Source: Collimonas arenae (GTDB lineage: Bacteria; Pseudomonadota; Gammaproteobacteria; Burkholderiales; Burkholderiaceae_D). Taken from it: DNA of 64,000 bases. A model generated the notes under the pieces. That model had not been told where the DNA came from. It made no database searches and saw only the letters and a program-made list of their open reading frames with translations. Position numbers and translations under genes: made by a program. Below, piece by piece: positions 1-64,000 of the stretch. Location: contig NZ_CP009962.1 of assembly GCF_000786695.1 (NCBI RefSeq), forward strand, positions 124,001-188,000, read 5' to 3'. Within the stretch, counting starts at the first letter, position 1, and the number at the start of each line of letters is the position of its first letter.

Positions 1-1769
1 TACCATTTCCAGGCGACGTTTTTCTTGGCCAGGCCTTCGGCGATGGTCGGCACGGTTTGCGGCGGATAGTTATAGTTGTTGGGACCGATCGGCTGGATGT
101 TGCCGTTCATGTCGTAGCCTGGATTGTAATTGTTGACCAGGTAGTATTTGCCGGCGTCGCAATTGCTCTTGACCTTCTTGCCGTTGAGAAAATTCAAGAT
201 CGGGGCGACGCCGGGCTGGCTGGCGTCCGAGCAATTGACGTAGGAGCCGCCCTGGTAGCCATCCTGCGAATAAAAATTCGGAGTTTGCGCCAGCGGGTTC
301 GGATTCTCGATCTGGTTGGCCGGCGGCGTGCCTACGGCGCCGCCGTTGTTGAAATAAGGCAGGTCGGCGGTGGCGATGGTGTAGAAGTTGGCGCCGGTGC
401 CGCCCATGATGCCCTGGTGATAGTTATCGCTCAGCGCATATTGCTGCGCCAGCGATTTGAAGAAAGGCGCGTCGCCGCTAGCCATGTTGAGGAAGCCCAT
501 CAGCTCGCCGCCCTGCCCTGGATTGCTCGGCGTGATGCCCTTGGTATCGCCGCCCTGGCCGACCGTCGCCGCCACCCAGGTAAACAAATCCAGCTTGGAA
601 TTGTCGCCGCCGGTCTGTTGCCACATTTGGAAGAAACGATGCACCGGATCGCCCGTTTGGGCGCTGGTCGCCGTCCCGTAGGGTACATATTTGGTCAGCT
701 GGAACGGGCCGCTAGGCAGGTTGCCCGGGAAACGGGTATCCGGCACTCCGCCTGGATCCTGGAAGGTTGGCGGTGCAAGTTCGCCGATCGCAGTCGGTTG
801 CGGCAAGGTGGCGTAGGCAGTCGAGCGCGTCGGGTTGATCGTGTAGGCGGTTTGGGTTGCACCCTGGTTTTGCATGGCCAGGCTGAAGTTCGGGCCTGGC
901 GTGCCGTCGGCGTTGATGATCCCTTGCGATAGCAAATTTTTCACGGTCTGGCCGCTTGGCGGCTGGTACGCACCGAACACCGCATCGAAGGTTTGGTTTT
1001 CGCCGACGACTACGATGACGTTCTGGATCGGCGTGGTGGTCGGGCCGTTGTTCAGCGCCACTACTGACTGGATCGCTGTTGCCGGCAAGGAGCCGCTGAC
1101 ATTGCCGGTAGGCGGAATCGTCAGCACTGCGCGATTGGCGTCGGCGCCCACCGCAACCTGACCGGTGTGGACGGTAAAGCGGGTCAGGTCGAACAGGTTG
1201 TCGAGCGGATCGCTGGCGACCGCCTGATACGTTGTACTGCCGATCGGGTCGGCGGTTTCGCTGGCGGGCACGCCCAGCGCGGTGAATAGCGCTTGCAGCG
1301 GCAAGGAGACATCGCTGACGGCTTGTGCAATGCTGGCAGAGCTAATTTTCGCCGCGCTGATTTGCGCAGGAGTCGGGTTGCCGCCAGGGACCAGGCCCAG
1401 CACGCGCTGGGTTACCAGCGAAGTCAGCGGATTCAGGTTGGCTTGTATTGCGTTGCCGCCATTTGGATTGATGACCGAGGACAAAGTGGCGGCGCTGCCG
1501 TCGGCGTCGTTAAACGGTGCGGTGAGGATAAATGGTCCGGTGCCTTTCAGCGGCAGGGTGAATTTGCCATTGCCATCGGTTAATGCCGTCTGCACGTTCT
1601 GGCCGCTGCTGTCGGTAATCGTAATAGTCACGCCCACCAGCGCCTTGCCTGTCGCTGCGACGCCGCTGACCATAGCGGTTCCGCCGTTGAACGAGTTGCC
1701 GCTACCGCCGCTGCAGCCGCACAGATAGACCAGCGTCGCGCAAGCCAGCGCCAGGGAATGAGGTTTCAT
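1..1769 (-). CDS. Phosphoesterase-family (acid phosphatase / phospholipase C-like) lipoprotein, C-terminus cut by window
   Basis: Open from an ATG at 1767-1769 to the window edge (589 codons, no stop seen), with AGGATAA about 5 bases upstream of the start. The first 19 residues are a hydrophobic signal ending Leu-Cys-Gly-Cys followed by Ser/Gly, so an exported lipoprotein is likely. Residues ~30-90 look like a small beta-sandwich (TDGNGKFTLPL). From about residue 250 the sequence reads VIVVVGENQTFDAVFGAY, the metal-binding start of the PF04185 phosphoesterase fold (AcpA, bacterial phospholipase C), and it continues with family-typical segments to the edge. Such enzymes cleave phosphomonoesters or phospholipid head groups outside the cytoplasm. 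A second member lies at 16383-18533. The substrate cannot be told from sequence. Confidence 0.8.
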   Translation of the reverse strand, partial: MKPHSLALACATLVYLCGCSGGSGNSFNGGTAMVSGVAATGKALVGVTITITDSSGQNVQTALTDGNGKFTLPLKGTGPFILTAPFNDADGSAATLSSVINPNGGNAIQANLNPLTSLVTQRVLGLVPGGNPTPAQISAAKISSASIAQAVSDVSLPLQALFTALGVPASETADPIGSTTYQAVASDPLDNLFDLTRFTVHTGQVAVGADANRAVLTIPPTGNVSGSLPATAIQSVVALNNGPTTTPIQNVIVVVGENQTFDAVFGAYQPPSGQTVKNLLSQGIINADGTPGPNFSLAMQNQGATQTAYTINPTRSTAYATLPQPTAIGELAPPTFQDPGGVPDTRFPGNLPSGPFQLTKYVPYGTATSAQTGDPVHRFFQMWQQTGGDNSKLDLFTWVAATVGQGGDTKGITPSNPGQGGELMGFLNMASGDAPFFKSLAQQYALSDNYHQGIMGGTGANFYTIATADLPYFNNGGAVGTPPANQIENPNPLAQTPNFYSQDGYQGGSYVNCSDASQPGVAPILNFLNGKKVKSNCDAGKYYLVNNYNPGYDMNGNIQPIGPNNYNYPPQTVPTIAEGLAKKNVAWKW

Positions 1770-1999
1770 GGATTATCCTGTTATCAGATGGTTGAGTAAT
1801 CAGGCTGAAAGGCAAGCGCGATGGGCGTGTGCGGCGTGCATTTGAGCAAATTTTTATTGTCGCAACCATATATGACTGCCTGATGTCAGAACGCGTTAAG
1901 GTTTGCGAAAAACAACAAACCGTTTAGAGTAGATCGTCCCTTGCTCTGGATTAATTATTGTGTTGCATGTAATTGCCAAGTGGAAATAAAAGGTAATCT

Positions 2000-2470
2000 A
2001 TGAAAATGTCTCCGTTGCCCTTGCTGCTGCTTGCCTTGCTGGTTTCCGACAAGGTGCTGGCCGACGATATGTCGATGTCGATGGTTGACATGCTGTCAGA
2101 TAAGGACGTGATGCAAGCTGCCAACGCTTGTTTGTCCAGGCATCCGAAAGGCGACAATATTTTTGTTGAGAACGTCTATCCGATGAACCGCGGTCTGGTG
2201 GGCGTCGTCACCGCTGACAGCTCCGGCCGCCGCTATGATTGCAGCGCCGATCTTGGGACTGGAAAAGTGCGCAGCAGCGAGCCGATCATCGAGCCGCGAG
2301 GACCTTTGTTCGTGTCAGTGCGCCAGATGTCGGCGCCGCCAAAAGGAGAATGTTTTATCAGCAATCCGGTGGTGATCGGCAGGCAATTGCAAGGCTGGTT
2401 GCTGATGCAGACCGGCAAATGCGGCGGGGTTTCCTGGGACGGTATCGCCGCCGCCGTGAAAGGACCATGA
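2000..2470 (+). CDS. Hypothetical secreted protein, 156 aa
   Basis: Not recognised as any family. It begins with a clear Sec signal peptide (MKMSPLPLLLLALLVSDKVLA, cleavage predicted before Asp-Asp), so it is probably periplasmic or secreted. The mature part is about 135 residues with four Cys (ACLSRH, YDCSA, GECFIS, GKCGG), which could form two disulfides. AAAGG precedes the ATG by 7 bases. It stands alone between the divergent phosphoesterase and the TPR gene. Function unknown; the call as a real gene rests on the signal peptide, the ribosome site and the absence of a better frame. Confidence 0.65.
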   Translation: MKMSPLPLLLLALLVSDKVLADDMSMSMVDMLSDKDVMQAANACLSRHPKGDNIFVENVYPMNRGLVGVVTADSSGRRYDCSADLGTGKVRSSEPIIEPRGPLFVSVRQMSAPPKGECFISNPVVIGRQLQGWLLMQTGKCGGVSWDGIAAAVKGP

Positions 2471-2605
2471 GAAACGACCTGCCAGTTGCAAGGAAGGCAA
2501 TTGAATTCCGTTAAAATAACGCCAATATCCGCTTACAACCTGTACGGCCATTTTTATCACCGGCCGGCGCCGCCAATATCCTCCAATAAGGTTCGCCTAA
2601 CCAAT

Positions 2606-3868
2606 ATGTCTTCTCTCGACGAAATCACCACTTTCTACGCCGCATATCAGCGAGAGACAAACATCAGGACAGCGCTCGAGTTTATCGACAAACTCCGCCT
2701 TGCCGGCAAGGCGGAAGATGCTATCGACCTGGCGTTGAAATGGTCGGATAAAACGACTGAACCGATAGCGCGTGCGCAACTGGCTTATTTCATGAGTTGC
2801 CTTGGCATGTTTGCGCCGGCAGAGCGTATTCTGGAAGAAGTGCTTCCGCAAGTAGAATCGGATGACGATACGTACTATCAGGTCCGGTTGGAACTGGCGG
2901 TCGTGAAATATTGCCTGGGGAAATTTCATCAGGCGCACGTGCTGCAACGTCCGCTGTACGGACCAAGATGGGGTGAAGTGTGGAGTCGGCTGAGTTCGCA
3001 CAATCGCGACAACAGTTGGTTTTTGCGTCATAAGGACAAGGTGCTTTACGATCAGCCTGTGGCAGGCAAAACCATCTTGATCGGTGCCGAAGGTGGAATT
3101 GGCGACATGCTGCAATTGTCCCGGTACGTCAAAAGATTGCAGCAAGAAGGAGCCGCGCTGATTTATTGCTCTGCGCCGCCGGCGCTTCAGAGCTTGATGG
3201 TCAATAGCGGGTTGCCGATTGTTGTCGTCGACTACGCGACCAGCCAGATGGTCGAATGTGATTTCTTTACCTCTTTTTTCGCGTTGTTCACCCGCTACCA
3301 GCAGAGTCCGTACTTCCCCGTCATGGAAGAAGATTATCTGGCGCTCTCTGCCAGTCATGTTTTACCCGGCGAGCTTCAGGAAAAGCTTCGCCGGCACAAC
3401 AGCGGCAAGCGCCGGATAGGGCTGGTCTGGCGTAGTGAAACGCGAGTACGTCATGAACCGTACCGATCGATGGATCTGGCAGCGCTGGCGCCGTTGCTGG
3501 CAAGCGTAGACGCCGATTTTTTCTCGCTGCAAGTCGGTGCCTTGAGCGAACAGGAAAGAATGCTGATGGCGCAGTATCGAATGGTAGATTTGGCGCCGCA
3601 TTTGCAATCGTTCGAAGACAGCGCGCATGTGCTGGAGCAGCTTGATCTGCTGCTGTCGATTGATTCAGCGCCGGCGCATCTGGCCGGGGCCCGCAAGCGG
3701 CCGGTGTGGTTGATGCTGGCACGGGCCAGCGACTATCGCTGGTACGATTGCCAGCGCTTCACGCCATGGTATTCCTCAATGCGCCTGTATCGCCAAGCTA
3801 AACTCGGCGACTGGCAGTCGGTAGTTGCCGCCATGATCGCCTCTTTGTCAGATCGGGATCCTGCTTAG
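2606..3868 (+). CDS. TPR-repeat protein with glycosyltransferase-9-like C-terminal half
   Basis: A 420-residue protein. The N-terminal ~110 residues are helical repeats of TPR character (AEDAIDLALKW, FAPAERILEEVLPQ). The second half carries GAEGGIGDMLQLSRYVKRL, close to the GGIGDLL/R motif of ADP-heptose or GT-B type glycosyltransferases, then RIGLVWRSET and the donor-site-like LLLSIDSAPAHLAGA. Large bacterial TPR-glycosyltransferase proteins share this architecture and often modify surface or flagellar proteins. The frame is open from a TTG at 2486, but ATG 2606 (MSSLDEITTF) fits better because conserved-looking sequence begins there. It converges on the methyltransferase at 3892, which may be a functional partner. 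Substrate unknown. Confidence 0.7.
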   Translation: MSSLDEITTFYAAYQRETNIRTALEFIDKLRLAGKAEDAIDLALKWSDKTTEPIARAQLAYFMSCLGMFAPAERILEEVLPQVESDDDTYYQVRLELAVVKYCLGKFHQAHVLQRPLYGPRWGEVWSRLSSHNRDNSWFLRHKDKVLYDQPVAGKTILIGAEGGIGDMLQLSRYVKRLQQEGAALIYCSAPPALQSLMVNSGLPIVVVDYATSQMVECDFFTSFFALFTRYQQSPYFPVMEEDYLALSASHVLPGELQEKLRRHNSGKRRIGLVWRSETRVRHEPYRSMDLAALAPLLASVDADFFSLQVGALSEQERMLMAQYRMVDLAPHLQSFEDSAHVLEQLDLLLSIDSAPAHLAGARKRPVWLMLARASDYRWYDCQRFTPWYSSMRLYRQAKLGDWQSVVAAMIASLSDRDPA

Positions 3869-3891
3869 TTTTAAACTCACTCGGCTTTATT

Positions 3892-4728
3892 TCAGCTTTG
3901 TCCATGACCTGCCGTCGCCGACGGCAGCTCCGGGACTTCATCCTGAGCCGGTATGAACGGCTTCAGCCATTCAGCGACATGCGGGCGGTACATTGCGTGC
4001 AAGCCATCGTTGAAACTGTGTACGCGCAGCGCGAAATGTGTCGCCAATGCGGTCAAGGCCGGCAATGTATAAAATGAAATGTGACCGTTGCGAGGCGCGC
4101 AATACCACCAGTTATGCAAGCCATCGTCGACTATCTGCTGCGGGCAGAGCAAGGTGCTGAATAGCAGGGCACCATCCGGACTCAAGAAACTGTTGATATC
4201 CTTGACGAGGTCCAACGGGTCGTGCACGTGCTCGAATACTTCGAAGCAGGTAACCATATTGAACTGCCGTTCAGGGCGTTGGGTAGAGGAGAACGGATCG
4301 AAACTGGCTACTGAAGCAAAGCCGTTTTTCCCGAGGATCTCGGTCATCATGCCCATGCCGGAGCCGTAGTCGAGCAGGCTGATCTGCTCCTTCATGCGAC
4401 CCATGTTGTTCATGATCATGTCGGCGTTGGACTGTGGCCGTGAGCCCAGGTAATCCGGATCATGGCGCACGTAATCGTCGTTATAAATGTGAGCGGCAAA
4501 GTCTTCGGTCCGCCATTTGTCGAGCGCCCGGGTGAAGGTAAAGCCGCAACTGCCGCAGCGGTAAAAGTACACCGGCCAGCCCGCATAGGGATCGATTTTT
4601 TTCCCCGCATGGACATCGGCGCCGCATCTGGAAAAATCAACCAGGCCGGCCAGCGTAGATGTCTGGCCGCAGCATTTGCATGCGGTCATTTCTGGAACCC
4701 TGTTGCACTCGTATGGATTGTGATTCAT
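3892..4728 (-). CDS. Class I SAM-dependent methyltransferase with N-terminal zinc ribbon
   Basis: A 278-residue protein. Residues 17-70 contain paired Cys motifs (CKCCG and YRCGSCGF) expected to hold zinc, as in the N-terminal domain of many sugar or phospholipid O-/C-methyltransferases. Residues ~115-200 form the SAM domain: LLDYGSGMGMM (motif I), MVTCFEVFEHVHDP (motif IV, typical of Methyltransf_11/23) and LSPDGALLFST. It lies tail to tail with the TPR/glycosyltransferase gene 23 bases away, so a shared role in glycan or surface modification is possible but unproven. No operon partner on its own strand. Confidence 0.75.
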   Translation of the reverse strand: MNHNPYECNRVPEMTACKCCGQTSTLAGLVDFSRCGADVHAGKKIDPYAGWPVYFYRCGSCGFTFTRALDKWRTEDFAAHIYNDDYVRHDPDYLGSRPQSNADMIMNNMGRMKEQISLLDYGSGMGMMTEILGKNGFASVASFDPFSSTQRPERQFNMVTCFEVFEHVHDPLDLVKDINSFLSPDGALLFSTLLCPQQIVDDGLHNWWYCAPRNGHISFYTLPALTALATHFALRVHSFNDGLHAMYRPHVAEWLKPFIPAQDEVPELPSATAGHGQS

Positions 4729-4950
4729 AACGGTGGCTACCTTGAAAATGGTGGTGGCGGGACTACCTGTATCCGGTTGTCATTATAGCGATAAACACAA
4801 TGCCGCTTTTAGGTAGAATCCATGGGTAAACAAAATTACTGAAGCCATTGCCGAAGCCGCCGCCAGGCGACAAATCCGCATAAAACGTGGAGCTGTTGGC
4901 GCAAGGCGGGGATAATGCTGTACTTCAGCCACTTGAACCCGGGAGAGAAA

Positions 4951-6090
4951 ATGCAGATCAATGCCAAAAACACGTTGCTGGCCGCCGCAATGACCTTGAC
5001 GATGGCGACTGCCGTGCAGGCGCAGGAGCAGGTTGTGAAGATCGCTCACGTCGGTCCGATCACAGGTCCGGTCGCACACGTCGGCAAGGACAATGAAAAC
5101 GGCGCGCGCATGGCGATCGACGATCTCAACGCCAAACATCTGGTGATCGGCGGTAAAAAGATCAAATTCGTGCTGCAGGCCGAAGATGACGGCAGCGACC
5201 CGAAGCAGGCGACCAGCGTCGCCCAGAAACTGGTGGATGCGAAAGTGGCGGCGGTGATCGGCCACCTGCAATCCGGCACCTCTATCCCCGCTTCGAAGAT
5301 CTATTTCGATGCCGGCATCCCGCAGATTTCGCCTTCCGCTACCAGCGCCAAATATACCGAGCAAGGTTTCAACACTACTTTCCGCGTGGTGGCCAACGAT
5401 TCCCAGCTCGGGGCAGCGATGGGACGCTATGCGGCCAAGGTCCTGCACGCCAAGAAGGTCGCGGTCATCGATGACCGTACCGCTTACGGCCAGGGTCTGG
5501 CGACCGAATTCCTCAAGGATGCCAAAGCCAACGGCGTCGATATCGTCTCGACTCAATACACCAACGATCGCGCCACCGACTTCAGCGCCATCCTGACCGC
5601 CGTCAAAGCCAAGCAGCCCGACCTGATTTTCTTTGGCGGCATCGACGCCAGCGCAGGCACCATGCTGCGGCAAATGCGCCAGCTCGGCATCACCGCCAAG
5701 TTTATGGGCGGCGATGCGATCTGTACCGCAGCGTTGCCACGTCTGGCCGGCGAGGGTTTGCTGGATGACCAGGTGTATTGCGCGATCGCCGGTGGGGTTG
5801 AAAACCAGGCGCCGCTGGATGCCTTCAAGGCCGCCTACAAGCAGAAATACAATGCCGACATTGTTCAGTACGCGCCTTATACCTACGACGCCGTGATGAT
5901 CATCGCCAAGGCCATGCAAGAGGCGAATTCGGTCGATCCGAAACAATATTTGCCGAAGCTGGGCAAGATCCAGTACACCGGCGTCACCGGCAAGATCGCG
6001 TTTGACGACAAGGGCGATATCAAGAACGGCACGTTGTCGATTTACACCTTCCGCAACGGCCAGCAGGTTTTGCTATCGTTGACCAAGTAA
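4951..6090 (+). CDS. Branched-chain amino acid ABC transporter periplasmic binding protein (LivJ-like)
   Basis: A 379-residue type I periplasmic binding protein. ATG 4951 is preceded by GGGAGAG and starts a clean Sec signal (MQINAKNTLLAAAMTLTMATAVQA, cut before QEQ). The mature protein opens VVKIAHVGPITGPVAHVGKDNENG and contains VAAVIGHLQSGTSIPASKIY and ISPSATSAKYTE, the standard Leu/Ile/Val-binding family pattern for ligand contacts. The track is open a further 12 codons upstream, but that start lacks a ribosome site. No permease or ATPase genes are adjacent, so it is an orphan binding protein that must use transporter parts encoded elsewhere. Exact ligand unknown. Confidence 0.88.
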   Translation: MQINAKNTLLAAAMTLTMATAVQAQEQVVKIAHVGPITGPVAHVGKDNENGARMAIDDLNAKHLVIGGKKIKFVLQAEDDGSDPKQATSVAQKLVDAKVAAVIGHLQSGTSIPASKIYFDAGIPQISPSATSAKYTEQGFNTTFRVVANDSQLGAAMGRYAAKVLHAKKVAVIDDRTAYGQGLATEFLKDAKANGVDIVSTQYTNDRATDFSAILTAVKAKQPDLIFFGGIDASAGTMLRQMRQLGITAKFMGGDAICTAALPRLAGEGLLDDQVYCAIAGGVENQAPLDAFKAAYKQKYNADIVQYAPYTYDAVMIIAKAMQEANSVDPKQYLPKLGKIQYTGVTGKIAFDDKGDIKNGTLSIYTFRNGQQVLLSLTK

Positions 6091-6139
6091 GGCCCACCGT
6101 TTAACGCCGCCGGCGCGACGGGACTATCAGGAGGCGATA

Positions 6140-6844
6140 TTGGCACAGGCAGCAAGCCGCACCGGACGCTTGTTCATGCTGATGGATGCATTGCGCAGCT
6201 ATCGGCGGCCGGTGACCGCCGCTCGGCTGGCTGAGGATTTGTCGGTCTCGGTGCGCACTATCTATCGCGATGTGCAGACCCTGATCGAGCTCGGCGCGCC
6301 GCTGGAGGGCGAAGCCGGGCTGGGCTATGTGCTGCGCTCCGGATTTTTCCTGCCGCCGCTGATGTTCAACGAGGATGAGCTGGAAGCGTTGGTGCTGGGC
6401 GCGCGCTGGGTCCAGCGTCAGGGCGATGCCGGCTTGACGCAAGCGGCCGCCAACGCGCTCAGCAAGATCGCCACCGCTTCACCGGCCGACCTGCGCGACA
6501 GCATGGCCAACATGGGTTTGTGGGCCGCCAGCTGGCAGCAGGAACCGGTTCACCACCTGGCGCTGGGGCCGATCCGTGAGGCGATCCGGCGTCAGCATAA
6601 ACTCAGCATCAACTACAGCGACGAGCACGGCAGCGCCACCGAACGCCTGATCTGGCCGGTTGCGCTGGCTTTTTTCGAGGGCAAGCGACTGCTGATCGGC
6701 TGGTGTGAACTGCGTAGCGGATTCCGGCACTTCCGCTGCGACCGGATCGCGTTGCTGACAGTGACCAGGCAGCGTTACCCGCAGCACCGCAATGTGCTGC
6801 TGCAAACCTGGCGTCGTGAAAACCAGTTCGCCGAAGAGCAATAA
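6140..6844 (+). CDS. HTH-WYL (YafY-family) transcriptional regulator
   Basis: A 234-residue regulator starting at TTG 6140 behind a perfect AGGAGG five bases away. Residues 8-60 form a DeoR/HTH_11-type helix-turn-helix (RLFMLMDALRSYRRPVTAARLAEDLSVSVRTIYRDVQTL). The region from ~95 to 205 is a WYL domain (INYSDEHGSATERLIWPVALAFFEGKRLLIGWCELRSGFRHF), a ligand- or nucleic-acid-sensing module. It lies directly upstream of a glutathione S-transferase on the same strand. A CTGACA-N5-TGTCAG palindrome sits between the two, so repression of the GST, and perhaps of itself, is a reasonable inference. Confidence 0.85.
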   Translation: MAQAASRTGRLFMLMDALRSYRRPVTAARLAEDLSVSVRTIYRDVQTLIELGAPLEGEAGLGYVLRSGFFLPPLMFNEDELEALVLGARWVQRQGDAGLTQAAANALSKIATASPADLRDSMANMGLWAASWQQEPVHHLALGPIREAIRRQHKLSINYSDEHGSATERLIWPVALAFFEGKRLLIGWCELRSGFRHFRCDRIALLTVTRQRYPQHRNVLLQTWRRENQFAEEQ

Positions 6845-6865
6845 CAAAGACTTGTCATAACACTA

Positions 6866-6882
6866 CTGACACAGACTGTCAG
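6866..6882. promoter_or_regulatory. Inverted repeat CTGACA-N5-TGTCAG, candidate WYL-regulator operator
   Basis: A perfect 6-bp inverted repeat in the 88-bp gap between the WYL regulator and the GST gene. With flanks it becomes CACTACTGACA and an imperfect mirror (8 of 11 positions). Its place 50 bp ahead of the GST start suits a repressor site. Binding by the neighbour protein is inference. Confidence 0.45.
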
Positions 6883-6932
6883 CAGCCGGGGACTAAGATG
6901 CTTCATCGCTTCAACCACCCGGAGATTCCAGC

Positions 6933-7565
6933 ATGCGCCTCTATCACCATCCCATTTCAACGAATGCCCGCCGCGCCGTCATGACCGCGCATCATTTGCA
7001 GCAACCGGTCGAGCTGGTGCTGTTGGATCTATCCAGCGGGGATCAGCGCAAGCATCTGCTGAGCATTAATCCGAACGAGAAAATCCCGGTGCTGGTGGAT
7101 GGCGACTTCATCTTGTGGGAATCCTGCGCCATCATGCAATACTTGGCTGACAAGACCCCGGGCCAGACCGTCTATCCGACCGAATTGCAGGCACGGGCTG
7201 ACGTCAACCGCTGGATGTTCTGGTCGGGCCAGCACCTGGCGCCGGCGATCGCAATCTTTTACTGGGAAAATTTCATAAAAGACCTGATCGGCGCCGGCCA
7301 GCCGGATCCGGTGGAACTCAGGCGCGGAGAGGTCGATCTGGAATCGTTCGCCACGGTGCTGGACGGCCATCTGGCAGGACGCCAGTGGGTGTGTGGCGGC
7401 GGCCTGACCCTGGCGGATTTCTCCATCGCTGCGCCGCTGATGGCGGCTGGTCCGGGCCGGGCGCCGCTGGCGCAGTACCGCCATCTGCAAGCCTGGTTCA
7501 GCCGCGTGCAGGAGCTCGACGCGTGGCGCCAGACCGAACTCGATGCAGAGCTGATGGTTGCCTGA
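6933..7565 (+). CDS. Glutathione S-transferase family protein
   Basis: A 210-residue cytosolic GST. The N-terminal thioredoxin-like half reads MRLYHHPISTNARRAVMTAHHL and INPNEKIPVLVDGDFILWESCAIMQYLADK, with the cis-Pro (IPVL) and the ES glutathione-binding pair. The C-terminal helical half has GGGLTLADFSIAAPLM, the N-capping box of GST folds. GGAG precedes the ATG by 8 bases. A WYL regulator sits just upstream with an intergenic palindrome. Probably a detoxification enzyme; the substrate is unknown. Confidence 0.85.
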   Translation: MRLYHHPISTNARRAVMTAHHLQQPVELVLLDLSSGDQRKHLLSINPNEKIPVLVDGDFILWESCAIMQYLADKTPGQTVYPTELQARADVNRWMFWSGQHLAPAIAIFYWENFIKDLIGAGQPDPVELRRGEVDLESFATVLDGHLAGRQWVCGGGLTLADFSIAAPLMAAGPGRAPLAQYRHLQAWFSRVQELDAWRQTELDAELMVA

Positions 7566-7615
7566 GGAAATAGCAATCCGCCAAGATCCAGCGCTGGCAA
7601 GGATATAATCCGGCG

Positions 7616-8887
7616 ATGGACCTACCCCCGATCTTCAGCATCCTGCCGCAACATCAGATCCTCAGCCGCCTGACAGGAATGCGCTGGATCGCCATCGTGG
7701 CGCAGCTGCTGGTAATCGCCGCGGTGCATTTCACGATCGATGTCGGGCTGTCGCGCGGTGCGCTGCAGTCACTGTTTTGCGTGATCGCCTTTCTCTGCGT
7801 TTTCAACTTGCTGAGCTGGTGGCGCATGCGCTTTGCGCGGCCAGCCGGCGATTCCGAGTTGTTCATGCAGTTGCTGGTGGATGTCACCGGCCTGTCATTG
7901 CTGCTCTATTTTTCCGGCGGCGCGACCAATCCCTTCGTCTCCTTTTATCTGCCGGCCCTAGCGGTCGCCGCCGCGATCTTGCCATGGCGACTGGCGTTCG
8001 CGCTGGCGCTGTACGCGTTTGCCAGCTATTCCTTGCTGACCTATGTCTACCAGCCGCTGCATATCCATGACAGCAGCCGAGGCATGGCCTATCACCTGGC
8101 CGGGATGTGGGTCAATTTTGCGGTATCGGCAGCGTTGATTACATGGTTCGTGACACGTATCTCCGGCAACCTGCGGCAGCGCGAGGCGCAACTGGCGCAG
8201 GCACGCGAGCGTCAGTTGCAAGGCGAACGAATGATCGCGCTGGGAGCACAGGCGGCCAGTGCTGCGCATGAAATGGGCACGCCACTGTCGACCATCGCGG
8301 TGATCGCCGGCGAGTTGCGCAATGAAGTCCGGCAGACTCCGGCGCTGGCGGCGTATGGCGCCGACCTGGCTGTCATCGAGCAGCAAATCGCGGTGTGCAA
8401 GAACGCGCTTGACCGCATGCGCGTCGATGCCGATCCGCAGTCGGTGTTGGGATCGCATGCCCTCAAAGAGTGGCTGGACAAATTCATTGATGCCTGGCGT
8501 CTGCGTTATCCGGCAGTCCATCTGTCTTTGACATTGTCGGAGCAGGATGGCTTGAGCAGCCATACCCAGGTGCTGGGCCAGATTCTGCTGACCCTGCTCG
8601 ACAATGCGGCGCGCGCGGCGGCGACCAAGGCTGGCGCCGGCCGGGTGCAAGTCACGCTGGTGATTGCCGCCGCCAGCGCGTTGATCCGGGTGCAAGACAA
8701 TGGCCCGGGCATCGATAGCGAACTGCTGATGCGACTCGGCTACCAGCCGGTGGCCAGCAGCGCCGACGGCAAAGGCATCGGCCTGCTGCTGGCGTTCGAG
8801 AGTGCGCGCCAGATCGGCGCCGCGATCAGGCTGAGTGCGACACCGGCAGATGGCACGATCGCCGAATTGACGGTGGCGCTGCCATGA
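7616..8887 (+). CDS. regB: Redox-responsive sensor histidine kinase RegB/PrrB
   Basis: A 423-residue membrane kinase. Six hydrophobic segments fill residues ~23-180. Between them lies SGGATNPF (GGxxNPF at 101-107), the quinone-linked heptapeptide typical of RegB/PrrB/ActS. The H-box is AAHEMGTPLSTI with His218, the family's HExGTPL form. Cys261 (AVCKNALDRMR) lies in the linker helix where RegB proteins keep their redox-active Cys. The ATPase domain has LDNAARAA (N-box) and QDNGPGID (G1), GKGIGLLLA (G2). Its stop overlaps the start of regA by four bases (ATGA), so the two are co-translated. It senses quinone/redox state and phosphorylates RegA. Confidence 0.9.
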   Translation: MDLPPIFSILPQHQILSRLTGMRWIAIVAQLLVIAAVHFTIDVGLSRGALQSLFCVIAFLCVFNLLSWWRMRFARPAGDSELFMQLLVDVTGLSLLLYFSGGATNPFVSFYLPALAVAAAILPWRLAFALALYAFASYSLLTYVYQPLHIHDSSRGMAYHLAGMWVNFAVSAALITWFVTRISGNLRQREAQLAQARERQLQGERMIALGAQAASAAHEMGTPLSTIAVIAGELRNEVRQTPALAAYGADLAVIEQQIAVCKNALDRMRVDADPQSVLGSHALKEWLDKFIDAWRLRYPAVHLSLTLSEQDGLSSHTQVLGQILLTLLDNAARAAATKAGAGRVQVTLVIAAASALIRVQDNGPGIDSELLMRLGYQPVASSADGKGIGLLLAFESARQIGAAIRLSATPADGTIAELTVALP

Positions 8888-9441
8888 CCGGCATGACTGC
8901 CTCCGCCCTCTCTTTCATGATCCTCGACGATAACCAGGTGTTTGCCGAGACACTGGCGCGTTCGCTGGTCCGGCGCGGCTATGCCGTGACAGTCGCCAAT
9001 GACGGCCGGCAAGCGCTGGCAGCGGCCAGCCGGATTGCTTTCGATCTGGTCACCATCGATTTGCAGCTGGCGCAGGATTCCGGCCTGCAATGGATCGCAC
9101 CTTTGCGCCAGGCGCTGCCACAGGCGCGCCTGCTGGTGCTGACTGCCTACGCCAGCATCGCCACCACGGTGCAGGCGATCAAGCTGGGCGCCGACAATTA
9201 CCTGGCGAAGCCCGCCAATCTAGACTCCATCCTGCTGGCGCTGCATCACGATGGCGCCGGAGAGGCGTCGCTGCCTGTGACGGAACCGGCAACGCCGTTG
9301 TCGGTGAACCGTTTGCAATGGGAGCACATCCAGTATGTACTGGCCCAGCATCAGGGCAATGTGTCTTCCACTGCGCGCGCCTTGAACATGCATCGCCGCA
9401 CTTTGCAGCGGCGGCTCGCCAAGAAGCCGGTAGCGAAGTAA
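8884..9441 (+). CDS. regA: Response regulator RegA/PrrA family
   Basis: A 185-residue response regulator overlapping regB by ATGA. The receiver has FMILDDN (acidic pocket), VTIDLQL with phosphoacceptor Asp59, LTAYAS (switch Thr) and LAKPANL (Lys). A short linker follows, then the Fis-type helix-turn-helix GNVSSTARALNMHRRTLQRRLAKK, which is nearly invariant in RegA/PrrA/ActR. The family controls respiration, redox balance and carbon/nitrogen metabolism globally; its targets here are not visible. An internal ATG (8893) is possible but the overlapping one is preferred because of translational coupling. Confidence 0.9.
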   Translation: MTGMTASALSFMILDDNQVFAETLARSLVRRGYAVTVANDGRQALAAASRIAFDLVTIDLQLAQDSGLQWIAPLRQALPQARLLVLTAYASIATTVQAIKLGADNYLAKPANLDSILLALHHDGAGEASLPVTEPATPLSVNRLQWEHIQYVLAQHQGNVSSTARALNMHRRTLQRRLAKKPVAK

Positions 9442-9469
9442 ATGCATTGCGTAATGACGCAATGCATTT
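9440..9469. terminator. Perfect 13-bp hairpin at the end of regA
   Basis: AAATGCATTGCGT and its exact complement flank a 4-base loop AATG, starting inside the regA stop codon. No T-run follows (GATCTGG), so it is either a weak or Rho-assisted end, an mRNA-stabilising 3' hairpin, or a protein site. Confidence 0.45.
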
Positions 9470-9569
9470 GATCTGGCGCAAAGCATTGGCGAATAACGGC
9501 CATTTCACCTTTCAAACGTAGATGATTTTCCTTTTGGAAATAGCAACTCTGCTATGATAAAAATTCCTT

Positions 9570-9584
9570 TTGGCAACTTGCCAA
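9570..9584. promoter_or_regulatory. TTGGCAA-C-TTGCCAA palindrome upstream of aspT
   Basis: A perfect 7-bp inverted repeat, 45 bp before the aspT start. It overlaps the second of two direct copies of TTCCTTTTGG (9528-9537 and 9564-9573), with TATGAT between them. Looks like an operator for the asp operon. The regulator is unknown. Confidence 0.45.
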
Positions 9585-9629
9585 AACGCAATTTCCATTG
9601 TCTATGCTTGTCATGAAAGGATGTCTTTT

Positions 9630-11315
9630 ATGGAATGGTTGCATGACCTATTCAAGAAATCTCCCGAAATAGCGTTGTTCCTGTCGCTGGCAGTCGGTTA
9701 CTACATCGGCAAGATCAAATTCGGCAAGTTCCAGCTCGGCGGCGTCGCCGGATCGTTGCTGGTGGCGGTACTGGTGAGCCAGGTCGGGGTGCAGGTCGAC
9801 CCGGGCGTCAAAGCAGTGCTGTTCGCTCTGTTCATCTATGCGGTCGGTTATGAAAGCGGCCCGCAATTTTTCAATTCCCTCGGCAAGCAGTCGATTCGCG
9901 AAATCATCCTGGCGGCGATCCTGGCGATCACCGGGCTGGCGACGGTGGTGGTCATGGCGCGGCTGTTCGGTCTCGACAAAGGACTGGCCGCGGGTATCGC
10001 GGCCGGCGGCCTGACGCAGTCGGCGATCATCGGCACCGCCGGCGACGCCATCACCAAGCTCGGGCTGGGAGCGGCTGAAGTGGCGCGTCTACAGGGCAAT
10101 GTCGCCGTCGGCTATGCCGTAACGTATGTATTCGGTTCCTTCGGCGCCATCATCGTCTGCGTGAATATCCTGCCGAAGCTGATGGGACGCACTATTCGCG
10201 AAGATGCGATCAAGGCTGAGACCGCCTTGCAAGCCGGGATCAAGGTGCTCGGGCCGGAACAGCATGCGGCCTTGCCGGAACTGGTCGGCCGCCTGTATCA
10301 AGTCACGCAGGGCAAGATCTCGGTTGACGAAGTGGAGAATCTCGACCCGGAAACGGCCATCACGATCGAGCGCGTCAAGCGCGGCAACCAGGTGATCGAA
10401 GTCAATCCGCAGTTGCTGCTGCTGCCGGATGACATCGTCCTGGTGGTCGGCCGCCGCGAGGCGGTGGTCAGCACTTCCGGTTTCCTCGGCAAGGAAGTGT
10501 ATGCGGTGGAAGGCATGGAGCTGACTATGCAGCACCGCGAAGTGGTGCTGACCAACAAGGAATTCCATAACAAGAACGTGGTGGAGATTCGTACCCAGAC
10601 TGCCGGCAAGGTACGCCACGGCATCTACGTGGTGCAGCTTAGCCGCATGGGCCAGGTACTGCCGATGCAGCCGGAAACCATCGTCCAGGTAGGCGACGTG
10701 GTGTCGATCTATGGCGCTGAACAGGACGTCAAGCGGGTTGCTGACATCGTCGGCTATGTGCTGGTGCCTACCGCCAAAACCGATTTCGTCTATCTTGGCG
10801 CCGGCCTGGTGGTGGGTCTGCTGGCCGGCTTGCTGGTGGCCAAGGTCGGCTCGATTCCGCTGACCCTCGGCAGCGGCGGCGGCGCCCTGCTCTCCGGCTT
10901 GCTGTTCGGCTGGTTCCGTTCCAAGCACCAGTCCTTCGGCGCCATGCCGGTGGCGGCGGTGCAAATACTGAAAGACCTCGGCCTGGCCGGTTTCGTGGTG
11001 GTGGTTGGCTTGTCGTCCGGTTTGCAGGCGGTGCAAACCGTCAAGCAACAGGGCTTCACCATCTTCGGCGTCGGTATGGTGGTGACCATCTTGCCGATGA
11101 TCCTGACCATGCTGATCGGCCGCTATGTGCTGCGTTACGATAATACGGCCATTTTCGCCGGCGCCCTGAGCGGCTCGCGCAGCGCCAATCCGGCCTTCGG
11201 CGAAGTGCTGGACAAGGCAGAAAATTCGATCCCGACCGTGCCGTTCGCCATTACCTATGCACTGGCCAACGTGTTCCTGACTTTGCTGGGACCGCTGGTC
11301 GTGGCGCTGGTTTGA
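9630..11315 (+). CDS. aspT: Aspartate:alanine exchanger AspT
   Basis: A 561-residue AspT/YidE/YbjL-family antiporter. Order: five N-terminal membrane segments (~14-190, with GGLTQSAIIGTAGDAI), a soluble region with two TrkA_C-type domains (~215-385, e.g. ISVDEVENLDP and VVEIRTQTAGKVRHGIYVVQL), then five C-terminal membrane segments with GALSGSRSANPAFGEV. This is the duplicated layout of the family. It swaps external aspartate for internal alanine; with AspD the cycle uses up a proton and stores membrane energy. ATG 9630 is chosen because AAAGG lies 9 bases ahead; the reading frame opens earlier. aspD follows 62 bases downstream. Confidence 0.88.
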   Translation: MEWLHDLFKKSPEIALFLSLAVGYYIGKIKFGKFQLGGVAGSLLVAVLVSQVGVQVDPGVKAVLFALFIYAVGYESGPQFFNSLGKQSIREIILAAILAITGLATVVVMARLFGLDKGLAAGIAAGGLTQSAIIGTAGDAITKLGLGAAEVARLQGNVAVGYAVTYVFGSFGAIIVCVNILPKLMGRTIREDAIKAETALQAGIKVLGPEQHAALPELVGRLYQVTQGKISVDEVENLDPETAITIERVKRGNQVIEVNPQLLLLPDDIVLVVGRREAVVSTSGFLGKEVYAVEGMELTMQHREVVLTNKEFHNKNVVEIRTQTAGKVRHGIYVVQLSRMGQVLPMQPETIVQVGDVVSIYGAEQDVKRVADIVGYVLVPTAKTDFVYLGAGLVVGLLAGLLVAKVGSIPLTLGSGGGALLSGLLFGWFRSKHQSFGAMPVAAVQILKDLGLAGFVVVVGLSSGLQAVQTVKQQGFTIFGVGMVVTILPMILTMLIGRYVLRYDNTAIFAGALSGSRSANPAFGEVLDKAENSIPTVPFAITYALANVFLTLLGPLVVALV

Positions 11316-11365
11316 TCTCGTGCTTTATCTCGGATCCGCTGCGGCGGATTGACATTCATCAATAA

Positions 11366-13033
<1,668 letters not shown>

Positions 13034-13085
13034 AGGTAAGAAGCAGAGCCAAGAAGTAGCAATATCTGTAACAGATCAATCGTTC

Positions 13086-13123
13086 GGCTGAGGCTGCACC
13101 ACAAGGGCGCCTCAGCCGTTTTT
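13086..13123 (+). terminator. Rho-independent terminator of the asp operon
   Basis: GGCTGAGGC and GCCTCAGCC pair as a 9-bp stem around a 14-base loop, followed by GTTTTTG. It begins 52 bp after the aspD stop. Confidence 0.85.
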
Positions 13124-13174
13124 GCGTGCCCTAGCATATTCAGCATATTAACGTGACGTAATGGAGGATTGAAA

Positions 13175-14857
13175 ATGACGACCATTTCTGTACGAGTAAT
13201 TTCAAATTGCGATGATGTCTATCTGATCTGGCAACCCGAGGCCGCCATCGCGGATTGTCTCGGCTTTGCTATTTATCGAAAACGCAACGGCGCCGCGCCG
13301 GAGTTGTTGCCCAACCGGGTTGGCTTCAGCGCCCAGCCGCAGCAAGACTACCAACCGCAGCCATCCAGCGTCTGGCCTTTCCAGCGCATTTCCTGGACCG
13401 ACCACGGCAGCGAGATCGGCGACACCCTGTCATACAGGATTGTGGCGATGGTGGGCAAGCCTGATGCGCTCACTGAAGGCGTCGCCAGCGACTGGACCGC
13501 GCCGGTCAAGCTGACGGCGGAATGCGGCGACGGCATCTCCGCGCACTTCAATCGCGGCATCGTGCTGTCGCAGTTTGTCGCGCGTCTGATGAAAAAGAAT
13601 AATTGGAAAGTCGCCGATATCAAGACGCATGCGGCGCTGGCGCATGACCAGTTGCGGGAATTCCTGTCGGGCGATCTGCGCGTGGCGATGCTGGACATGC
13701 TGCAGCAGGCGCAGCAGGACCACAGCGTGGAAGTCTATGCCGCCCTGTTCGAGCTGTCCGATCCGGAACTTGGCGCGGAGTTGGCAAAGCTGGGGCCACG
13801 TCTGCATTGCGTGCTGGGCAACGGTGCGGTCAAGGCTAAAACCGACGATGAAAACCTGGCCATGCGGACGCAATTGCGGGCAGCCGGCGCAGACATCATC
13901 GACCGCATGACTGCACCGGGATTCCTGGCGCATAACAAGTTTGCCGTGTTTTGTCGTAACGGCCAGCCGTACCAGGCCTGGACCGGCAGCACCAACTGGC
14001 AGCCGACCGGTCTTTGCACCCAGGTCAATAACGGCATCATGCTGGAAAACGCCGACGTCGCGGCCGACTACTTCGCCGCCTGGCAACGGCTGAAAGCGGC
14101 CGGCAATCTCAGCGACGCCACCCTGAAACAGGGGAATTCGGTGCTGCCGGTGGTCCATGCCATCGACAAGGGCAATCCTGGCGCGAACGCCTTCGCCCGC
14201 TTTACGGCTACCAACAAGAAGATCGACCTGACGGAATTGTCGCAACTGATTGCCTATGCCAAGAAAAGCATTTTCTTCCTGATGTTCATGCCCGGCAACG
14301 ATCTGTTCCAGCAAGTGATCGCCAAGGGACAGTCGTTGTATGTACGAGGCGTCGCCAACACCATACCCAAGGGTAGTCCGGGCACGGTGCAGGTTGGCCT
14401 GGTCGACGGCGCAGCGCAGACAAATTTTTCGCTGGAAGTGATCGAGCCTACCGGTGTGGCGAATGCGTTTGCCTACTGGGCGGAAGAAGTGACGCGCGGT
14501 CAGTTTGGCGCCATCGGCCATGCGATCATCCATTCGAAGACGATCGTGCTCGATGCCGGTACGCCCGACGCCCTGGTCATCACCGGTTCGCATAATTTCA
14601 GCAATACCGCCAGCCAGAAAAACGATGAAAACTATGTCGTGGTGCATGGCAATCAAGCTTTGGCCGATGCCTATGTGGCCAACTGCCAGGCGGTGTACGA
14701 CCATTATCGCTGGCGCAAGTACGTCGCCGATTGCGCCAAGCAGGGCAAGCAGCCATGGGACCATCTGGCCGACGATGCAGACTGGCTGGCCAAGTATGTG
14801 CAGTCGCCTTCGAGGAAAGCGACGCTCGATTTCTGGTTCGGCGACAACGGTAAATAA
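13175..14857 (+). CDS. Phospholipase D-like (two HKD motifs) protein
   Basis: A 560-residue protein without a signal peptide. Residues 1-115 resemble a fibronectin-III-like beta domain (VYLIWQPEAA, GFAIYRKRNG). Two PLD half-sites follow: HNKFAVFCRNGQPYQAWTGSTNW (~residue 250) and HSKTIVLDAGTPDALVITGSHNF (~450), each with HxK, a downstream Gly/Ser and Asn. The first lacks the usual Asp after HxKxxxx (Cys instead), the second keeps it. Family members act as phospholipases, nucleases or transferases. GGAGG stands 6 bases ahead of ATG 13175; a TTG two codons earlier is less likely. No partner gene nearby shows the substrate. Confidence 0.75.
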   Translation: MTTISVRVISNCDDVYLIWQPEAAIADCLGFAIYRKRNGAAPELLPNRVGFSAQPQQDYQPQPSSVWPFQRISWTDHGSEIGDTLSYRIVAMVGKPDALTEGVASDWTAPVKLTAECGDGISAHFNRGIVLSQFVARLMKKNNWKVADIKTHAALAHDQLREFLSGDLRVAMLDMLQQAQQDHSVEVYAALFELSDPELGAELAKLGPRLHCVLGNGAVKAKTDDENLAMRTQLRAAGADIIDRMTAPGFLAHNKFAVFCRNGQPYQAWTGSTNWQPTGLCTQVNNGIMLENADVAADYFAAWQRLKAAGNLSDATLKQGNSVLPVVHAIDKGNPGANAFARFTATNKKIDLTELSQLIAYAKKSIFFLMFMPGNDLFQQVIAKGQSLYVRGVANTIPKGSPGTVQVGLVDGAAQTNFSLEVIEPTGVANAFAYWAEEVTRGQFGAIGHAIIHSKTIVLDAGTPDALVITGSHNFSNTASQKNDENYVVVHGNQALADAYVANCQAVYDHYRWRKYVADCAKQGKQPWDHLADDADWLAKYVQSPSRKATLDFWFGDNGK

Positions 14858-14905
14858 GAGTAAGGGTAAGGAGTAAGCAATGCGACGGTTGCCGCTCCTA
14901 TTTGT

Positions 14906-16177
14906 TCAGGGGCGGTAACCGTCGTTGAGTGTTTTCAGGAAGGCGATGACGTCCTTGATCTCGCCTTCCGTCAGCGCCGGCTGGTCGCCCGGCTTGCGAT
15001 CGAACGGTGCTTCTACATTCACGTTGCCGTGGTATGCCTCTGGCAGATCGTCAAATTTCTGTACCTTGCCGTCTTTCGCCTTCGGATACCATTTCTGCGG
15101 CTGGGTATCGCGCTGTACATAGAACCTCATCACCTGTTCCAGGCTGGTGAAGCTGCCGTTGTGGAAAAACACCTTGCGCATCGCCACATTACGCAAGGAC
15201 GGCGTCTTGAACAGGCCGCAATACTCGGTCTTGTCCTTGAGATCTGTACGGTCCGGACCGCACAGGCCCATGTCGTAGTACTTCGGATCGGCATTGGCCG
15301 GGATATGTTTGTTGCGCGGCACGCCGATAGCGATCAGGCCGTAGTCGGTAAATTGCGGAAACGCGCCGCTGGGGCTGATTGCGCTGAGGTGGCAAGAGGC
15401 GCAATTGCCTTTGGCGGGATTGTTGAATAGCTGCAGGCCACGCAGTTCTTGCTTGCTGAGCTGGGTTTGCTGGCGCAGGAAGGCGTCGTATTTACTATTG
15501 TAGGGATAAAACTCGGTGGGGCTTTCCTGAAATACCTCAAGCGCCATCAAGGCCCATTTGAAAGCCTGTTCCCTGCTGTCGAAAATATCTTCGCCAAAAG
15601 TCTCGCGGAACTGCGCTGCATAAGGCGCTTTCTTTAACTTCTCCACTACCTCGGCCGGACTTGCGTTGCCCATCTCATGCGCCGACAGCAAAGGAATCCG
15701 CGCCTGGTCGTGGGTCGATGGCGCCCGGCCGTCCCAGTTGTGGCCGCCGGTCGGGCCGGCGTCGATGCTGTCGTCGCCGTCGTCATCGAAAAAATGCTCG
15801 GTGAACGCAGGTACGTTCTGTATGTAGCGCAGCGACGGCGCCGCGCGGGTCCCGATGGTGTCCATGTCTTTGCCGCCCAGTTGCACTGCCAGGTTGTTTG
15901 GCGGCCCGAAAGCATGGTCCGGACTATGGCAGGAAGCACAGGACATCTTGCCCGAGGCGGACAGCGACGGATCGGAAAACATGGTGCGGCCCAGCGCGGT
16001 CATGGCGGCCACCGACGGCTGCTTTTTCAGCGTCGGCGCGTAAGTCGCATCGGCATAGGCCGGCGCCGCCGGCTTTACGGCTGCCGCTACAGGACCGGCA
16101 TCGGCATGTTGCTGGCCGCAGCCGTTCAGGAGGAGCGCGCCGATGCCGCTCAGGAATGCGATGACCGCTGGTTTCAT
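14906..16177 (-). CDS. Di-haem cytochrome c peroxidase (CcpA/MauG family) lipoprotein
   Basis: A 423-residue exported protein. ATG 16177 opens a lipoprotein-type signal (MKPAVIAFLSGIGALLLNGC), so the mature N-terminus is probably a lipidated Cys. Two haem c sites are seen: SCASCH near residue 77 and NCASCH near 257. The C-terminal part has KTPSLRNVAMRKVFFHNGSFTSLEQVMRFY, typical of bacterial di-haem peroxidases. It reduces hydrogen peroxide (or does MauG-like oxidation) in the periplasm. The frame is open for 110 codons further upstream without features, and that stretch is ignored. It is divergent from the phosphoesterase at 16383, with a 205-bp shared promoter region. The two may be co-expressed, perhaps under phosphate or stress control. 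Confidence 0.85.
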   Translation of the reverse strand: MKPAVIAFLSGIGALLLNGCGQQHADAGPVAAAVKPAAPAYADATYAPTLKKQPSVAAMTALGRTMFSDPSLSASGKMSCASCHSPDHAFGPPNNLAVQLGGKDMDTIGTRAAPSLRYIQNVPAFTEHFFDDDGDDSIDAGPTGGHNWDGRAPSTHDQARIPLLSAHEMGNASPAEVVEKLKKAPYAAQFRETFGEDIFDSREQAFKWALMALEVFQESPTEFYPYNSKYDAFLRQQTQLSKQELRGLQLFNNPAKGNCASCHLSAISPSGAFPQFTDYGLIAIGVPRNKHIPANADPKYYDMGLCGPDRTDLKDKTEYCGLFKTPSLRNVAMRKVFFHNGSFTSLEQVMRFYVQRDTQPQKWYPKAKDGKVQKFDDLPEAYHGNVNVEAPFDRKPGDQPALTEGEIKDVIAFLKTLNDGYRP

Positions 16178-16382
16178 GGTATTGGCTGGAAAGCGAGATG
16201 GTGATGGAACTGCGGCTAACGTTGTGGTTGTTGTGGTTATTTGACGGGCAAGGCTAGCACTGCTCTGTGACAGAACGATGACGAATTTTTGCAAAAAATA
16301 AATATTGATTGAAAGCCAGTATTTCACACAGCGGAAATAATCGAGGCATAGGATTGCATTTTTTATCACCCGGGGAGGGGTT

Positions 16383-18533
16383 ATGACGCGGACCACAAAG
16401 TGGCTGCCGGCGACGGCGGCTGTAGTGACGACAGTGACATTATCGGTGGGATTGAGCGCATGCGGTGGCGGGGGCGGAGGAATTGGCGGCGATACCGGCG
16501 GAGTCACCAGCGGCCAGGTGACCGGCAGCTACTACGAAAATGCGCAAGTCTGTTTTGAAGACAAAACCAAGAAGGCGACCTGCGATGCAGCGTCGCAAGT
16601 AGTCAAGACCGGCGCTGACGGTTCATATGCGCTACGCGGCCAGGGCGCTGTCGTGGCGACCATCGACACCAGCACGGTCCATCATGAAGTGCTGGGCGAC
16701 AAAGGCACTGCCGTCGCACAAAAACTGGTGTTCCGCGCACCTTTAGGCCGCAGCGCTTACGTCAGCGCGATTTCTACCGAACTGGCAGCTGCAATGGATG
16801 CCAACGGTGGTAATTTCGACGACGCCAGCAAAAAACTGGCTGCCAAGATCGGCACTGCCGAAGCCAACCTGCTGGCCGATATCAACAAGCTCGGCAGCAA
16901 GGACTTGGCGCTGCTGAAAGCGGAAGCCGCAGCAGTCAATGCAGCCATCGCCAGCGCTGTGGCGCAGGGAGGAACGGTTGATCTTGGACAGGCGTTGGGG
17001 AGCGCGCTGGCCATGAACAATATTCAAAACGTGGTGGTGATCTTTGCGGAAAACCGCGGTTTCGACAATCTGTACGGTTTGTATCCAGGCGCTAACGGTA
17101 TTCCTGGCGTCAATCCGACTTCAACATCGGCCTACGTTCCGCAAAAAGATTTCGACGGCAGCACCCTGCCCGTCCTGCCGCCGACCTGGGGCGGCATGAC
17201 CCTGGCTGGCCAGAGCACGATCATCACCCAGGCGCAGTCGGCCAATCTGCCGAACAAACCGTTTCAGATCGATAACGTCAACAGTCCGCTGTATATGTCG
17301 TCGGCGGTCATCACGCGCGACCTGGTGCATCGCTTCTACAACAACCAGATGCAGATCAACGGCGGCAAGAACGACAAGTTCACTGCTTACTCCGACGCCG
17401 GCGGCCTCAGCATGGGCTACTACGACGGCAGTAAGATGAAGCTGTGGAATATCGCCAAGCAATACACGCTGGCCGATAATTTCTTCATGGGCACCTTCGG
17501 CGGTTCTTTCCTGACGCACCAATACCTGATCTGCGCTTGCGCGCCGACCTATCCGAATGCTGACGCCGCCAGTTCGCCGGCCAAGAACAGCATCTCGGCC
17601 GTCAATCTGGACGCCAGCGGCAACCTGATCGGCCTGGTCCCAGGTACCGGCAACCCGACGTCGGTCCTGAACGGCGCGGCGGTCTACCAAAAGGACAGCA
17701 CCCTCACGCCGAAAGATGCTGCCGGCATGTTCTACGCGGTCAACACCATGCAGCCGCCGTATCAGCCGAGCGGCAATAACGCGGCTGCCGTGGCAGCCTA
17801 CGCCGATCCAAGCAAGGCCACCACCTTGCCGACGCAATCGCAAACCACCATCGGCGACCAGCTGACGGCCAAGGGTATCAACTGGGCCTGGTATGCCGGC
17901 GCCTGGAATGCCGCGTTGGCGGATGCGCCGAACGCCAGCCGCAGCGTGATCTACGGCGGCAAGATCCAGTTCCAGCCGCATCACCAGCCGTTTAATTACT
18001 ACAGCCGTTTCGATCCGGCGACAGCAACCGGCGCAGCGGAACGCGCCAGCCATCTGAAGGATTTCGACGCCTCGTTCCTGCAAGATGCGGCGGCGGGCAA
18101 ATTGCCCGCGGTGGCGTTCTACAAGCCGCAAGGTAACCTGAACCAGCACGCCGGTTACGCCAACGTCGCCGATGGCGACGCGCATATCGCCGACGTGATC
18201 GCCAAGCTGCAAGCCAGCCCGCAGTGGAAGAACATGCTGATCGTCGTGACTTACGATGAAAACGGCGGCTTCTGGGATCACGTGGCGCCGCCTAAGGGCG
18301 ACCGCTGGGGCCCGGGCACGCGCCTGCCGACATTGCTGGTGTCGCCATATGCGAAGAAAGGATTTGTCGACCATACGCAGTACGACACGGCCTCGATCCT
18401 GCGTTTCATCACGCATCGCTATTCGCTGCCGGTGCTGGCTGGCATCACGGCGCGCGACAAGGCGCTGGTGGCCAATGGCGGAAAGCCGATGGGCGACCTG
18501 ACCGGCGCTTTGATGCCGGTACCGCAGGAGTAA
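16383..18533 (+). CDS. Phosphoesterase-family acid phosphatase / phospholipase C lipoprotein
   Basis: A 716-residue exported enzyme of PF04185. The signal MTRTTKWLPATAAVVTTVTLSVGLSAC ends in a good lipobox (LSAC) followed by a glycine run. Residues 40-215 are an accessory N-terminal domain. The catalytic domain starts at ~216 with VVVIFAENRGFDNLYGLYPG (Glu-Asn metal site), includes ADNFFMGTFGGSFLTHQYLI, and ends with VVTYDENGGFWDHVAPP (~625, Asp-Glu pair) and GTRLPTLLVSPY. GAGGGG is 5 bases before the ATG. It is a paralogue of the truncated gene at 1-1769. It likely releases phosphate or cleaves phospholipids at the cell surface; a terminator follows. Confidence 0.85.
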   Translation: MTRTTKWLPATAAVVTTVTLSVGLSACGGGGGGIGGDTGGVTSGQVTGSYYENAQVCFEDKTKKATCDAASQVVKTGADGSYALRGQGAVVATIDTSTVHHEVLGDKGTAVAQKLVFRAPLGRSAYVSAISTELAAAMDANGGNFDDASKKLAAKIGTAEANLLADINKLGSKDLALLKAEAAAVNAAIASAVAQGGTVDLGQALGSALAMNNIQNVVVIFAENRGFDNLYGLYPGANGIPGVNPTSTSAYVPQKDFDGSTLPVLPPTWGGMTLAGQSTIITQAQSANLPNKPFQIDNVNSPLYMSSAVITRDLVHRFYNNQMQINGGKNDKFTAYSDAGGLSMGYYDGSKMKLWNIAKQYTLADNFFMGTFGGSFLTHQYLICACAPTYPNADAASSPAKNSISAVNLDASGNLIGLVPGTGNPTSVLNGAAVYQKDSTLTPKDAAGMFYAVNTMQPPYQPSGNNAAAVAAYADPSKATTLPTQSQTTIGDQLTAKGINWAWYAGAWNAALADAPNASRSVIYGGKIQFQPHHQPFNYYSRFDPATATGAAERASHLKDFDASFLQDAAAGKLPAVAFYKPQGNLNQHAGYANVADGDAHIADVIAKLQASPQWKNMLIVVTYDENGGFWDHVAPPKGDRWGPGTRLPTLLVSPYAKKGFVDHTQYDTASILRFITHRYSLPVLAGITARDKALVANGGKPMGDLTGALMPVPQE

Positions 18534-18589
18534 TTCAGTAATTTATCGTTAGTTCCGCTCAGGAACGACGATTGGATGGAGCATAAAGA

Positions 18590-18624
18590 AAGCCGGCGGC
18601 CTTGGAAAAGGTAGCCGGCTTTTT
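18590..18624. terminator. Terminator between converging genes
   Basis: AGCCGGC and GCCGGCT pair around a 16-base loop, followed by TTTT on the plus strand; A-runs precede the stem, so it can also serve the minus-strand PPOX gene. Confidence 0.8.
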
Positions 18625-18631
18625 CACATCG

Positions 18632-19621
18632 TTACCAGGAACCCATGGGCGCAAGGAACGGTGACTGTTCCGCCGCGCTCCAGCGCAATGGCAGCGAACT
18701 TTCCACCCGTATCGCCTGCTCTACATGGAAGCGCAACAAGCGCTCTACCCCCTTGAATGCGATGACTTCCGGGCCGTCCCAGATCAGCTCTGCAGTCACC
18801 GCCAGATACAGCAGATCGCCGCTGACGAAATCGATGAACAGCAGGCCGGCGCGCGCATGCTCGACCAGGTTGCCGATGGTGTTGAAGTAAAAATTTCCGA
18901 CGAAGTCCGGCACGGTCAGCGTCTTCGCGTCATCGATGCGGACAAAGCCTGGCTTGCCGCCGCGGTGCGAGACGTCTACGCCGTAGCCATTGCCCTGCCC
19001 TTCGCCGCCCGCTACGGATTTATCGCCCAGATATGCGGTGGCGATAAAGAAAGTGTCTGCCGCTTCGATCAGATCTTGCATGGCGCTGTCGAGTTCGCTG
19101 GCGCGGTGGATCACCGGCGTGGCGATGTCCGTCCCGGCGGCCAGGCTCGGCCGGCGCGCCTGGATGTACTTGGGACAATTGCCGAAGCTCTGCTCGACTT
19201 TCACGGTCCATCCGTCTGCACCCCATTTTTCAATTTTGCCGTTCATGCGGTTGCGGCGTCGGGTGTGGGGCTCGATGCCCAGCAAACCGATGGCGGCGTT
19301 ACCGGCCAACGTGTGTTGCAGCGGATCGGCAGCCAGCAAATGCGCATGGACTTCCAGATGTTCCGCATCCGGCGACGTCACGAAGCCGGGTGCGCCGGTG
19401 ACGATCGACGCCCACGGTTGTTGCTGCCGGTCGACGCTGCCGACGATCATGAACGGCAGCTGGCTGAAAAATTCGCGATGCTGGTCAGGCATGCTGCTGC
19501 GGATGAACTGGCTGCGCGCCGCCATTTTTTCCAGTACGCCGGCGCGCTGCTGCACGGCCTGTTCACCACGATGAAATACCGATTTTCCGGCACCCGGGTC
19601 AATCGTTTCGGGGTTGATCAT
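18632..19621 (-). CDS. Pyridoxamine 5'-phosphate oxidase-family (split-barrel flavin) protein
   Basis: A 329-residue protein. The N-terminal half has FMIVGSVDRQQQPWASIVTGAPGFV; the C-terminal half has DTFFIATAYLG, GKPGFVRIDDAKTLTVPDFVGNFYFNTIGNLVEHARAGLLFIDF, the classic split-barrel flavin-binding pattern of PPOX/general stress FMN-binding proteins. The length suggests two split-barrel units in one chain. It lies downstream of and on the same strand as a GST (56-bp gap), so the TetR-regulated GST and this reductase-like protein may form a stress operon. Cofactor and substrate cannot be set from sequence. Confidence 0.75.
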   Translation of the reverse strand: MINPETIDPGAGKSVFHRGEQAVQQRAGVLEKMAARSQFIRSSMPDQHREFFSQLPFMIVGSVDRQQQPWASIVTGAPGFVTSPDAEHLEVHAHLLAADPLQHTLAGNAAIGLLGIEPHTRRRNRMNGKIEKWGADGWTVKVEQSFGNCPKYIQARRPSLAAGTDIATPVIHRASELDSAMQDLIEAADTFFIATAYLGDKSVAGGEGQGNGYGVDVSHRGGKPGFVRIDDAKTLTVPDFVGNFYFNTIGNLVEHARAGLLFIDFVSGDLLYLAVTAELIWDGPEVIAFKGVERLLRFHVEQAIRVESSLPLRWSAAEQSPFLAPMGSW

Positions 19622-19677
19622 GATTGCTCACCTCATCATATGGTTAAGCGAACTGCCCGCCTCGGACCCTCGTGTAT

Positions 19678-20313
19678 TCACGCGGCCAGCTGCTGGCTGG
19701 CGCGCATGGGAACGAAGCCTGGCAGCGCTTCGATCCGGCTCAGCCAGCGTCGGATATGCGGATAGCCGTCCAGCGCAATGCCGCCCTCCGGCGCATGCGC
19801 GGTGTAGCTATATGTCGCAATGTCGGCGATCGTGACGTGAGAACCGGTCAGGAACGGTTGATCGGCCAGATGCGGCTCCAGGATCCCGAATAGCCGGATG
19901 GCGGTGGCGTGCGCAGCATCACGATCCAGCGGCACGCCAAACAAGGTGGCCATACGGGCGCTGGCGGGACCGCGGTAAATCTCGCCGGCTGCCAATGACA
20001 GGAAGCGCTGCACGCCGGCGGCGCCAAGCGGATCGCGTGGCAGCCAGCTGGCGTCGGCGTATTGGCTTGCCAGATAGACCAGGATGGCATTCGAATCGGC
20101 CAGCGTGACCGTGCCGTCTTCAATCACCGGTACCTGGCCAAACGGATTTTTCGCCAGGAATTCCGGCTTTTTCTGATCGCCGGCGCGTAGATCGACATCG
20201 ATCATTTCATATGGCAAGCCCAACAGCGACAAGAACAGTTCGACGCGGTGGGCGTGGCCCGAAAACGGCGAGCGATAAAGACGAATGGGCTGGCTTGGGT
20301 GGACGGCTGGCAT
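19678..20313 (-). CDS. Glutathione S-transferase
   Basis: A 211-residue GST. It starts at ATG 20313 behind AGGAG. The thioredoxin-like half reads IRLYRSPFSGHAHRVELFLSLLGLPYEMIDVDL and NPFGQVPVIEDGTVTLADSNAILVYLA (cis-Pro and DS glutathione contacts). The helical half ends FLTGSHVTIADIATYSYTAHA. The upstream open frame (38 codons) overlaps the promoter and operator and is not believed. A TetR-family gene lies directly upstream. A perfect palindrome 75 bp before the start, repeated as a half-site at tetR, makes TetR repression likely. Probably detoxifies an electrophile. Confidence 0.85.
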   Translation of the reverse strand: MPAVHPSQPIRLYRSPFSGHAHRVELFLSLLGLPYEMIDVDLRAGDQKKPEFLAKNPFGQVPVIEDGTVTLADSNAILVYLASQYADASWLPRDPLGAAGVQRFLSLAAGEIYRGPASARMATLFGVPLDRDAAHATAIRLFGILEPHLADQPFLTGSHVTIADIATYSYTAHAPEGGIALDGYPHIRRWLSRIEALPGFVPMRASQQLAA

Positions 20314-20387
20314 GGCAAATCTCCTGATGGGATTGAATTGGATGCTGACTACATGCGGCACGAACACCACGAAAATGATGCGCGTTT

Positions 20388-20409
20388 TTGTACCGAACAA
20401 TCGGTACAA
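20388..20409. promoter_or_regulatory. TetR-type operator TTGTACCGA-N4-TCGGTACAA
   Basis: A perfect 9-bp inverted repeat with a 4-base spacer, in the promoter region of the GST gene. The half TTGTACCGA recurs at 21052-21060, next to the tetR start. Shape, size and recurrence fit a TetR-family repressor site. Confidence 0.65.
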
Positions 20410-20475
20410 TACAAAGCGAACACGCACCTGTCAAGGAAAAATCTGAAAAACCGTTGTTAAAGCCAGTCTGGAAAA

Positions 20476-21045
20476 TCAGGCGGCAGACTCGCCGAGAAGG
20501 ATACCGGGGAAATTCTCAACCATACGCATGAACGGGCCGTTGCTGCCCAAGGCACGCGACACCACCAGCGAGCCCTGGATCGCTATCACGGCATTTTCAG
20601 CGCGTATGGCGGCGTCAACCTTATCGATGCCGGCATCCTCGGCCAGTGCTGCTAGCAAGGCCATCAGGCTGCGCATGCGGCTACCCAGATGCTGCTGGAA
20701 CAGCGCACCGGCCTCGCCGATGGTGAAGACATCGGTCAGGCAAGGCGTCATGCCGTTGGCGTAAAACTCCGCCAGCTTGCCGGCGAATTGCTGCGCACGG
20801 ACAGCAGGCAATTCACTGCCGGTCAAGGTAGGCAGTACATTGTGGGTGACCCAGGCGCCAACCGACGCCATGGCTGCGCTGGCCATGTCTTCCTTGCCGT
20901 TTGGAAAGTAATGGTACAGGCTGGAGCGGCCCAGCCCGGTAGCGTCCGACAGGCGCGACAGGCTGCTGCCTTCGTAGCCGAAGCGGCGGAAAGCGGCCAG
21001 GATGCGTTCAATGACTTCGTCGCGGGTAAGTGTAGGGCTAGCCAT
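20476..21045 (-). CDS. TetR/AcrR-family transcriptional repressor
   Basis: A 189-residue regulator. Residues 8-52 are the DNA-binding helix bundle: RDEVIERILAAFRRFGYEGSSLSRLSDATGLGRSSLYHYFPNGKEDM. The rest is a helical ligand domain of the LmrA/YxaF kind (AGALFQQHLGSRM, AVIAIQGSLVVSRALG). The frame opens 21 codons earlier, but ATG 21045 gives a normal family N-terminus and leaves the half-operator 21052-21060 in the leader. It lies upstream of and co-oriented with the GST it probably represses, with likely autoregulation. Confidence 0.85.
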   Translation of the reverse strand: MASPTLTRDEVIERILAAFRRFGYEGSSLSRLSDATGLGRSSLYHYFPNGKEDMASAAMASVGAWVTHNVLPTLTGSELPAVRAQQFAGKLAEFYANGMTPCLTDVFTIGEAGALFQQHLGSRMRSLMALLAALAEDAGIDKVDAAIRAENAVIAIQGSLVVSRALGSNGPFMRMVENFPGILLGESAA

Positions 21046-21160
21046 GGTGATTTGTACCGAATGTTCGTTGTTATCAATGTAGTGCCGGAATGCCAAAACA
21101 GCAAGCACGCAGTGCGCGAAAAGATAAAAACAACAGGCTTTATATAAAATAATGATTGCC

Positions 21161-21169
21161 TAGCTAACT
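21161..21169. promoter_or_regulatory. TAGCTAACT element before marR
   Basis: TAGCTAACT stands 22 bp ahead of the MarR gene, within CTAGCTAACTATAGCT, where AGCTA..TAGCT forms an imperfect inverted repeat. The same nine bases occur before the next gene (21718-21726). Candidate MarR site. Confidence 0.4.
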
Positions 21170-21190
21170 ATAGCTGCCTACACTTCTTTC

Positions 21191-21607
21191 ATGTTTGATC
21201 ACTGTCTCTATTTCAATACCACCGCGCTGGCGCGCATCGTCGAGCGCGAGTGGAACGCTGCCTACCGGCCATTCGACTTGACTGCGCCGCAGGGTTTTGT
21301 GTTGCGTACTGTGTTGCGGCGGCCGGGTTTGCTGAGCAGCGAAGTGGCTGATGTCTTCGGTATCGCCAGGCCAACTGCGACCCGTTTGTTGGATGCCTTG
21401 CTGAGCAAGCAACTTATCGAACGCCGACCCTCGGCGGACGATGGCCGTGAATGGAATATCTTTCCCACGGCCGCGGGGTTGGCGCTGGATGTGCCTATCA
21501 ACGCCGTCAGCGCAGAAGTGGCGCAGCGTTTGCGGGCGCAGGTTGGCGACGACCGTTTTGATGGCTCGATCGCGGCCCTGCGTGGTATCCGGGAAAGCAT
21601 CCGCTGA
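21191..21607 (+). CDS. MarR-family transcriptional regulator
   Basis: A 138-residue winged helix protein. Core: FDLTAPQGFVLRTVLRRPGLLSSEVADVFGIARPTATRLLDALLSKQLIERRPSADDGREWNIFPTAAG, with the recognition helix ARPTATRLLDAL and the wing DGREWNIFPT (Asp-Gly-Arg in the usual place). Flanking helices form the dimer. It is followed 140 bp later by a small membrane protein whose promoter repeats the TAGCTAACT element found before marR. Signal unknown. Confidence 0.85.
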   Translation: MFDHCLYFNTTALARIVEREWNAAYRPFDLTAPQGFVLRTVLRRPGLLSSEVADVFGIARPTATRLLDALLSKQLIERRPSADDGREWNIFPTAAGLALDVPINAVSAEVAQRLRAQVGDDRFDGSIAALRGIRESIR

Positions 21608-21717
21608 TGCCGCGCTGATCCCGCCTTCCTGAAGACGGCTTGCGCGTCATGCAAGTGAAAGATGCGACAGAAAGCAAATGCGCCAGCGTGGCGCATTATT
21701 TTCGCCATTTAGTTGTT

Positions 21718-21726
21718 TAGCTAACT
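21718..21726. promoter_or_regulatory. Second TAGCTAACT element
   Basis: Same nonamer as at 21161-21169, here 22 bp before the small membrane protein start. The matching distance from the start codon in both promoters (about 22 bp) supports a common repressor site. Confidence 0.4.
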
Positions 21727-21747
21727 TCTTTTCGACAAGGAACCGCC

Positions 21748-22011
21748 ATGCCAGCCATTTCGGAAAATCAGCAGAAAACTACGCCTCGTTTCACCGGATA
21801 TGCAAAATACGCAACGCTTGTCCTCGCACTCTTGTTGTTCGGCATCTTTTGTTACTTGCTCGCCGGATCAGATGCGTCCACAGTGCAGGAGGCTTGCATC
21901 GCGGCGCATGCCGCCGAACAAGGCATCGACCGGCAGCAACTGAGCAGCGAGGCGCGCCATCAATCTGCGCTGGTTGCCATACTGTCGTCCTGTACAGGCA
22001 TGGCGCCATAA
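21748..22011 (+). CDS. Small single-pass membrane protein, 87 aa, function unknown
   Basis: Not recognised. AAGGA lies 7 bases before the ATG. A polar N-terminus (~18 residues) is followed by one hydrophobic segment (YATLVLALLLFGIFCYLLAG, ~20-40) and a soluble tail with two Cys (QEACIAAH and LSSCTG) that could pair outside the membrane. It shares a promoter element with the marR gene upstream, so it is probably its target. The alginate lyase follows after 130 bp of sequence in which I see nothing else. Confidence 0.65.
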   Translation: MPAISENQQKTTPRFTGYAKYATLVLALLLFGIFCYLLAGSDASTVQEACIAAHAAEQGIDRQQLSSEARHQSALVAILSSCTGMAP

Positions 22012-22140
22012 AATTGCAACAAGAAGATACATCGGAAGTAGGCCGCGCGAGCCTGTGTTTAAATTCCCGGGTGGGTTGGCATTGCGCAGGAAGCGCTGCC
22101 GCCGCATTGTTTTTTTCAACGCACATTTCGAGGAAGCCGC

Positions 22141-23136
22141 ATGCCGCGCCGACTATTCCAATTGATGCTGCCGCTGTGTCTGTGTCTGTGCAGCGGCAGC
22201 GCTTTAGCTGCATGTCCTGATGCGCCAGCAGGTTTGCGTGATATCGAAGCAAACGGTTACTACTCGGATGCGCATTATTCGATCGTCGATCCGGTACTTA
22301 AGGCCAAGAATGAAGCTGCGGTGAAGCCGTTCAGCGATTATCTCGCCAACGTTAGCGCCAACGCTGACCGCTATATCGCCAACGGCGATAGCGCCGCCGG
22401 TCAATGCGCATTGAAATGGCTGGACCGCTGGGCGGTAGATGGCGCGATGCTGGGCAAGGTAGTCAGCAGCCAGGCGCAGTACGAGCGCAAATGGACCTTG
22501 GCCGGCGTGGCGCTGGCCTATATCAAACTGCGGCCGTTGGCCGAACCGTCGCAACGCACGCATATCGATGCATGGCTACCGCAGTTGGCGGATGCGTCGC
22601 TGGCGTTCTTTGATGATCCCAGGCACAAGCGCAACAATCACTACTACTGGGTTGGCCTGGCAGTGATGGCGACCGGGGTCGCCACCGGCGATACGCGCTA
22701 CATCAATGCCGCCAGCAAGATCTATGACAGCGCACTCAACGACATCGGCGAAGACGGCAGCTTGCCGCAGGAGTTGAATCGCGCCGGGCGGGCGCTGGCT
22801 TATCACAATTACGCGTTGGCGCCGCTGGTGATGATGGCGGAACTGTCGCGGCTCAACCATGACGACTGGTATCAGCGCCGGCACAAGCGGCTACAAAAGC
22901 TGGCGCAGCTGGTCCTGAGCGGCATCGCCGACCCGGCCTGGTTCGTCGAAAAAACCGGCGCCCAGCAGGAGATACCGAAAGGCGGGATACTCGGCTGGAT
23001 CGCATTCTACCGCCAGACCGCGCCGGAACTTACCGCGCAATCGCAAGAATTGATGGTGCAAGCGCCTTTCCGTTATGCCCAGTTAGGCGGCAATCTCAGC
23101 GTACTGGCAGAGAAACATTTTTTTGAACAGCCATGA
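22141..23136 (+). CDS. Alginate lyase family protein (polysaccharide lyase 5, AlgL-like)
   Basis: A 331-residue exported enzyme. The signal peptide MPRRLFQLMLPLCLCLCSGSALA is followed by ACPDAPAGL, as in AlgL. The catalytic Asn-His is seen in KRNNHYYWVGLAVMATG, and the RAGRALAYHNYALAPLVMMAEL helix follows the PL5 pattern. PL5 enzymes cut polymannuronate by beta-elimination in the periplasm. No other alginate biosynthesis gene (algD, alg8, algG) is in the window, so the role could be degradative or in clearing periplasmic polymer. It converges on an MFS gene with an intergenic repeat between them. Confidence 0.82.
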   Translation: MPRRLFQLMLPLCLCLCSGSALAACPDAPAGLRDIEANGYYSDAHYSIVDPVLKAKNEAAVKPFSDYLANVSANADRYIANGDSAAGQCALKWLDRWAVDGAMLGKVVSSQAQYERKWTLAGVALAYIKLRPLAEPSQRTHIDAWLPQLADASLAFFDDPRHKRNNHYYWVGLAVMATGVATGDTRYINAASKIYDSALNDIGEDGSLPQELNRAGRALAYHNYALAPLVMMAELSRLNHDDWYQRRHKRLQKLAQLVLSGIADPAWFVEKTGAQQEIPKGGILGWIAFYRQTAPELTAQSQELMVQAPFRYAQLGGNLSVLAEKHFFEQP

Positions 23137-23176
23137 GTGCGCCGCGATCCTGCTTGAATCTGCTTGAGCCTGATGT

Positions 23177-23366
23177 AGAGGCTGTTGCGAAATTAATCTA
23201 GCGTTGTTGCCCTTGCAGGGCGCCCCCTGGCTTGCAAGCCAGGTCGTTCCGCAGGCAGACGACAATGTCGTCAGAAACCTCCGCTATACCCTCCTAGCCG
23301 TACTGCTCGTACTGCTCGTATTGTCTTCGTCGGCGCGCCCAGCCATCTGTGTTCGCAACAGCCTCT
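23177..23366 (+). repeat. TIR-bounded intergenic repeat, copy 1 (190 bp)
   Basis: Ends are AGAGGCTGTTGCGAA and its exact complement (15 bp). Inside are a perfect palindrome CCTGGCTTGCAAGCCAGG, a weaker hairpin GACGA-CAATG-TCGTC, and a tandem ACTGCTCGT unit present twice (once in copy 3). It fills the gap between convergent algL and MFS genes, and its last base is part of the MFS stop codon. Copies 2 and 3 are at 29833 and 62726. No coding capacity; looks like a MITE-like or REP-like element. Confidence 0.8.
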
Positions 23367-24568
23367 TAGAAAGTACCGTCGCCAGGTTCGACCGGCTGCG
23401 ATAAGCGGCGCGAGCTTGCGAGTGAGGGGGCGCGGCTGAGATACAGGGAAAGCAGGGCGCACAGCAACGCCGTCCCCGATATTGCTGCGCCGACCGTGGG
23501 CGTGTCAGCCAGCGATCGCGAGGCAATCACGAGGCCGCCGCAGGCCGCTCCCAACGCCACGCCGAGGTGCATGGCGGAAGTATTCAGGCCGATATTCACT
23601 TCGCTGGCAGCCGGCGCTGTGCTGATCAGGTAACTTTGCACCGTTGGCGAAATACTCCAGCTCAGGCTGCTCCATAACATCATTACCGGCAGGAACAGCC
23701 AGAGCGAGCCGGCGAACAGCGGCAAACTGGCCAGCACCAGCGTAAACACGGCGGGCACAAGCCACATGGTGCGTCGCGCGCCAAGCCGGTCGGAGAGCCA
23801 GCCGCCAAGATAGCCGCCGCTCACCGCCGAGACGCCGAACAACGCATACATCAGGCTCAGGTTGCCGCCATGCAGTCCAAGCGTGGCGCCGAGATAAGGC
23901 GCCAGGTAGGCGAACAAGGTGAAATGACCGGCGATCATCAGAATCGACACCAGCTGCGCCAGCGCCAGGCTGGGAACCGTGAGCTGTTGCCAGTAGCGGC
24001 GCAGCGGCAAAGGCTGGCGGGCGGTCATTTGCGGCAGGCTGGCCTGTAGCCAGAAGATCAGTGCGGCGGCCAGCATCGCCATGGCGGCAAAGGGCAGGCG
24101 CCAGCCGAGATGCTCGCTGAGCACAATGCCGAAAGGAATGCCCAGCACCAGCGAGGCGCTGATCCCCATGAAGATGACGCCGATGGCGCGGCCGCGATAG
24201 TCAGGCGTTACCAGCGCCGAGGCAAAGGTGGTGCACAGAACCACGATCAGCGAACAGCTTGCCGCCGAAACGATACGCAGGACAAACAGGCTTGCATAAT
24301 TGGACGCCAGCGCGGCCGCCAGGTTGCTGGTGGCGAATATTGCGAGTGCAGCTTGTAGCAGGGTGCGTCGTTCGAAACGGGCGGTGAGCGACAACAGCAG
24401 CGCCGCGCACAGGGCGAAAGAAAGGGAAAAGATGCTGGTCAGTTGCCCCACGACGCTGACCGATACCTTCAAGTCATGCGCCAGCAAAGGCAAAATTCCG
24501 CCGACGATATTCTCATCGAGGCCGGCAATGAAAGCCACCAGCGCCAGCAGGTAGATACGACGATCCAT
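23366..24568 (-). CDS. MFS transporter (DHA1/arabinose-efflux-like)
   Basis: A 400-residue, 12-segment major facilitator. It starts at ATG 24568 with AAGGA 7 bases upstream; an earlier open frame adds 22 residues without support. The N-terminus reads MDRRIYLLALVAFIAGLDENIVGGILPLLAHDLKV; motif-A-like GGWLSDRLGARRTMW lies in the second half. This subfamily exports drugs, sugars or metabolites. It is the last gene of a minus-strand run from sensor kinase to LqsR-type regulator to LuxR-type regulator to MFS (96-bp gap after luxR), so it could be an efflux output of that signalling locus. The 3' end abuts a repeat element. Confidence 0.82.
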   Translation of the reverse strand: MDRRIYLLALVAFIAGLDENIVGGILPLLAHDLKVSVSVVGQLTSIFSLSFALCAALLLSLTARFERRTLLQAALAIFATSNLAAALASNYASLFVLRIVSAASCSLIVVLCTTFASALVTPDYRGRAIGVIFMGISASLVLGIPFGIVLSEHLGWRLPFAAMAMLAAALIFWLQASLPQMTARQPLPLRRYWQQLTVPSLALAQLVSILMIAGHFTLFAYLAPYLGATLGLHGGNLSLMYALFGVSAVSGGYLGGWLSDRLGARRTMWLVPAVFTLVLASLPLFAGSLWLFLPVMMLWSSLSWSISPTVQSYLISTAPAASEVNIGLNTSAMHLGVALGAACGGLVIASRSLADTPTVGAAISGTALLCALLSLYLSRAPSLASSRRLSQPVEPGDGTF

Positions 24569-24664
24569 GGACAGTTCCTTTGATAAATGTTGCAGCTGGC
24601 TGCAGCAGGAAACAGTCGATGGCGGCGCCATCAATGCGGAATGCCGTTACGCGCTTGCTAAACG

Positions 24665-25402
24665 TTAGTTATTCGGTTTGATAATGCCCATCATGACCGC
24701 TCGGCTGATCGCATGGCGGGTGCTGTAGACGCCCAGCTTCATCGCCACGTTCTTCATGTGGAAATAAACGGTGCGCTGGGATATCCCCAGGATCAGGCCG
24801 ATTTCGCTGCTGGTCTTGCCGTCGGCGCTCCAGCGCAGGCATTCGAGCTCGCGCGCAGACAACAGCGACTCCTGGTTCGGCGTGGCTTTACGCCACAGCA
24901 GTTCGGCGGCTTCCTGCAGATACAAGCCCAGCAGCAGGGCGTCAGCCTGGGCGCTGGCAGTCAGCGCCAGCGGCGGCGTCGCGTTGCAATAAAAGTCGAG
25001 ACGGTTCACGGACTGTTTTGTATGCAGCGCCAGGCTCATGCCCTGCGTGATGCCCATGGTTTTCAGCAGCGGATAGATCTGCCCGCCATGCAGCAAACAG
25101 AGCTGCTCCACCTGCCAGTTAAGCGGCAGGCAGGAACGTGCCAGGTGTTGTTGGATGGGATCGGTCTTGTCGTCTGCCGGCTGGTTGAAGAGCTGGAGCG
25201 TGGCGCCGGGCAGGGTGCCGAACATTTGCACCAGCGATGCGCCGTTGGCGCCTGAGACGTCCATCTTCAGCATGAAATCGCAGATGCCGAGCTGCGCCAG
25301 CAGGCGCTGGGCGCGTGCGCGCAACTGCTCCCAGTCGGGAGCTTGTGCGATCTGCAGCAGATCGGGCGTGGATAATCGGAGAACGGTTTCGCTTCGCACC
25401 AT
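24665..25402 (-). CDS. LuxR-family regulator with shortened autoinducer-binding domain
   Basis: A 245-residue protein. Residues ~20-165 fit the autoinducer-binding domain: DP (81-82), Trp96 and Gly121 match conserved LuxR positions. But between NQP and DP there are only five residues (ADDKT), where LuxR/TraR have a longer piece holding the pocket Trp and Tyr (W57 and Y61 of TraR). Residues ~180-240 are a normal LuxR HTH (LSARELECLRWSADGKTSSEIGLILGISQRTVYFHMKNVAMKLGV). No luxI is nearby. It starts 14 bases after the LqsR-type regulator, surely in the same transcript. Probably a LuxR solo with an altered or absent ligand. Confidence 0.82.
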   Translation of the reverse strand: MVRSETVLRLSTPDLLQIAQAPDWEQLRARAQRLLAQLGICDFMLKMDVSGANGASLVQMFGTLPGATLQLFNQPADDKTDPIQQHLARSCLPLNWQVEQLCLLHGGQIYPLLKTMGITQGMSLALHTKQSVNRLDFYCNATPPLALTASAQADALLLGLYLQEAAELLWRKATPNQESLLSARELECLRWSADGKTSSEIGLILGISQRTVYFHMKNVAMKLGVYSTRHAISRAVMMGIIKPNN

Positions 25403-25416
25403 GGGATTTTCTTTGG

Positions 25417-26430
25417 TTATGATTTTACGTCAGCGGATTGATCGCGCAAAAACTCCGCAAAGGAATAAAAAGACTCACGCATATAATGTGCCGGGAAATC
25501 AAATAGCGCCCAATAATAATCTTGCGTACCAAAACAAATCTGCGCCGGCAGGCAATATGATAGCCAATCGTGGCGCAGCGCGTCGGTGTACATGCCGCCG
25601 CTATCGGAAAAGAACGGCACCAGCCGCATTTCCCGCAAGCCGGTCAGCAATTCCAGCGGCGCGCCATAGTCTTGCGCCACTTCCAGCTGCGACATCAGGC
25701 TGGCTTCGGTTTCCACCACCATCAGCGTCGCCTTGCCCTGGATATCAAAGAACAGGATACCGGTTGGGTTAGGAAACAAATAATACTCGACAAAGCCATG
25801 CCGCTTGCAAAGTTGCTCGACCAGCGCTTCCATGGCCGGGTCAGACAGGAAGGTGTAAGAGTGGCGCGACAGTAGATCTTTCAGCGTCAGCGATTGCGCG
25901 TGGAAGAATTCTTTCTGCAGGGTGCGGATTTCCGCTTCCAGGTGATCAAGGGCGTCATGATCGCCTTTCTTGATGAAACGATCGATCAGGCCCCTGTTGA
26001 ACGCTTCGATGGCGATCTTTTCGTCTGCCTGGCCGGTAAACAGGATCTTTTTACAGGGCAGGTCCTGGACCGCCTGGCAAAACGCCAGGCCGTTCATCTG
26101 CGGCATCGCATAGTCGATCACCAGTACCGACGGCAGCATGAAACGGCGGCGGTTCAGCGATTGCCGATAGATCTGGTCGATATCGACCGCAACGGTACGG
26201 CGGTCGAAGGAAAAGCTTTGCTCGTCATAATTCACCCGGATCGACTGGGTTTTGCTGGGCGATTGGCGATAGGCGTCGCGCAGCCACTCCAGGGCGGCCT
26301 GGGTATCGTGGAAGACCTTGCGCGCCATCTGCGGCGGCAGCTGGAAAGCCAGGCTGTCCAGGAAACTCTGACTATCGTCGATCAGGATAGTCAAAGTAGG
26401 GTGTTGATAAACAGGTAATGAAATGTTCAT
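25417..26430 (-). CDS. jqsR: LqsR/JqsR-type response regulator of the alpha-hydroxyketone system
   Basis: A 337-residue response regulator without a known DNA-binding domain. The receiver runs to ~residue 170, with ILIDDS (18-19 acidic pair), phosphoacceptor Asp106 in VLVIDYAMPQMNG, LFTGQAD (switch Thr) and FIKKGDHD (Lys). A ~30-residue insertion precedes Asp106, as in Legionella LqsR, whose site is Asp108. The C-terminal ~165 residues (YYLFPNPTGILFFDIQGKATLMVVETEAS) are the unusual output part of this family. ATG 26430 is chosen although its ribosome site is weak; the upstream frame overlaps the kinase gene. Partner kinase is directly upstream. Confidence 0.82.
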   Translation of the reverse strand: MNISLPVYQHPTLTILIDDSQSFLDSLAFQLPPQMARKVFHDTQAALEWLRDAYRQSPSKTQSIRVNYDEQSFSFDRRTVAVDIDQIYRQSLNRRRFMLPSVLVIDYAMPQMNGLAFCQAVQDLPCKKILFTGQADEKIAIEAFNRGLIDRFIKKGDHDALDHLEAEIRTLQKEFFHAQSLTLKDLLSRHSYTFLSDPAMEALVEQLCKRHGFVEYYLFPNPTGILFFDIQGKATLMVVETEASLMSQLEVAQDYGAPLELLTGLREMRLVPFFSDSGGMYTDALRHDWLSYCLPAQICFGTQDYYWALFDFPAHYMRESFYSFAEFLRDQSADVKS

Positions 26431-26483
26431 GTTGGCGCATTGCAGGCGCAATGACTCTACTTGCGCTCGATTGGTTAAGACTG

Positions 26484-27803
26484 CTAATTTAACAGAGAGC
26501 GCATCTCTGCCGCTTTTTGTTGCACTACAGGCGGAAATTCCAACACGAAAATCGTATAGCCCAGCGGTCGCGAAACCACGCGAATGCGGGCACCCCAGGC
26601 ACTTAGCACATCTTTGCAAAATGCCAGCCCGATGCCGGTGCCGTTGTGTTCGGGATAGGCATAGAAACGCTCGAAAATCTGTTCTGTGCGGCCAGGTTCA
26701 ATACCGCTGCCGGTGTCGATGAACAACAGCCTTGGCCGCGCCCTGGCACCGTCCAGCACGATCCGTATGCGGCCTTTTCCGATACGCTGGATGGAAGTCA
26801 ATGCGTTACGCAATAAATTGATCAGGACCATCGAGCACAGTTCGGTCTGGCCAAGCAAACGAAAATCGGAGCGAACGGTAATGGCGACCAGATCGCGCTG
26901 TTCCTGGTTGACGAAGGGATAGCGCTGCATCATCAGGTCAACTGCCGCCGTCATTGAGACGATATCCGTGGCGACCAGGTTTTCCCTGCCGGTAGAGGCG
27001 CTCAGCAGGAACAGATCGATGACGTTGTTCATGTGCCGCACTTCGAATTCGATTCTGGCCAACGCTTTTTCCATCGGGACCTGGCTGGGCGAGCTTGGTA
27101 CGGCATTTTCCTGCAACAGACGGCTCAGGCCCCGCGCATTGGCATTGATGCTGCGTAGCGGCGTGCGCAACTCGTGCGACACCGTCGCCAGCGCGGTCGC
27201 CATGCCTGCGAGTTTTTCCTGCGCCAGGACTTTTCTGCCGACCTTGGCGATCGATACCGTCACTATGGCGAACAGCTGTATCGGCCATTGCTCCAGCGCG
27301 TGAAAGCTCGGCGGAACCAAGCCGCCATGGAGCGCGGCAAAAGCAAAGTAGGCGAACATCGTGCCTGTCAGATAAGACAAAAATGCCAGCGTTGTATCGA
27401 AGTGGAACAAGATAATCACGGCGATCAGCAGCGACTGGCCCCAAACCGGAGAGCCGTCGTTCATCAAAAACATGAAGGTGAAGAAGAACGGGGCTATATA
27501 GGTCAGGCTGATGAAGAAATACGCGGTCAGCCACCTTTTGGGAATCTGATGCCTGAGGGCGATGGCCGGCAGGCACAGCACGATGCCGAAAATCCGCAAG
27601 CCCAGGTTTTCGTATGGCTGCGGGAACCAGTATGCCCACACGACGTAATACAGCGGCATGCCGATCACGGCGATCCATGCCAAGAGCATCATGCGCTCGA
27701 TATTGCTGTCGTACTGACGGTAAAACCCGGCCCACCACTTGCCCGTGGCTTGCCGCCAGACCGGCCAACGTTCGCTTATCCAGCTGTTAGTGTGCTCACT
27801 CAT
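26484..27803 (-). CDS. jqsS: CqsS/LqsS/JqsS-type membrane sensor histidine kinase
   Basis: A 439-residue kinase. About six hydrophobic segments lie between residues 39 and 187 (MMLLAWIAVIGMPLYYVVWAYW at the start), without a large periplasmic loop, as in CqsS/LqsS receptors that bind alpha-hydroxyketones in the membrane. H-box ATVSHELRTPLRSIN with His210; N-box INLLRNALTSI; G1 DTGSGIEPG; G2 NGTGIGLAF. Unlike CqsS it has no attached receiver, matching LqsS. It is divergent from the synthase gene (165-bp gap) and followed by its regulator. Identification rests on domain layout plus the CqsA-type neighbour. Confidence 0.83.
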   Translation of the reverse strand: MSEHTNSWISERWPVWRQATGKWWAGFYRQYDSNIERMMLLAWIAVIGMPLYYVVWAYWFPQPYENLGLRIFGIVLCLPAIALRHQIPKRWLTAYFFISLTYIAPFFFTFMFLMNDGSPVWGQSLLIAVIILFHFDTTLAFLSYLTGTMFAYFAFAALHGGLVPPSFHALEQWPIQLFAIVTVSIAKVGRKVLAQEKLAGMATALATVSHELRTPLRSINANARGLSRLLQENAVPSSPSQVPMEKALARIEFEVRHMNNVIDLFLLSASTGRENLVATDIVSMTAAVDLMMQRYPFVNQEQRDLVAITVRSDFRLLGQTELCSMVLINLLRNALTSIQRIGKGRIRIVLDGARARPRLLFIDTGSGIEPGRTEQIFERFYAYPEHNGTGIGLAFCKDVLSAWGARIRVVSRPLGYTIFVLEFPPVVQQKAAEMRSLLN

Positions 27804-27926
27804 GTGGGTCGGTTAATGGTCTATCATAAATTGTCATTAGGCAGTTCGTTGCGGAGCCGGCCAAATACCCGCTTCCACGTGAAATGCCTTGTTTGGCGCC
27901 AGATTCCAGACGGGGGAGCTCTGGCT

Positions 27927-27951
27927 ACTCTGTTTGGCTTATTAACAGAGT
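27927..27951. promoter_or_regulatory. ACTCTGTT-N9-AACAGAGT inverted repeat before jqsA
   Basis: An 8-bp perfect inverted repeat in the jqsS-jqsA divergent gap, ending 16 bp before the jqsA start and just upstream of its GGGAG ribosome site. It could be an operator or, in RNA, a hairpin that affects translation. Confidence 0.45.
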
Positions 27952-27967
27952 GTACTGGGAGAAAATT

Positions 27968-29236
27968 ATGCCACTAACTACAAGCTACCACGCGGAATTA
28001 AGTTCTGCAGCGGAGCAACATTTACCCGCTTTTGTATCTGCGCGTATGGACGAGCACTACATCGAACGTATAGAAAAGCTGCTGGGCGGCGAGCATCTGC
28101 ATAAATGGCATGCGCCGGGTCCGGATGCGATTTATCTTTCTAGCAACGATTATCTATGCATTGCCGGGGAACCGGTGCTGATCGAGGCGCAGGCTGCATG
28201 CCTGAAGCGAGGCGAAGTCGATTTGTTGATGTCTACGGTTTTTCTGCAGGAAGGTAGCCCGCAGCATCGCCTGGAACAAAAAATGGCGAATTTCATGGGC
28301 TCGGAAGATGGCTTGATTACACAATCCGGCTGGAGTGCGAACGTGGGGCTGATGCAAAGCATCGCAGAACCCGGCGTGCCGGTGTATCTCGATATGCAAG
28401 CCCATGCTTCATTATGGGAGGGAGTGAATTCAGGGCAGGCGCGCGCGGTGCCATTCCTGCACAATGAAACCGAACATCTACGACGCCAGGTACAAAAACA
28501 CGGTGCAGGTGTGATCGTGGTTGACGCCTTGTACAGCACCAATGGCAGCGTGTGTCCCTTGCACGAGATATTGGCGGTAGCCGAAGACAGCGGCAGTATC
28601 CTGGTGGTGGATGAGTCGCATTCACTCGGCACGCATGGCCCTGAAGGAGCCGGCCTGGTAGCGCAGATGGGATTGTCCGAGCGGGTGCACTTCCGTACTG
28701 CTTCGCTGGCCAAGGCTTTTAGCGGACGGGCCGGTTTCATTACCTGTTCGCATAAATTCAAAGGCTACTTTCTATCGACATCCAGGCCTGCCATTTTCAG
28801 TTCCTGCCTGCTAGGGCATGAGCTAGCCTGGTTCGATGCCGCGCTTGATTTTATCCGCGCAGCCGATGACCGCCGCCAGGCACTCCATCGTAATGCGCAC
28901 CGCCTGCGTACCGAGCTAAGCGCCCTGGGCTACAACGTCAGCGACGGTAGCGAGCAGATCATCGCATTGGAAGCCGGCACCGAGCCGATGACGCTGGTTC
29001 TGCGCAAGGCGTTGGAAGCAGAGGGTATTTTCGGCGCTGTATTTTGTGCGCCGGCGACGCCGAAAAATCGTTCCCTGGTACGGCTGACGATCAACTCCGG
29101 CCTGACCGAGGTTGAGATTCAAAGGATTGTGCAGGCATGCGCCAATATTCGCGAGAATGTGCGCCTGGCCGACTGGTCTTCAAGCCGCCGCAAGGTCGTA
29201 GTGCCGCGGCAGGCAGGCGTTTCCGTTTCCACTTAA
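27968..29236 (+). CDS. jqsA: Alpha-hydroxyketone autoinducer synthase (CqsA/LqsA/JqsA)
   Basis: A 422-residue alpha-oxoamine-synthase-type PLP enzyme. Landmarks: YLSSNDYLCIAGEP, VFLQEGSPQHRLEQKMANFMGSEDGLITQSGWSANVG, VVDESHSLGTHGPEGAGL (Asp215, His218) and PLP Lys249 in TASLAKAFSGRAGFIT. The family joins an acyl-CoA to an amino-acid-derived unit to make the 3-hydroxyketone signals (CAI-1, LAI-1). ATG 27968 has GGGAG 7 bases ahead; the open frame upstream is discarded. Placement beside an LqsS-type kinase and LqsR-type regulator separates it from ordinary KBL or BioF enzymes. Confidence 0.87.
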   Translation: MPLTTSYHAELSSAAEQHLPAFVSARMDEHYIERIEKLLGGEHLHKWHAPGPDAIYLSSNDYLCIAGEPVLIEAQAACLKRGEVDLLMSTVFLQEGSPQHRLEQKMANFMGSEDGLITQSGWSANVGLMQSIAEPGVPVYLDMQAHASLWEGVNSGQARAVPFLHNETEHLRRQVQKHGAGVIVVDALYSTNGSVCPLHEILAVAEDSGSILVVDESHSLGTHGPEGAGLVAQMGLSERVHFRTASLAKAFSGRAGFITCSHKFKGYFLSTSRPAIFSSCLLGHELAWFDAALDFIRAADDRRQALHRNAHRLRTELSALGYNVSDGSEQIIALEAGTEPMTLVLRKALEAEGIFGAVFCAPATPKNRSLVRLTINSGLTEVEIQRIVQACANIRENVRLADWSSSRRKVVVPRQAGVSVST

Positions 29237-29260
29237 TCGAGTAACAGCGCGAGTAACAGC

Positions 29261-29302
29261 GGCTTCCCGCCGATTTGCCATTGCAGCGGCGGCCGGGAAG
29301 CC
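29261..29302. terminator. Hairpin between jqsA and the HxlR gene
   Basis: GGCTTCCCG and CGGGAAGCC form a 9-bp stem, with an inner CCGCCG/CGGCGG stem. It lies between converging genes and can end both transcripts; the T-tract is poor (TTCCT). Confidence 0.65.
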
Positions 29303-29311
29303 TTCCTGCAC

Positions 29312-29746
29312 TCAGTTGTCAGTCATATCGTATTGCCGTCGCGCGCCGCGAATCACTGTTTGATGGTTGCCAGCCCAGTCAGCCAGCACCTTGAGCGGCA
29401 TGCATAGCGAGCATCCCAGTACGGTCAGCGCATATTCCACTTGCGGCGGCGTGCTCGGGATCACCGTACGCGATACCAGACCGTCTCGTTCCAGGTGACG
29501 CAAAGTCACCGTCAGCATACGTTGCGAAATGCCGTCGACCTGGCGTCGCAACTGGTTAAACCGTGCAGGGCCGGATTCCAGCGTAGTGAGCACCAGCACA
29601 CTCCAGGCGTCGCCGATACGGTCCAGCACATCGCGGATCGGGCATGGCAGGTCTTCGAGAGCGCTGGGCCGCCCTCTGCCGCGTGCCGCTGCGGGAGTTG
29701 CTGGTATGGCGGAGAGGGTGGTTACCTGCATGTTCCTATCGTTCAT
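29312..29746 (-). CDS. HxlR-family (winged helix) transcriptional regulator
   Basis: A 144-residue regulator. It has CPIRDVLDRIGDAWSVLVLTTLESGPARFNQLRRQVDGISQRMLTVTLRHLERDGLVSRTVIPSTPPQVEYALT, the full HxlR signature with the N-terminal Cys used by several members to sense oxidants or quinones/aldehydes. ATG 29746 follows GAAGG by 7 bases. It is divergent from an NAD(P)-binding reductase gene, a common pairing in which HxlR represses the reductase. A repeat element (copy 2) sits between their promoters. Confidence 0.87.
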   Translation of the reverse strand: MNDRNMQVTTLSAIPATPAAARGRGRPSALEDLPCPIRDVLDRIGDAWSVLVLTTLESGPARFNQLRRQVDGISQRMLTVTLRHLERDGLVSRTVIPSTPPQVEYALTVLGCSLCMPLKVLADWAGNHQTVIRGARRQYDMTDN

Positions 29747-29832
29747 CAAAGTGCCTTCTTGCGCTTAAGTTTCAAATAATTATACTGGTTACTTTAAATA
29801 ACCACCACGGCCAGCGCAGTCGGCCATCATTT

Positions 29833-29944
29833 AGAGGCTATTGCAAACACAGATGGCTAGGCGTTCCGACGAAGACACTACGAGTAGTACGGCTAGGAGG
29901 GTGTAGTAAGGGGAACAACGCCAGGTGTGTTTGCAACAGCCTCT
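29833..29944 (-). repeat. TIR-bounded intergenic repeat, copy 2 (112 bp, shortened, inverted)
   Basis: Read on the minus strand it runs AGAGGCTGTTGCAAACACA...TGTGTTTGCAATAGCCTCT, so the terminal repeats match over ~19 bp with one mismatch. It keeps both ends, the CCTCCTAGCCGTACT block and TGTCTTCGTCGG. It lacks about 70 bp of the centre (the two hairpins) found in copies 1 and 3. It lies between two divergent genes, ending 25 bp before the reductase start. Confidence 0.78.
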
Positions 29945-29969
29945 TAATCATCACTTAAAGGAAACCATC

Positions 29970-30581
29970 ATGAAAATTGCCATCATCGGCGCTACCGGCA
30001 ATGCCGGCTCCCGGATTGCCGCCGAGGCGCTACGGCGCGGCCACAGCGTGACCGGCATCGCCCGTTCCGCAGATCCGGCAAAAGCGCCAGCCGGCGTCGA
30101 ACTACGTCAGGGCGACGCCACCCAGCCGGAGCAACTGGCGGCATTGATTCGCGGTCAAGACGTGGTGGTCAGCGCCGCCAAGTTCAGCGTGTTGAAAGCA
30201 GCAACGCTGCTGCAAGGCGTCAAGAGCGCAGGCGTCAAGCGCTTGCTGGTGGTCGGCGGCGCGGCCAGCCTGGAAACCGCGCCTGGCGTGACCTTGCTGG
30301 ATAGCCCGAATTTTCCTGCCGAGTACAAGGTGGAAGCCGTACCAGGCAAGCAGTTCCTGGACGATCTGCGTGCGGAAACCGAGGTGGACTGGACTTTCCT
30401 GTCGCCGCCAGCCATGTTTGCACCGGGCGAACGCACCGGCGTATTCCGCGTCGGCCAGAACCAGCTGATGGCAGACGCGCAAGGAAAAAGTCACATTTCG
30501 ATGGAAGATTATGCGATTGCCTTGCTGGACGAAATCGAGCAGCCCAAGCACCTAAAGCAGCGCTTTACCGTCGCTTACTGA
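29970..30581 (+). CDS. NAD(P)-binding (atypical SDR, YwnB/NmrA-like) protein
   Basis: A 203-residue Rossmann protein beginning MKIAIIGATGNAGSRIAAEALRRGHSVTGIAR (GxTGNAG dinucleotide motif). It also has LLVVGGAASLETAPG and LSPPAMFAPGERTG, typical of the SDR_a5 group of NAD(P)H-binding proteins often controlled by HxlR regulators. AAAGGA is 8 bases before ATG 29970. Its promoter lies at or next to repeat copy 2, which ends 25 bp ahead. Substrate unknown; biliverdin/flavin or quinone reductase roles are seen in relatives. Confidence 0.82.
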   Translation: MKIAIIGATGNAGSRIAAEALRRGHSVTGIARSADPAKAPAGVELRQGDATQPEQLAALIRGQDVVVSAAKFSVLKAATLLQGVKSAGVKRLLVVGGAASLETAPGVTLLDSPNFPAEYKVEAVPGKQFLDDLRAETEVDWTFLSPPAMFAPGERTGVFRVGQNQLMADAQGKSHISMEDYAIALLDEIEQPKHLKQRFTVAY

Positions 30582-30685
30582 TTTACCGGCTTGCCAGTCA
30601 TGCTTTTTATTTCCGCATACCGTGTTTTCTACGGGCCGTCATCTTCCATCGTAAGGTGAGCGCTAGTTGAAAGACTACAGCGCTT

Positions 30686-31750
30686 TCATGGACGGCTGTC
30701 CGCTTTGGAGAGGAAGGCATCGGCAAAAAAATGCGTGGCCGGTAAGCTGCAACTGGCGCTGAAATCGCGCCGTGCGGCCTCCACCACCACCGGCGCGCCG
30801 CACGCATACACCTGGTGCTGCGACAGGTCCGCATGATCTTCCATGACCGCCAGATGGACGAAGCCGGTACGGCCTTGCCAGCCGCCGTGCGGCTCCGGTT
30901 CCGACAGCACCGGCACATAGCGGAACCACGGCAGGCTTTCGGCCCAGCCGCGGCATAGCGCGTCCATATACAGGTCCGGCTGTCTGCGGCCACCCCAGTA
31001 CAGGCACATGCTGCGCGTACTGCCGTTGCTGATCGCGTCTTCCAACAGCGCTTTGATCGGCGCGAAGCCGGTGCCGCTGGCCAGCAGGATGACCGGATGA
31101 TCGCCGTCGCGCAGGAAAAAACTCCCGCAGGGACCTTCGAGTTTGAGCGTGTCGCCGGCGCGCAAGCTGGCGAACACCTGGTCGCTGAACAAACCGCCAG
31201 GCATGTGCCGCACATGCAATTCCAGGCCGCCGCCGGCCGGAGTGGCCATCGAATAGCTGCGCCGCTGGCCATCGGCCAGCAAGACGTCGACATACTGGCC
31301 GGCGATATAGTCCAGCGCGGGCGTTGCCGCATCTTCAGCGCGCAGGCGGATGACAGCGACATCCGACGCCGCCCGTTGAACCGTTTCAACCACCATCTGT
31401 ACATGCCGGATCGCCGCCTCATGCGGCAGTTGCGGCGTGGCGCTCACTTCCACCTCGACTCGTCCTGCCACCACTCGCACCGGAAAGCTGCGTACCGCCT
31501 CGGTCACCGGCGCGCAGCGCGGAGCGCCGCTCTTGATGTCGAACATGCCCTGGTGCAAGGGGCATTCAATGCAGCCGTCCTCGATATAGCCGTCAGACAG
31601 CCTGGCATTGCCATGCGTGCATAAATCACGTAACGCAAACAGTTCTTCGCCGAGGCGGAATACCGCCACCGGCTGGCCGCCGGCGATGACCGCAACCGGC
31701 TCGTCCTCGTTGAAATCTTCGGCCGTGCCGATATCGTGCCATGCGCTCAT
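30686..31750 (-). CDS. Fused Rieske ferredoxin - FAD/NAD(P)H ferredoxin reductase of an aromatic dioxygenase
   Basis: A 354-residue electron-transfer protein. Residues 1-102 are a Rieske ferredoxin (CTH at 44-46 and CPLH at 63-66 bind the [2Fe-2S]). Residues ~115-340 are an FNR-like reductase: RRSYSMATP (FAD), ASGTGFAPIKALLED (NAD) and the terminal VYACGAPVVVEAAR. Three-component dioxygenases usually encode these as two proteins (AndAb plus AndAa, or NagAb plus NagAa); two-component reductases (AntC/BenC) instead have a plant-type ferredoxin domain. It is the third gene of the operon, 8 bp after the small subunit. ATG 31750 has GAGAGA upstream. Confidence 0.85.
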   Translation of the reverse strand: MSAWHDIGTAEDFNEDEPVAVIAGGQPVAVFRLGEELFALRDLCTHGNARLSDGYIEDGCIECPLHQGMFDIKSGAPRCAPVTEAVRSFPVRVVAGRVEVEVSATPQLPHEAAIRHVQMVVETVQRAASDVAVIRLRAEDAATPALDYIAGQYVDVLLADGQRRSYSMATPAGGGLELHVRHMPGGLFSDQVFASLRAGDTLKLEGPCGSFFLRDGDHPVILLASGTGFAPIKALLEDAISNGSTRSMCLYWGGRRQPDLYMDALCRGWAESLPWFRYVPVLSEPEPHGGWQGRTGFVHLAVMEDHADLSQHQVYACGAPVVVEAARRDFSASCSLPATHFFADAFLSKADSRP

Positions 31751-31758
31751 GATCTCTC

Positions 31759-32244
31759 TCAAATCGGGGTTGCCAGCAAGGTTTGCACACGCAGCGTGTC
31801 GTACACCACACGCCGCTTCGCGTAGCGCCAGCCGGCACCGGTTCGGATCACCCGATCCAGGTAGCGGCCGGCCTGGTACACATGCGATTCGCCATCCTGC
31901 AGGGTTTGTATCACCACATAACTGGATTCGGTTTCGACCGTGTCGGCGTCGATGCGTTTGATCATCAGGCCGGAAGTCATGTGGCGGTAGCTGTGCGCTT
32001 CGTAGATGTTGGCGTGTCGCAGCGACAGAACGCGGTCGCGCAGCATGCGTTTGCTGTCGCAATAGATGATGCCGATCGGCAGGCTGGCGTCGGCGTTTTC
32101 ACGCGGGATGATTTCATACAGGCAGTCGTCAACGAAAAATTCCGGCCATTCTTCCAGGCGGTCATTATCCAGTGCGTGCACATAGGCTTCCTGCAACTGA
32201 TGCAATTCAAACCACAAAATCATTTTTTCCATCGCGTTTTCCAT
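31759..32244 (-). CDS. andAd: Aromatic-ring-hydroxylating dioxygenase small (beta) subunit
   Basis: A 161-residue protein of the Ring_hydroxyl_B (NTF2-like) family: LHQLQEAYVHALDNDRLEEWPEFFVDDCLYEIIPRENAD near the N-terminus and VYQAGRYLDRVIRTGAGWRYAKRRVVYDT at the end. It packs with the alpha subunit to build the oxygenase. Length and gene order fit AndAd of the three-component anthranilate 1,2-dioxygenase. AAAGG precedes the ATG, only 3 bp after the alpha-subunit stop, so the genes are translationally tied. The symbol is given by context; a salicylate-hydroxylating homologue is the alternative. Confidence 0.75.
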   Translation of the reverse strand: MENAMEKMILWFELHQLQEAYVHALDNDRLEEWPEFFVDDCLYEIIPRENADASLPIGIIYCDSKRMLRDRVLSLRHANIYEAHSYRHMTSGLMIKRIDADTVETESSYVVIQTLQDGESHVYQAGRYLDRVIRTGAGWRYAKRRVVYDTLRVQTLLATPI

Positions 32245-32247
32245 GGT

Positions 32248-33522
32248 TTACGCCTTTTCAAAACCCATCAGTTTTTGATACCCGAGCCAGAACTTGCGGA
32301 TCAGGCCTTCGGTAATCAGCGTGTCTTCCTGCTCTGGATTGTCTTTCGCCATTTCCATCACCGAGCAGTCGTCGGGATCGCGCACGGTGCCGCGCTGCAC
32401 CAACTCGGTCGCCTCGGTATCTTCCATCGAGATATAGCCGGCCGGCCCGACCAGATTGGCTTGCTTGATACGCAAGGCGCGCAGCTCCGGCGTGTCGTCG
32501 GCGTAGCCGAAGAAATGGAAAATCAGTTCGAAATTCTTCGGCCCTTTCGGCAGTAGCTGGCGCGCCACCAGCGTGTTGTGGATTTGCTGCACCACCAGTT
32601 GCGGAAAGATCGGCTGGATATGATTGGTCGTCATTTCCTCGTATTCCTTGATCTGTCCCAGCACCGAATCGTCTTCCAGCGTAAAACCCTCGTCAAAGGA
32701 GCGGATAGCTTGCTGCTTGTAGGCGTCCGACGTTTCAGTTTCGTTCTTGGTGGCGGTGATGATGCTGTGCAAACCGTGCCGCTTATCCGCCAGCGAGCGC
32801 GCCTTCATGCCGACCCGGAAGATATTGAAGGTGGTATGGAACAGATGCAGCAGACTGGCGTGATACGGATCCTTGACGTTTTCCAGGTACAGCTTCCAGT
32901 TCGACTTCGAATACTGGCGGGTGCAGCCCAGATAGACGATGGGCTTGTGGAAAATGCGGTCGATCCAGGGACGCATTTCAGCGCCTATATAGTCAGCCAG
33001 CGGTTCGACGATTTCGCTGAAAGTAGCGAATACCAGGCCGCGATAGCTGTCTACCCGCAACTGGCGCAGGCCATGGCATTTCGGATCGAAATCCTTGGGC
33101 ATGCCGCTCATGCCTTTTTGTCCACGCCGGAATGGCACGCCCTGCAGGTTGCCGCGCGAATCGAAACTCCATTGGTGATAGGCGCAGCTGTGCGAACTGG
33201 CATTGCCACGCGGGGTGCGGCATACCATCGCGCCACGGTGCGCGCACTTGTTGACCCAGGCCGCCAGCGTGCCGTCGTCGGTGCGAGTGACCACTACCGG
33301 CGTGTCGCCGATGAAAGTGCTCTTGAAATCGCCGTTGTTGGGAATCTCCGCTTCCAGCGCCAGGAAACTCCAGACCGGCCCGCGGAAGATGCGTTCCTGT
33401 TCCAGATCGTAGACTTCCTGTGCGCTGAATACTTTGTAGGGAGTGCGCGAGCCGTCGTTGCGCGGAAACTGCACTAAAGGGGCGTAGCCGGGCGGCCTGC
33501 TTTGAATGGTTGTCTCTTCCAT
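32248..33522 (-). CDS. andAc: Rieske dioxygenase large (alpha) subunit, anthranilate 1,2-dioxygenase (AndAc) type
   Basis: A 424-residue oxygenase. The Rieske centre is CAHRGAMVCRTPRGNASSHSCAYHQW (Cys-x-His and Cys-x2-His). The mononuclear iron site is ENVKDPYHASLLHLF (Asp, His, His). The length and the ENVKDPYHA form match the anthranilate/salicylate branch (AndAc, NagG) rather than benzoate BenA. With catBCA next door, the product should be catechol: anthranilate to catechol plus CO2 and ammonia, or salicylate 1-hydroxylation. Two Met codons lie in tandem; the second (33522) sits six bases after AAGGA and is preferred over 33525. Divergent from catB. Confidence 0.8.
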   Translation of the reverse strand: MEETTIQSRPPGYAPLVQFPRNDGSRTPYKVFSAQEVYDLEQERIFRGPVWSFLALEAEIPNNGDFKSTFIGDTPVVVTRTDDGTLAAWVNKCAHRGAMVCRTPRGNASSHSCAYHQWSFDSRGNLQGVPFRRGQKGMSGMPKDFDPKCHGLRQLRVDSYRGLVFATFSEIVEPLADYIGAEMRPWIDRIFHKPIVYLGCTRQYSKSNWKLYLENVKDPYHASLLHLFHTTFNIFRVGMKARSLADKRHGLHSIITATKNETETSDAYKQQAIRSFDEGFTLEDDSVLGQIKEYEEMTTNHIQPIFPQLVVQQIHNTLVARQLLPKGPKNFELIFHFFGYADDTPELRALRIKQANLVGPAGYISMEDTEATELVQRGTVRDPDDCSVMEMAKDNPEQEDTLITEGLIRKFWLGYQKLMGFEKA

Positions 33523-33658
33523 CATGTTTCCTTCGGTATTTTTGTCAATTGGCGGCGTGCCGCTGCTCGGTTAATAGTAGGCAAATGCAGCGCCACGCAA
33601 TAGCCGCCGCTTGCATGATTGATGATGTCCACTATCCGAATTTTGCAAACTCGTCCCT

Positions 33659-33677
33659 CCATACTCTGGCGGTATGG
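33659..33677. promoter_or_regulatory. ATAC-N7-GTAT box, CatR/BenM-type LysR site before catB
   Basis: CCATAC and GTATGG enclose TCTGGCG, an exact match to the ATAC-N7-GTAT consensus of the muconate-responsive LysR regulators CatM/BenM. It lies ~90 bp before catB in the divergent catB-dioxygenase gap, the normal place for a LysR activator site. The regulator at 36953 is the likely binder. Confidence 0.6.
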
Positions 33678-33766
33678 AAGCCTTCAAAAATGGTCTTGGA
33701 CAGGGGCGCGGCTCTGTTTCTATGATGAGGAACTAGACCTGAGATCGCCGAATTGAGATCATAATA

Positions 33767-34915
33767 ATGAATCCTGTCATTGAAAAAATAGAAGTCATGC
33801 TGGTGGACGTGCCGACCGTCCGCCCGCACAAGCTGTCGATGGCGACCATGCATCACCAGACCCTGGTGTTGCTGCGAATAGACAGCAACGACGGCGTCAG
33901 CGGCTGGGGTGAAGCCACTACCATCGGCGGCCTCGCTTATGGCGGGGAAAGTCCGGAAAGCATCAAGATCAACATCGATACGTATATCGCGCCTTTGCTG
34001 ACGGGGCGCGACGCCAGCCGTATTGCACAGCTGATGGCGCTGATTCGCAGCACCGTGCAGGATAACCGCTTTGCCAAATGTGCAATCGAGACGGCCTTGT
34101 ACGACGCGCAGGCCCAGCGCCTTGGCGTGCCGCTCAGCGAACTGTTCGGCGGCCGCCTGCGGGATTCCGTGCCGGTAGCCTGGACGCTTGCCAGCGGCGA
34201 TACCGGACGCGATATCGCCGAAGCTGAAAAGATGCTGGACCTGCGCCGTCACAATATTTTCAAGCTGAAGATCGGCTTACGCTCGGTGCGGGAAGATGTG
34301 GCGCACGTGGCGGCGATCAAGCGCGCGCTCGGCGACCGCGCCAGCGTCCGGGTCGATGTCAACCAGGCCTGGAGCGAAACCGAAGCCATGCTGGGTATGG
34401 CCTTGCTGGCGCAGGCTGGAGTGGATCTGGCAGAGCAGCCGATTGCAGCGAAAAACCACGATGGCATGCGCCATCTGCGCGCTAAAAGCAGCATTCCCCT
34501 GATGGCCGATGAAGCCCTGCATGGCGCGGTTGACGCCATGGCGTTGGCGCGCCGTCACGCAGTTGACGTGTTTGCCGTCAAGATCACCCAATCGGGCGGC
34601 CTTAGCGGCGCCAAGCAGGTAGCGGCGATTGCCGAGGCGGCACATATCGATCTCTACGGCGGCACCATGCTGGAAGGCGCCATCGGCACGATTGCCTCGG
34701 CTCAGTTGTTTGCCGGTTTTTCAACGCTAGCGTGGGGCACCGAGCTGTTCGGTCCCTTGTTGTTGACAGAAGAAATTTTGCAGACGCCGCTGGTGTACAA
34801 AGATTTCTGTTTGCAGTTGCCGGCGACCCCGGGTTTGGGCATCGCGCTCGACCAGGACCGCCTGAATTTCCTGCGGCGCGACAAGAAGGCCGCCAGCGTA
34901 TTCGCCCTATCATGA
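33767..34915 (+). CDS. catB: Muconate cycloisomerase
   Basis: A 382-residue enolase-superfamily enzyme that turns cis,cis-muconate into (+)-muconolactone. The catalytic KxK is in HNIFKLKIG (Lys166, Lys168); metal ligands are in VRVDVNQAW, LAEQPI and PLMADEAL; the second Lys (VFAVKITQSGG) completes the site. MATMHHQTLVLLRIDSNDGVSGWGEATTIGG is the capping domain. First gene of catB-catC-catA-pcaD, with spacing 21, 56 and 12 bp, preceded by an ATAC-N7-GTAT box. Confidence 0.92.
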   Translation: MNPVIEKIEVMLVDVPTVRPHKLSMATMHHQTLVLLRIDSNDGVSGWGEATTIGGLAYGGESPESIKINIDTYIAPLLTGRDASRIAQLMALIRSTVQDNRFAKCAIETALYDAQAQRLGVPLSELFGGRLRDSVPVAWTLASGDTGRDIAEAEKMLDLRRHNIFKLKIGLRSVREDVAHVAAIKRALGDRASVRVDVNQAWSETEAMLGMALLAQAGVDLAEQPIAAKNHDGMRHLRAKSSIPLMADEALHGAVDAMALARRHAVDVFAVKITQSGGLSGAKQVAAIAEAAHIDLYGGTMLEGAIGTIASAQLFAGFSTLAWGTELFGPLLLTEEILQTPLVYKDFCLQLPATPGLGIALDQDRLNFLRRDKKAASVFALS

Positions 34916-34936
34916 TGTAAAGACCAAGGAGACAAT

Positions 34937-35227
34937 ATGTTATTCAAGGTACGAATGGATGTCCGGCTGCCGGCAGACATGCCGAAGGCAACTGCCGACG
35001 AATTGAAAAGAACCGAGCGCGAACTGGCGCAGGCCTTGCAGCATTCTGGCAAATGGCGGCATTTGTGGCGCATCGTCGGCCAGTACGCCAATATCAGCAT
35101 CTTCGATGTCGACAGTGCAAGCGAACTGCACGATTTGCTGACGTCCTTGCCGCTATTTCCCTACATGACGATCGAGGTGGAAGCCTTGTGCCGCCACCCG
35201 TCTTCCATCCACGCGGACGAGCGCTGA
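34937..35227 (+). CDS. catC: Muconolactone delta-isomerase
   Basis: A 96-residue protein, the standard length for CatC. It starts MLFKVRMDVRLPADMPKATADELKRTERELAQALQHSGKWRHLWRIVGQYANISIFDVDSASELHDLLTSLPLFPYM, which covers the whole conserved ferredoxin-like fold, including the catalytic Glu/Lys region. It converts muconolactone to 3-oxoadipate enol-lactone. AGGAGA is 6 bases before the ATG. Confidence 0.93.
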   Translation: MLFKVRMDVRLPADMPKATADELKRTERELAQALQHSGKWRHLWRIVGQYANISIFDVDSASELHDLLTSLPLFPYMTIEVEALCRHPSSIHADER

Positions 35228-35283
35228 TTGCTGGCTTGTTGAACTAACCCACCCAATACCTATTCAACGTTTGAGGAGACAAC

Positions 35284-36195
35284 ATGGACAAGAACGCTAT
35301 CAATGCGGTGCTGAAAAAAATTCGTGACACGGAAACGGCCAAAGGCAATCCGCGCACCAAGGAAATCGTCAATCGCATCGTGCAAGATTTGTTTTATACG
35401 ATAGAGGACCTGGATGTGCAGCCGGAGGAATTCTGGGTAGCCGTCAATTACCTGACCGAAGCCGGCCGCTCCGGCGAGTACGGCCTGATTGCCGCCGGCC
35501 TGGGATTCGAACATTTCCTGGATCTGCGCATGGATGAAGCGGAAGCCCGCGCCGGCGTCGTCGGCGGCACCCCGCGTACCATCGAGGGCCCGCTATATGT
35601 CGCCGGTGCGCCGGAAACACTGGGCGAAGCAAGACTCGACAACGGCAGCGAACCGGGCGAGGTGCTGTTCATGCAAGGCCAGGTGCTGGATGATGGCGGC
35701 AAGCCGCTGGCCGGCGCGCTGGTAGAAGTCTGGCATGCGAATCATCTGGGCGGCTATTCCCACTTTGACCAGAGTCAGCCGGCTTTCAACCTGCGCCGCA
35801 GCATACGCACCGATGCACAAGGCCGTTATCGTTTCCGCAGCGTGGTGCCGCTGGGTTATAGCGTGCCGCCGAACGGCGCAACCGACGCGCTGTTGAAGCA
35901 GCTGGGACGCCACGGTTCACGGCCTGCGCATATCCATTTCTTCGTTTCCGCGCCAGGTCATCGCAAACTGACCACGCAGATCAACATCGAAGGCGATCCG
36001 TTGCTATGGGATGATTTCGCTTTCGCCACCCGCGAAGGCCTGGTACCCGCGTTGGTGCGCGTCACCGATCCGGCTATCCTGGATGCGTATCAGGTCAGCG
36101 CGCCGTTCTCTTCGATCGATTTCAATTTCACCTTGCATGTCGACCGGCCAGCCTTGCCGCACGCTGAAATAGTGCGGCCGAGAGCCAGCGCATAA
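35284..36195 (+). CDS. catA: Catechol 1,2-dioxygenase
   Basis: A 303-residue intradiol dioxygenase. The N-terminal helical dimer domain covers residues 1-100. Fe(III) ligands are Tyr158 (GGYSHF), Tyr192 (PLGYSVP), His216 and His218 (RPAHIHFFV), in the family's YYHH order. It cleaves catechol to cis,cis-muconate. GAGGAGACAAC stands directly before the ATG. Being downstream of catB and catC in one operon, it links the upstream Rieske dioxygenase to ring-cleavage. Confidence 0.93.
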   Translation: MDKNAINAVLKKIRDTETAKGNPRTKEIVNRIVQDLFYTIEDLDVQPEEFWVAVNYLTEAGRSGEYGLIAAGLGFEHFLDLRMDEAEARAGVVGGTPRTIEGPLYVAGAPETLGEARLDNGSEPGEVLFMQGQVLDDGGKPLAGALVEVWHANHLGGYSHFDQSQPAFNLRRSIRTDAQGRYRFRSVVPLGYSVPPNGATDALLKQLGRHGSRPAHIHFFVSAPGHRKLTTQINIEGDPLLWDDFAFATREGLVPALVRVTDPAILDAYQVSAPFSSIDFNFTLHVDRPALPHAEIVRPRASA

Positions 36196-36207
36196 AGAGC
36201 CCGCCGA

Positions 36208-36984
36208 ATGCAAATATTGACACTTGGCGCCGAGAACTTTGCCTATACCCTGGATGGCCCCGCCGGCGCACCGGTCGTCATGCTTGCGAATTCGTTAGGT
36301 ACCACTATGGCGATGTGGGACCGGCAAGCGCGCTTCCTGCAACAGCGTTACCGGGTACTGCGATACGACACGCGCGGCCATGGTCAGTCGACAGTATCGA
36401 CCGGCCCTTACGCATTGCCGCAACTGGGCAACGATGTGCTGCGCTTGCTGGATGCACTGGCGATAGAGAAAGTCGGCTTTTGCGGCATCTCCATGGCTGG
36501 CATGACCGGTATGTGGCTAGGTATTCATGCGCCATCGCGACTGGAAAAGCTGGTGATCGCCAACAGTGCGGCGCGCATAGGTACGGCGGAAGGCTGGCAT
36601 GCCCGTGCACAACAGGTACTGGCCGACGGCATGGACGGTGTCGCCGACGGCGCTGCCGGCCGCTGGTTTACGCCTGCTTTTATTGCGCAGGCGCCGGACC
36701 AGGTTGCGCAATATGTGCAGAGCTTGCGTGATTGTTCGCCGGCTGGTTACGCCAGCTGCTGCCAGGCATTGGCTGGCGCAGATTTGCGGGAGGAGATTGC
36801 CGCAATCACAACGCCGACTTTGCTGATCGCCGGCCTGCATGATCCGGTGACGACCACCGTCGACGCCCGCTTCATGCAAAGCCGCATAGGCGATGCCAGC
36901 TATGCCGAGTTGCCGGCATCGCACTTGTCGAATATCGAAGCGAGCGAGGGTTTCAATCGTCTGTTGCAGGATTTTCTGGCGTGA
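36208..36984 (+). CDS. pcaD: 3-Oxoadipate enol-lactonase
   Basis: A 258-residue alpha/beta hydrolase. Nucleophile elbow FCGISMAGMTG (Ser95), acid in AGLHDPVTT and His in LPASHLSNIE. RYDTRGHGQSTVSTGPYAL is typical of PcaD. It hydrolyses the enol-lactone to 3-oxoadipate, ending the catechol branch. It is 12 bp behind catA. Its last 32 bp overlap, on the opposite strand, the end of the LysR-type gene. Confidence 0.9.
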   Translation: MQILTLGAENFAYTLDGPAGAPVVMLANSLGTTMAMWDRQARFLQQRYRVLRYDTRGHGQSTVSTGPYALPQLGNDVLRLLDALAIEKVGFCGISMAGMTGMWLGIHAPSRLEKLVIANSAARIGTAEGWHARAQQVLADGMDGVADGAAGRWFTPAFIAQAPDQVAQYVQSLRDCSPAGYASCCQALAGADLREEIAAITTPTLLIAGLHDPVTTTVDARFMQSRIGDASYAELPASHLSNIEASEGFNRLLQDFLA

Positions 36985-37867
36985 GTGTTGGCGCAATCCC
37001 GGCCACCAGCGAGCGGAAGTTTTGCAGCGCCGGTGAATTGTCATTAGCCCGAAAATTCATGATCACGGGCGAGAATACGCCCTTGTTGGAAAGCGGACGA
37101 TAGACCACATCGGCCCGATGCAAGCCCTGCACCGATGCCGGCACCAGCGCCACGCCGACGCCGGCGGCGACCAGACCGATGGCGGTTTGCATTTCGTTGG
37201 CTTCCTTGACGATCGCCGGCCTGAGGCCTTTCTCTGCAAAGATTTTCAGTACCTGGTCGGCGTAGCTGGGGCGTGGTTTAGCCGGGTACAGGATGAAATT
37301 TTCGGCAGCCAGCTGGGTCAGCGTCACTTTGGCTTTTTTCGAGAGCGGATGACCGATCGGAAATACCGCGACCAAAGGTTCTTCGATAATGGTCTGGCAA
37401 ACAATGTCAGGGTCATCGATATGCAGACGGCCGAAGCCGACATCGATGCGCCCCGATTTCAGCGCCTCGGTTTGCTCCATCGTGATCAGCTCTGAAAAGC
37501 CGACCTCGATGCTGGGATTGTCCTGGCGAAAGCGCTTGATCAGTTCCGGCAGCAAGCCATATAGCGTAGACGGCACGAAACCGATGCTGAACCAGTGTTG
37601 CTGGCCGCTGCCGATACGCTGCGTGGCCGCCTGGATTTCGTCGATGCGCGACAGCACTTGCACCGTTTGTTCGTAGAAGAACTTGCCGGCCTTGGTCAGC
37701 GCAATGGGGCGCGACGCGCGGTCGACCAGCTCGACGCCGATTATTTCTTCCAGCTGGCGGATTTGCCGGCTCAGCGGCGGCTGTGCAATGTGCAAGCGCT
37801 CGGCGGCACGGCTGAAATTCAGTTCGCTGGCAAGCGCACTGAAATACTTGAGATGACGAAGTTCCAA
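36953..37867 (-). CDS. catR: LysR-type regulator of the catechol pathway (CatR/BenM-like)
   Basis: A 304-residue LysR protein starting at TTG 37865-37867 behind GGGAGG. HTH: MELRHLKYFSALASELNFSRAAERLHIAQPPLSRQIRQLEEIIGVELVDR. The effector domain contains FSIGFVPSTLYGLLPELIKRFRQDNPSIEVGFSEL, close to CatM/BenM, which respond to cis,cis-muconate. The ATAC-N7-GTAT box upstream of catB is its probable target. It overlaps pcaD tail to tail by 32 bp. The symbol is by homology and context. Confidence 0.82.
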   Translation of the reverse strand: MELRHLKYFSALASELNFSRAAERLHIAQPPLSRQIRQLEEIIGVELVDRASRPIALTKAGKFFYEQTVQVLSRIDEIQAATQRIGSGQQHWFSIGFVPSTLYGLLPELIKRFRQDNPSIEVGFSELITMEQTEALKSGRIDVGFGRLHIDDPDIVCQTIIEEPLVAVFPIGHPLSKKAKVTLTQLAAENFILYPAKPRPSYADQVLKIFAEKGLRPAIVKEANEMQTAIGLVAAGVGVALVPASVQGLHRADVVYRPLSNKGVFSPVIMNFRANDNSPALQNFRSLVAGIAPTLTPENPATDD

Positions 37868-37983
37868 TATACCTCCCGAGCATAGTGGGCGACAGAATCA
37901 ATATTGTACGTTTTCTGCGGCAAGGCTTACACTATGCGCGAAAGCCAGTGACTATATACATCCGAGGTCTAAACGAGGTTGAT

Positions 37984-38982
37984 ATGCATAGCCAGTCAGT
38001 TAGCCTGGCGCCGCTGTACCGGCGCCGCGTATTCCAGTCCAGCGAAAAGGTCGATTGCCATGTCCAGGTGGCGCGTGAGCTGTCCGCGCATGACCTTTAC
38101 TGGAAGGGCGATAACGTCGATACCGCGCTGTTCAAGGCGACCATACGCCAGCTACAGATATTCATGCTGAAGTATGGCGCTGAAGTCGTGGTCAGGCCGA
38201 CCCTGTTCCAGGGGTTTGTGTTGGTGCACATGACCTTGAGCGGAGTTGCCGAAATTGAAGCGGACGGGCAGAAAATACGTATCCCGCAAGGCCAGGCGGC
38301 GGTGATTGCGCCCAAGCGCAATTTGCGGCTGTGGTGGCAGGCCGGCTCGGAGCAATTGATATTGAAAGTGCCGGTGGCGCTGTTTTCTGAAATCGACTTG
38401 CGCCGCGATGTCGATCTGGCCGGGACGCCTTCCCTGTTGTTGCTGCCGCAGCAAGTGGCATCGCATTGGGAACTGTTGATGCAGTCCTTGCTCGGGGTGC
38501 TGGGCTTGCCTGCTCCCGCGGCCAGCCATACGGAATGGATCAATCATTTTGAGCGCGGGGCGGTCGAATTTCTTTGGTCGCAACTGGCGCCGGGATCAGT
38601 GTCGTCGGCGCTCGCGGACACCGGCAAGCAATCGGCTGCCGAGATTGGCGATCACGGAAAATTCAGGCAGCTGGAAGCATTGGAGAACTATATTCAAGCG
38701 CGCTTATGCGCGCCGGTAACGCTGGCCGATCTGGCGCGTGCGACCGGCGTCAGCGTGCGCGGACTGAATATCTTGTGCCACCGGCATCATGGCGTGGCGC
38801 CCATGGATTTGCTGCGCAACATACGGCTGGATGCAGCGCGCCGGCGATTGCTGGAGCAGCCGGCAGCGACGGTCACCGAAACCGCTTTTGAATTCGGCTT
38901 TGCCCATATGGGGCGCTTCTCCGCCTACTATCGCCAGCGTTTCGGCGAGTTGCCGAAACAGACGCTGGTACGCCATCACTAA
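37984..38982 (+). CDS. andR: AraC/XylS-family regulator (AndR-like)
   Basis: A 332-residue AraC protein. The first ~200 residues form a cupin-like effector domain (FVLVHMTLSGVAEIEADGQKIRIPQGQAAVIAP), as in XylS and AndR. The C-terminal ~100 residues hold two helix-turn-helices (LADLARATGVSVRGLNILCHRHHGVAPMDLLRNIRLDAARRRLLEQPAATVTETAFEFGFAHMGRFSAYYRQRFGELP). ATG 37984 follows GAGGT; an upstream GTG is less convincing. Three-component anthranilate dioxygenases are switched on by such a regulator, so this one probably controls the operon at 30.7-33.5 kb, though it is 4.5 kb from it. Confidence 0.72.
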   Translation: MHSQSVSLAPLYRRRVFQSSEKVDCHVQVARELSAHDLYWKGDNVDTALFKATIRQLQIFMLKYGAEVVVRPTLFQGFVLVHMTLSGVAEIEADGQKIRIPQGQAAVIAPKRNLRLWWQAGSEQLILKVPVALFSEIDLRRDVDLAGTPSLLLLPQQVASHWELLMQSLLGVLGLPAPAASHTEWINHFERGAVEFLWSQLAPGSVSSALADTGKQSAAEIGDHGKFRQLEALENYIQARLCAPVTLADLARATGVSVRGLNILCHRHHGVAPMDLLRNIRLDAARRRLLEQPAATVTETAFEFGFAHMGRFSAYYRQRFGELPKQTLVRHH

Positions 38983-39025
38983 TCAAGCGTTGAATCCGTC
39001 GAATCCGTTGAATCAATTGCCAACG

Positions 39026-39826
39026 CTATTTTTGCGCCCGCACCAGCAAGTTGATTTTGGCCGCCGCCGCCAGCAGCATCGGCAAACAATGTTCCAGCAA
39101 CTGCGCAGGCGGCGGATTATTTACCTGGCCGCTGATGTTGATGGCCGCCACCACACGCCCGTTGCGGTCGACTACCGGCGCCGCCATCGACACCAGTCCC
39201 GGCTCCAGTTCTTCGTTGACCTGGCACCAGCCTTGTATCCGTACCTGGCGGATGATCTCGTACAGGCGTTGCGGATCGGTGACGGTATGCGGCGTATGCG
39301 CCGGCAATGACGCCGAAACCAGCCGTTGCTGCACGATGTCGTCCGGCAGTCCCGCCAGCAGCACCCGTCCCAGCGAAGTCGAATAAGCCGGCAAACGGCT
39401 GCCGACGCCCAGGTTGATCGACATGATCTTGTGTGCAGGCACTCGCAGCACATAGACAATCTCGTCGCCGTCCAGCACAGCGGCGGAGCAGGACTGGCGC
39501 AGGCTCTGCACCAGGTCTTCCATCACCGGTTGCGCCTGCGTCCATACTGGCAGCGACGACAGGTAGGCAAATCCCAGCTCCAGCACTTTCGGCGTCAGGC
39601 GGAACAGGCGTCCGTCCATCTCGACATAGCCAAGGTGCAGCAGGGTCAGCAGTATGCGCCGTGCGCCGGCCCGGGTCAGCTCTGCGCTGGCCGCGACTTC
39701 GGTCAGCGTTTGCGCCGGCGCATCGGCGCCGAAGCTGCGCAGCACGGCGAGTCCGCGTGCGAATGACTGGACGTAGCTGTCGCCGGGCTTGGGGTCGTCG
39801 TGATCGGATGGATGCGGCATGTTCAT
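39026..39826 (-). CDS. pcaR: IclR-family regulator of the 3-oxoadipate pathway (PcaR/PcaU-like)
   Basis: A 266-residue IclR protein. N-terminal winged helix SFARGLAVLRSFGADAPAQTLTEVAASAELTRAGARRILLTLLHLGYVEMDGRLFRLTPKVLELGFAYLSS; the effector domain has YSTSLGRVLLAGLP and EELEPGLVSMAAPVVDRNGRVVAAINISG. The group responds to 3-oxoadipate. It is divergent from pcaIJ-pcaF across a 159-bp gap with an AAGTTCTT/AAGAACTT inverted repeat. Confidence 0.88.
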   Translation of the reverse strand: MNMPHPSDHDDPKPGDSYVQSFARGLAVLRSFGADAPAQTLTEVAASAELTRAGARRILLTLLHLGYVEMDGRLFRLTPKVLELGFAYLSSLPVWTQAQPVMEDLVQSLRQSCSAAVLDGDEIVYVLRVPAHKIMSINLGVGSRLPAYSTSLGRVLLAGLPDDIVQQRLVSASLPAHTPHTVTDPQRLYEIIRQVRIQGWCQVNEELEPGLVSMAAPVVDRNGRVVAAINISGQVNNPPPAQLLEHCLPMLLAAAAKINLLVRAQK

Positions 39827-39911
39827 CTTTCATTAAGAGCCAATTGCAGGCGCACGGACGCAACAAATCAGCGGTTGACATTGATCTGTCAGCTGACTAT
39901 TCTTTTCAGAT

Positions 39912-39949
39912 AAGTTCTTTATACGAATATTTGTTCATTATAAGAACTT
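39912..39949. promoter_or_regulatory. AAGTTCTT ... AAGAACTT inverted repeat in the pcaR-pcaI gap
   Basis: Perfect 8-bp arms with a 22-base centre that itself holds ACGAATATTTGTTC. It lies 37 bp before pcaI. Size and place fit an IclR-type operator. Also a candidate for pcaR autoregulation. Confidence 0.4.
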
Positions 39950-39985
39950 TATTGTGATTTTCAACTGAAATGTTCGTAGAGAGCC

Positions 39986-40690
39986 ATGATCAACAAAATT
40001 ATCCCTTCGGTAGAACAAGCCCTGGCCAATATTCATGACGGCGCCACGGTCATGATCGGCGGCTTCGGCGGCGCCGGCCAGCCGGCAGAACTGATCGATG
40101 CCCTGATTGTGCAGGGTGCGCGCGAGCTGGTCATCGTCAACAACAACGCCGGCAACGGAGAAACGGGGCTGGCGGCGCTGCTCAAGGCCGGGCGGGTGCG
40201 CAAAATCATCTGTTCTTTCCCGCGCCAGGCTGATTCACAGGTGTTCGACGGTTTGTACCGCGCCGGCGCAATCGAACTGGAGCTGGTCCCGCAGGGTAAC
40301 CTTGCAGAGCGGATACGCGCCGCCAGCGCCGGCATCGGCGCCTTCTTCACGCCGACCGGTTACGGCACGCAACTGGCCGACGGCAAGGAAACCCGCGAAA
40401 TCAACGGCAAGATGTATGTGCTGGAACATCCGATTCACGCCGACTTCGCCCTCATCAAGGCTGAGGCGGGCGACCGCTGGGGCAACCTGACCTACCGCAA
40501 GACGGCGCGCAATTTCGGCCCGATCATGGCCAGCGCAGCCAAGGTGACGATCGCCTCGGTGCACGAAATTGTGGAACTGGGCAGCCTCGATCCCGAGAGC
40601 GTCGTCACGCCGGGACTCTACGTGCAGCGCGTGGTGCAAGTGCCGCGCAGCGCCACCGGCCCGGCCGGATTCAAACAAGCAAATAAGTAA
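39986..40690 (+). CDS. pcaI: 3-Oxoadipate CoA-transferase subunit A
   Basis: A 234-residue family-I CoA-transferase alpha subunit. MIGGFGGAGQPAELIDALI (glycine-rich CoA site), NNNAGNGETGLAALLKAGRVRKIICSFPRQADSQVFDGLYRAGAIELELVPQGNLAERIRAASAGIGAFFTPTGYGT is textbook PcaI. With PcaJ it moves CoA from succinyl-CoA to 3-oxoadipate. It is followed after 34 bp by pcaJ; the gap and tail contain a run of AAGCAAAC/AAGCAAGC near-repeats. Confidence 0.93.
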   Translation: MINKIIPSVEQALANIHDGATVMIGGFGGAGQPAELIDALIVQGARELVIVNNNAGNGETGLAALLKAGRVRKIICSFPRQADSQVFDGLYRAGAIELELVPQGNLAERIRAASAGIGAFFTPTGYGTQLADGKETREINGKMYVLEHPIHADFALIKAEAGDRWGNLTYRKTARNFGPIMASAAKVTIASVHEIVELGSLDPESVVTPGLYVQRVVQVPRSATGPAGFKQANK

Positions 40691-40724
40691 GCAAACAAGC
40701 AAGCATAAGCTAGCGGAGAACAGT

Positions 40725-41366
40725 ATGAACAAATGGAGCAGAGAACAGATGGCGGCGCGCGTGGCGCAGGATATTCCGGACGGCGCGGTGGTCAATCTCG
40801 GCATCGGCTTGCCGACGCTGGTGGCGAATCAGCTGCCGGCCGGCCGTGAAGTGATCTTGCATAGCGAAAATGGCGTCATCGGCATGGGTCCGGCGCCCGC
40901 TGAAGGCGAAGAGGACTACGACCTGATCAATGCAGGCAAGCAGCCAGTGACCTTGCTGCCCGGCGGCTGCTACTTTCATCACGCCGACAGCTTCGCCATG
41001 ATGCGCGGCGGCCATCTGGATGTCTGCGTGCTGGGGGCGTTCCAGGTGTCCGCAGGCGGTGACCTTGCCAACTGGCACACCGGCGCCGCTGATGCGATTC
41101 CGGCGGTGGGTGGCGCCATGGATCTGGCGATAGGCGCAAAGAAAACCTATGTGATGATGGAGCATCTGACCAAGACTGGCGAAAGCAAGCTGGTCGACAA
41201 TTGCACCTATCCGCTCACGGGCATCGCCTGCGTGAGCCGGATCTATACCGACCTGGCAGTGATCGATCTCACTTCAGAAGGCGCCAAGGTAACCGCCATC
41301 GTCGACGGCTTGTCATTCGATGAGCTGCAGAAACTGACCGCGGTAACGCTCATCAAGGCGCATTGA
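40725..41366 (+). CDS. pcaJ: 3-Oxoadipate CoA-transferase subunit B
   Basis: A 213-residue beta subunit. ATG 40725 (MNKWSREQMAARVAQDIPDGAVVNLGIGLPTLVANQL) has GCGGAGAA ahead. The catalytic glutamate is Glu48 in LHSENGVIGMGPAP; GGAMDLAIGAKKTYVMMEH and KLVDNCTYPLTG are family signatures. The longer open frame upstream is the pcaI sequence in another phase. Forms a complex with PcaI. Confidence 0.93.
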   Translation: MNKWSREQMAARVAQDIPDGAVVNLGIGLPTLVANQLPAGREVILHSENGVIGMGPAPAEGEEDYDLINAGKQPVTLLPGGCYFHHADSFAMMRGGHLDVCVLGAFQVSAGGDLANWHTGAADAIPAVGGAMDLAIGAKKTYVMMEHLTKTGESKLVDNCTYPLTGIACVSRIYTDLAVIDLTSEGAKVTAIVDGLSFDELQKLTAVTLIKAH

Positions 41367-41431
41367 CGACGCCGTGTTGCGCAGTGATGCGTAGTGTTGC
41401 TCAGTGCTAATTAACTGATTCAGGAGATACC

Positions 41432-42634
41432 ATGCCCCAAGCTTTCATTTGCGATGCCCAACGCACCCCCTTCGGTCGCTACGGCGGCGCACTATCCAGC
41501 GTGCGTGCCGATGATCTGGGCGCCGTGCCCATCCGTGCGCTGATGGCGCGTAATCCTGAGGTCGACTGGCAAGCGGTGGCAGACGTCATCTATGGCTGCG
41601 CCAACCAGGCAGGGGAAGATAATCGCAATGTGGCGCGCATGTCGGCATTGCTGGCCGGCCTGCCGTTGGAGGTGCCGGGGGCCACGCTCAATCGCCTGTG
41701 CGGCTCGGGCCTGGATGCCTTGGGCACGGCGGCGCGCGCCATCAAGAGTGGAGAGGCTGGGTTGATGATTGCCGGCGGTGTCGAGAGCATGAGCCGCGCG
41801 CCGTTTGTGATGGCGAAGGCAGAGAGTGCATTTTCCCGCAGCGCCAAAATGGAAGACACCACCATCGGCTGGCGTTTTATCAATGCGCTGATGAAGCAGC
41901 AGTATGGCGTCGATTCGATGCCGGAAACCGCCGAAAACGTTGCTGCCGAATTCGGCATCAGCCGTGCCGACCAGGACCTGATGGCGCTGGCTAGCCAGAT
42001 GAAAACAGTCGCCGCGCAAGAGGCTGGGTATTTCGACAATGAAATCACGCCCGTGACGATCGCACAGAAAAAGGGCGAGGCGATCATCGTCAGCAAGGAT
42101 GAGCATCCGCGCGCCACCAGCCTGGATGCGCTGGCCAAACTGAAGCCGGTGGTCAGGCCGGATGGCAGCGTCACTGCCGGCAATGCTTCCGGCGTCAACG
42201 ATGGCGCCTGCGCCTTGCTGCTGGCCGATGAAGTCAACGCCGCCCGATACGGCCTGACGCCGAAGGCCAGGATAGTGGCGATGGCGACCGCCGGCGTAGC
42301 GCCGCGCATCATGGGCATTGGTCCGGCGCCTGCCACCTTGAAGGTACTGGCGCTGAGCGGGCTGACGCTGGATCAGTTCGACGTGATCGAGCTGAACGAA
42401 GCCTTCGCGGCGCAAGGACTGGCCGTGCTGCGGCAGCTCGGCTTGCGCGACGATGACCCACGCGTCAATCCGAATGGCGGTGCAATTGCGCTCGGCCATC
42501 CGCTCGGCGCTTCCGGTGCGCGGCTGGCGACTACGGCGGTCAATCAATTGCAGCGGATAAAGGGACGCTACGCGCTGTGCACCATGTGCATCGGCGTTGG
42601 CCAGGGAATTGCGCTGGTGCTGGAAAGAGTCTGA
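41432..42634 (+). CDS. pcaF: 3-Oxoadipyl-CoA thiolase
   Basis: A 400-residue thiolase. The acyl-accepting Cys90 is in [40 protein letters not shown] (His) and [16 protein letters not shown] (second Cys) complete the active site. It splits 3-oxoadipyl-CoA into succinyl-CoA and acetyl-CoA. Third gene after pcaIJ (65-bp gap), ending the pathway from catechol to central metabolism. Confidence 0.92.
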
Positions 42635-42718
42635 GTCGGACTACATGCGCCGTGCGGATAGGAAAGCGCGCGGCGTGGTATAAAACCGGTATGTCTAAAT
42701 CAATGTGCAGCCTGGCCG

Positions 42719-43258
42719 ATGTCTTATCTCAGTAACGCCTCGCGTTCCACCTTGCTGGTTATCGACTTGCAAGAAAAGCTGATGCCTGTGATCGGCGACG
42801 GCGCGCATGTCTTGCGGCGTGCCGTGCTGCTGGCGCAAGCCGCGCGCTTGCTGGATATTCCTGTGATCGGTACGGCGCAGCAGCCCTTGCGCCTGGGACG
42901 CACAGTGCCATCGATTGATGCATTGCTGGACCAGACCATAGAGAAATCGAGTTTCGATGCATGTGCGCAACCGGAATTTCTTGCTGCTACAGAGAATGGC
43001 TGCGACGAACTGGTGGTGCTTGGCTGCGAAGCACACGTCTGCGTCTTGCAAACGGTACTGGGCCTATTGCACCGCCAGCGCCATGTAAAGCTGGTCAGCG
43101 ACGCCGTCGGCTCGCGCCAGGCTGGCGACAAGGCTGCCGCCATCGAACGCGCCCGCGCCGTCGGCGCGGAAATCGTCACCAGCGAAATGCTCATGTTTGA
43201 ATGGATGGGCAACAGCGAACATCCCCGATTCCGCGAAATACTCAAGCTGATTAAATAG
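42719..43258 (+). CDS. Isochorismatase-family cysteine hydrolase (YcaC-like)
   Basis: A 179-residue protein. The catalytic triad is readable as Asp in LVIDLQEKL, Lys in IEKSSFDAC and Cys in VLGCEAHVCVLQT, with the cis-peptide before the nucleophile region. These enzymes hydrolyse small amides or enol-ethers (N-carbamoyl compounds, isochorismate and others). It follows pcaF after 84 bp on the same strand, so it may ride with the aromatic pathway, but it has no known step there. Ribosome site before the ATG is weak. Confidence 0.8.
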   Translation: MSYLSNASRSTLLVIDLQEKLMPVIGDGAHVLRRAVLLAQAARLLDIPVIGTAQQPLRLGRTVPSIDALLDQTIEKSSFDACAQPEFLAATENGCDELVVLGCEAHVCVLQTVLGLLHRQRHVKLVSDAVGSRQAGDKAAAIERARAVGAEIVTSEMLMFEWMGNSEHPRFREILKLIK

Positions 43259-43366
43259 CTCTGGTATCGTCTGCACTCGCAGATTTCAGAAATCCCTTAT
43301 GCATTTTTTGCGCGAAATGATCAAGAATGGAGTGGTCAAATTTAATGGCCATTATCAGAACGCGCT

Positions 43367-43822
43367 ATGGATCTTCAAGAAAAGCATTGGCAGCAACTGC
43401 AACCTTTATTGCTCGGCGGCGAGAACGACCCGGGTGCCAGCGGCCGCGACAACCGCCTGTTTTTCCGGGCGGTTCTGTGGGTAGCCACCAGGAATGCCAA
43501 ATGGTCGGCGCTGCCGCCTGAGTTCGGCCGCTGGCAAACCGTTTATGTGCGGTTCATGCGCTGGAATCAAGCCTGCGTCTGGCGGCAGATGGCGAGCGAG
43601 CAGGGCATTGGCGGCGAATTGCTGGAAATGCTGGACGTCATCGCCGCCTTTGGGGATGGTTACACGCGACGCGCAGCACAAAGAAAAATCAATAGAAACA
43701 ACAGGAGTGCCTATAACGCGACACTGGGAAAGGCGACGCCGTCCCGGTATTGTCCTTCGGGTGAAGAAAATGCAAAAGCCGATGCTGACGCCAACTGGAT
43801 CTGGCGACTGACGCATAAATAG
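43367..43822 (+). pseudogene. IS5-type transposase N-terminal remnant
   Basis: Residues 1-90 (MDLQEKHWQQLQPLLLG, GRDNRLFFRAVLWVATRNAKWSALPPEFGRWQTVYVRFMRWNQACVW) match the N-terminal helix domain of IS5/IS1031-type transposases (DUF4096-like). The DDE catalytic domain is missing; after ~residue 95 the frame runs into unrelated, low-confidence sequence. No terminal inverted repeats or target duplications were spotted. It reads as a decayed fragment, though a standalone DUF4096 protein cannot be ruled out. The following ~230 bp (43823-44054) hold nothing I can name. Confidence 0.6.
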
Positions 43823-44054
43823 GCCGGGAGATTCTTGTAGCGCAACGCGAGAGAGCCAGGCCAGCCCGGTTTGGGCTAATGCGTGATGAAGGGGAGTAAG
43901 AGAGGGGGGATGGTCGGCGTATGGCCAGCGGCAAGATGGCATCAAACCGCTGGTATCGTTAACATTGCCTGAAGTTGGGCGGGTGGGCGCCAGGCCTTCC
44001 GAACACCGCCGGCGATGCTACCAGGCTGGCCTTGCGCAAGCCAGCCTTGCTATA

Positions 44055-44501
44055 TCAGCGGTTGCGAGAGAATTTCGCAGTAAGCTGGTTCAGCTTTTCC
44101 GCATGCTGCTGCGCTGCCTTTTCGGCCGCCAATTGAGCGGCTTCGGCGGCGCGTTGCAGCTTGCGCTGTTCCGCATTTTTCTTGAAACGTTCGCGCAAAG
44201 TCTCGGTAGCGTGGGTGCGGTGCACGTCGGTGACTTCGTCTGTGCTATTGCCTTCGAGATCGAAACGGTGCGTGGCCTTTTCCATCCCCTTCAGGTAGCG
44301 CAGCGAGTTGGTGTGCATGCCCAGGGCGATACGCAAAGTCTTGCGGTTAATTTCAGGCGATTGCGCGATGAGTTGCTTGTCGATGCCGATGGCAAGCGGC
44401 AGGTAATCGCGAAATACTGCGAATTTTTCCTGGAGTTCCTTGAGCAGAACGCGAGCAGTTTGAACAGGGTTGGGGGTAGAAGCAGCAACAGGTGTATTCA
44501 T
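44055..44501 (-). CDS. ProQ/FinO-domain RNA-binding protein
   Basis: A 148-residue protein. Residues ~15-95 form a ProQ/FinO domain (ARVLLKELQEKFAVFRDYLPLAIGIDKQLIAQSPEINRKTLRIALGMHTNSLRYLKGMEKATHRFDLEG). The C-terminal third is an Arg/Lys/Ala/Gln-rich helix, probably unstructured or coiled coil. Such proteins bind structured small RNAs and mRNA 3' ends as chaperones; the short form is common in betaproteobacteria. ATG 44501 is used; a TTG three codons earlier is possible. It stands alone, with a 278-bp gap upstream in which I see only its presumed promoter. Confidence 0.82.
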   Translation of the reverse strand: MNTPVAASTPNPVQTARVLLKELQEKFAVFRDYLPLAIGIDKQLIAQSPEINRKTLRIALGMHTNSLRYLKGMEKATHRFDLEGNSTDEVTDVHRTHATETLRERFKKNAEQRKLQRAAEAAQLAAEKAAQQHAEKLNQLTAKFSRNR

Positions 44502-44779
44502 TGACAACAAATAATGCGGTGTGTTTTAGAACGCTTAGGATATCACGTAGACGTCGCAAAGCTCTTGTACAGCCTTGTTTTAAGGCCTTAAACGATGTTT
44601 TTTCCTTATCTTGTTGTTCTGCGGAGAACTCAAAAGCGGCGAACGCGCAACTAATTTGCATTGCCGCCAGTTTACCGTGAGGCGCCCTACAAGAATACTG
44701 TCACTCTTGGCAGGCGTTTTTTTCATCTTCGTGCAGAGTGGCGCAGAAAAATGTGGCGACAGTATTTACTGCTGCGATG

Positions 44780-45730
44780 CTATTTTTCTGCCAGCAGCAA
44801 TAGCCTTTGCGCGCAGCTTTTGACAGCGTCGCGCAGCGCCGGCGGATGATGGATTTCAAACGCAAACGGCAAGCGCGCCAGCTGTCGCGCAAACCAGTCG
44901 AGGTCATCGGACTGATTGTGCACCAGCACTCCGTCATCGGTTTGTTCGAGGATACCGATGGCGTCGAACAGATGCTCGCGCGCAGATTTCAGGTCAGTCT
45001 TCAGCAGTACTTCGATGGCGAAAGCGCGCGGGATGGTGGCGACCGAAAACGACAAATGCGCCAGCGCGTCGAAATCCGCCGGCCGCGTAAATTCCTGCTC
45101 CAACGGTTGCACCTGACCGATCCGGTCCAGCCGGAACGAGCGCAAATCCTTGCGTAGATGGCACATGCCTGCAACATACCAGCGGCCGCCGCGGTAGGCC
45201 AGGCCATAGGGATCGAAGTCACGCGCGCTGTCGTCGCCTTGCGCGCTGCGATAGTGCATGTGGACCCGCTGCCTTTTTTGCGCCGCAGCGCTGAGGGCAA
45301 CCAGTGCCGCATTATTGTCGGGCGAGGTTGCTTGCGAGAAGTCGAGCTTGACCGTTTCATCGACCGCGCCGACGCGCCGTTTCAGATTGGCCGGCATGAT
45401 CCTTTCCAGTTTGGCCTGGGCGCTGGCCACCGCTGGTGCCGCTTCGGCCAATCCCAGGCTGCGCGCGGCCAGCAAGCCGATAGCCAGGGCTAGAGCTTCG
45501 TCGTCGGTGAACATCATGGGAGGCAGCTTGAAACCCGCCATCAACGCATAGCCGCCGTGGCGGCCGCGATCGGTGGTGATCGGAATCCCCATTTCTTCCA
45601 GGGTCACGATATAGCGGCGCAAGGTGCGGCCATCGATGTCGAGGCGCGCAGCCATTTCTGCCCCGCTCATGCGGCCATGAGTCTGCAGCAGTTCCAGTAC
45701 TGCCAATACGCGCGTGGTTGGGTGATACAT
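44780..45730 (-). CDS. HTH-WYL (YafY-family) transcriptional regulator
   Basis: A 316-residue regulator. HTH at 1-60 (TRVLAVLELLQTHGRMSGAEMAARLDIDGRTLRRYIVTLEEMGIPI). The WYL domain at ~135-215 reads HMHYRSAQGDDSARDFDPYGLAYRGGRWYVAGMCHLRKDLRSFRLDRI, and a C-terminal WCX extension follows. It is divergent from a NIPSNAP gene and LysE exporter; an inverted repeat TAGG-N11-CCTA sits between the start codons. It probably controls both. Longer than the other WYL protein (6140) because it keeps the full C-terminal domain. Confidence 0.85.
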   Translation of the reverse strand: MYHPTTRVLAVLELLQTHGRMSGAEMAARLDIDGRTLRRYIVTLEEMGIPITTDRGRHGGYALMAGFKLPPMMFTDDEALALAIGLLAARSLGLAEAAPAVASAQAKLERIMPANLKRRVGAVDETVKLDFSQATSPDNNAALVALSAAAQKRQRVHMHYRSAQGDDSARDFDPYGLAYRGGRWYVAGMCHLRKDLRSFRLDRIGQVQPLEQEFTRPADFDALAHLSFSVATIPRAFAIEVLLKTDLKSAREHLFDAIGILEQTDDGVLVHNQSDDLDWFARQLARLPFAFEIHHPPALRDAVKSCAQRLLLLAEK

Positions 45731-45752
45731 GAGGCAGAGAATAAATTATATA

Positions 45753-45771
45753 TAGGGCTAATTCTGTCCTA
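45753..45771. promoter_or_regulatory. TAGG-N11-CCTA palindrome between WYL regulator and NIPSNAP gene
   Basis: TAGG and CCTA are flanked by AT-rich arms (ATATA and ATATAT), making a longer imperfect palindrome centred in the 108-bp divergent gap, 23 bp from the regulator's start. Candidate operator. Confidence 0.45.
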
Positions 45772-45838
45772 AATATATCTTATCTTGATTTTCAGCACAA
45801 AAAAACGACAACCCATTTCCTATGCGGGGGCAAAAAAC

Positions 45839-46669
45839 ATGTATCGCATCATCGCTGGTTTTCTTCTTCTTTTAGCAAGCCATCACGCAGTTTTCGCACA
45901 AACGCCAACCATCACCCAACAGGCCGCCATGAACAACATTAGCCATCTCAATGATTTCCAAGTGATCGAATTCCGCCGCTACCTGATCAAGGATGGCGGC
46001 CGGGCGAATTTCGCCGCCTATTTCGAGACTTACTTTCCAGAAGCTTTCCAGCAACTCGGTGCGATTGCCTTCGGTCAGTTCGGTGAGCGCAAGAATCCGA
46101 ACGCCTTCACCTGGCTACGCGGTTTCAAGAACATGGATGCCCGCGCCATTGTCAATGGCGCTTTCTATTACGGGCCTGTCTGGAAAGAACACAAGTCCGT
46201 ATTGAATGACTTGATGGTCGACAGCGATAACGTGATGCTGCTGCGTCCGCTGGACCAGGGCAGCGGTGTAACGGTGTTGCCGGCTGTGGATCCTGTGCGC
46301 GAAATGCAAGGCGCCAAGGGTATCGTGCTGGCACAGATTTTTGCGATAAAGAATGGCGAAGTGGAGCAGTTTGCAGAGCGCGCTGCCGCCAGCTTTGCCG
46401 GTTACCGCGAAGCTGGCGTCCGGCAAGCCGGCGTGCTGGTCACGCTGGATGCGAATAACAATTTTCCGCAGCTTCCGGTCAGGACAGATGGCCCTTACCT
46501 GGTATGGCTGGGGATCGTCGAAGACGACAGGATGCTGGAAAGCCGCTTCAATCCGCTGGCGGAACGCGCCAGCAAAGAACTGGTCGCAAGCGGCATGCTC
46601 AGGACAGCGCCCGAGCTGGTGATACTTGATCCAACCAAGCGTTCACGCTTGCGTTGGCTAGGCGAATAA
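45839..46669 (+). CDS. Exported NIPSNAP-family protein
   Basis: A 276-residue protein with a signal peptide (MYRIIAGFLLLLASHHAVFA, cut before QTP). Two NIPSNAP/dimeric alpha-beta barrel units follow: IEFRRYLIKDGGRANFAAYFETYFPEAFQQLGAIAFGQFGER, FTWLRGFKNMDARAIVNGAFYYGPVWKEHKSVLNDLMVDSDNVMLLRPL, and the second from ~165 (AQIFAIKNGEVEQFAERAAASFAGYREAGVRQAG). The family's biochemistry is poorly known. ATG 45839 follows GCGGGGG. It precedes a LysE exporter by 29 bp and faces a WYL regulator. Confidence 0.78.
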   Translation: MYRIIAGFLLLLASHHAVFAQTPTITQQAAMNNISHLNDFQVIEFRRYLIKDGGRANFAAYFETYFPEAFQQLGAIAFGQFGERKNPNAFTWLRGFKNMDARAIVNGAFYYGPVWKEHKSVLNDLMVDSDNVMLLRPLDQGSGVTVLPAVDPVREMQGAKGIVLAQIFAIKNGEVEQFAERAAASFAGYREAGVRQAGVLVTLDANNNFPQLPVRTDGPYLVWLGIVEDDRMLESRFNPLAERASKELVASGMLRTAPELVILDPTKRSRLRWLGE

Positions 46670-46698
46670 ACGATAGACCATAACCGGGAGAGCGCAAA

Positions 46699-47343
46699 AT
46701 GCAATCGATAAATCTTTGGCTGTACTTCATGATTGTCCTGGGCGTCATCGTATTGCCCGGTCTGGACATGGCGTTCATCATGGCAAGCGCACTGGTGGGC
46801 GGACGCCGTTCTGGCCTGGCCGCAGTGGCGGGGATTATCGCCGGCGGCGTCTGCCACATCGTCATGGCGGTGCTGGGCCTGGCGGTGATCCTGAAATTGT
46901 GGCCGGCGCTGTTCAACCTGGTCTTGCTGGCCGGCTCCGTATACATCGCCTGGATAGGCTGGTCTTTGCTGCGCAGCGAGAACGCTTTCCGCCTTACTGC
47001 AGGATCGGCGGGCGGCGGGACGAGCAAGGCGCCTGCGACGACTTTTCTACGCGGCATGCTGACCAGCTTGCTGAACCCGAAAGCCTATGTCTTCATGCTG
47101 GCGATCTTTCCACAATTCCTGAAACTCGACGCCGGTCCGATCTGGAGCCAGGCTCTGGTGCTGGGGGGGATCACCTGGATGACCCAAGCTGCCGTGTACG
47201 GTCCGATTGCCTTGCTTTCCAGCCGCGTCAACGGCTGGTTCGAGGGCAACCCGCGTGGCGGCGCAGTCACTGGCCGTCTGATTGGCGCACTCTTGATAGG
47301 CGCAGCGGTTTTCACCGGGATCGAGGGGTGGCAGGCGATTTAG
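46699..47343 (+). CDS. LysE/RhtB-family exporter
   Basis: A 214-residue membrane protein with about six hydrophobic segments. Typical features are VLPGLDMAFIMASALVGGRRSGLAAVAGIIAGGVCHI (the GP/LD motif near the N-terminus), YIAWIGWSLLRS and FLRGMLTSLLNPKAYVFMLAIFPQF. The family exports amino acids and derivatives. Cotranscribed with the NIPSNAP gene upstream; GGGAG lies 9 bases before the ATG. The substrate is unknown. Confidence 0.85.
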   Translation: MQSINLWLYFMIVLGVIVLPGLDMAFIMASALVGGRRSGLAAVAGIIAGGVCHIVMAVLGLAVILKLWPALFNLVLLAGSVYIAWIGWSLLRSENAFRLTAGSAGGGTSKAPATTFLRGMLTSLLNPKAYVFMLAIFPQFLKLDAGPIWSQALVLGGITWMTQAAVYGPIALLSSRVNGWFEGNPRGGAVTGRLIGALLIGAAVFTGIEGWQAI

Positions 47344-47376
47344 GTGCGCACTGAAACAGAGTGCGGCGCACCATTT
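47343..47376 (+). terminator. Hairpin after the LysE gene
   Basis: GGTGCGC and GCGCACC pair, with an inner CACT/AGTG stem and a small bulge, followed by ATTTTC. It starts at the stop codon. Weak T-run; it may also be a protein site in the nitrate promoter region. Confidence 0.5.
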
Positions 47377-47479
47377 TCAGGCAGGAATGGTTGACCGCCG
47401 CACCGGCGCAGAGCGTATTGTGCTTGTCTTGCCGGCAATCAAAGGCTGCAAGCCGCATGAAATCAAGGGTTTAGAAGGA

Positions 47480-47495
47480 TGGCACGGCCTTTGCT
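47480..47495 (+). promoter_or_regulatory. Sigma-54 promoter of the nitrate assimilation operon
   Basis: TGGCAC-GGCCT-TTGCT matches the -24/-12 consensus (TGGCAC-N5-TTGCW) at every fixed base. Transcription should start near 47507, leaving a ~140-base leader before narK. Sigma-54 implies an enhancer-binding activator such as NtrC; I could not identify a clear NtrC site upstream. Confidence 0.8.
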
Positions 47496-47537
47496 CAACA
47501 ACAGGCAGGATCAACGACGATCCCACACATTCTGACG

Positions 47538-47625
47538 CAGATCCAATGATGGTTCTGTAGGACAACGGCGTCCTCTTGGCTTAACCGCACTCCCGGTTGA
47601 GCCGGGAGGACGCCTTTTTGTTTTT
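47538..47625 (+). promoter_or_regulatory. Two-hairpin ANTAR-type antiterminator overlapping a leader terminator
   Basis: Hairpin P1: CAGATCC/GGTTCTG with hexaloop AATGAT (47545-47550). One base later P2: AGGAC/GTCCT with hexaloop AACGGC (47564-47569). Both loops have A at position 1 and G at position 4, the rule for RNA targets of ANTAR regulators (NasR, NasT, EutV). The 3' arm of P2 is also the 5' arm of a 21-bp terminator stem starting GGCGTCCTC and ending GAGGACGCC (47606-47614, counting G-U pairs), then TTTTTGTTTTT. P2 and the terminator exclude each other. An ANTAR protein binding P1-P2 would let transcription into narK-nirBD-nasA; its gene is not in the window. Confidence 0.85.
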
Positions 47626-47647
47626 AAAGACAAAAACGGTGGACAAC

Positions 47648-48982
47648 ATGACCAGCAAAGCGACCAGTATTCAGCTCTTCAGCCTGCGCACGCCGCAAAT
47701 GCGCGCCTTCCATTTGACCTGGATGGCGTTCTTCGTGTGTTTCTTCGCCTGGTTCGCTTGCGCGCCGCTGATGCCGCTGATCAAAGAGCAACTTGGCCTG
47801 AGCATGGCGCAGATCGCCAATATCAACATCGCCGCAGTGGCGGTGACGATTCTGGTGCGATTGCTGGTCGGCCCGCTGTGCGACCGCTACGGTCCGCGCA
47901 AAACCTACACCGGGCTGCTGCTGATCGGTGCTTTGCCGGTGTTTGGCGTGGCGCTGGTGCAGAGCTATGAAAGTTTCCTGTTCTTTCGCCTGTGCATCGG
48001 TGCGGTGGGCGCCAGCTTCGTCATCACCCAGTATCACACCTCGGTCATGTTCGCCCCCAACGTGGTTGGCACCGCGAATGCCGCTTCGGCCGGCTGGGGC
48101 AACAGCGGTGGCGGCGCTGCGCAGGGCCTGATGCCCTTGCTGGTGGCTGCCTTGCTGATGCTGGGCGTCAGCAGCACTATGGGCTGGCGCCTGGCTTTGC
48201 TGGTGCCGGGCGTGTTCATGCTGATCATGGCGGCACTGTACTGGCGTTACACGCAAGATTGCCCTGAAGGGAATTATGCAGAAATGCGCGCCCGCGGCGT
48301 AATGCCGGAAGGTGGGAAAAAAGGTGGTTGGGCCAGCTTTCGTGCGGCCAGCGCCAACTACCGCGTGTGGCTGCTGTTTGTCACCTACGGCGCCTGCTTC
48401 GGCGTCGAAATATTTATCCACAACATCGCCGCGATCTACTACGTCGACCATTTCGGCCTGTCGCTGAAAAGCGCCGGCATGGCGGCCGCCAGCTTCGGTT
48501 TGCTGGCCTTGTTTGCACGCGCCCTGGGCGGCTGGCTGTCAGACCGGCTGGCTAACCGTAAATCAGGCGCAGGCCTCAACAGCCGCGCGACCTTGCTGTT
48601 TGCATTGATGCTGGGCGAGGGCCTTGGTCTGCTGTGGTTTGCGCATGCCGAGAGCGCCATGCTAGCGGTGGTCGCGATGCTGACGTTCGGTTTGTTTACC
48701 CACATGGCTTGCGGCGCGACTTATGCGCTGGTGCCGTTCATCGACCGCAAGGCATTGGGCGGCGTGGCCGGCATCATCGGCGCCGGCGGCAATGTCGGCG
48801 CAGTGGCTGCCGGCTTCCTGATGAAAAGCCTGGGCGATACCCAGCAGACCCTGAGCGTGCTCGGCGTGCTGGTAGCGCTCTCGGCGCTGTGTGCAATCGC
48901 CGTGCGCTTCGGCGCAGCGCACAAGGCGCAGGAACAGGAATTGCATGACAGTGCACTAGCCAGTCGTAACGTTACCGCTTGA
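47648..48982 (+). CDS. narK: Nitrate/nitrite transporter, NarK/NasA-type MFS
   Basis: A 444-residue MFS protein of the nitrate/nitrite porter group. It has FFVCFFAWFACAPLMPLIKEQLGLSMAQIANINIAAVAVTILVRLLVGPLCDRYGPRKTYTGLL with the substrate Arg, and the nitrate signature segments AGWGNSGGGAAQGLMPLLV and GAGGNVGAVAAGFL. ATG 47648 has GGTGG nearby; the earlier open frame runs through the leader terminator and is not real. First gene of the operon; its stop lies 11 bp before nirB. Confidence 0.9.
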   Translation: MTSKATSIQLFSLRTPQMRAFHLTWMAFFVCFFAWFACAPLMPLIKEQLGLSMAQIANINIAAVAVTILVRLLVGPLCDRYGPRKTYTGLLLIGALPVFGVALVQSYESFLFFRLCIGAVGASFVITQYHTSVMFAPNVVGTANAASAGWGNSGGGAAQGLMPLLVAALLMLGVSSTMGWRLALLVPGVFMLIMAALYWRYTQDCPEGNYAEMRARGVMPEGGKKGGWASFRAASANYRVWLLFVTYGACFGVEIFIHNIAAIYYVDHFGLSLKSAGMAAASFGLLALFARALGGWLSDRLANRKSGAGLNSRATLLFALMLGEGLGLLWFAHAESAMLAVVAMLTFGLFTHMACGATYALVPFIDRKALGGVAGIIGAGGNVGAVAAGFLMKSLGDTQQTLSVLGVLVALSALCAIAVRFGAAHKAQEQELHDSALASRNVTA

Positions 48983-48993
48983 GGGAAAGCAGA

Positions 48994-51561
48994 ATGAAAA
49001 TCATCGTCATCGGTCACGGCATGGTCGGCCACAAATTCCTGGAGTGCCTGGCGGAGGCGCAAGTGCCGGGTATGGAAGTCACGGTGTTGTGCGAAGAGCC
49101 GCGTCCGGCCTACGACCGTGTGCACTTGTCGGAATTCTTTGCCGGAAAATCGGCGCAGGACCTGTCTCTGGTAGAGCCGGGATTTTTCGAACGCACAGCT
49201 ATCCAGCTGAAGCTGAACGCCAAGGCCCAGCTGATCGATTGCGCCGCCAAGACTGTCGCGTTCAATGTCAACGGCGTCAGCGAAATGCTGCCTTACGACA
49301 AACTGGTGATCGCCACCGGTTCCTACCCGTTCGTGCCGACCCTGGCCGGTAACCAGCGCAAGGATTGCTTCGTCTATCGCACCATCGAAGACCTGGAAGC
49401 GATGCTGGAATGCGGCAAGCGTTCCAGGACCGGCGTCGTGATCGGCGGCGGCTTGCTCGGGCTGGAGTGCGCCAAGGCCCTGCGCGACATGCAGCTGGAA
49501 ACCCATGTGGTCGAGTTCGCTGCGCGTCTGATGGCGGTGCAGGTGGATGAAAGCGGCGGCCGCATCTTGCGCAAGAAAATCGAAGAACTCGGCGTTACCG
49601 CACACACGCAAAAGAACACGCTGGAAATCGTCGACGGCAAGACCGGGGCGCATCGCATGAATTTCGATGACGGCAGCCATCTCGATACCGACATGATCGT
49701 GTTTTCGGCAGGCATCCGGCCGCGCGACGAACTGGCGCGCGACAGCGGCTTGAAAGTCGGCGACCGTGGCGGCATCGTCATCGACAACAGCTGCCGCAGC
49801 TCTGATCCGGATATCTACGCGATCGGCGAGTGCGCATTGTGGAACGGCCGCATATTCGGACTGGTGGCGCCCGGCTACGACATGGCGCGTATCGCCGCCA
49901 AGCAGGTGTTGGCCGAACTTTCTGCCGATACCGCAGCCGTCACGCCGGAATTTACCGGCGCCGACATGAGCACCAAGCTCAAGCTGATGGGCGTGGATGT
50001 CGCTAGCATCGGCGATCCGCACGGTAAAGAAGCTGGTAGCCGCTCTTATCAATTTACCGATGAGCGCAAACAGATCTACAAGAAAATTGTGGTCTCCGAG
50101 TGTGGCAAGTATCTGCTCGGCGGCGTCATGGTGGGCGATGCCAGCGAGTACGGTACGTTGCTGCAGATGATGCTGAATCGTATCGAGTTGCCGGCATCGC
50201 CGGAATTCCTGATCCTGCCGCAAGCCGATGGCCAGATGAAACCAGGCATCGGGGTTGATGCCTTGCCCGAATCGGCACAGATCTGTTCCTGCAACGATGT
50301 CTCCAAAGGCGCGCTGTGTGCGGCGGTGAGCGCCGGCGCCACCAGCATCGGCGCGTTGAAAAGCTGCACCAAGGCTGGTACGTCCTGCGGCGGTTGCGTG
50401 GCGCTTGTGACGCAGGTCATGAAAGCTGAGATGAAGAAGCAGGGCATGGCGGTGAATAACCATGTCTGCGAGCATTTTCCCTATTCGCGCCAGGAGTTGT
50501 ATCACCTGATCAAGGTCGGCCAGATCAAGACCTTCGCGGCCTTGCTGGAACAACACGGCAAAGGCCTCGGCTGCGACGTCTGCAAGCCGGTCGCGGCCAG
50601 CATCCTGGCTTCCTGCTGGAACGATTTCGTGCTGAAGAAGGAACACGCCGGCCTGCAAGATTCCAACGACTACTTCCTCGGCAATATCCAGAAGGACGGT
50701 ACCTATTCGGTGGTGCCGCGCATGGCGGGCGGCGAAGTGACGCCGGATGGCCTGATTGCCGTCGGCCAGGTCGCCAAGAAATACGGCTTGTACACCAAGA
50801 TCACCGGTGGCCAGCGCGTCGACTTGTTTGGCGCCAGGGTCGAGCAGCTGCCTCTGATCTGGGAAGAGCTGATTGCCGCCGGGTTCGAATCCGGGCATGC
50901 CTATGGCAAGTCCCTGCGCACGGTCAAATCCTGCGTCGGTTCGACCTGGTGCCGCTACGGCCTCGACGACAGCGTCGGCCTGGCGATCAAACTGGAAAAC
51001 CGCTACAAGGGTTTACGTGCGCCGCACAAGATCAAGTTCGGCGTCTCCGGCTGCACCCGCGAATGTGCAGAAGCGCAAGGCAAGGATGTCGGCATCATCG
51101 CGACAGAGAAGGGTTGGAACCTGTACGTTTGTGGCAACGGCGGCATGAAGCCGCGTCATGCCGAACTGCTGGCGGCAGACCTCGACAAGGCGACGCTGAT
51201 CAAGACGATCGATCGTTTCCTGATTTTCTACATCCGCACCGCCGACCGTTTGCAACGCACCAGCGTGTGGCGCGACAACCTTGAAGGCGGCCTCGCATAT
51301 CTGAAGCAAGTGGTGGTGGAAGACAAGCTCAACATCGCCGCCGATCTGGAAACCGACATGCAGCATGTGGTCGATACCTATGAATGCGAATGGAAGAAAG
51401 CCGTGACCGATTCGGAGACGCGCAAGCGCTTCCAGCATTTCGTCAACAGCGAGCAGGTCGACAACAACGTAGTGTTCGTGGAAGAGCGCGGCCAGATCCG
51501 TCCGGCCAGCATAGAAGAGCGCAAGCGCATCAATATCCCGGTTGTGGTTGAAACGGTTTAA
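48994..51561 (+). CDS. nirB: Assimilatory NADH-nitrite reductase, large subunit
   Basis: An 855-residue enzyme. FAD/NAD domain with MKIIVIGHGMVGHKFLE and VVIGGGLLGLECAKAL; BFD-like [2Fe-2S] domain at ~431 (CSCNDVSKGALCAAVSAGATSIGALKSCTKAGTSCGGC); ferredoxin-like nitrite/sulfite reductase half-domain; and the [4Fe-4S]-sirohaem Cys set at ~646-690 (CVGSTWCRYG and GCTRECAEAQGKD). It reduces nitrite to ammonium in the cytoplasm with NirD. ATG 48994 is preferred over a GTG-like upstream start because AGGGA precedes it. Confidence 0.94.
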   Translation: MKIIVIGHGMVGHKFLECLAEAQVPGMEVTVLCEEPRPAYDRVHLSEFFAGKSAQDLSLVEPGFFERTAIQLKLNAKAQLIDCAAKTVAFNVNGVSEMLPYDKLVIATGSYPFVPTLAGNQRKDCFVYRTIEDLEAMLECGKRSRTGVVIGGGLLGLECAKALRDMQLETHVVEFAARLMAVQVDESGGRILRKKIEELGVTAHTQKNTLEIVDGKTGAHRMNFDDGSHLDTDMIVFSAGIRPRDELARDSGLKVGDRGGIVIDNSCRSSDPDIYAIGECALWNGRIFGLVAPGYDMARIAAKQVLAELSADTAAVTPEFTGADMSTKLKLMGVDVASIGDPHGKEAGSRSYQFTDERKQIYKKIVVSECGKYLLGGVMVGDASEYGTLLQMMLNRIELPASPEFLILPQADGQMKPGIGVDALPESAQICSCNDVSKGALCAAVSAGATSIGALKSCTKAGTSCGGCVALVTQVMKAEMKKQGMAVNNHVCEHFPYSRQELYHLIKVGQIKTFAALLEQHGKGLGCDVCKPVAASILASCWNDFVLKKEHAGLQDSNDYFLGNIQKDGTYSVVPRMAGGEVTPDGLIAVGQVAKKYGLYTKITGGQRVDLFGARVEQLPLIWEELIAAGFESGHAYGKSLRTVKSCVGSTWCRYGLDDSVGLAIKLENRYKGLRAPHKIKFGVSGCTRECAEAQGKDVGIIATEKGWNLYVCGNGGMKPRHAELLAADLDKATLIKTIDRFLIFYIRTADRLQRTSVWRDNLEGGLAYLKQVVVEDKLNIAADLETDMQHVVDTYECEWKKAVTDSETRKRFQHFVNSEQVDNNVVFVEERGQIRPASIEERKRINIPVVVETV

Positions 51562-51570
51562 AGGAACACC

Positions 51571-51918
51571 ATGCACAATGATCTTCAATGCAATCGTTGG
51601 GTTGACGTCTGTACGTTGGACGACATCGTGCCGAATACCGGCGTCTGCGCTTTGATTAATGGCGAGCAGGTTGCGATTTTCCATGTCATCGACGGCGAAC
51701 ACCGGGTTTTCGCCATCGGCAACTATGACCCTAATTCCGAGGCATCGGTGCTGTCGCGCGGACTGGTTGGCAGCCTCGGCGAACGCATCGTGGTTGCTTC
51801 GCCGATTTATAAACATCACTTCGACCTGCAAACCGGCGAATGCCTGGAAGCGCCCGAGCATTCTGTGAGTGCCTATCCGGCCCGTATCGCCGATGGCAAG
51901 GTGTGGGTCGGCGTATGA
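51571..51918 (+). CDS. nirD: Nitrite reductase small subunit
   Basis: A 115-residue Rieske-fold protein that has lost the cluster ligands, as is normal for NirD: VDVCTLDDIVPNTGVCALINGEQVAIFHVIDGEHRVFAIGNYDPNSEASVLSRGLVGSLGERIVVASPIYKHHFDLQTGECLEAPEHSVSAYPARI. It starts 9 bp after nirB and overlaps the next gene by ATGA. Partner of NirB. Confidence 0.93.
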   Translation: MHNDLQCNRWVDVCTLDDIVPNTGVCALINGEQVAIFHVIDGEHRVFAIGNYDPNSEASVLSRGLVGSLGERIVVASPIYKHHFDLQTGECLEAPEHSVSAYPARIADGKVWVGV

Positions 51919-53153
51919 ACGCCAGAGCGTCTTCGGCCAACAAGCCTTCGCTGGTGGTGATCGGCAATGGCATGGCCGGCATGCGCACGGTCGAAGAGCT
52001 GCTCAAGCTGGCGCCGGAGCTGTACGACATCACCGTATTCGGCGCCGAGCCGCATGGCAATTACAACCGGATCCTGCTGTCGCCGTTGCTGGCTGGCGAC
52101 AAGAATATGGACGACATCATGCTCAATCCGCGCGAATGGTATGTCCAGAACGGCATCACCTTGCATGCCGGCGATCCTGTGGTCAGCATCGATCGCCACC
52201 GCCGCCTGGTGCGTTCGCGCGCCGGCGTCGAGATTCGCTACGACCGCCTGCTGCTAGCCACCGGCTCCAAGCCTTTCATCATTCCTGTGCCGGGTCATCA
52301 GCTGCCGGGCGTGATTGCCTTCCGCGATATCCAGGATGTCGAGACCATGCTGACGGCGGCGCGCAATCACCGGCATGCGGTAGTGATTGGCGGTGGCCTG
52401 CTTGGCCTGGAAGCCGCCAACGGTTTGCTGCGGCAAGGCATGGATGTGACCGTGGTGCATGTGATGGACAGCCTGATGGAAAGACAGCTGGACAAGTCGG
52501 CGGCTCTGTTGCTGAAGAAAGCGCTGGAGCAGAAAGGGCTACGTTTTTTATTGAACGCTCAGACAGCCGAAATCGTCGGCGATACGCAAGTAACGGCGGT
52601 GCGCTTCAAGGATGGCAGCCAGATTCCGGCAGACCTGATCGTCATGACTGCCGGCGTGCGCCCGAATATCGATTTGGCTCAGCAGGCCGGCCTGCATTGC
52701 GAACGCGCCATCGTGGTCGACGATACCTTGCAAACTTACGATCCGCGTATTTATGCCGTTGGCGAATGCGTGCAACACCGCATGGCGACCTTCGGGCTGG
52801 TAGCGCCGATCTGGGATCAGGCGCGCGTCTGCGGCGCGCATCTTGCCGGCGCCGGCCATCGGCGCTACGTGCAGCAGGCCACCGCGACCAAACTCAAGGT
52901 GACCGGCGTCGATTTGTATTCCGCCGGCGATTTCATCGGCGGTGAAGGCAGCGAAGACCTGGTGCTGCGCGATCCGCGCCGTGGCATCTACAAGCGGCTG
53001 GTGATCAACGGCCCGCACATCGTCGGCGCGGTGCTTTATGGCGACGTCAAGGATGGTCCCTGGTATTTCGAGCTGATTCAGACCAAGGCCGACATTTCAG
53101 GGCTGCGTAGTCAGCTGCTGTTCGGCAAAGCGCTCTGCGCTGAAGCCGCCTGA
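51915..53153 (+). CDS. nasB: FAD/NAD(P)H reductase subunit of assimilatory nitrate reductase
   Basis: A 412-residue pyridine-nucleotide oxidoreductase: LVVIGNGMAGMRTVEELL (FAD), LLLATGSKPFIIPVPG, AVVIGGGLLGLEAANGLLRQG (NAD), YAVGECVQHR. It resembles the N-terminal part of NirB but stops before any iron-sulfur or sirohaem domain. In this gene order it passes electrons from NAD(P)H to the NasA catalytic subunit. ATG overlaps the nirD stop by four bases; nasA follows 12 bp later. The nasB symbol follows usage for this role; some genomes leave it unnamed. Confidence 0.85.
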   Translation: MNARASSANKPSLVVIGNGMAGMRTVEELLKLAPELYDITVFGAEPHGNYNRILLSPLLAGDKNMDDIMLNPREWYVQNGITLHAGDPVVSIDRHRRLVRSRAGVEIRYDRLLLATGSKPFIIPVPGHQLPGVIAFRDIQDVETMLTAARNHRHAVVIGGGLLGLEAANGLLRQGMDVTVVHVMDSLMERQLDKSAALLLKKALEQKGLRFLLNAQTAEIVGDTQVTAVRFKDGSQIPADLIVMTAGVRPNIDLAQQAGLHCERAIVVDDTLQTYDPRIYAVGECVQHRMATFGLVAPIWDQARVCGAHLAGAGHRRYVQQATATKLKVTGVDLYSAGDFIGGEGSEDLVLRDPRRGIYKRLVINGPHIVGAVLYGDVKDGPWYFELIQTKADISGLRSQLLFGKALCAEAA

Positions 53154-53165
53154 CCGGAAGCCGGT

Positions 53166-55916
53166 ATGAATTCTCCCCGGATTTTCCCGTTGCAAGCGGC
53201 TGGCAAGATGGCCGGCACGCAGACCACCTGTCCCTATTGCGGGGTGGGCTGCGGCGTGCGCGCCAAGGTAGGTAATGACGGCCGGATCGACATCGCCGGC
53301 GACGAAACGCACGCCTCCAATCTGGGGCGTCTCTGCGTCAAAGGCTCAGCGCTGGGAGAGACGGTGGCGCTCGACGGCCGTCTGCTGTATCCGAAAATAC
53401 GCGACGGGGAAGGTGACCGGAAAGTGCTGCAGCCGACATCCTGGGATACCGCGCTGGACAAGGTGGCGCATGGTTTTCGCCGGATCATCGACCAGCACGG
53501 CCCGGATTCGGTGGCGTTGTATGTCTCGGGCCAGTTACTGACGGAAGACTACTACGTTGCCAACAAGCTGATGAAAGGCTACATCGGCAGCGCCAACATC
53601 GACACCAATTCGCGGCTGTGCATGTCGTCTGCCGTCGCCGGCCACAAGCGTGCGTTCGGCGCCGACCTGGTGCCGGTTTGCTACGAAGACCTGGAGTTGG
53701 CCGACCTGGTGGTGCTGGTCGGATCGAATACTGCGTGGTGCCATCCGATCCTGTTCCAGCGCATCGCCAAGATCAGGGAAAGCCGGCCGCAAATGAAGCT
53801 GGTGGTCATCGATCCGCGCCGCACCGCTACCTGCGAACTGGCTGATCTGCACTTGCCGCTGAAAGCCGGCAGCGACGTCTGGCTGTTCAACGGCCTGCTC
53901 AGTTTTTTGGCGCGCGCCGGCGTTGCCGATGACGGCTTTGTCGCTGCCCATACCAACGGCATGGCCGCTGCGTTGGAAGTGGCAGAGGAAGATTGCGCCG
54001 ACCCGGGTGCAGTAGCAAAAATCTGCAAGCTCGATCCGCAAGATTTGCTGACTTTTTATCAGTGGTTTGCAGACAGTCAGAAAGTCGTGACGGCCTTTTC
54101 GCAAGGCGTCAACCAATCCTCATCCGGTACCGACAAGGTCAACAGCATCATCAACTGTCATCTGCTGACCGGACGCATAGGCAAACCGGGCATGGGTCCG
54201 TTTTCGATCACCGGCCAGCCGAACGCCATGGGCGGGCGTGAAGTGGGCGGCCTGGCGAACATGCTGGCGGCGCATATGGAGCTGGATAATCCGCAGCATC
54301 GCGAGACGGTCCAGACTTACTGGAATTCGCCGCGGATGGCGGACAGGCCGGGCTTGAAGGCGGTGGACCTGTTCCAGGCGATTGAAGCCGGAAGGGTCAA
54401 GGCGGTATGGATCATGGCCACCAATCCGGTGGTCAGCCTGCCGGACGCGGATCAAGTTCAGCGCGCATTGAAAAAATGCGAACTGGTGGTGATTTCCGAC
54501 ATCATGGAAAAAACCGACACCAATGCCTTTGCCCATGTTTTGCTGCCCGCTTTGGGCTGGGGCGAGAAAGACGGCACCGTCACCAACTCCGAGCGACGCA
54601 TCTCGCGCCAGCGTGCCTTCTTGCCGGTTCCCGGCGCAGCACGCGCGGACTGGCAGATCATTTGCCAGGTGGCGCAACGCATGGGCTACGCCGGCTTCGA
54701 TTTCACCGCCGCGCATCAGGTATTCGATGAGCACGCTGGCTTGAGCGCCTATCGCAATCATGCTAACGGTCAGCATCGCATGTTCAATCTGGACGGCTTG
54801 CGCGGCATGGACGAAGCGCGCTTCGATGCCATGCAGCCGGTGCAGTGGCCATTGGCGACCGCACCATCGGGTGACAAACAAGGGACTGCACGCTTGTTTG
54901 CCGATGGCCGCTTTGCTCACGTCGATGGCAGGGCACGTTTTATCCCCACGCCACCAAGAGCGCCGCAGAATGCGATCGACAGCGAATATCCGCTTAGCCT
55001 CAACACTGGCCGCGTGCGCGACCAGTGGCACACCATGACGCGTACCGGCAAATCACCCAGGCTGGCCGATCACGTGCCCGAATCCTTTATCGACATGCAT
55101 CCGCAGGACGCCCTGCTGTATGGCGTGCGCGAAGGCATGCTGGCGCGCGTGAGCAGCCGCTGGGGAGCGATGGTGGCCAGGGTGCAGCATGGCGGCGGCA
55201 TCGCCCGCGGCACGATGTTCGTGCCCATCCATTGGAATGCGCAGACCGCCTCGGATGCGCGGGTTGGCGCCTTGGTCAATCCAGTGGTAGATCCGGTTTC
55301 CGGTGAACCGGAATTCAAGCACACGCCGGTGCGGGTCGAAGAATTTCCGGTTGCCTGGTACGGTTTTGTGCTGAGTCGTCATCAGCCCGTGCTGGACGAT
55401 GTCACCCATTGGACGCGTATCCAGGGGCAGCACTTCAATCGTTACGAACTGGCCGGCCGCAGTCCGATTGCAGATCATGGCGAATGGGCAGCCTCGTTGT
55501 TGGGCGTCAGCGACGCAGAGGCCGACTGGCTGGAATACGAAGACGCCAGCGCCGGCGTCTATCGCGCCGTGCATGTGGTCGACGACCGTATCCATGCCTG
55601 CGTTTTCCTTTCGCCACGCCCGGACCTGCCGTCGCGGGCATGGCTGGCCAGCCTGTTCGTCAAGGAGCGGCTGGCAGATGTCGACCGGGTCGGCCTGCTG
55701 ATCGGCCAGCCGATACAAAAGGGTGCAGATACCGGGCCTACCGTGTGCTCTTGTTTTTCGGTCGGCCGCAACACTATTTGCGATGCGGTCCGCAAGCAGG
55801 GGTTGGGGAGTGTAGCCGAGGTCACCGCCTGTCTGAAGGCTGGCGGCAATTGCGGTTCCTGCGTGCCGGAGATAAAAAAACTGCTGTCGGAAATATTGGC
55901 CGAAGAGAGCGCATAA
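53166..55916 (+). CDS. nasA: Assimilatory nitrate reductase, molybdopterin catalytic subunit
   Basis: A 916-residue molybdenum enzyme. The N-terminal [4Fe-4S] motif CPYCGVGC (22-29) ... LCVKG; Moco domains with NTNSRLCMSSAVAGHKRAFG (Cys ligand), VVLVGSNTAWCHPI, KVVTAFSQGVNQSSSGTDKVNSIINCHLLTGRIGKPGMGPFSITGQPNAMGGREVGG; and a C-terminal dinucleotide domain with LNTGRVRDQWHTMTRTGKSPRL. A BFD-like [2Fe-2S] domain at ~859 (VCSCFSV...CLKAGGNCGSC) closes the chain, as in NAD(P)H-linked Nas enzymes. Converts nitrate to nitrite for NirBD. Last gene of the operon. Confidence 0.94.
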   Translation: MNSPRIFPLQAAGKMAGTQTTCPYCGVGCGVRAKVGNDGRIDIAGDETHASNLGRLCVKGSALGETVALDGRLLYPKIRDGEGDRKVLQPTSWDTALDKVAHGFRRIIDQHGPDSVALYVSGQLLTEDYYVANKLMKGYIGSANIDTNSRLCMSSAVAGHKRAFGADLVPVCYEDLELADLVVLVGSNTAWCHPILFQRIAKIRESRPQMKLVVIDPRRTATCELADLHLPLKAGSDVWLFNGLLSFLARAGVADDGFVAAHTNGMAAALEVAEEDCADPGAVAKICKLDPQDLLTFYQWFADSQKVVTAFSQGVNQSSSGTDKVNSIINCHLLTGRIGKPGMGPFSITGQPNAMGGREVGGLANMLAAHMELDNPQHRETVQTYWNSPRMADRPGLKAVDLFQAIEAGRVKAVWIMATNPVVSLPDADQVQRALKKCELVVISDIMEKTDTNAFAHVLLPALGWGEKDGTVTNSERRISRQRAFLPVPGAARADWQIICQVAQRMGYAGFDFTAAHQVFDEHAGLSAYRNHANGQHRMFNLDGLRGMDEARFDAMQPVQWPLATAPSGDKQGTARLFADGRFAHVDGRARFIPTPPRAPQNAIDSEYPLSLNTGRVRDQWHTMTRTGKSPRLADHVPESFIDMHPQDALLYGVREGMLARVSSRWGAMVARVQHGGGIARGTMFVPIHWNAQTASDARVGALVNPVVDPVSGEPEFKHTPVRVEEFPVAWYGFVLSRHQPVLDDVTHWTRIQGQHFNRYELAGRSPIADHGEWAASLLGVSDAEADWLEYEDASAGVYRAVHVVDDRIHACVFLSPRPDLPSRAWLASLFVKERLADVDRVGLLIGQPIQKGADTGPTVCSCFSVGRNTICDAVRKQGLGSVAEVTACLKAGGNCGSCVPEIKKLLSEILAEESA

Positions 55917-55948
55917 GCGCTTGCATCGGCTAGGTCAGGCTGGGAGGC

Positions 55949-57142
55949 TCAAGCCGCTGCCGCCGGTTGGTCCTTAGGTCCAATCAGCCACCAGATCAAC
56001 AGGCCGGCCGCACTCAACCCGGCGCCGGTCATCGACACTCCGAACCAGCCGGCATAACCGTACATGGCGGTCGACAGCAAGGAGCCGCAAGCACCGCCGA
56101 TGAAATAGCAAGTCATGTAGCCGGCCGTCAGGCGGTTTCTTGAATCCGGATGCAAGTGATTGATGACGCTCAGGTTGGTGACGTGCACCGCTTGCACCAT
56201 CAAGTCCAGCACCAGGATGCCGATGATCAGTCCCAGCAGCGAACTCTTGGCGAACACCAGCGGTAGCCAGGACAGCAGCAGTAAAGCCAGGCCGATGGTG
56301 GTAGACAAACCGGCCTTGCCGCGATCCGCCAGCCGTCCGGCATGCGAAGCGGCCATGGCGCCGGCGGCGCCGACCAGCCCGAACAGGCCGATGGTGCCGT
56401 CCGAATAGTTGAAAGGCGCAGCTGCGAGCAGGAACGAAATCGACGTCCACAATACGCTGAAGACGGCAAAGATGATCGCGCCCAGCAAGGCGCGGATACG
56501 CAGCACCGGTTCGGCGACGAACAGCGCCAGGATCGATGTCAGCAAGCGCGGATAGCTCAGGCTTTGCGACTGGTGGTGGCGTGGCAGCGCGCGGCCCAGC
56601 ACGATAGCCACAATGATCATCAGCACCGCGCCAAACCAGTACACGGTTTGCCAGCCACCCAGCGCCGACAGATAGCCGGCCACAGTCCGCGCCAGCAAAA
56701 TTCCGAGCAACAGGCCGGTCATTACATGGCCGACTACCTTGCCGCGTTCATGCGGCGCCGCCAGTGTTGCGGCAAAGGGCACCAGTACTTGCGATACCAC
56801 TGAAAACAGGCCGGTCAACGCAGTGCCGATCAAGACAAAAATCATGCTCTGCGCGGTTGCCGTGATCACCAGTCCGCAAGCGGAAAGCAAGGTCATCACG
56901 ACGATCATTTTCTTGCGTTCGAGGATGTCTGCCAGCGGTACCAGCAGCATCAGGCCGAGCGCATAGCCGAGTTGGGCCACGGTCACGATCAGGCCGGCGC
57001 TGCCGTTGGAAATGCCAAAGCGCGCAGCGATGGTGTGCAACAGCGGCTGCGCATAATAGTTGCTGGCCACCGCGACGCCGGTGGCGATCGACATCATGAT
57101 CACCAGGCCGGCGCTGAGTTTGGTGGATTGTGGTTCTGCCAT
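55949..57142 (-). CDS. MFS transporter (YnfM/drug efflux-like)
   Basis: A 397-residue, 12-segment facilitator. It starts at ATG 57142 (MAEPQSTKLSAGLVIMMSIATGVAVASNYYAQPLLHTIAARF) with AGAGG upstream. Motif-A-like VPLADILERKKMIVVM and the AAPHERGKVVGHVMTGLLLGILLARTVAG segment are typical of the YnfM/YgaY efflux branch. It is transcribed toward the nitrate operon, tail to tail with nasA (32-bp gap). Substrate unknown. Confidence 0.83.
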   Translation of the reverse strand: MAEPQSTKLSAGLVIMMSIATGVAVASNYYAQPLLHTIAARFGISNGSAGLIVTVAQLGYALGLMLLVPLADILERKKMIVVMTLLSACGLVITATAQSMIFVLIGTALTGLFSVVSQVLVPFAATLAAPHERGKVVGHVMTGLLLGILLARTVAGYLSALGGWQTVYWFGAVLMIIVAIVLGRALPRHHQSQSLSYPRLLTSILALFVAEPVLRIRALLGAIIFAVFSVLWTSISFLLAAAPFNYSDGTIGLFGLVGAAGAMAASHAGRLADRGKAGLSTTIGLALLLLSWLPLVFAKSSLLGLIIGILVLDLMVQAVHVTNLSVINHLHPDSRNRLTAGYMTCYFIGGACGSLLSTAMYGYAGWFGVSMTGAGLSAAGLLIWWLIGPKDQPAAAA

Positions 57143-57251
57143 ATTGAAGTGCCTCTGAAAATACAAGCCGACACTTTAGCCGGTATCCGTGCACGCTGCT
57201 GCGCACGCCGGTTTTCAGCATGCGCACGAGTCGGATCGTCAATGCGGACCG

Positions 57252-57557
57252 TCAATGCGATCTTCTATATTCCTTGTAGATCAGGGACAGGGCGACAGGC
57301 AAGCCAGTGGCGTTGCCGAAATTGACCGGATCGTCGGTGTGCGGATACGCCGTGGGATAGGCGCGCAGCAGCTTCAGGTGCGTCAGGTCGAAATTGCCGG
57401 ATTGTTCAAGGGCGCGCATTGCCTGGTTTTCGATGTCATGCATCAGCGACCAGGTGAGGATTTCACCGGCACTGCGATGGCTAACCACAATACGTGCGAT
57501 TGTTGTTTTCAATCCTTCGGTAATAGCGTCAAGTTCAAATCTTCTAACCACTTCCAT
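57252..57557 (-). CDS. Small protein of unknown function under a LexA box, 101 aa
   Basis: Not recognised. A well-placed GAGGAAG precedes ATG 57557. The protein begins MEVVRRFELDAITEGLKTTIARIVVSHRSAGEILTWSLMHD, likely alpha-helical, without signal or membrane segments, and ends in basic YKEYRRSH. A near-consensus LexA operator covers its probable -10 region 25 bp before the start, so it should rise after DNA damage. A VapBC pair lies on the opposite strand beyond the same operator. Confidence 0.6.
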   Translation of the reverse strand: MEVVRRFELDAITEGLKTTIARIVVSHRSAGEILTWSLMHDIENQAMRALEQSGNFDLTHLKLLRAYPTAYPHTDDPVNFGNATGLPVALSLIYKEYRRSH

Positions 57558-57580
57558 AAGAATCTTCCTCGCTTCAATTT

Positions 57581-57600
57581 AACTGTATATATGTACAGTA
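57581..57600. promoter_or_regulatory. LexA (SOS) box
   Basis: CTGTATATATGTACAG matches CTGT-N8-ACAG exactly; the 20-base site differs from the E. coli consensus at two positions. Wider arms CAATTTA and TAAATTG (one base indel) extend the symmetry. It lies 25 bp before the 101-aa gene and ~117 bp before vapB, with TATACT and TATAAAT -10-like boxes on the two strands. Confidence 0.75.
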
Positions 57601-57715
57601 TAAATTGAATCTGAGAAAAACCCTATTGTGAAAAAGTACATTTCCAATGAATATTTTGATTCGCATGCAACGTATGTACACACATGTATTTACATTTTTT
57701 CAGGAGGCTCCTAGA

Positions 57716-57988
57716 ATGGATTTATCGTATTTTCATCAAGCGGTGCTGGATATGCAAACCACCAAAGTTTTCAAGAACGGCAATTCCCAGGCGATCCGGA
57801 TTCCTGCCGACCTAGCCTATGAACGCACCGACATTGAGTTCGAGATCGAGCGCATCGGCGATGAGTTGCGGATTCGCCCGGTCGGCCGCTCTCTGGGCGG
57901 CGTTCTCAAGAAATTCGCGCAGTTCGGTCCGGACTTCATGGCTGAAGGCCGCGGCGAGCACGAGCAAAGCGAACGCGAGATTCTGTGA
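57716..57988 (+). CDS. vapB: VapB-type antitoxin (AbrB/SpoVT fold, VagC-like)
   Basis: A 90-residue protein. From Met13 it reads MQTTKVFKNGNSQAIRIPADLAYERTDIEFEIERIGDELRIRPVG, the swapped-hairpin DNA-binding motif of VagC/VapB antitoxins (KNGNSQAIRIP), followed by an acidic, toxin-binding tail. ATG 57716 is chosen because AGGAGG stands 8 bases ahead; it adds a 12-residue N-terminal extension. Overlaps the toxin start (TGATG). An AT-rich stretch with TATGTACACACATGTATTTACA precedes it and may hold its own operator. Confidence 0.85.
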   Translation: MDLSYFHQAVLDMQTTKVFKNGNSQAIRIPADLAYERTDIEFEIERIGDELRIRPVGRSLGGVLKKFAQFGPDFMAEGRGEHEQSEREIL

Positions 57989-58398
57989 TGGCGCGTTACA
58001 TGCTCGACACCAATATGTGCATCTATCTGATGAAAAATCAGCCGCGCGAGGTCGCTGAGCGTTTCGCCACTTGCTTCGTCGGCGATGTGGTGATGTCGGC
58101 AATTACCTACGCTGAACTGGAATACGGCGTCGCTGCCTCGGCCAATTGCGCGCGCCAGCGGCAGAACCTGGCTGCGCTGATAGAAGATATTCCTGTCGCT
58201 GCATTCGATAGTGCGGCGGCCAGTGCCTACGGTCCGATCCGCGAGGCCACCAGCGAGCGCAAGAAAGACCATCTCGACAAGTTGATCGCAGCGCATGCCC
58301 TCGCGCTCGACGTGGTACTGGTGACCAACAACGAGCGCGATTTTGCAAACTACCCTGGCGTGAAGATAGAGAATTGGATCACATCCGGTAATGGCTGA
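57988..58398 (+). CDS. vapC: VapC-type PIN-domain ribonuclease toxin
   Basis: A 136-residue PIN domain. Acidic active-site residues: LDTNMCIYLM (Asp), SAITYAELEYG (Glu), DHLDKLIAAHAL (Asp) and VTNNERDF (Asn/Asp). This matches the tRNA-initiator-cleaving VapC group. Start ATG 57988 shares its A with the vapB stop; a GTG one codon earlier is also possible. Type II toxin-antitoxin pair with vapB. Confidence 0.88.
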   Translation: MARYMLDTNMCIYLMKNQPREVAERFATCFVGDVVMSAITYAELEYGVAASANCARQRQNLAALIEDIPVAAFDSAAASAYGPIREATSERKKDHLDKLIAAHALALDVVLVTNNERDFANYPGVKIENWITSGNG

Positions 58399-58501
58399 TA
58401 CGCCCATGTGACAGGCTGCGACCAGGGCGAATATCTGCGCGCTAAAACAAGGCGCAAGGCATACAATAGTGGCCTCATTATTAGCCAGGATGCCCGTTGC
58501 C

Positions 58502-60550
58502 ATGTCAGACATTCACGCCGCCAATCCGCTGTTGCAAGACTGGAATACCCCTTACGGCTTGCCGCCTTTCGATCAGGTCAAGGCTGAACATTTTGTCCCC
58601 GCTTTTGATATTGCGCTGCCAGCTCACCTGGCCGAGATCGATGCTATCGCCGCGCAATCGGCGGCCCCTGCTTTTGCCAATACGCTGGCAGCTTTCGACG
58701 AATCGGGCCGGCTCAACAACCGCATCAGCCTGTTGTTCGAAAACCTGACCGCCAGCGAAACCTCGCCTGCCTTGCAGGCGGCGGAAGTCGAACTAGCGCC
58801 CAAGCTGGCTGCGCACAAGAATGCCATCTACCTGCATGCCGGCCTGTTTGCCCGGATTGATGCCTTGCATGCCAAGCGCGCCCAGCTGGACCTGGATCCG
58901 GTGCAGCTGCGCTTGCTGGAACGGGTGCACCTGGATTTTGTGCGCGCCGGCGCCAAGCTGCCGCCGCAATCGCGCGCACGCTATAGCGCGGTGACGGAAA
59001 GACTGGCGGCGTTGAGCACGCAGTTCACGCAAAATGTCCTGGCCGATGAATCCGGCTTTGCGCTGGCGCTGGAAGATGAAGCGGCGCTGGCCGGCTTGCC
59101 GGCATTCCTGCGCGCGTCGGCGCAGGCAGCGGCGCAACAGCGCGGCCTGCCGGAGGGGAGCCACGTGGTTACCTTGTCGCCGTCGTTGGCCGAACCGTTC
59201 CTGACCTTTTCGGACCGGCGCGATCTGCGCGAAGCGGTCTGGCGCGGCCGGGTAGCACGCGGTGCACATGCCGGCAGCCACGACAACCGTCCGGTCGCTG
59301 CTGAAATCATGGCTTTGCGCCAGGAGCAGGCACAACTGCACGGCTACGCCTCTTATGCCGACTATCAACTGGTCGACCGCATGGCCGGCAAGCCGGAGGC
59401 GGTGTCGGCTCTGCTCGGTAAAGTGTGGGAGCCGGCTAAAGCAAAGGCCGAAGAAGACCGAGTGGCACTGACCGAGATGGCGCGCAGCCTGGGCCAGCCG
59501 ACTCCGATTGAGGCATGGGACTGGCGTTATCTGGCCGAGAAAGTACGGCAGGCGCGCTACGATCTCGACGACGCCGAACTGAAACCTTACTTCGCGCTGG
59601 AAAACATGATTGGCGCCATGTTCGATTGCGCCCAGCGCCTGTTCGGCATCAGCTTCGTCGAGCAGCATGGCGTCGCCCTGCATCATCCGGAGGCGCGTCT
59701 GTGGGAGGTGCGCAGCCGCGACAATGCCCTGATCGGCCTCTTCATCGGCGATAACTTCGCCCGCGCCAGCAAGCGTAGCGGCGCCTGGATGCACATCTTC
59801 CGCAGCCAGTCCGGCCATAACGGCGGCACGCTGCCGATCGTCATCAACAACAATAATTTCGCCAAGGCGGATGTGGCGTTGCTGAGTTTCGATGACGTGC
59901 GCACCCTGTTCCATGAATTCGGCCACGGCCTGCACGGCTTGCTGTCGCAGGTGAAATACGAGCGCTTGGCCGGCACCCAGGTGTTGCAGGATTACGTCGA
60001 ATTGCCGTCGCAGATTTTCGAGAACTGGGCCGAGGAAGAAGTCGTGCTCAAACGCCATGCGCGGCACTTCCAGACTGGCGAAGCGATCCCTTCGGCCTTG
60101 CTGGAAAAACTCAAGCGCGCACGCCAGTTCGACCAGGCCTGGGCCACCATCATGTATGCCGGCCCGGCGCTGATCGACATGGCGTTGCATTCGCTGCCAA
60201 ACGGCAGCGTAGTCGATCTTGATGCGTTCGAAGCGCAGCAATGCGAATTGCTGGGCATTCCGAAAGACATCGGCCAGCGTCATTACCTGAGCCATTTCCA
60301 GCATCTGTTCGCCGGTTCAGACTATGCGGCGGGTTACTACGTGTACATGTGGGCCGAAGTGCTGGATGCGGATGCCTATGACGCCTTCATCGAGGCCGGC
60401 GATCCGTTCCAGCCGGCGATTGCAGAACGCTTGCAGCGGCATATCTACAGCTCAGGCAACAAGCAAGATCCGGCGCTGGCGTTCCGGGCTTTCCGTGGCC
60501 GCGACCCGAAGGTGGAGCCGATGCTGGCTAAACGTGGCTTGATTGCCTAG
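58502..60550 (+). CDS. prlC: Oligopeptidase A (M3 metallopeptidase)
   Basis: A 682-residue cytosolic zinc endopeptidase. The zinc site is LFHEFGHGLHGLLSQ (His471, Glu472, His475) with the third ligand in PSQIFENWAEEE. N-terminal NPLLQDWNTPYGLPPFDQVKAEHFVPAFD is typical of PrlC. It cuts short peptides left from signal peptides and proteolysis. ATG 58502 is preferred to an ATG four codons earlier which overlaps the AGGA. Confidence 0.9.
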   Translation: MSDIHAANPLLQDWNTPYGLPPFDQVKAEHFVPAFDIALPAHLAEIDAIAAQSAAPAFANTLAAFDESGRLNNRISLLFENLTASETSPALQAAEVELAPKLAAHKNAIYLHAGLFARIDALHAKRAQLDLDPVQLRLLERVHLDFVRAGAKLPPQSRARYSAVTERLAALSTQFTQNVLADESGFALALEDEAALAGLPAFLRASAQAAAQQRGLPEGSHVVTLSPSLAEPFLTFSDRRDLREAVWRGRVARGAHAGSHDNRPVAAEIMALRQEQAQLHGYASYADYQLVDRMAGKPEAVSALLGKVWEPAKAKAEEDRVALTEMARSLGQPTPIEAWDWRYLAEKVRQARYDLDDAELKPYFALENMIGAMFDCAQRLFGISFVEQHGVALHHPEARLWEVRSRDNALIGLFIGDNFARASKRSGAWMHIFRSQSGHNGGTLPIVINNNNFAKADVALLSFDDVRTLFHEFGHGLHGLLSQVKYERLAGTQVLQDYVELPSQIFENWAEEEVVLKRHARHFQTGEAIPSALLEKLKRARQFDQAWATIMYAGPALIDMALHSLPNGSVVDLDAFEAQQCELLGIPKDIGQRHYLSHFQHLFAGSDYAAGYYVYMWAEVLDADAYDAFIEAGDPFQPAIAERLQRHIYSSGNKQDPALAFRAFRGRDPKVEPMLAKRGLIA

Positions 60551-60559
60551 CAAGCCGTG

Positions 60560-60587
60560 AACCCTGAGCGTCATTGCGCTCAGGGTT
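60560..60587. terminator. 11-bp perfect hairpin between prlC and the nuclease gene
   Basis: AACCCTGAGCG and CGCTCAGGGTT around TCATTG, in the gap of two converging genes. No T-run, but the place suits a shared 3' end. Confidence 0.6.
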
Positions 60588-60627
60588 GCACTTCGACAGC
60601 TATTCGACAGTTATTTATAACAACTAC

Positions 60628-61575
60628 TTATTTCTTCCCGCTGAATGGCGAGGAAAACACTGACGCGCTGGAACCGGCGTTGCCGCCCAATGCGTCATTC
60701 AATACTTTCGCCAGACGCACGCCGGCACGGCTCAATTGCAATGCAACCACGCTGGTGGCGTTGTTGACATAGCTGGCCGGCAGCTTGTACTTGCCGCTCG
60801 CTTCCGGCGTCGGCAGTTTGCCGTAGGCGTCGGTGCGGGCCAGTGCGAAGGCTTCCAGCGACCAGTCGCGCGGCGTCTGTTGCTGCCATTGCGCGATCTG
60901 GTCGCTGGTGATTTTGGAGATCAATGCCGAGGCGACCTGGTTCTGGTCGGTGCCCAGCTTGTTGACGAACGCCGTATCCCAGTAAGCGTGCAGTTTGCCG
61001 GAGGCGATGCCGGTGGCCGAGACCGTTTCATCGTTGCCGCCACGGTCATTGGAGTCGCTGGAGTGCAGCGGTTGATGCAAGTCGCCGACGAAATGCAGCA
61101 AGAACTGCAAGGCCAGCAGGCGTTCCGCAGGGTCGGTGTTCGGGTCGCGCAACTCGGCGCTGAACTGATCGACCTTATCCACCACGCAGTCTTGCGCTAC
61201 GCCACCCGATGCAGGCGTGTTGGCCGGGAGGCTTGGATGACCGAAGCAGGCGGTGTCGATATCGCCATCGCTGATTTCGGTGTCGACGAAATGCCAGGCC
61301 GCCGTTTCGCGATGTGAGTTGCGATACTTATCGGCCCAGGTCGCCTCGGAAGCGATATCACCCGCAGTCAGGCCGGTCGTGTCGTTGGCCAGGATGGCGT
61401 TGACCTGCGAGCGGACGTCGTCGGTCAAGTAGTTGTTGGCGATGGTGCCGACGATCATGTGGCCCTCATCGCCCCAGGCCATGGCGTTCGGCGTCGCCAG
61501 CATCAACGGTGCGACACAGGCGGCGCTGATCAAGGTGAAAAATAAATTGTGATGCAACTTGCGATTCAGTTTCAT
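60628..61575 (-). CDS. Secreted S1/P1-type nuclease
   Basis: A 315-residue exported nuclease. The signal peptide (MKLNRKLHHNLFFTLISAACVAPLMLATPNAMA) ends so that the mature chain starts with Trp (WGDEGHMIVGTIA), the N-terminal zinc ligand typical of S1/P1 enzymes. Other zinc ligands are in ASEATWADKYR, AAWHFVDTEI, FLLHFVGDLHQPLHSSDSNDRGGND and KLHAYWDTAF. It cleaves single-stranded RNA/DNA and releases 5' (or, in some, 3') phosphates, perhaps for nutrient scavenging. GGAG lies 5 bases before ATG 61575. Confidence 0.9.
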   Translation of the reverse strand: MKLNRKLHHNLFFTLISAACVAPLMLATPNAMAWGDEGHMIVGTIANNYLTDDVRSQVNAILANDTTGLTAGDIASEATWADKYRNSHRETAAWHFVDTEISDGDIDTACFGHPSLPANTPASGGVAQDCVVDKVDQFSAELRDPNTDPAERLLALQFLLHFVGDLHQPLHSSDSNDRGGNDETVSATGIASGKLHAYWDTAFVNKLGTDQNQVASALISKITSDQIAQWQQQTPRDWSLEAFALARTDAYGKLPTPEASGKYKLPASYVNNATSVVALQLSRAGVRLAKVLNDALGGNAGSSASVFSSPFSGKK

Positions 61576-61839
61576 GGAGACTCCATTCGGGAAAAGGGAA
61601 AAATTTCTCTGGTACACTATTTTCCGCCCGAATATATGCCGCATTTATGACCGCAGCATGTCAATCTGGCCTTGGACTGGCAAGGCTGACAGGTGCACAG
61701 CGGGCTGAATGAATTTCGCTCATACAAACTTGAGAGTTTGTCGCTTGACGCAGCGTGGTTGAAACAACAAACTGGTCAATTCGCGCTGCTGTTTCGATTG
61801 TTACTTCCAATGCGGCGCATTTCCTCAGGTAGATCTGTC

Positions 61840-62499
61840 ATGACCCAACGCCAGAAACTCGTGCTGCCGGGCGGGCACAATAAACTGCTATTGCATTCCT
61901 GCTGCGCGCCGTGCTCGGGCGAAGTGATGGAAGCCTTGATCGCCAGCGAAATCGATTTCTCGATCTATTTCTATAACCCGAACATCCATCCGCAACGCGA
62001 GTACGCCCTGCGCAAGGATGAAAATATCCGCTTCGCAGAACAGCAGCACGGCATCCCGTTCATCGATGCCGACTATGGTCTCGACAACTGGTTCGCCCGC
62101 GCCCAGGGCATGGAAGATGAGCCGGAGCGCGGCAAGCGCTGCACCATGTGTTTCGACATGCGTTTTGAGCGTAGCGCCTTGTATGCGCATGAGCACGGTT
62201 TTCCGGTGATCAGCAGTTCGCTAGGGATCTCGCGCTGGAAGGACATGCAGCAGATCAACGATTGCGGCGCGCGCGCGGCGGCGCATTACCCCGGTATCAC
62301 CTATTGGGACTACGACTGGCGCAAGCAAGGCGGTTCGGCGCGCATGATCGAAATCTCCAAGCGTGAGAATTTCTATCAGCAGGAATATTGCGGCTGCGTC
62401 TATTCGCTACGCGACAGTAATCGCTGGCGCAAGGAGCAGGGACGTGAACGCATCAAGATTTGCGATAAATTTTACGGCCAGCCGGAAGCGCAAGAATGA
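61840..62499 (+). CDS. queH: Epoxyqueuosine reductase QueH
   Basis: A 219-residue DUF208 protein. Cysteines for the Fe-S cluster and metal site are in [28 protein letters not shown] and [30 protein letters not shown] and [15 protein letters not shown] are family signatures. It carries out the last step of queuosine formation in tRNA, replacing QueG. ATG 61840 ([12 protein letters not shown]) is preferred; ~49 upstream codons are open but featureless. Overlaps the next small gene by ATGA. Confidence 0.9.
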
Positions 62500-62720
62500 G
62501 TACCGATCACATCGCCGCTCATTGGCTGGCCGGCGTCAGCAAGCCTCCACAATCTATCGGCGGCGTAAAGCCGCCAGCGGCAATCGACCGCTTGGCCATC
62601 ATGGAAAAACAGCTGGCTGAATTCATGCAAACCTTGGAACAGGATGAAGACGGCGTCGCGCCGCCGCATTTGATGAGCGGACATCATGGATGTCCTTGCT
62701 GCACAGGACGGGGCGAATAA
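62496..62720 (+). CDS. Small protein of unknown function coupled to queH, 74 aa
   Basis: Not recognised. It starts at the ATGA overlap with queH, so it is translated with it. Residues 30-55 are helical and acidic ([23 protein letters not shown]); the C-terminus [17 protein letters not shown] has two histidines and a Cys-x-Cys-Cys group that could bind metal. A QueH accessory role is a guess from coupling. Repeat copy 3 begins 6 bp after its stop. Confidence 0.55.
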
Positions 62721-62725
62721 GCTTT

Positions 62726-62906
62726 AGAGGCTGTTGCAAACACACTTGGCGTTGTTGCTCTTGCAGGGAGCGCCCGGGCTTGCAGGCCCGGGTCGTTCCG
62801 CAGGCAGACGACAATATCGTCTGAAACCCCCGCTACACCCTCCTAGCCGTACTGTTCGTACTGTCTTCGTCGGAGCGCCTAACCATCTGTGTTCGCAACA
62901 GCCTCT
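62726..62906 (+). repeat. TIR-bounded intergenic repeat, copy 3 (181 bp)
   Basis: Ends AGAGGCTGTTGCAAACACA and TGTGTTCGCAACAGCCTCT. Same order of parts as copy 1: hairpin CCCGGGC-TTGCAG-GCCCGGG in the place of copy 1's CCTGGC palindrome, hairpin CAGACGA-CAATA-TCGTCTG, then CCTCCTAGCCGTACTG and TGTCTTCGTCGG. It has one 9-bp ACTG-CTCGT-like unit fewer than copy 1. It fills the convergent gap between the 74-aa gene and the molybdoenzyme gene. Confidence 0.8.
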
Positions 62907-62911
62907 AAGAT

Positions 62912-63670
62912 TCAAGACCCGCTAAACCAGTTATAACCCTGGTCCTCCCAATAACCACCGGGATTTTCATTGGTAACGAAGATCGCCGCAATGTGCTTGG
63001 GATTCTTGAAACCGAGCTTGGTCGGCACCCGCAGCTTTAGCGGATAGCCGTATTCGGTGGGCAAGGGCGCCGTGCCGAAATCCAGCGCCAGCATGGTTTG
63101 CGGATGCAGCGCCGTCGCCATGTCGATACTGGAATAATAACGATCGGCGCATTTGAAGCCGACATAGCGCGCAGTCGTGTCGGCGCCGATATGCGCCAGG
63201 AAAGTGCGGAACGGCACGCCGCCCCACTGGCCGATGGCGCTCCAGCCTTCGATGCAGATATGGCGCGTGATCTGCGATGTTTGTGGCAAGGCTCTGAGCT
63301 GCGCCAGGTTCCAGCTGCTCTTGTTGCGCACCAGCCCCGAGACTTCCAGCGTGTAAGTATCGCCATCGATTTCAGGCGCTGAATCGGCGTCATAAAACGC
63401 ATTGAACGGAAACGGCTTGGTGATCATGCTGGCCGGATAGGTCGGTGCCAGATGATTGGGGCGGAACAGCATGCCCTGCACGCGGTCGTTCCAGCGCGAC
63501 ATCGCCCACAGCACTTTGTCGACCTGGTCGCCGTCTTGCAGGTTGCAACCGGACAGCAGCGACAAAGCGCCCAGAGACAGGCCGGAACGCAAGAACAACC
63601 GGCGCTGCAGCTGCACCAGTTCAGGTTGCAGCTCGCTATTCTTTGGCAGGTTTTTCTTCTTCTCGCTCAT
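62912..63670 (-). CDS. Molybdopterin-dependent sulfite-oxidase-fold oxidoreductase, Tat-exported
   Basis: A 252-residue protein. It has a Tat-like twin-arginine signal with a lipobox-like end (RRLFLRSGLSLGALSLLSGC). The Moco cysteine is in RHICIEGWSAIGQWGGVPF; YPLKLRVPTKLGFKNPKHIAAIFVTNENPGGYWEDQGYNWFSG is typical of the family's C-terminus. It is shorter than MsrP/YedY and, unlike it, pairs with a cytochrome b561-type protein whose gene overlaps by four bases upstream. Likely a periplasmic reductase or oxidase; substrate unknown. Confidence 0.8.
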   Translation of the reverse strand: MSEKKKNLPKNSELQPELVQLQRRLFLRSGLSLGALSLLSGCNLQDGDQVDKVLWAMSRWNDRVQGMLFRPNHLAPTYPASMITKPFPFNAFYDADSAPEIDGDTYTLEVSGLVRNKSSWNLAQLRALPQTSQITRHICIEGWSAIGQWGGVPFRTFLAHIGADTTARYVGFKCADRYYSSIDMATALHPQTMLALDFGTAPLPTEYGYPLKLRVPTKLGFKNPKHIAAIFVTNENPGGYWEDQGYNWFSGS

Positions 63671-64000
63671 GCTTGCTGCTCCTGTTCCGAGGCGTTCTTG
63701 CGGGAGTGGCGCGGTGCGCGCCCGGTCAGCATCGGCAGCAAGGTGCTCGGCACGATCAGCACCAGCGCCAGATGCACAGCCACAAACGCGACGATGCCGG
63801 CCATGGCGGCGAAATGCACGCGGCGCGCAGTGTCGTAGCCGCCGAACAAGTCGACCAGGCTATCCAGCTGCACCGGTTTCCAGATCGACAGGCCGGAAGC
63901 CACGACCAGCACACCCAACAGCAGCACGACGATATACATCAGGCGCTGCACGGCGTTATAGACGCCCGCCTGATGCGCCAGTTTGAAAGTCAGCGCATCC
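63667..64000 (-). CDS. Cytochrome b561-like membrane partner, N-terminus cut by window
   Basis: The last 110 codons of a membrane protein that runs off the right edge. Visible are LTFKLAHQAGVYNAVQRLMYIVVLLLGVLVVASGLSIWKP, a soluble loop, and RRVHFAAMAGIVAFVAVHLALVLI with two His (VHF and VHL) spaced as haem b ligands, then a short basic tail. This matches the cytochrome b/b6 domain partner of the molybdoenzyme downstream; the stop overlaps its start (ATGA). It would pass electrons between the quinone pool and the exported enzyme. Confidence 0.82.
   Translation of the reverse strand, partial: DALTFKLAHQAGVYNAVQRLMYIVVLLLGVLVVASGLSIWKPVQLDSLVDLFGGYDTARRVHFAAMAGIVAFVAVHLALVLIVPSTLLPMLTGRAPRHSRKNASEQEQQA

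Follow-up and report, generated by a model that had tools for sequence, protein, structure and literature searches.

In Pseudomonas aeruginosa, PqsE, a quorum-sensing protein that lacks a DNA-binding domain and is not a response regulator, controls the LuxR-type regulator RhlR, and complexes of the two proteins are found in the PDB. Other LuxR proteins, the solos PluR, PsoR and OryR, carry changes at the Trp/Tyr anchors for AHL, and we know of no solo with an altered pocket that is encoded together with a two-component alpha-hydroxyketone (AHK) system. Among AHK systems, the Jqs system of Janthinobacterium and Duganella (jqsA, jqsS, jqsR) has divergent synthase and kinase genes, the kinase gene being followed by that of an LqsR-type regulator. 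The Lqs system of Legionella pneumophila is built from the LqsA, LqsS and LqsR families, with hdeD between lqsR and lqsS and with no linked LuxR named in the available text of a review (PMC3376566). LqsR-type regulators have no known DNA-binding domain, LqsR gave no detectable diguanylate cyclase activity, and PhcX of Ralstonia, an LqsR-family protein decoupled from Lqs, shows that such regulators can be connected to new partners, according to the available part of one article (PMC10653808).

Here we analysed a 64,000-nucleotide stretch of Collimonas arenae DNA (the window) that carries the gene content of an Lqs/Jqs system, namely a synthase, an adjacent kinase and an LqsR-family regulator. 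The lqsA/jqsA-type synthase gene (27968..29236, plus strand) encodes a PLP-dependent enzyme (Aminotran_1_2) that scores 566.6 bits against NF005526, "alpha-hydroxyketone-type quorum-sensing autoinducer synthase" (cut-off 428), and is 63-72% identical to LqsA of the 7 Janthinobacterium/Duganella-type loci compared; this family membership is what supports AHK production. The synthase was first described as facing the kinase, and we found instead that the two genes are divergent across a 164-bp intergenic region (27804..27967). The lqsS/jqsS-type kinase (26484..27803, minus strand) has a sensor region at about residues 1-200, with membrane passes judged by sequence, followed by a kinase region from about residue 204 (HisKA 204-268, HATPase_c 324-425), and it thus has both the domains and the divergent position expected of an Lqs/Jqs kinase. 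Its orthologs are 57-82% identical and lie beside lqsA at the 10 lqsS-bearing named loci.

The remaining genes follow on the minus strand in the order lqsS, lqsR, luxR and MFS gene, with gaps of 53, 14 and 96 bp, exactly as the preliminary description had them, and this spacing suggests that lqsS, lqsR and luxR are co-transcribed. For the lqsR/jqsR-type response regulator (25417..26430), Response_reg was the sole Pfam match and no DNA-binding domain was found. Its profile matches PDB 6sy9, "Response regulator", which we take to be Legionella LqsR, at 5e-84 over positions 3-334, and its invariant columns among 15 sequences include D18, D19, D106, T132 and K155. After lqsR the window has a LuxR-type gene (24665..25402), a conserved fourth gene. 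The MFS drug-efflux-like transporter gene (23366..24568), which the preliminary description placed in the signalling locus, is not conserved and was rejected as a member of the system, being present at only 3 of the 11 testable other Collimonas loci (a twelfth, L056, ends at a contig end).

The arrangement of lqsR followed by luxR is not restricted to the window. All 13 Collimonas lqsR loci have luxR 5-24 bp 3′ of lqsR, and the same linkage was found in Pseudoduganella rivuli, P. ginsengisoli and two MAGs, for a total of 17 loci, a recurrence that argues against a chance arrangement. The surroundings of these loci are of three kinds (Collimonas; G067; L127-L129), and the LuxR of the window is 38-39% identical to those of L127-L129. 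In the MAG G067 (97% complete) the lqsR-luxR pair, with a 5-bp gap, stands with neither lqsS nor lqsA alongside, and a search for these two genes elsewhere in the MAG gave weak generic matches only. In a tree of LqsR (79 loci in 77 rows, L100 and L110 being dropped for a short or broken lqsR, and four family lqsR places, G230, G201, G253 and G171:C1, being left out), a single clade with support 99/97 holds all 17 linked rows together with one unlinked row, a long branch (L092 of G238) whose lqsR has no LuxR beside it. On the simplest reading of this tree, the linkage would have a single origin. Some LuxR proteins of this family are encoded on their own (8 of the 25 in the LuxR family's clade), one of them in an Oxalicibacterium genome without an lqsR match.

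No such LuxR adjoins lqsR in 62 of the 76 lqsR genomes of the family, and none of the linked family follows jqsR in the Jqs systems. In the order, lqsR was found in 30 of 399 genomes, 27 of the 30 lying outside the family of the window. No LuxR was detected at E <= 1e-3 in the 1.5-kb flanks of one locus from each of these 27 genomes and of L240 of the family, a scan in which contig ends clip several loci (431 bp remain downstream in L237) and which leaves some further lqsR-like places of those genomes outside. Fused LqsR-LuxR proteins were likewise absent among the 120 matches listed of 1692 LqsR homologs, those listed having PF00072 only. The preliminary description had proposed that the LuxR gives LqsR a DNA-binding partner, and would have given this up had the gene not been conserved next to lqsR in relatives. 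The gene is conserved there, in Collimonas and in four other loci, so the proposal withstands this check within the clade, and a DNA-binding partner is the best reading; the arrangement does not hold for the family in general.

Next we compared the region upstream of lqsA. The published JAI-1 promoter motif TTGAN6/7TCAA is present upstream of lqsA at 40 of 42 unlinked loci, the Jqs type included, and at 0 of 16 linked loci, the controls of this comparison being first-order Markov samples rather than exact dinucleotide shuffles; in the window, as in the other 15 of 15 linked loci with lqsA, it is absent within 350 bp upstream. Within 200 bp, a single N6 site with one mismatch was found among the 16, in L129. 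The window as a whole contains three matches of the N6 form and one of the N7 form against 0.8 and 0.7 expected by chance, and none of these matches lies within 350 bp upstream of lqsA. The split indicates that the output gene and the cis-site differ together. Since the absence of the motif and the linkage of LuxR coincide on the tree, it counts as one phylogenetic contrast and not as 58 independent observations.

As a candidate LuxR operator upstream of lqsA, two dyads, of the CCAGACAG and ACTCTGTT types, were rejected, as they occur only in subsets of Collimonas with variable spacing and not in L127-L129; no operator common to all linked loci was found. An Rfam search of positions 20000-33000 gave one match, below the gathering score and elsewhere than the locus. 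Promoter-like sites were below the shuffled mean and terminator-like sites near it.

Collectively, these results favour, with a probability of roughly 0.55, an Lqs/Jqs-type AHK system of a distinct clade that would carry its output gene within the operon, the LuxR being the transcriptional output of LqsS-LqsR. LqsA would make an AHK, as its family predicts, and by analogy with Legionella and Vibrio the sensor domain of LqsS would detect it and so set the phosphorylation of LqsR. LqsR may then act on the LuxR, whose gene lies 14 bp further downstream, either by binding it or by setting its level or folding, and this LuxR would bind DNA and regulate a regulon, a role that in Janthinobacterium/Duganella-type systems would fall to the factor acting at the JAI-1 motif. 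The nearest known logic would be PqsE-RhlR, which likewise pairs a non-DNA-binding partner with a LuxR protein, the LqsR-LuxR pairing being a proposed one here; it differs in that RhlR binds an AHL and PqsE is not a response regulator. Whereas PhcX has come to neighbour the phc system, the protein newly encoded beside LqsR here is a LuxR, and the AHK genes are mostly still present.

The LuxR of the window has both domains of its family (GerE, 61.5 bits; Autoind_bind, 28.7 bits, slightly above the cut-off of 23); of the remaining linked LuxRs that were scanned, L064 and L128 score above the Autoind_bind cut-off and L127 and L129 just under it. Its structure model (pLDDT 85.3) is best matched in the PDB by QscR, TraR, SdiA and RhlR at a whole-chain TM of 0.5-0.6, the matches including RhlR bound to PqsE (8dq0, 7r3e and 7r3j, by title). 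Mapped through the LasR alignment, the first three of the AHL contacts (LasR 56, 60, 64, 73 and 88: Tyr/Trp/Tyr/Asp/Trp) have given way to other residues in all 17 linked LuxRs, where the equivalents of Y56, W60 and Y64 are L, T/M/V/L/I and F/L. This altered signal pocket and the place of the gene after the AHK genes suggest that the LuxR is the missing last step between signal and gene expression, probably gated by LqsR and not by an AHL or AHK.

The same pocket could be that of a solo receptor for another small molecule, of plant, fungal or endogenous origin, integrating this cue with the AHK pathway as solos with non-AHL ligands do. D81, W96 and G121 are retained while the Trp/Tyr anchors, which are changed in PluR, PsoR and OryR as well, are apolar or small; the ligand domain evolves fast (mean identity in Collimonas of 75% versus 95% for the DNA-binding domain), and stand-alone members of the family exist. 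However, relaxed constraint could also explain the fast evolution, and the near-obligate place after lqsR in the clade, together with the isolated lqsR-luxR pair of G067, points to LqsR, and we consider a solo receptor unlikely.

Furthermore, the LuxR might detect the AHK directly, as a cytosolic receptor in addition to LqsS, given that by spacing it shares the operon and that its apolar pocket might fit a fatty hydroxyketone. Across the 13 Collimonas loci, LqsA and the sensor region of LqsS diverge in step (r 0.96), with two allele groups, and synthase and sensor domain appear to have been exchanged together as one cassette. For the ligand domain of LuxR, the correlation is 0.92 with LqsR and 0.85 with the kinase, and weak but above chance with LqsA (r 0.33, Mantel p 0.017). 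Once LqsR is removed, this domain follows neither LqsA (partial r 0.13, p 0.18) nor the LqsS sensor (partial r 0.03, p 0.38), which makes an AHK receptor improbable. The ligand domain thus tracks LqsR far more than the synthase-sensor cassette; as LuxR and LqsR are both tracked by the genes that flank the locus beyond luxR, plain vertical descent would give the same LuxR-LqsR tracking.

It is more doubtful still that luxR is an unrelated passenger in the operon, as its stand-alone relatives and a single origin of the linkage, the simplest reading of the tree, would allow, but its association with lqsR spans 17 loci and three flanking contexts down to 38-39% LuxR identity, and persists where lqsA and lqsS are absent. 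Least probable is that the LuxR senses the AHL made by the organism itself, the merging of two signal classes envisaged in the preliminary description: AHL production by Collimonas is described in the available parts of two articles (PMC4690342, PMC11288634) and the genome of the window has a luxR-luxI pair (G000:C1, near 3.0 Mb), but the LuxR beside that luxI keeps Y, W and Y, and merging is not supported because these anchors are replaced in every linked LuxR.

Taken together, LqsR remains the favoured partner of this LuxR. A more specific version, which we put forward tentatively, is that phospho-LqsR directly gates a LuxR that no longer needs an autoinducer, converting a membrane-sensed hydroxyketone into transcription, that this LuxR replaced the JAI-1-motif factor, and that a signal cassette (synthase and sensor domain) and an output cassette (kinase, LqsR and LuxR) are exchangeable modules. 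The DNA-binding gene directly behind lqsR provides, in a soil bacterium, a concrete candidate partner for LqsR. As far as we know, a mosaic that pairs exchangeable signal modules with steady output modules would be a new case of signal-type switching in hydroxyketone systems.

The preliminary description had placed five genes at this locus, with gaps of 53, 14 and 96 bp between those on the kinase strand. We found all five where they had been claimed, with the ORF list and the sequence in agreement and the three gaps borne out by the coordinates. The plus strand carries lqsA (27968-29236), an alpha-hydroxyketone (AHK) synthase gene whose score exceeds the NCBIfam cut-off, and the minus strand carries lqsS (26484-27803), a HisKA/HATPase_c kinase gene, lqsR (25417-26430), a response regulator gene with a receiver as its sole domain match, the LuxR-type gene (24665-25402; GerE and a weak Autoind_bind) and the MFS gene (23366-24568; MFS_1). 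The LqsR profile matched PDB 6sy9 across positions 3-334. We infer that genes of the locus are co-transcribed. Beside the locus, an alginate-lyase family gene (22141-23136) is convergent to the operon and has counterparts at 4 of 12 further Collimonas loci compared, and two copies of a short, MITE-like repeat with palindromic ends AGAGGCTRTTGC...GCAACAGCCTCT (23177-23367 and 29833-29946) bracket the block from MFS to HxlR. A genome search with the second copy gave at least 72 match rows (40 of 114 candidates scored; some copies make up two rows).

A LuxR gene after lqsR is not described in the available parts of PMC3566124, PMC5080296, PMC3376566, PMC4690342, PMC11288634 and PMC10653808. In a survey of 245 genomes of the family (E <= 1e-15 for lqsR, E <= 1e-20 for LuxR homologs), we found lqsR in 76 and a LuxR homolog in 21. 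In 14 of these genomes their coordinates place them side by side, namely in 13 Collimonas including the window (gap 12-24 bp) and the metagenome-assembled genome (MAG) G067 (5 bp); G001 and G004 (86% complete), of the same genus, contain neither gene at the survey thresholds. Furthermore, when named genomes were scanned using the LuxR alignment, 80 of 263 loci were retained, and lqsR directly precedes the LuxR match in 11 of them: seven Collimonas, MAG JANXTY010000030, Pseudoduganella rivuli, P. ginsengisoli and Burkholderiaceae MAG JAIENA010000244, the last three with a 14-bp gap. No lqsR was found within the flanks examined for the remaining 69, and none of the eight window flanking genes searched for was found at the three full linked loci (LuxR-type gene directly after lqsR) outside Collimonas. 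At the order level, lqsR was found in 30 of 399 genomes, with no LuxR found within 1.5 kb at the 27 lqsR loci outside the family, some of which end short.

The LqsR tree (77 rows) unites the 17 linked rows and a single unlinked one, L092, in one clade with support 99/97, and all 59 rows outside it are unlinked. L092 sits on a long branch, and no lqsA, lqsS or LuxR was found beside its lqsR. The linkage label requires two changes on this tree versus a shuffled mean of 15.7, most simply read as a single gain plus a single loss. In the LuxR tree, the 17 linked proteins and 8 stand-alone ones form one 25-row clade (100/99), within which the order is unsettled.

In G067, lqsR and luxR are adjacent and lqsS and lqsA are absent from the locus (MAG 97% complete). 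The best matches elsewhere in this genome to the synthase query (24% identical) and to the kinase query (25%, kinase part only) were taken for other enzymes and kinases, and at this completeness the locus is suggestive, short of proof, of a natural deletion of lqsS and lqsA. Separately, lqsR genes with neither lqsA nor lqsS found alongside were seen in several genomes at L091-L096 and L237-L239, loci of the window's family and a related family.

According to Haack et al. 2016 (PMC5080296), jqsA and JAI-1-regulated genes are preceded by a JAI-1 motif, TTGAN6/7TCAA. A vioA promoter fusion dropped by 75-90% on a 49-bp deletion that takes in the motif, for which the available parts of the article name no binding factor. 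We analysed 79 loci, 58 of which have lqsA (42 unlinked, 16 linked). Within 350 bp upstream of lqsA, the motif is present in 40 of 42 unlinked versus 0 of 16 linked loci (chance about 0.01 per sequence; Fisher p 2e-12, the loci not being independent samples). The two unlinked loci without it are L062, from another family, and L206, with a one-mismatch site at -80. Each of the 64 sites found within 200 bp upstream of lqsA spans 14 bp; they fall either at -78 to -101 (40 sites) or at -120 to -167 (24 sites). The FNR consensus core lies within TTGAN6TCAA. The sites are 14 bp long and match this core, which makes an FNR/CRP-type factor a candidate for binding the motif in Janthinobacterium-type systems. 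The 14-bp match to motif and core was seen upstream of lqsA at L061, L097, L101-L104, L107 and L191-L230. The words Fnr and Crp are absent from the text of PMC5080296. Most Collimonas carry a dyad, CCAGACAG...CTGTTTGG, in the lqsA leader; the window (about 27900-27955) and L049 have ACTCTGTT-N9-AACAGAGT, and variants occur in others. These dyads lie near the ribosome-binding site and may be an RNA hairpin or an operator.

We examined the ligand pocket of LuxR. The alignment of LasR to the LuxR profile is gapless across this part of the ligand region, so LasR Y56, W60, Y64, D73 and W88 correspond to positions 64, 68, 72, 81 and 96. At these positions all 17 linked LuxRs have L, T/M/V/L/I, F/L, D and W, respectively. 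W68 and Y72 are retained in 12 of 13 distant comparators, and an aromatic residue stands at 68 in two of the eight stand-alone clade members, L118 with W and L121 with F. The LuxR adjoining luxI in the genome of the window reads NNYPSSWRQRYN...VDP...W and scores 112 bits for Autoind_bind, versus about 29 for the linked window LuxR. A second, stand-alone copy of the linked LuxR (70% identical) at 3781-4551 of L063, taken as Collimonas sp. OK242, has Trp at the position where linked copies have lost it.

Across the 13 Collimonas loci, distances for LqsA track those for the sensor region of LqsS (residues 1-190) with r 0.96 (0.95 with LqsR taken out), whereas either against the LqsS kinase part, LqsR or LuxR gives only 0.19-0.46; the break comes close to residue 200 of LqsS, at the start of HisKA. 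LqsA and the sensor (about 27204-29018 in the window) form two allele groups, the window, L049, L052, L057 and L060 versus the other eight, at odds with the rest of the locus. The luxR-side flanking genes GST (9 loci), MarR (10) and AlgL (5) correlate at 0.84-0.94 with LqsR and the LuxR ligand domain versus 0.24-0.42 with LqsA; TetR (12 loci) is weaker (LqsR 0.49, LuxR ligand domain 0.68, LqsA 0.29), and HxlR and NmrA on the lqsA side (9 loci each) are intermediate (0.43-0.57 with all three). Because of this pattern in the locus and its flanking genes, we read LqsA and the LqsS sensor as a signal cassette that was probably exchanged between lineages. Between the ligand domain of LuxR and LqsA the correlation is 0.33 (p 0.017) and drops to 0.13 (p 0.18) with LqsR taken out, which makes it unlikely that LuxR reads the same signal as the cassette with the same specificity.

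The LuxR model (pLDDT 85.3) structurally resembles QscR, TraR, SdiA and RhlR, including PqsE-bound RhlR. PqsE-RhlR is a precedent for no more than the logic proposed here: LqsS would phosphorylate LqsR, LqsR would act on LuxR, and LuxR would serve as the output.
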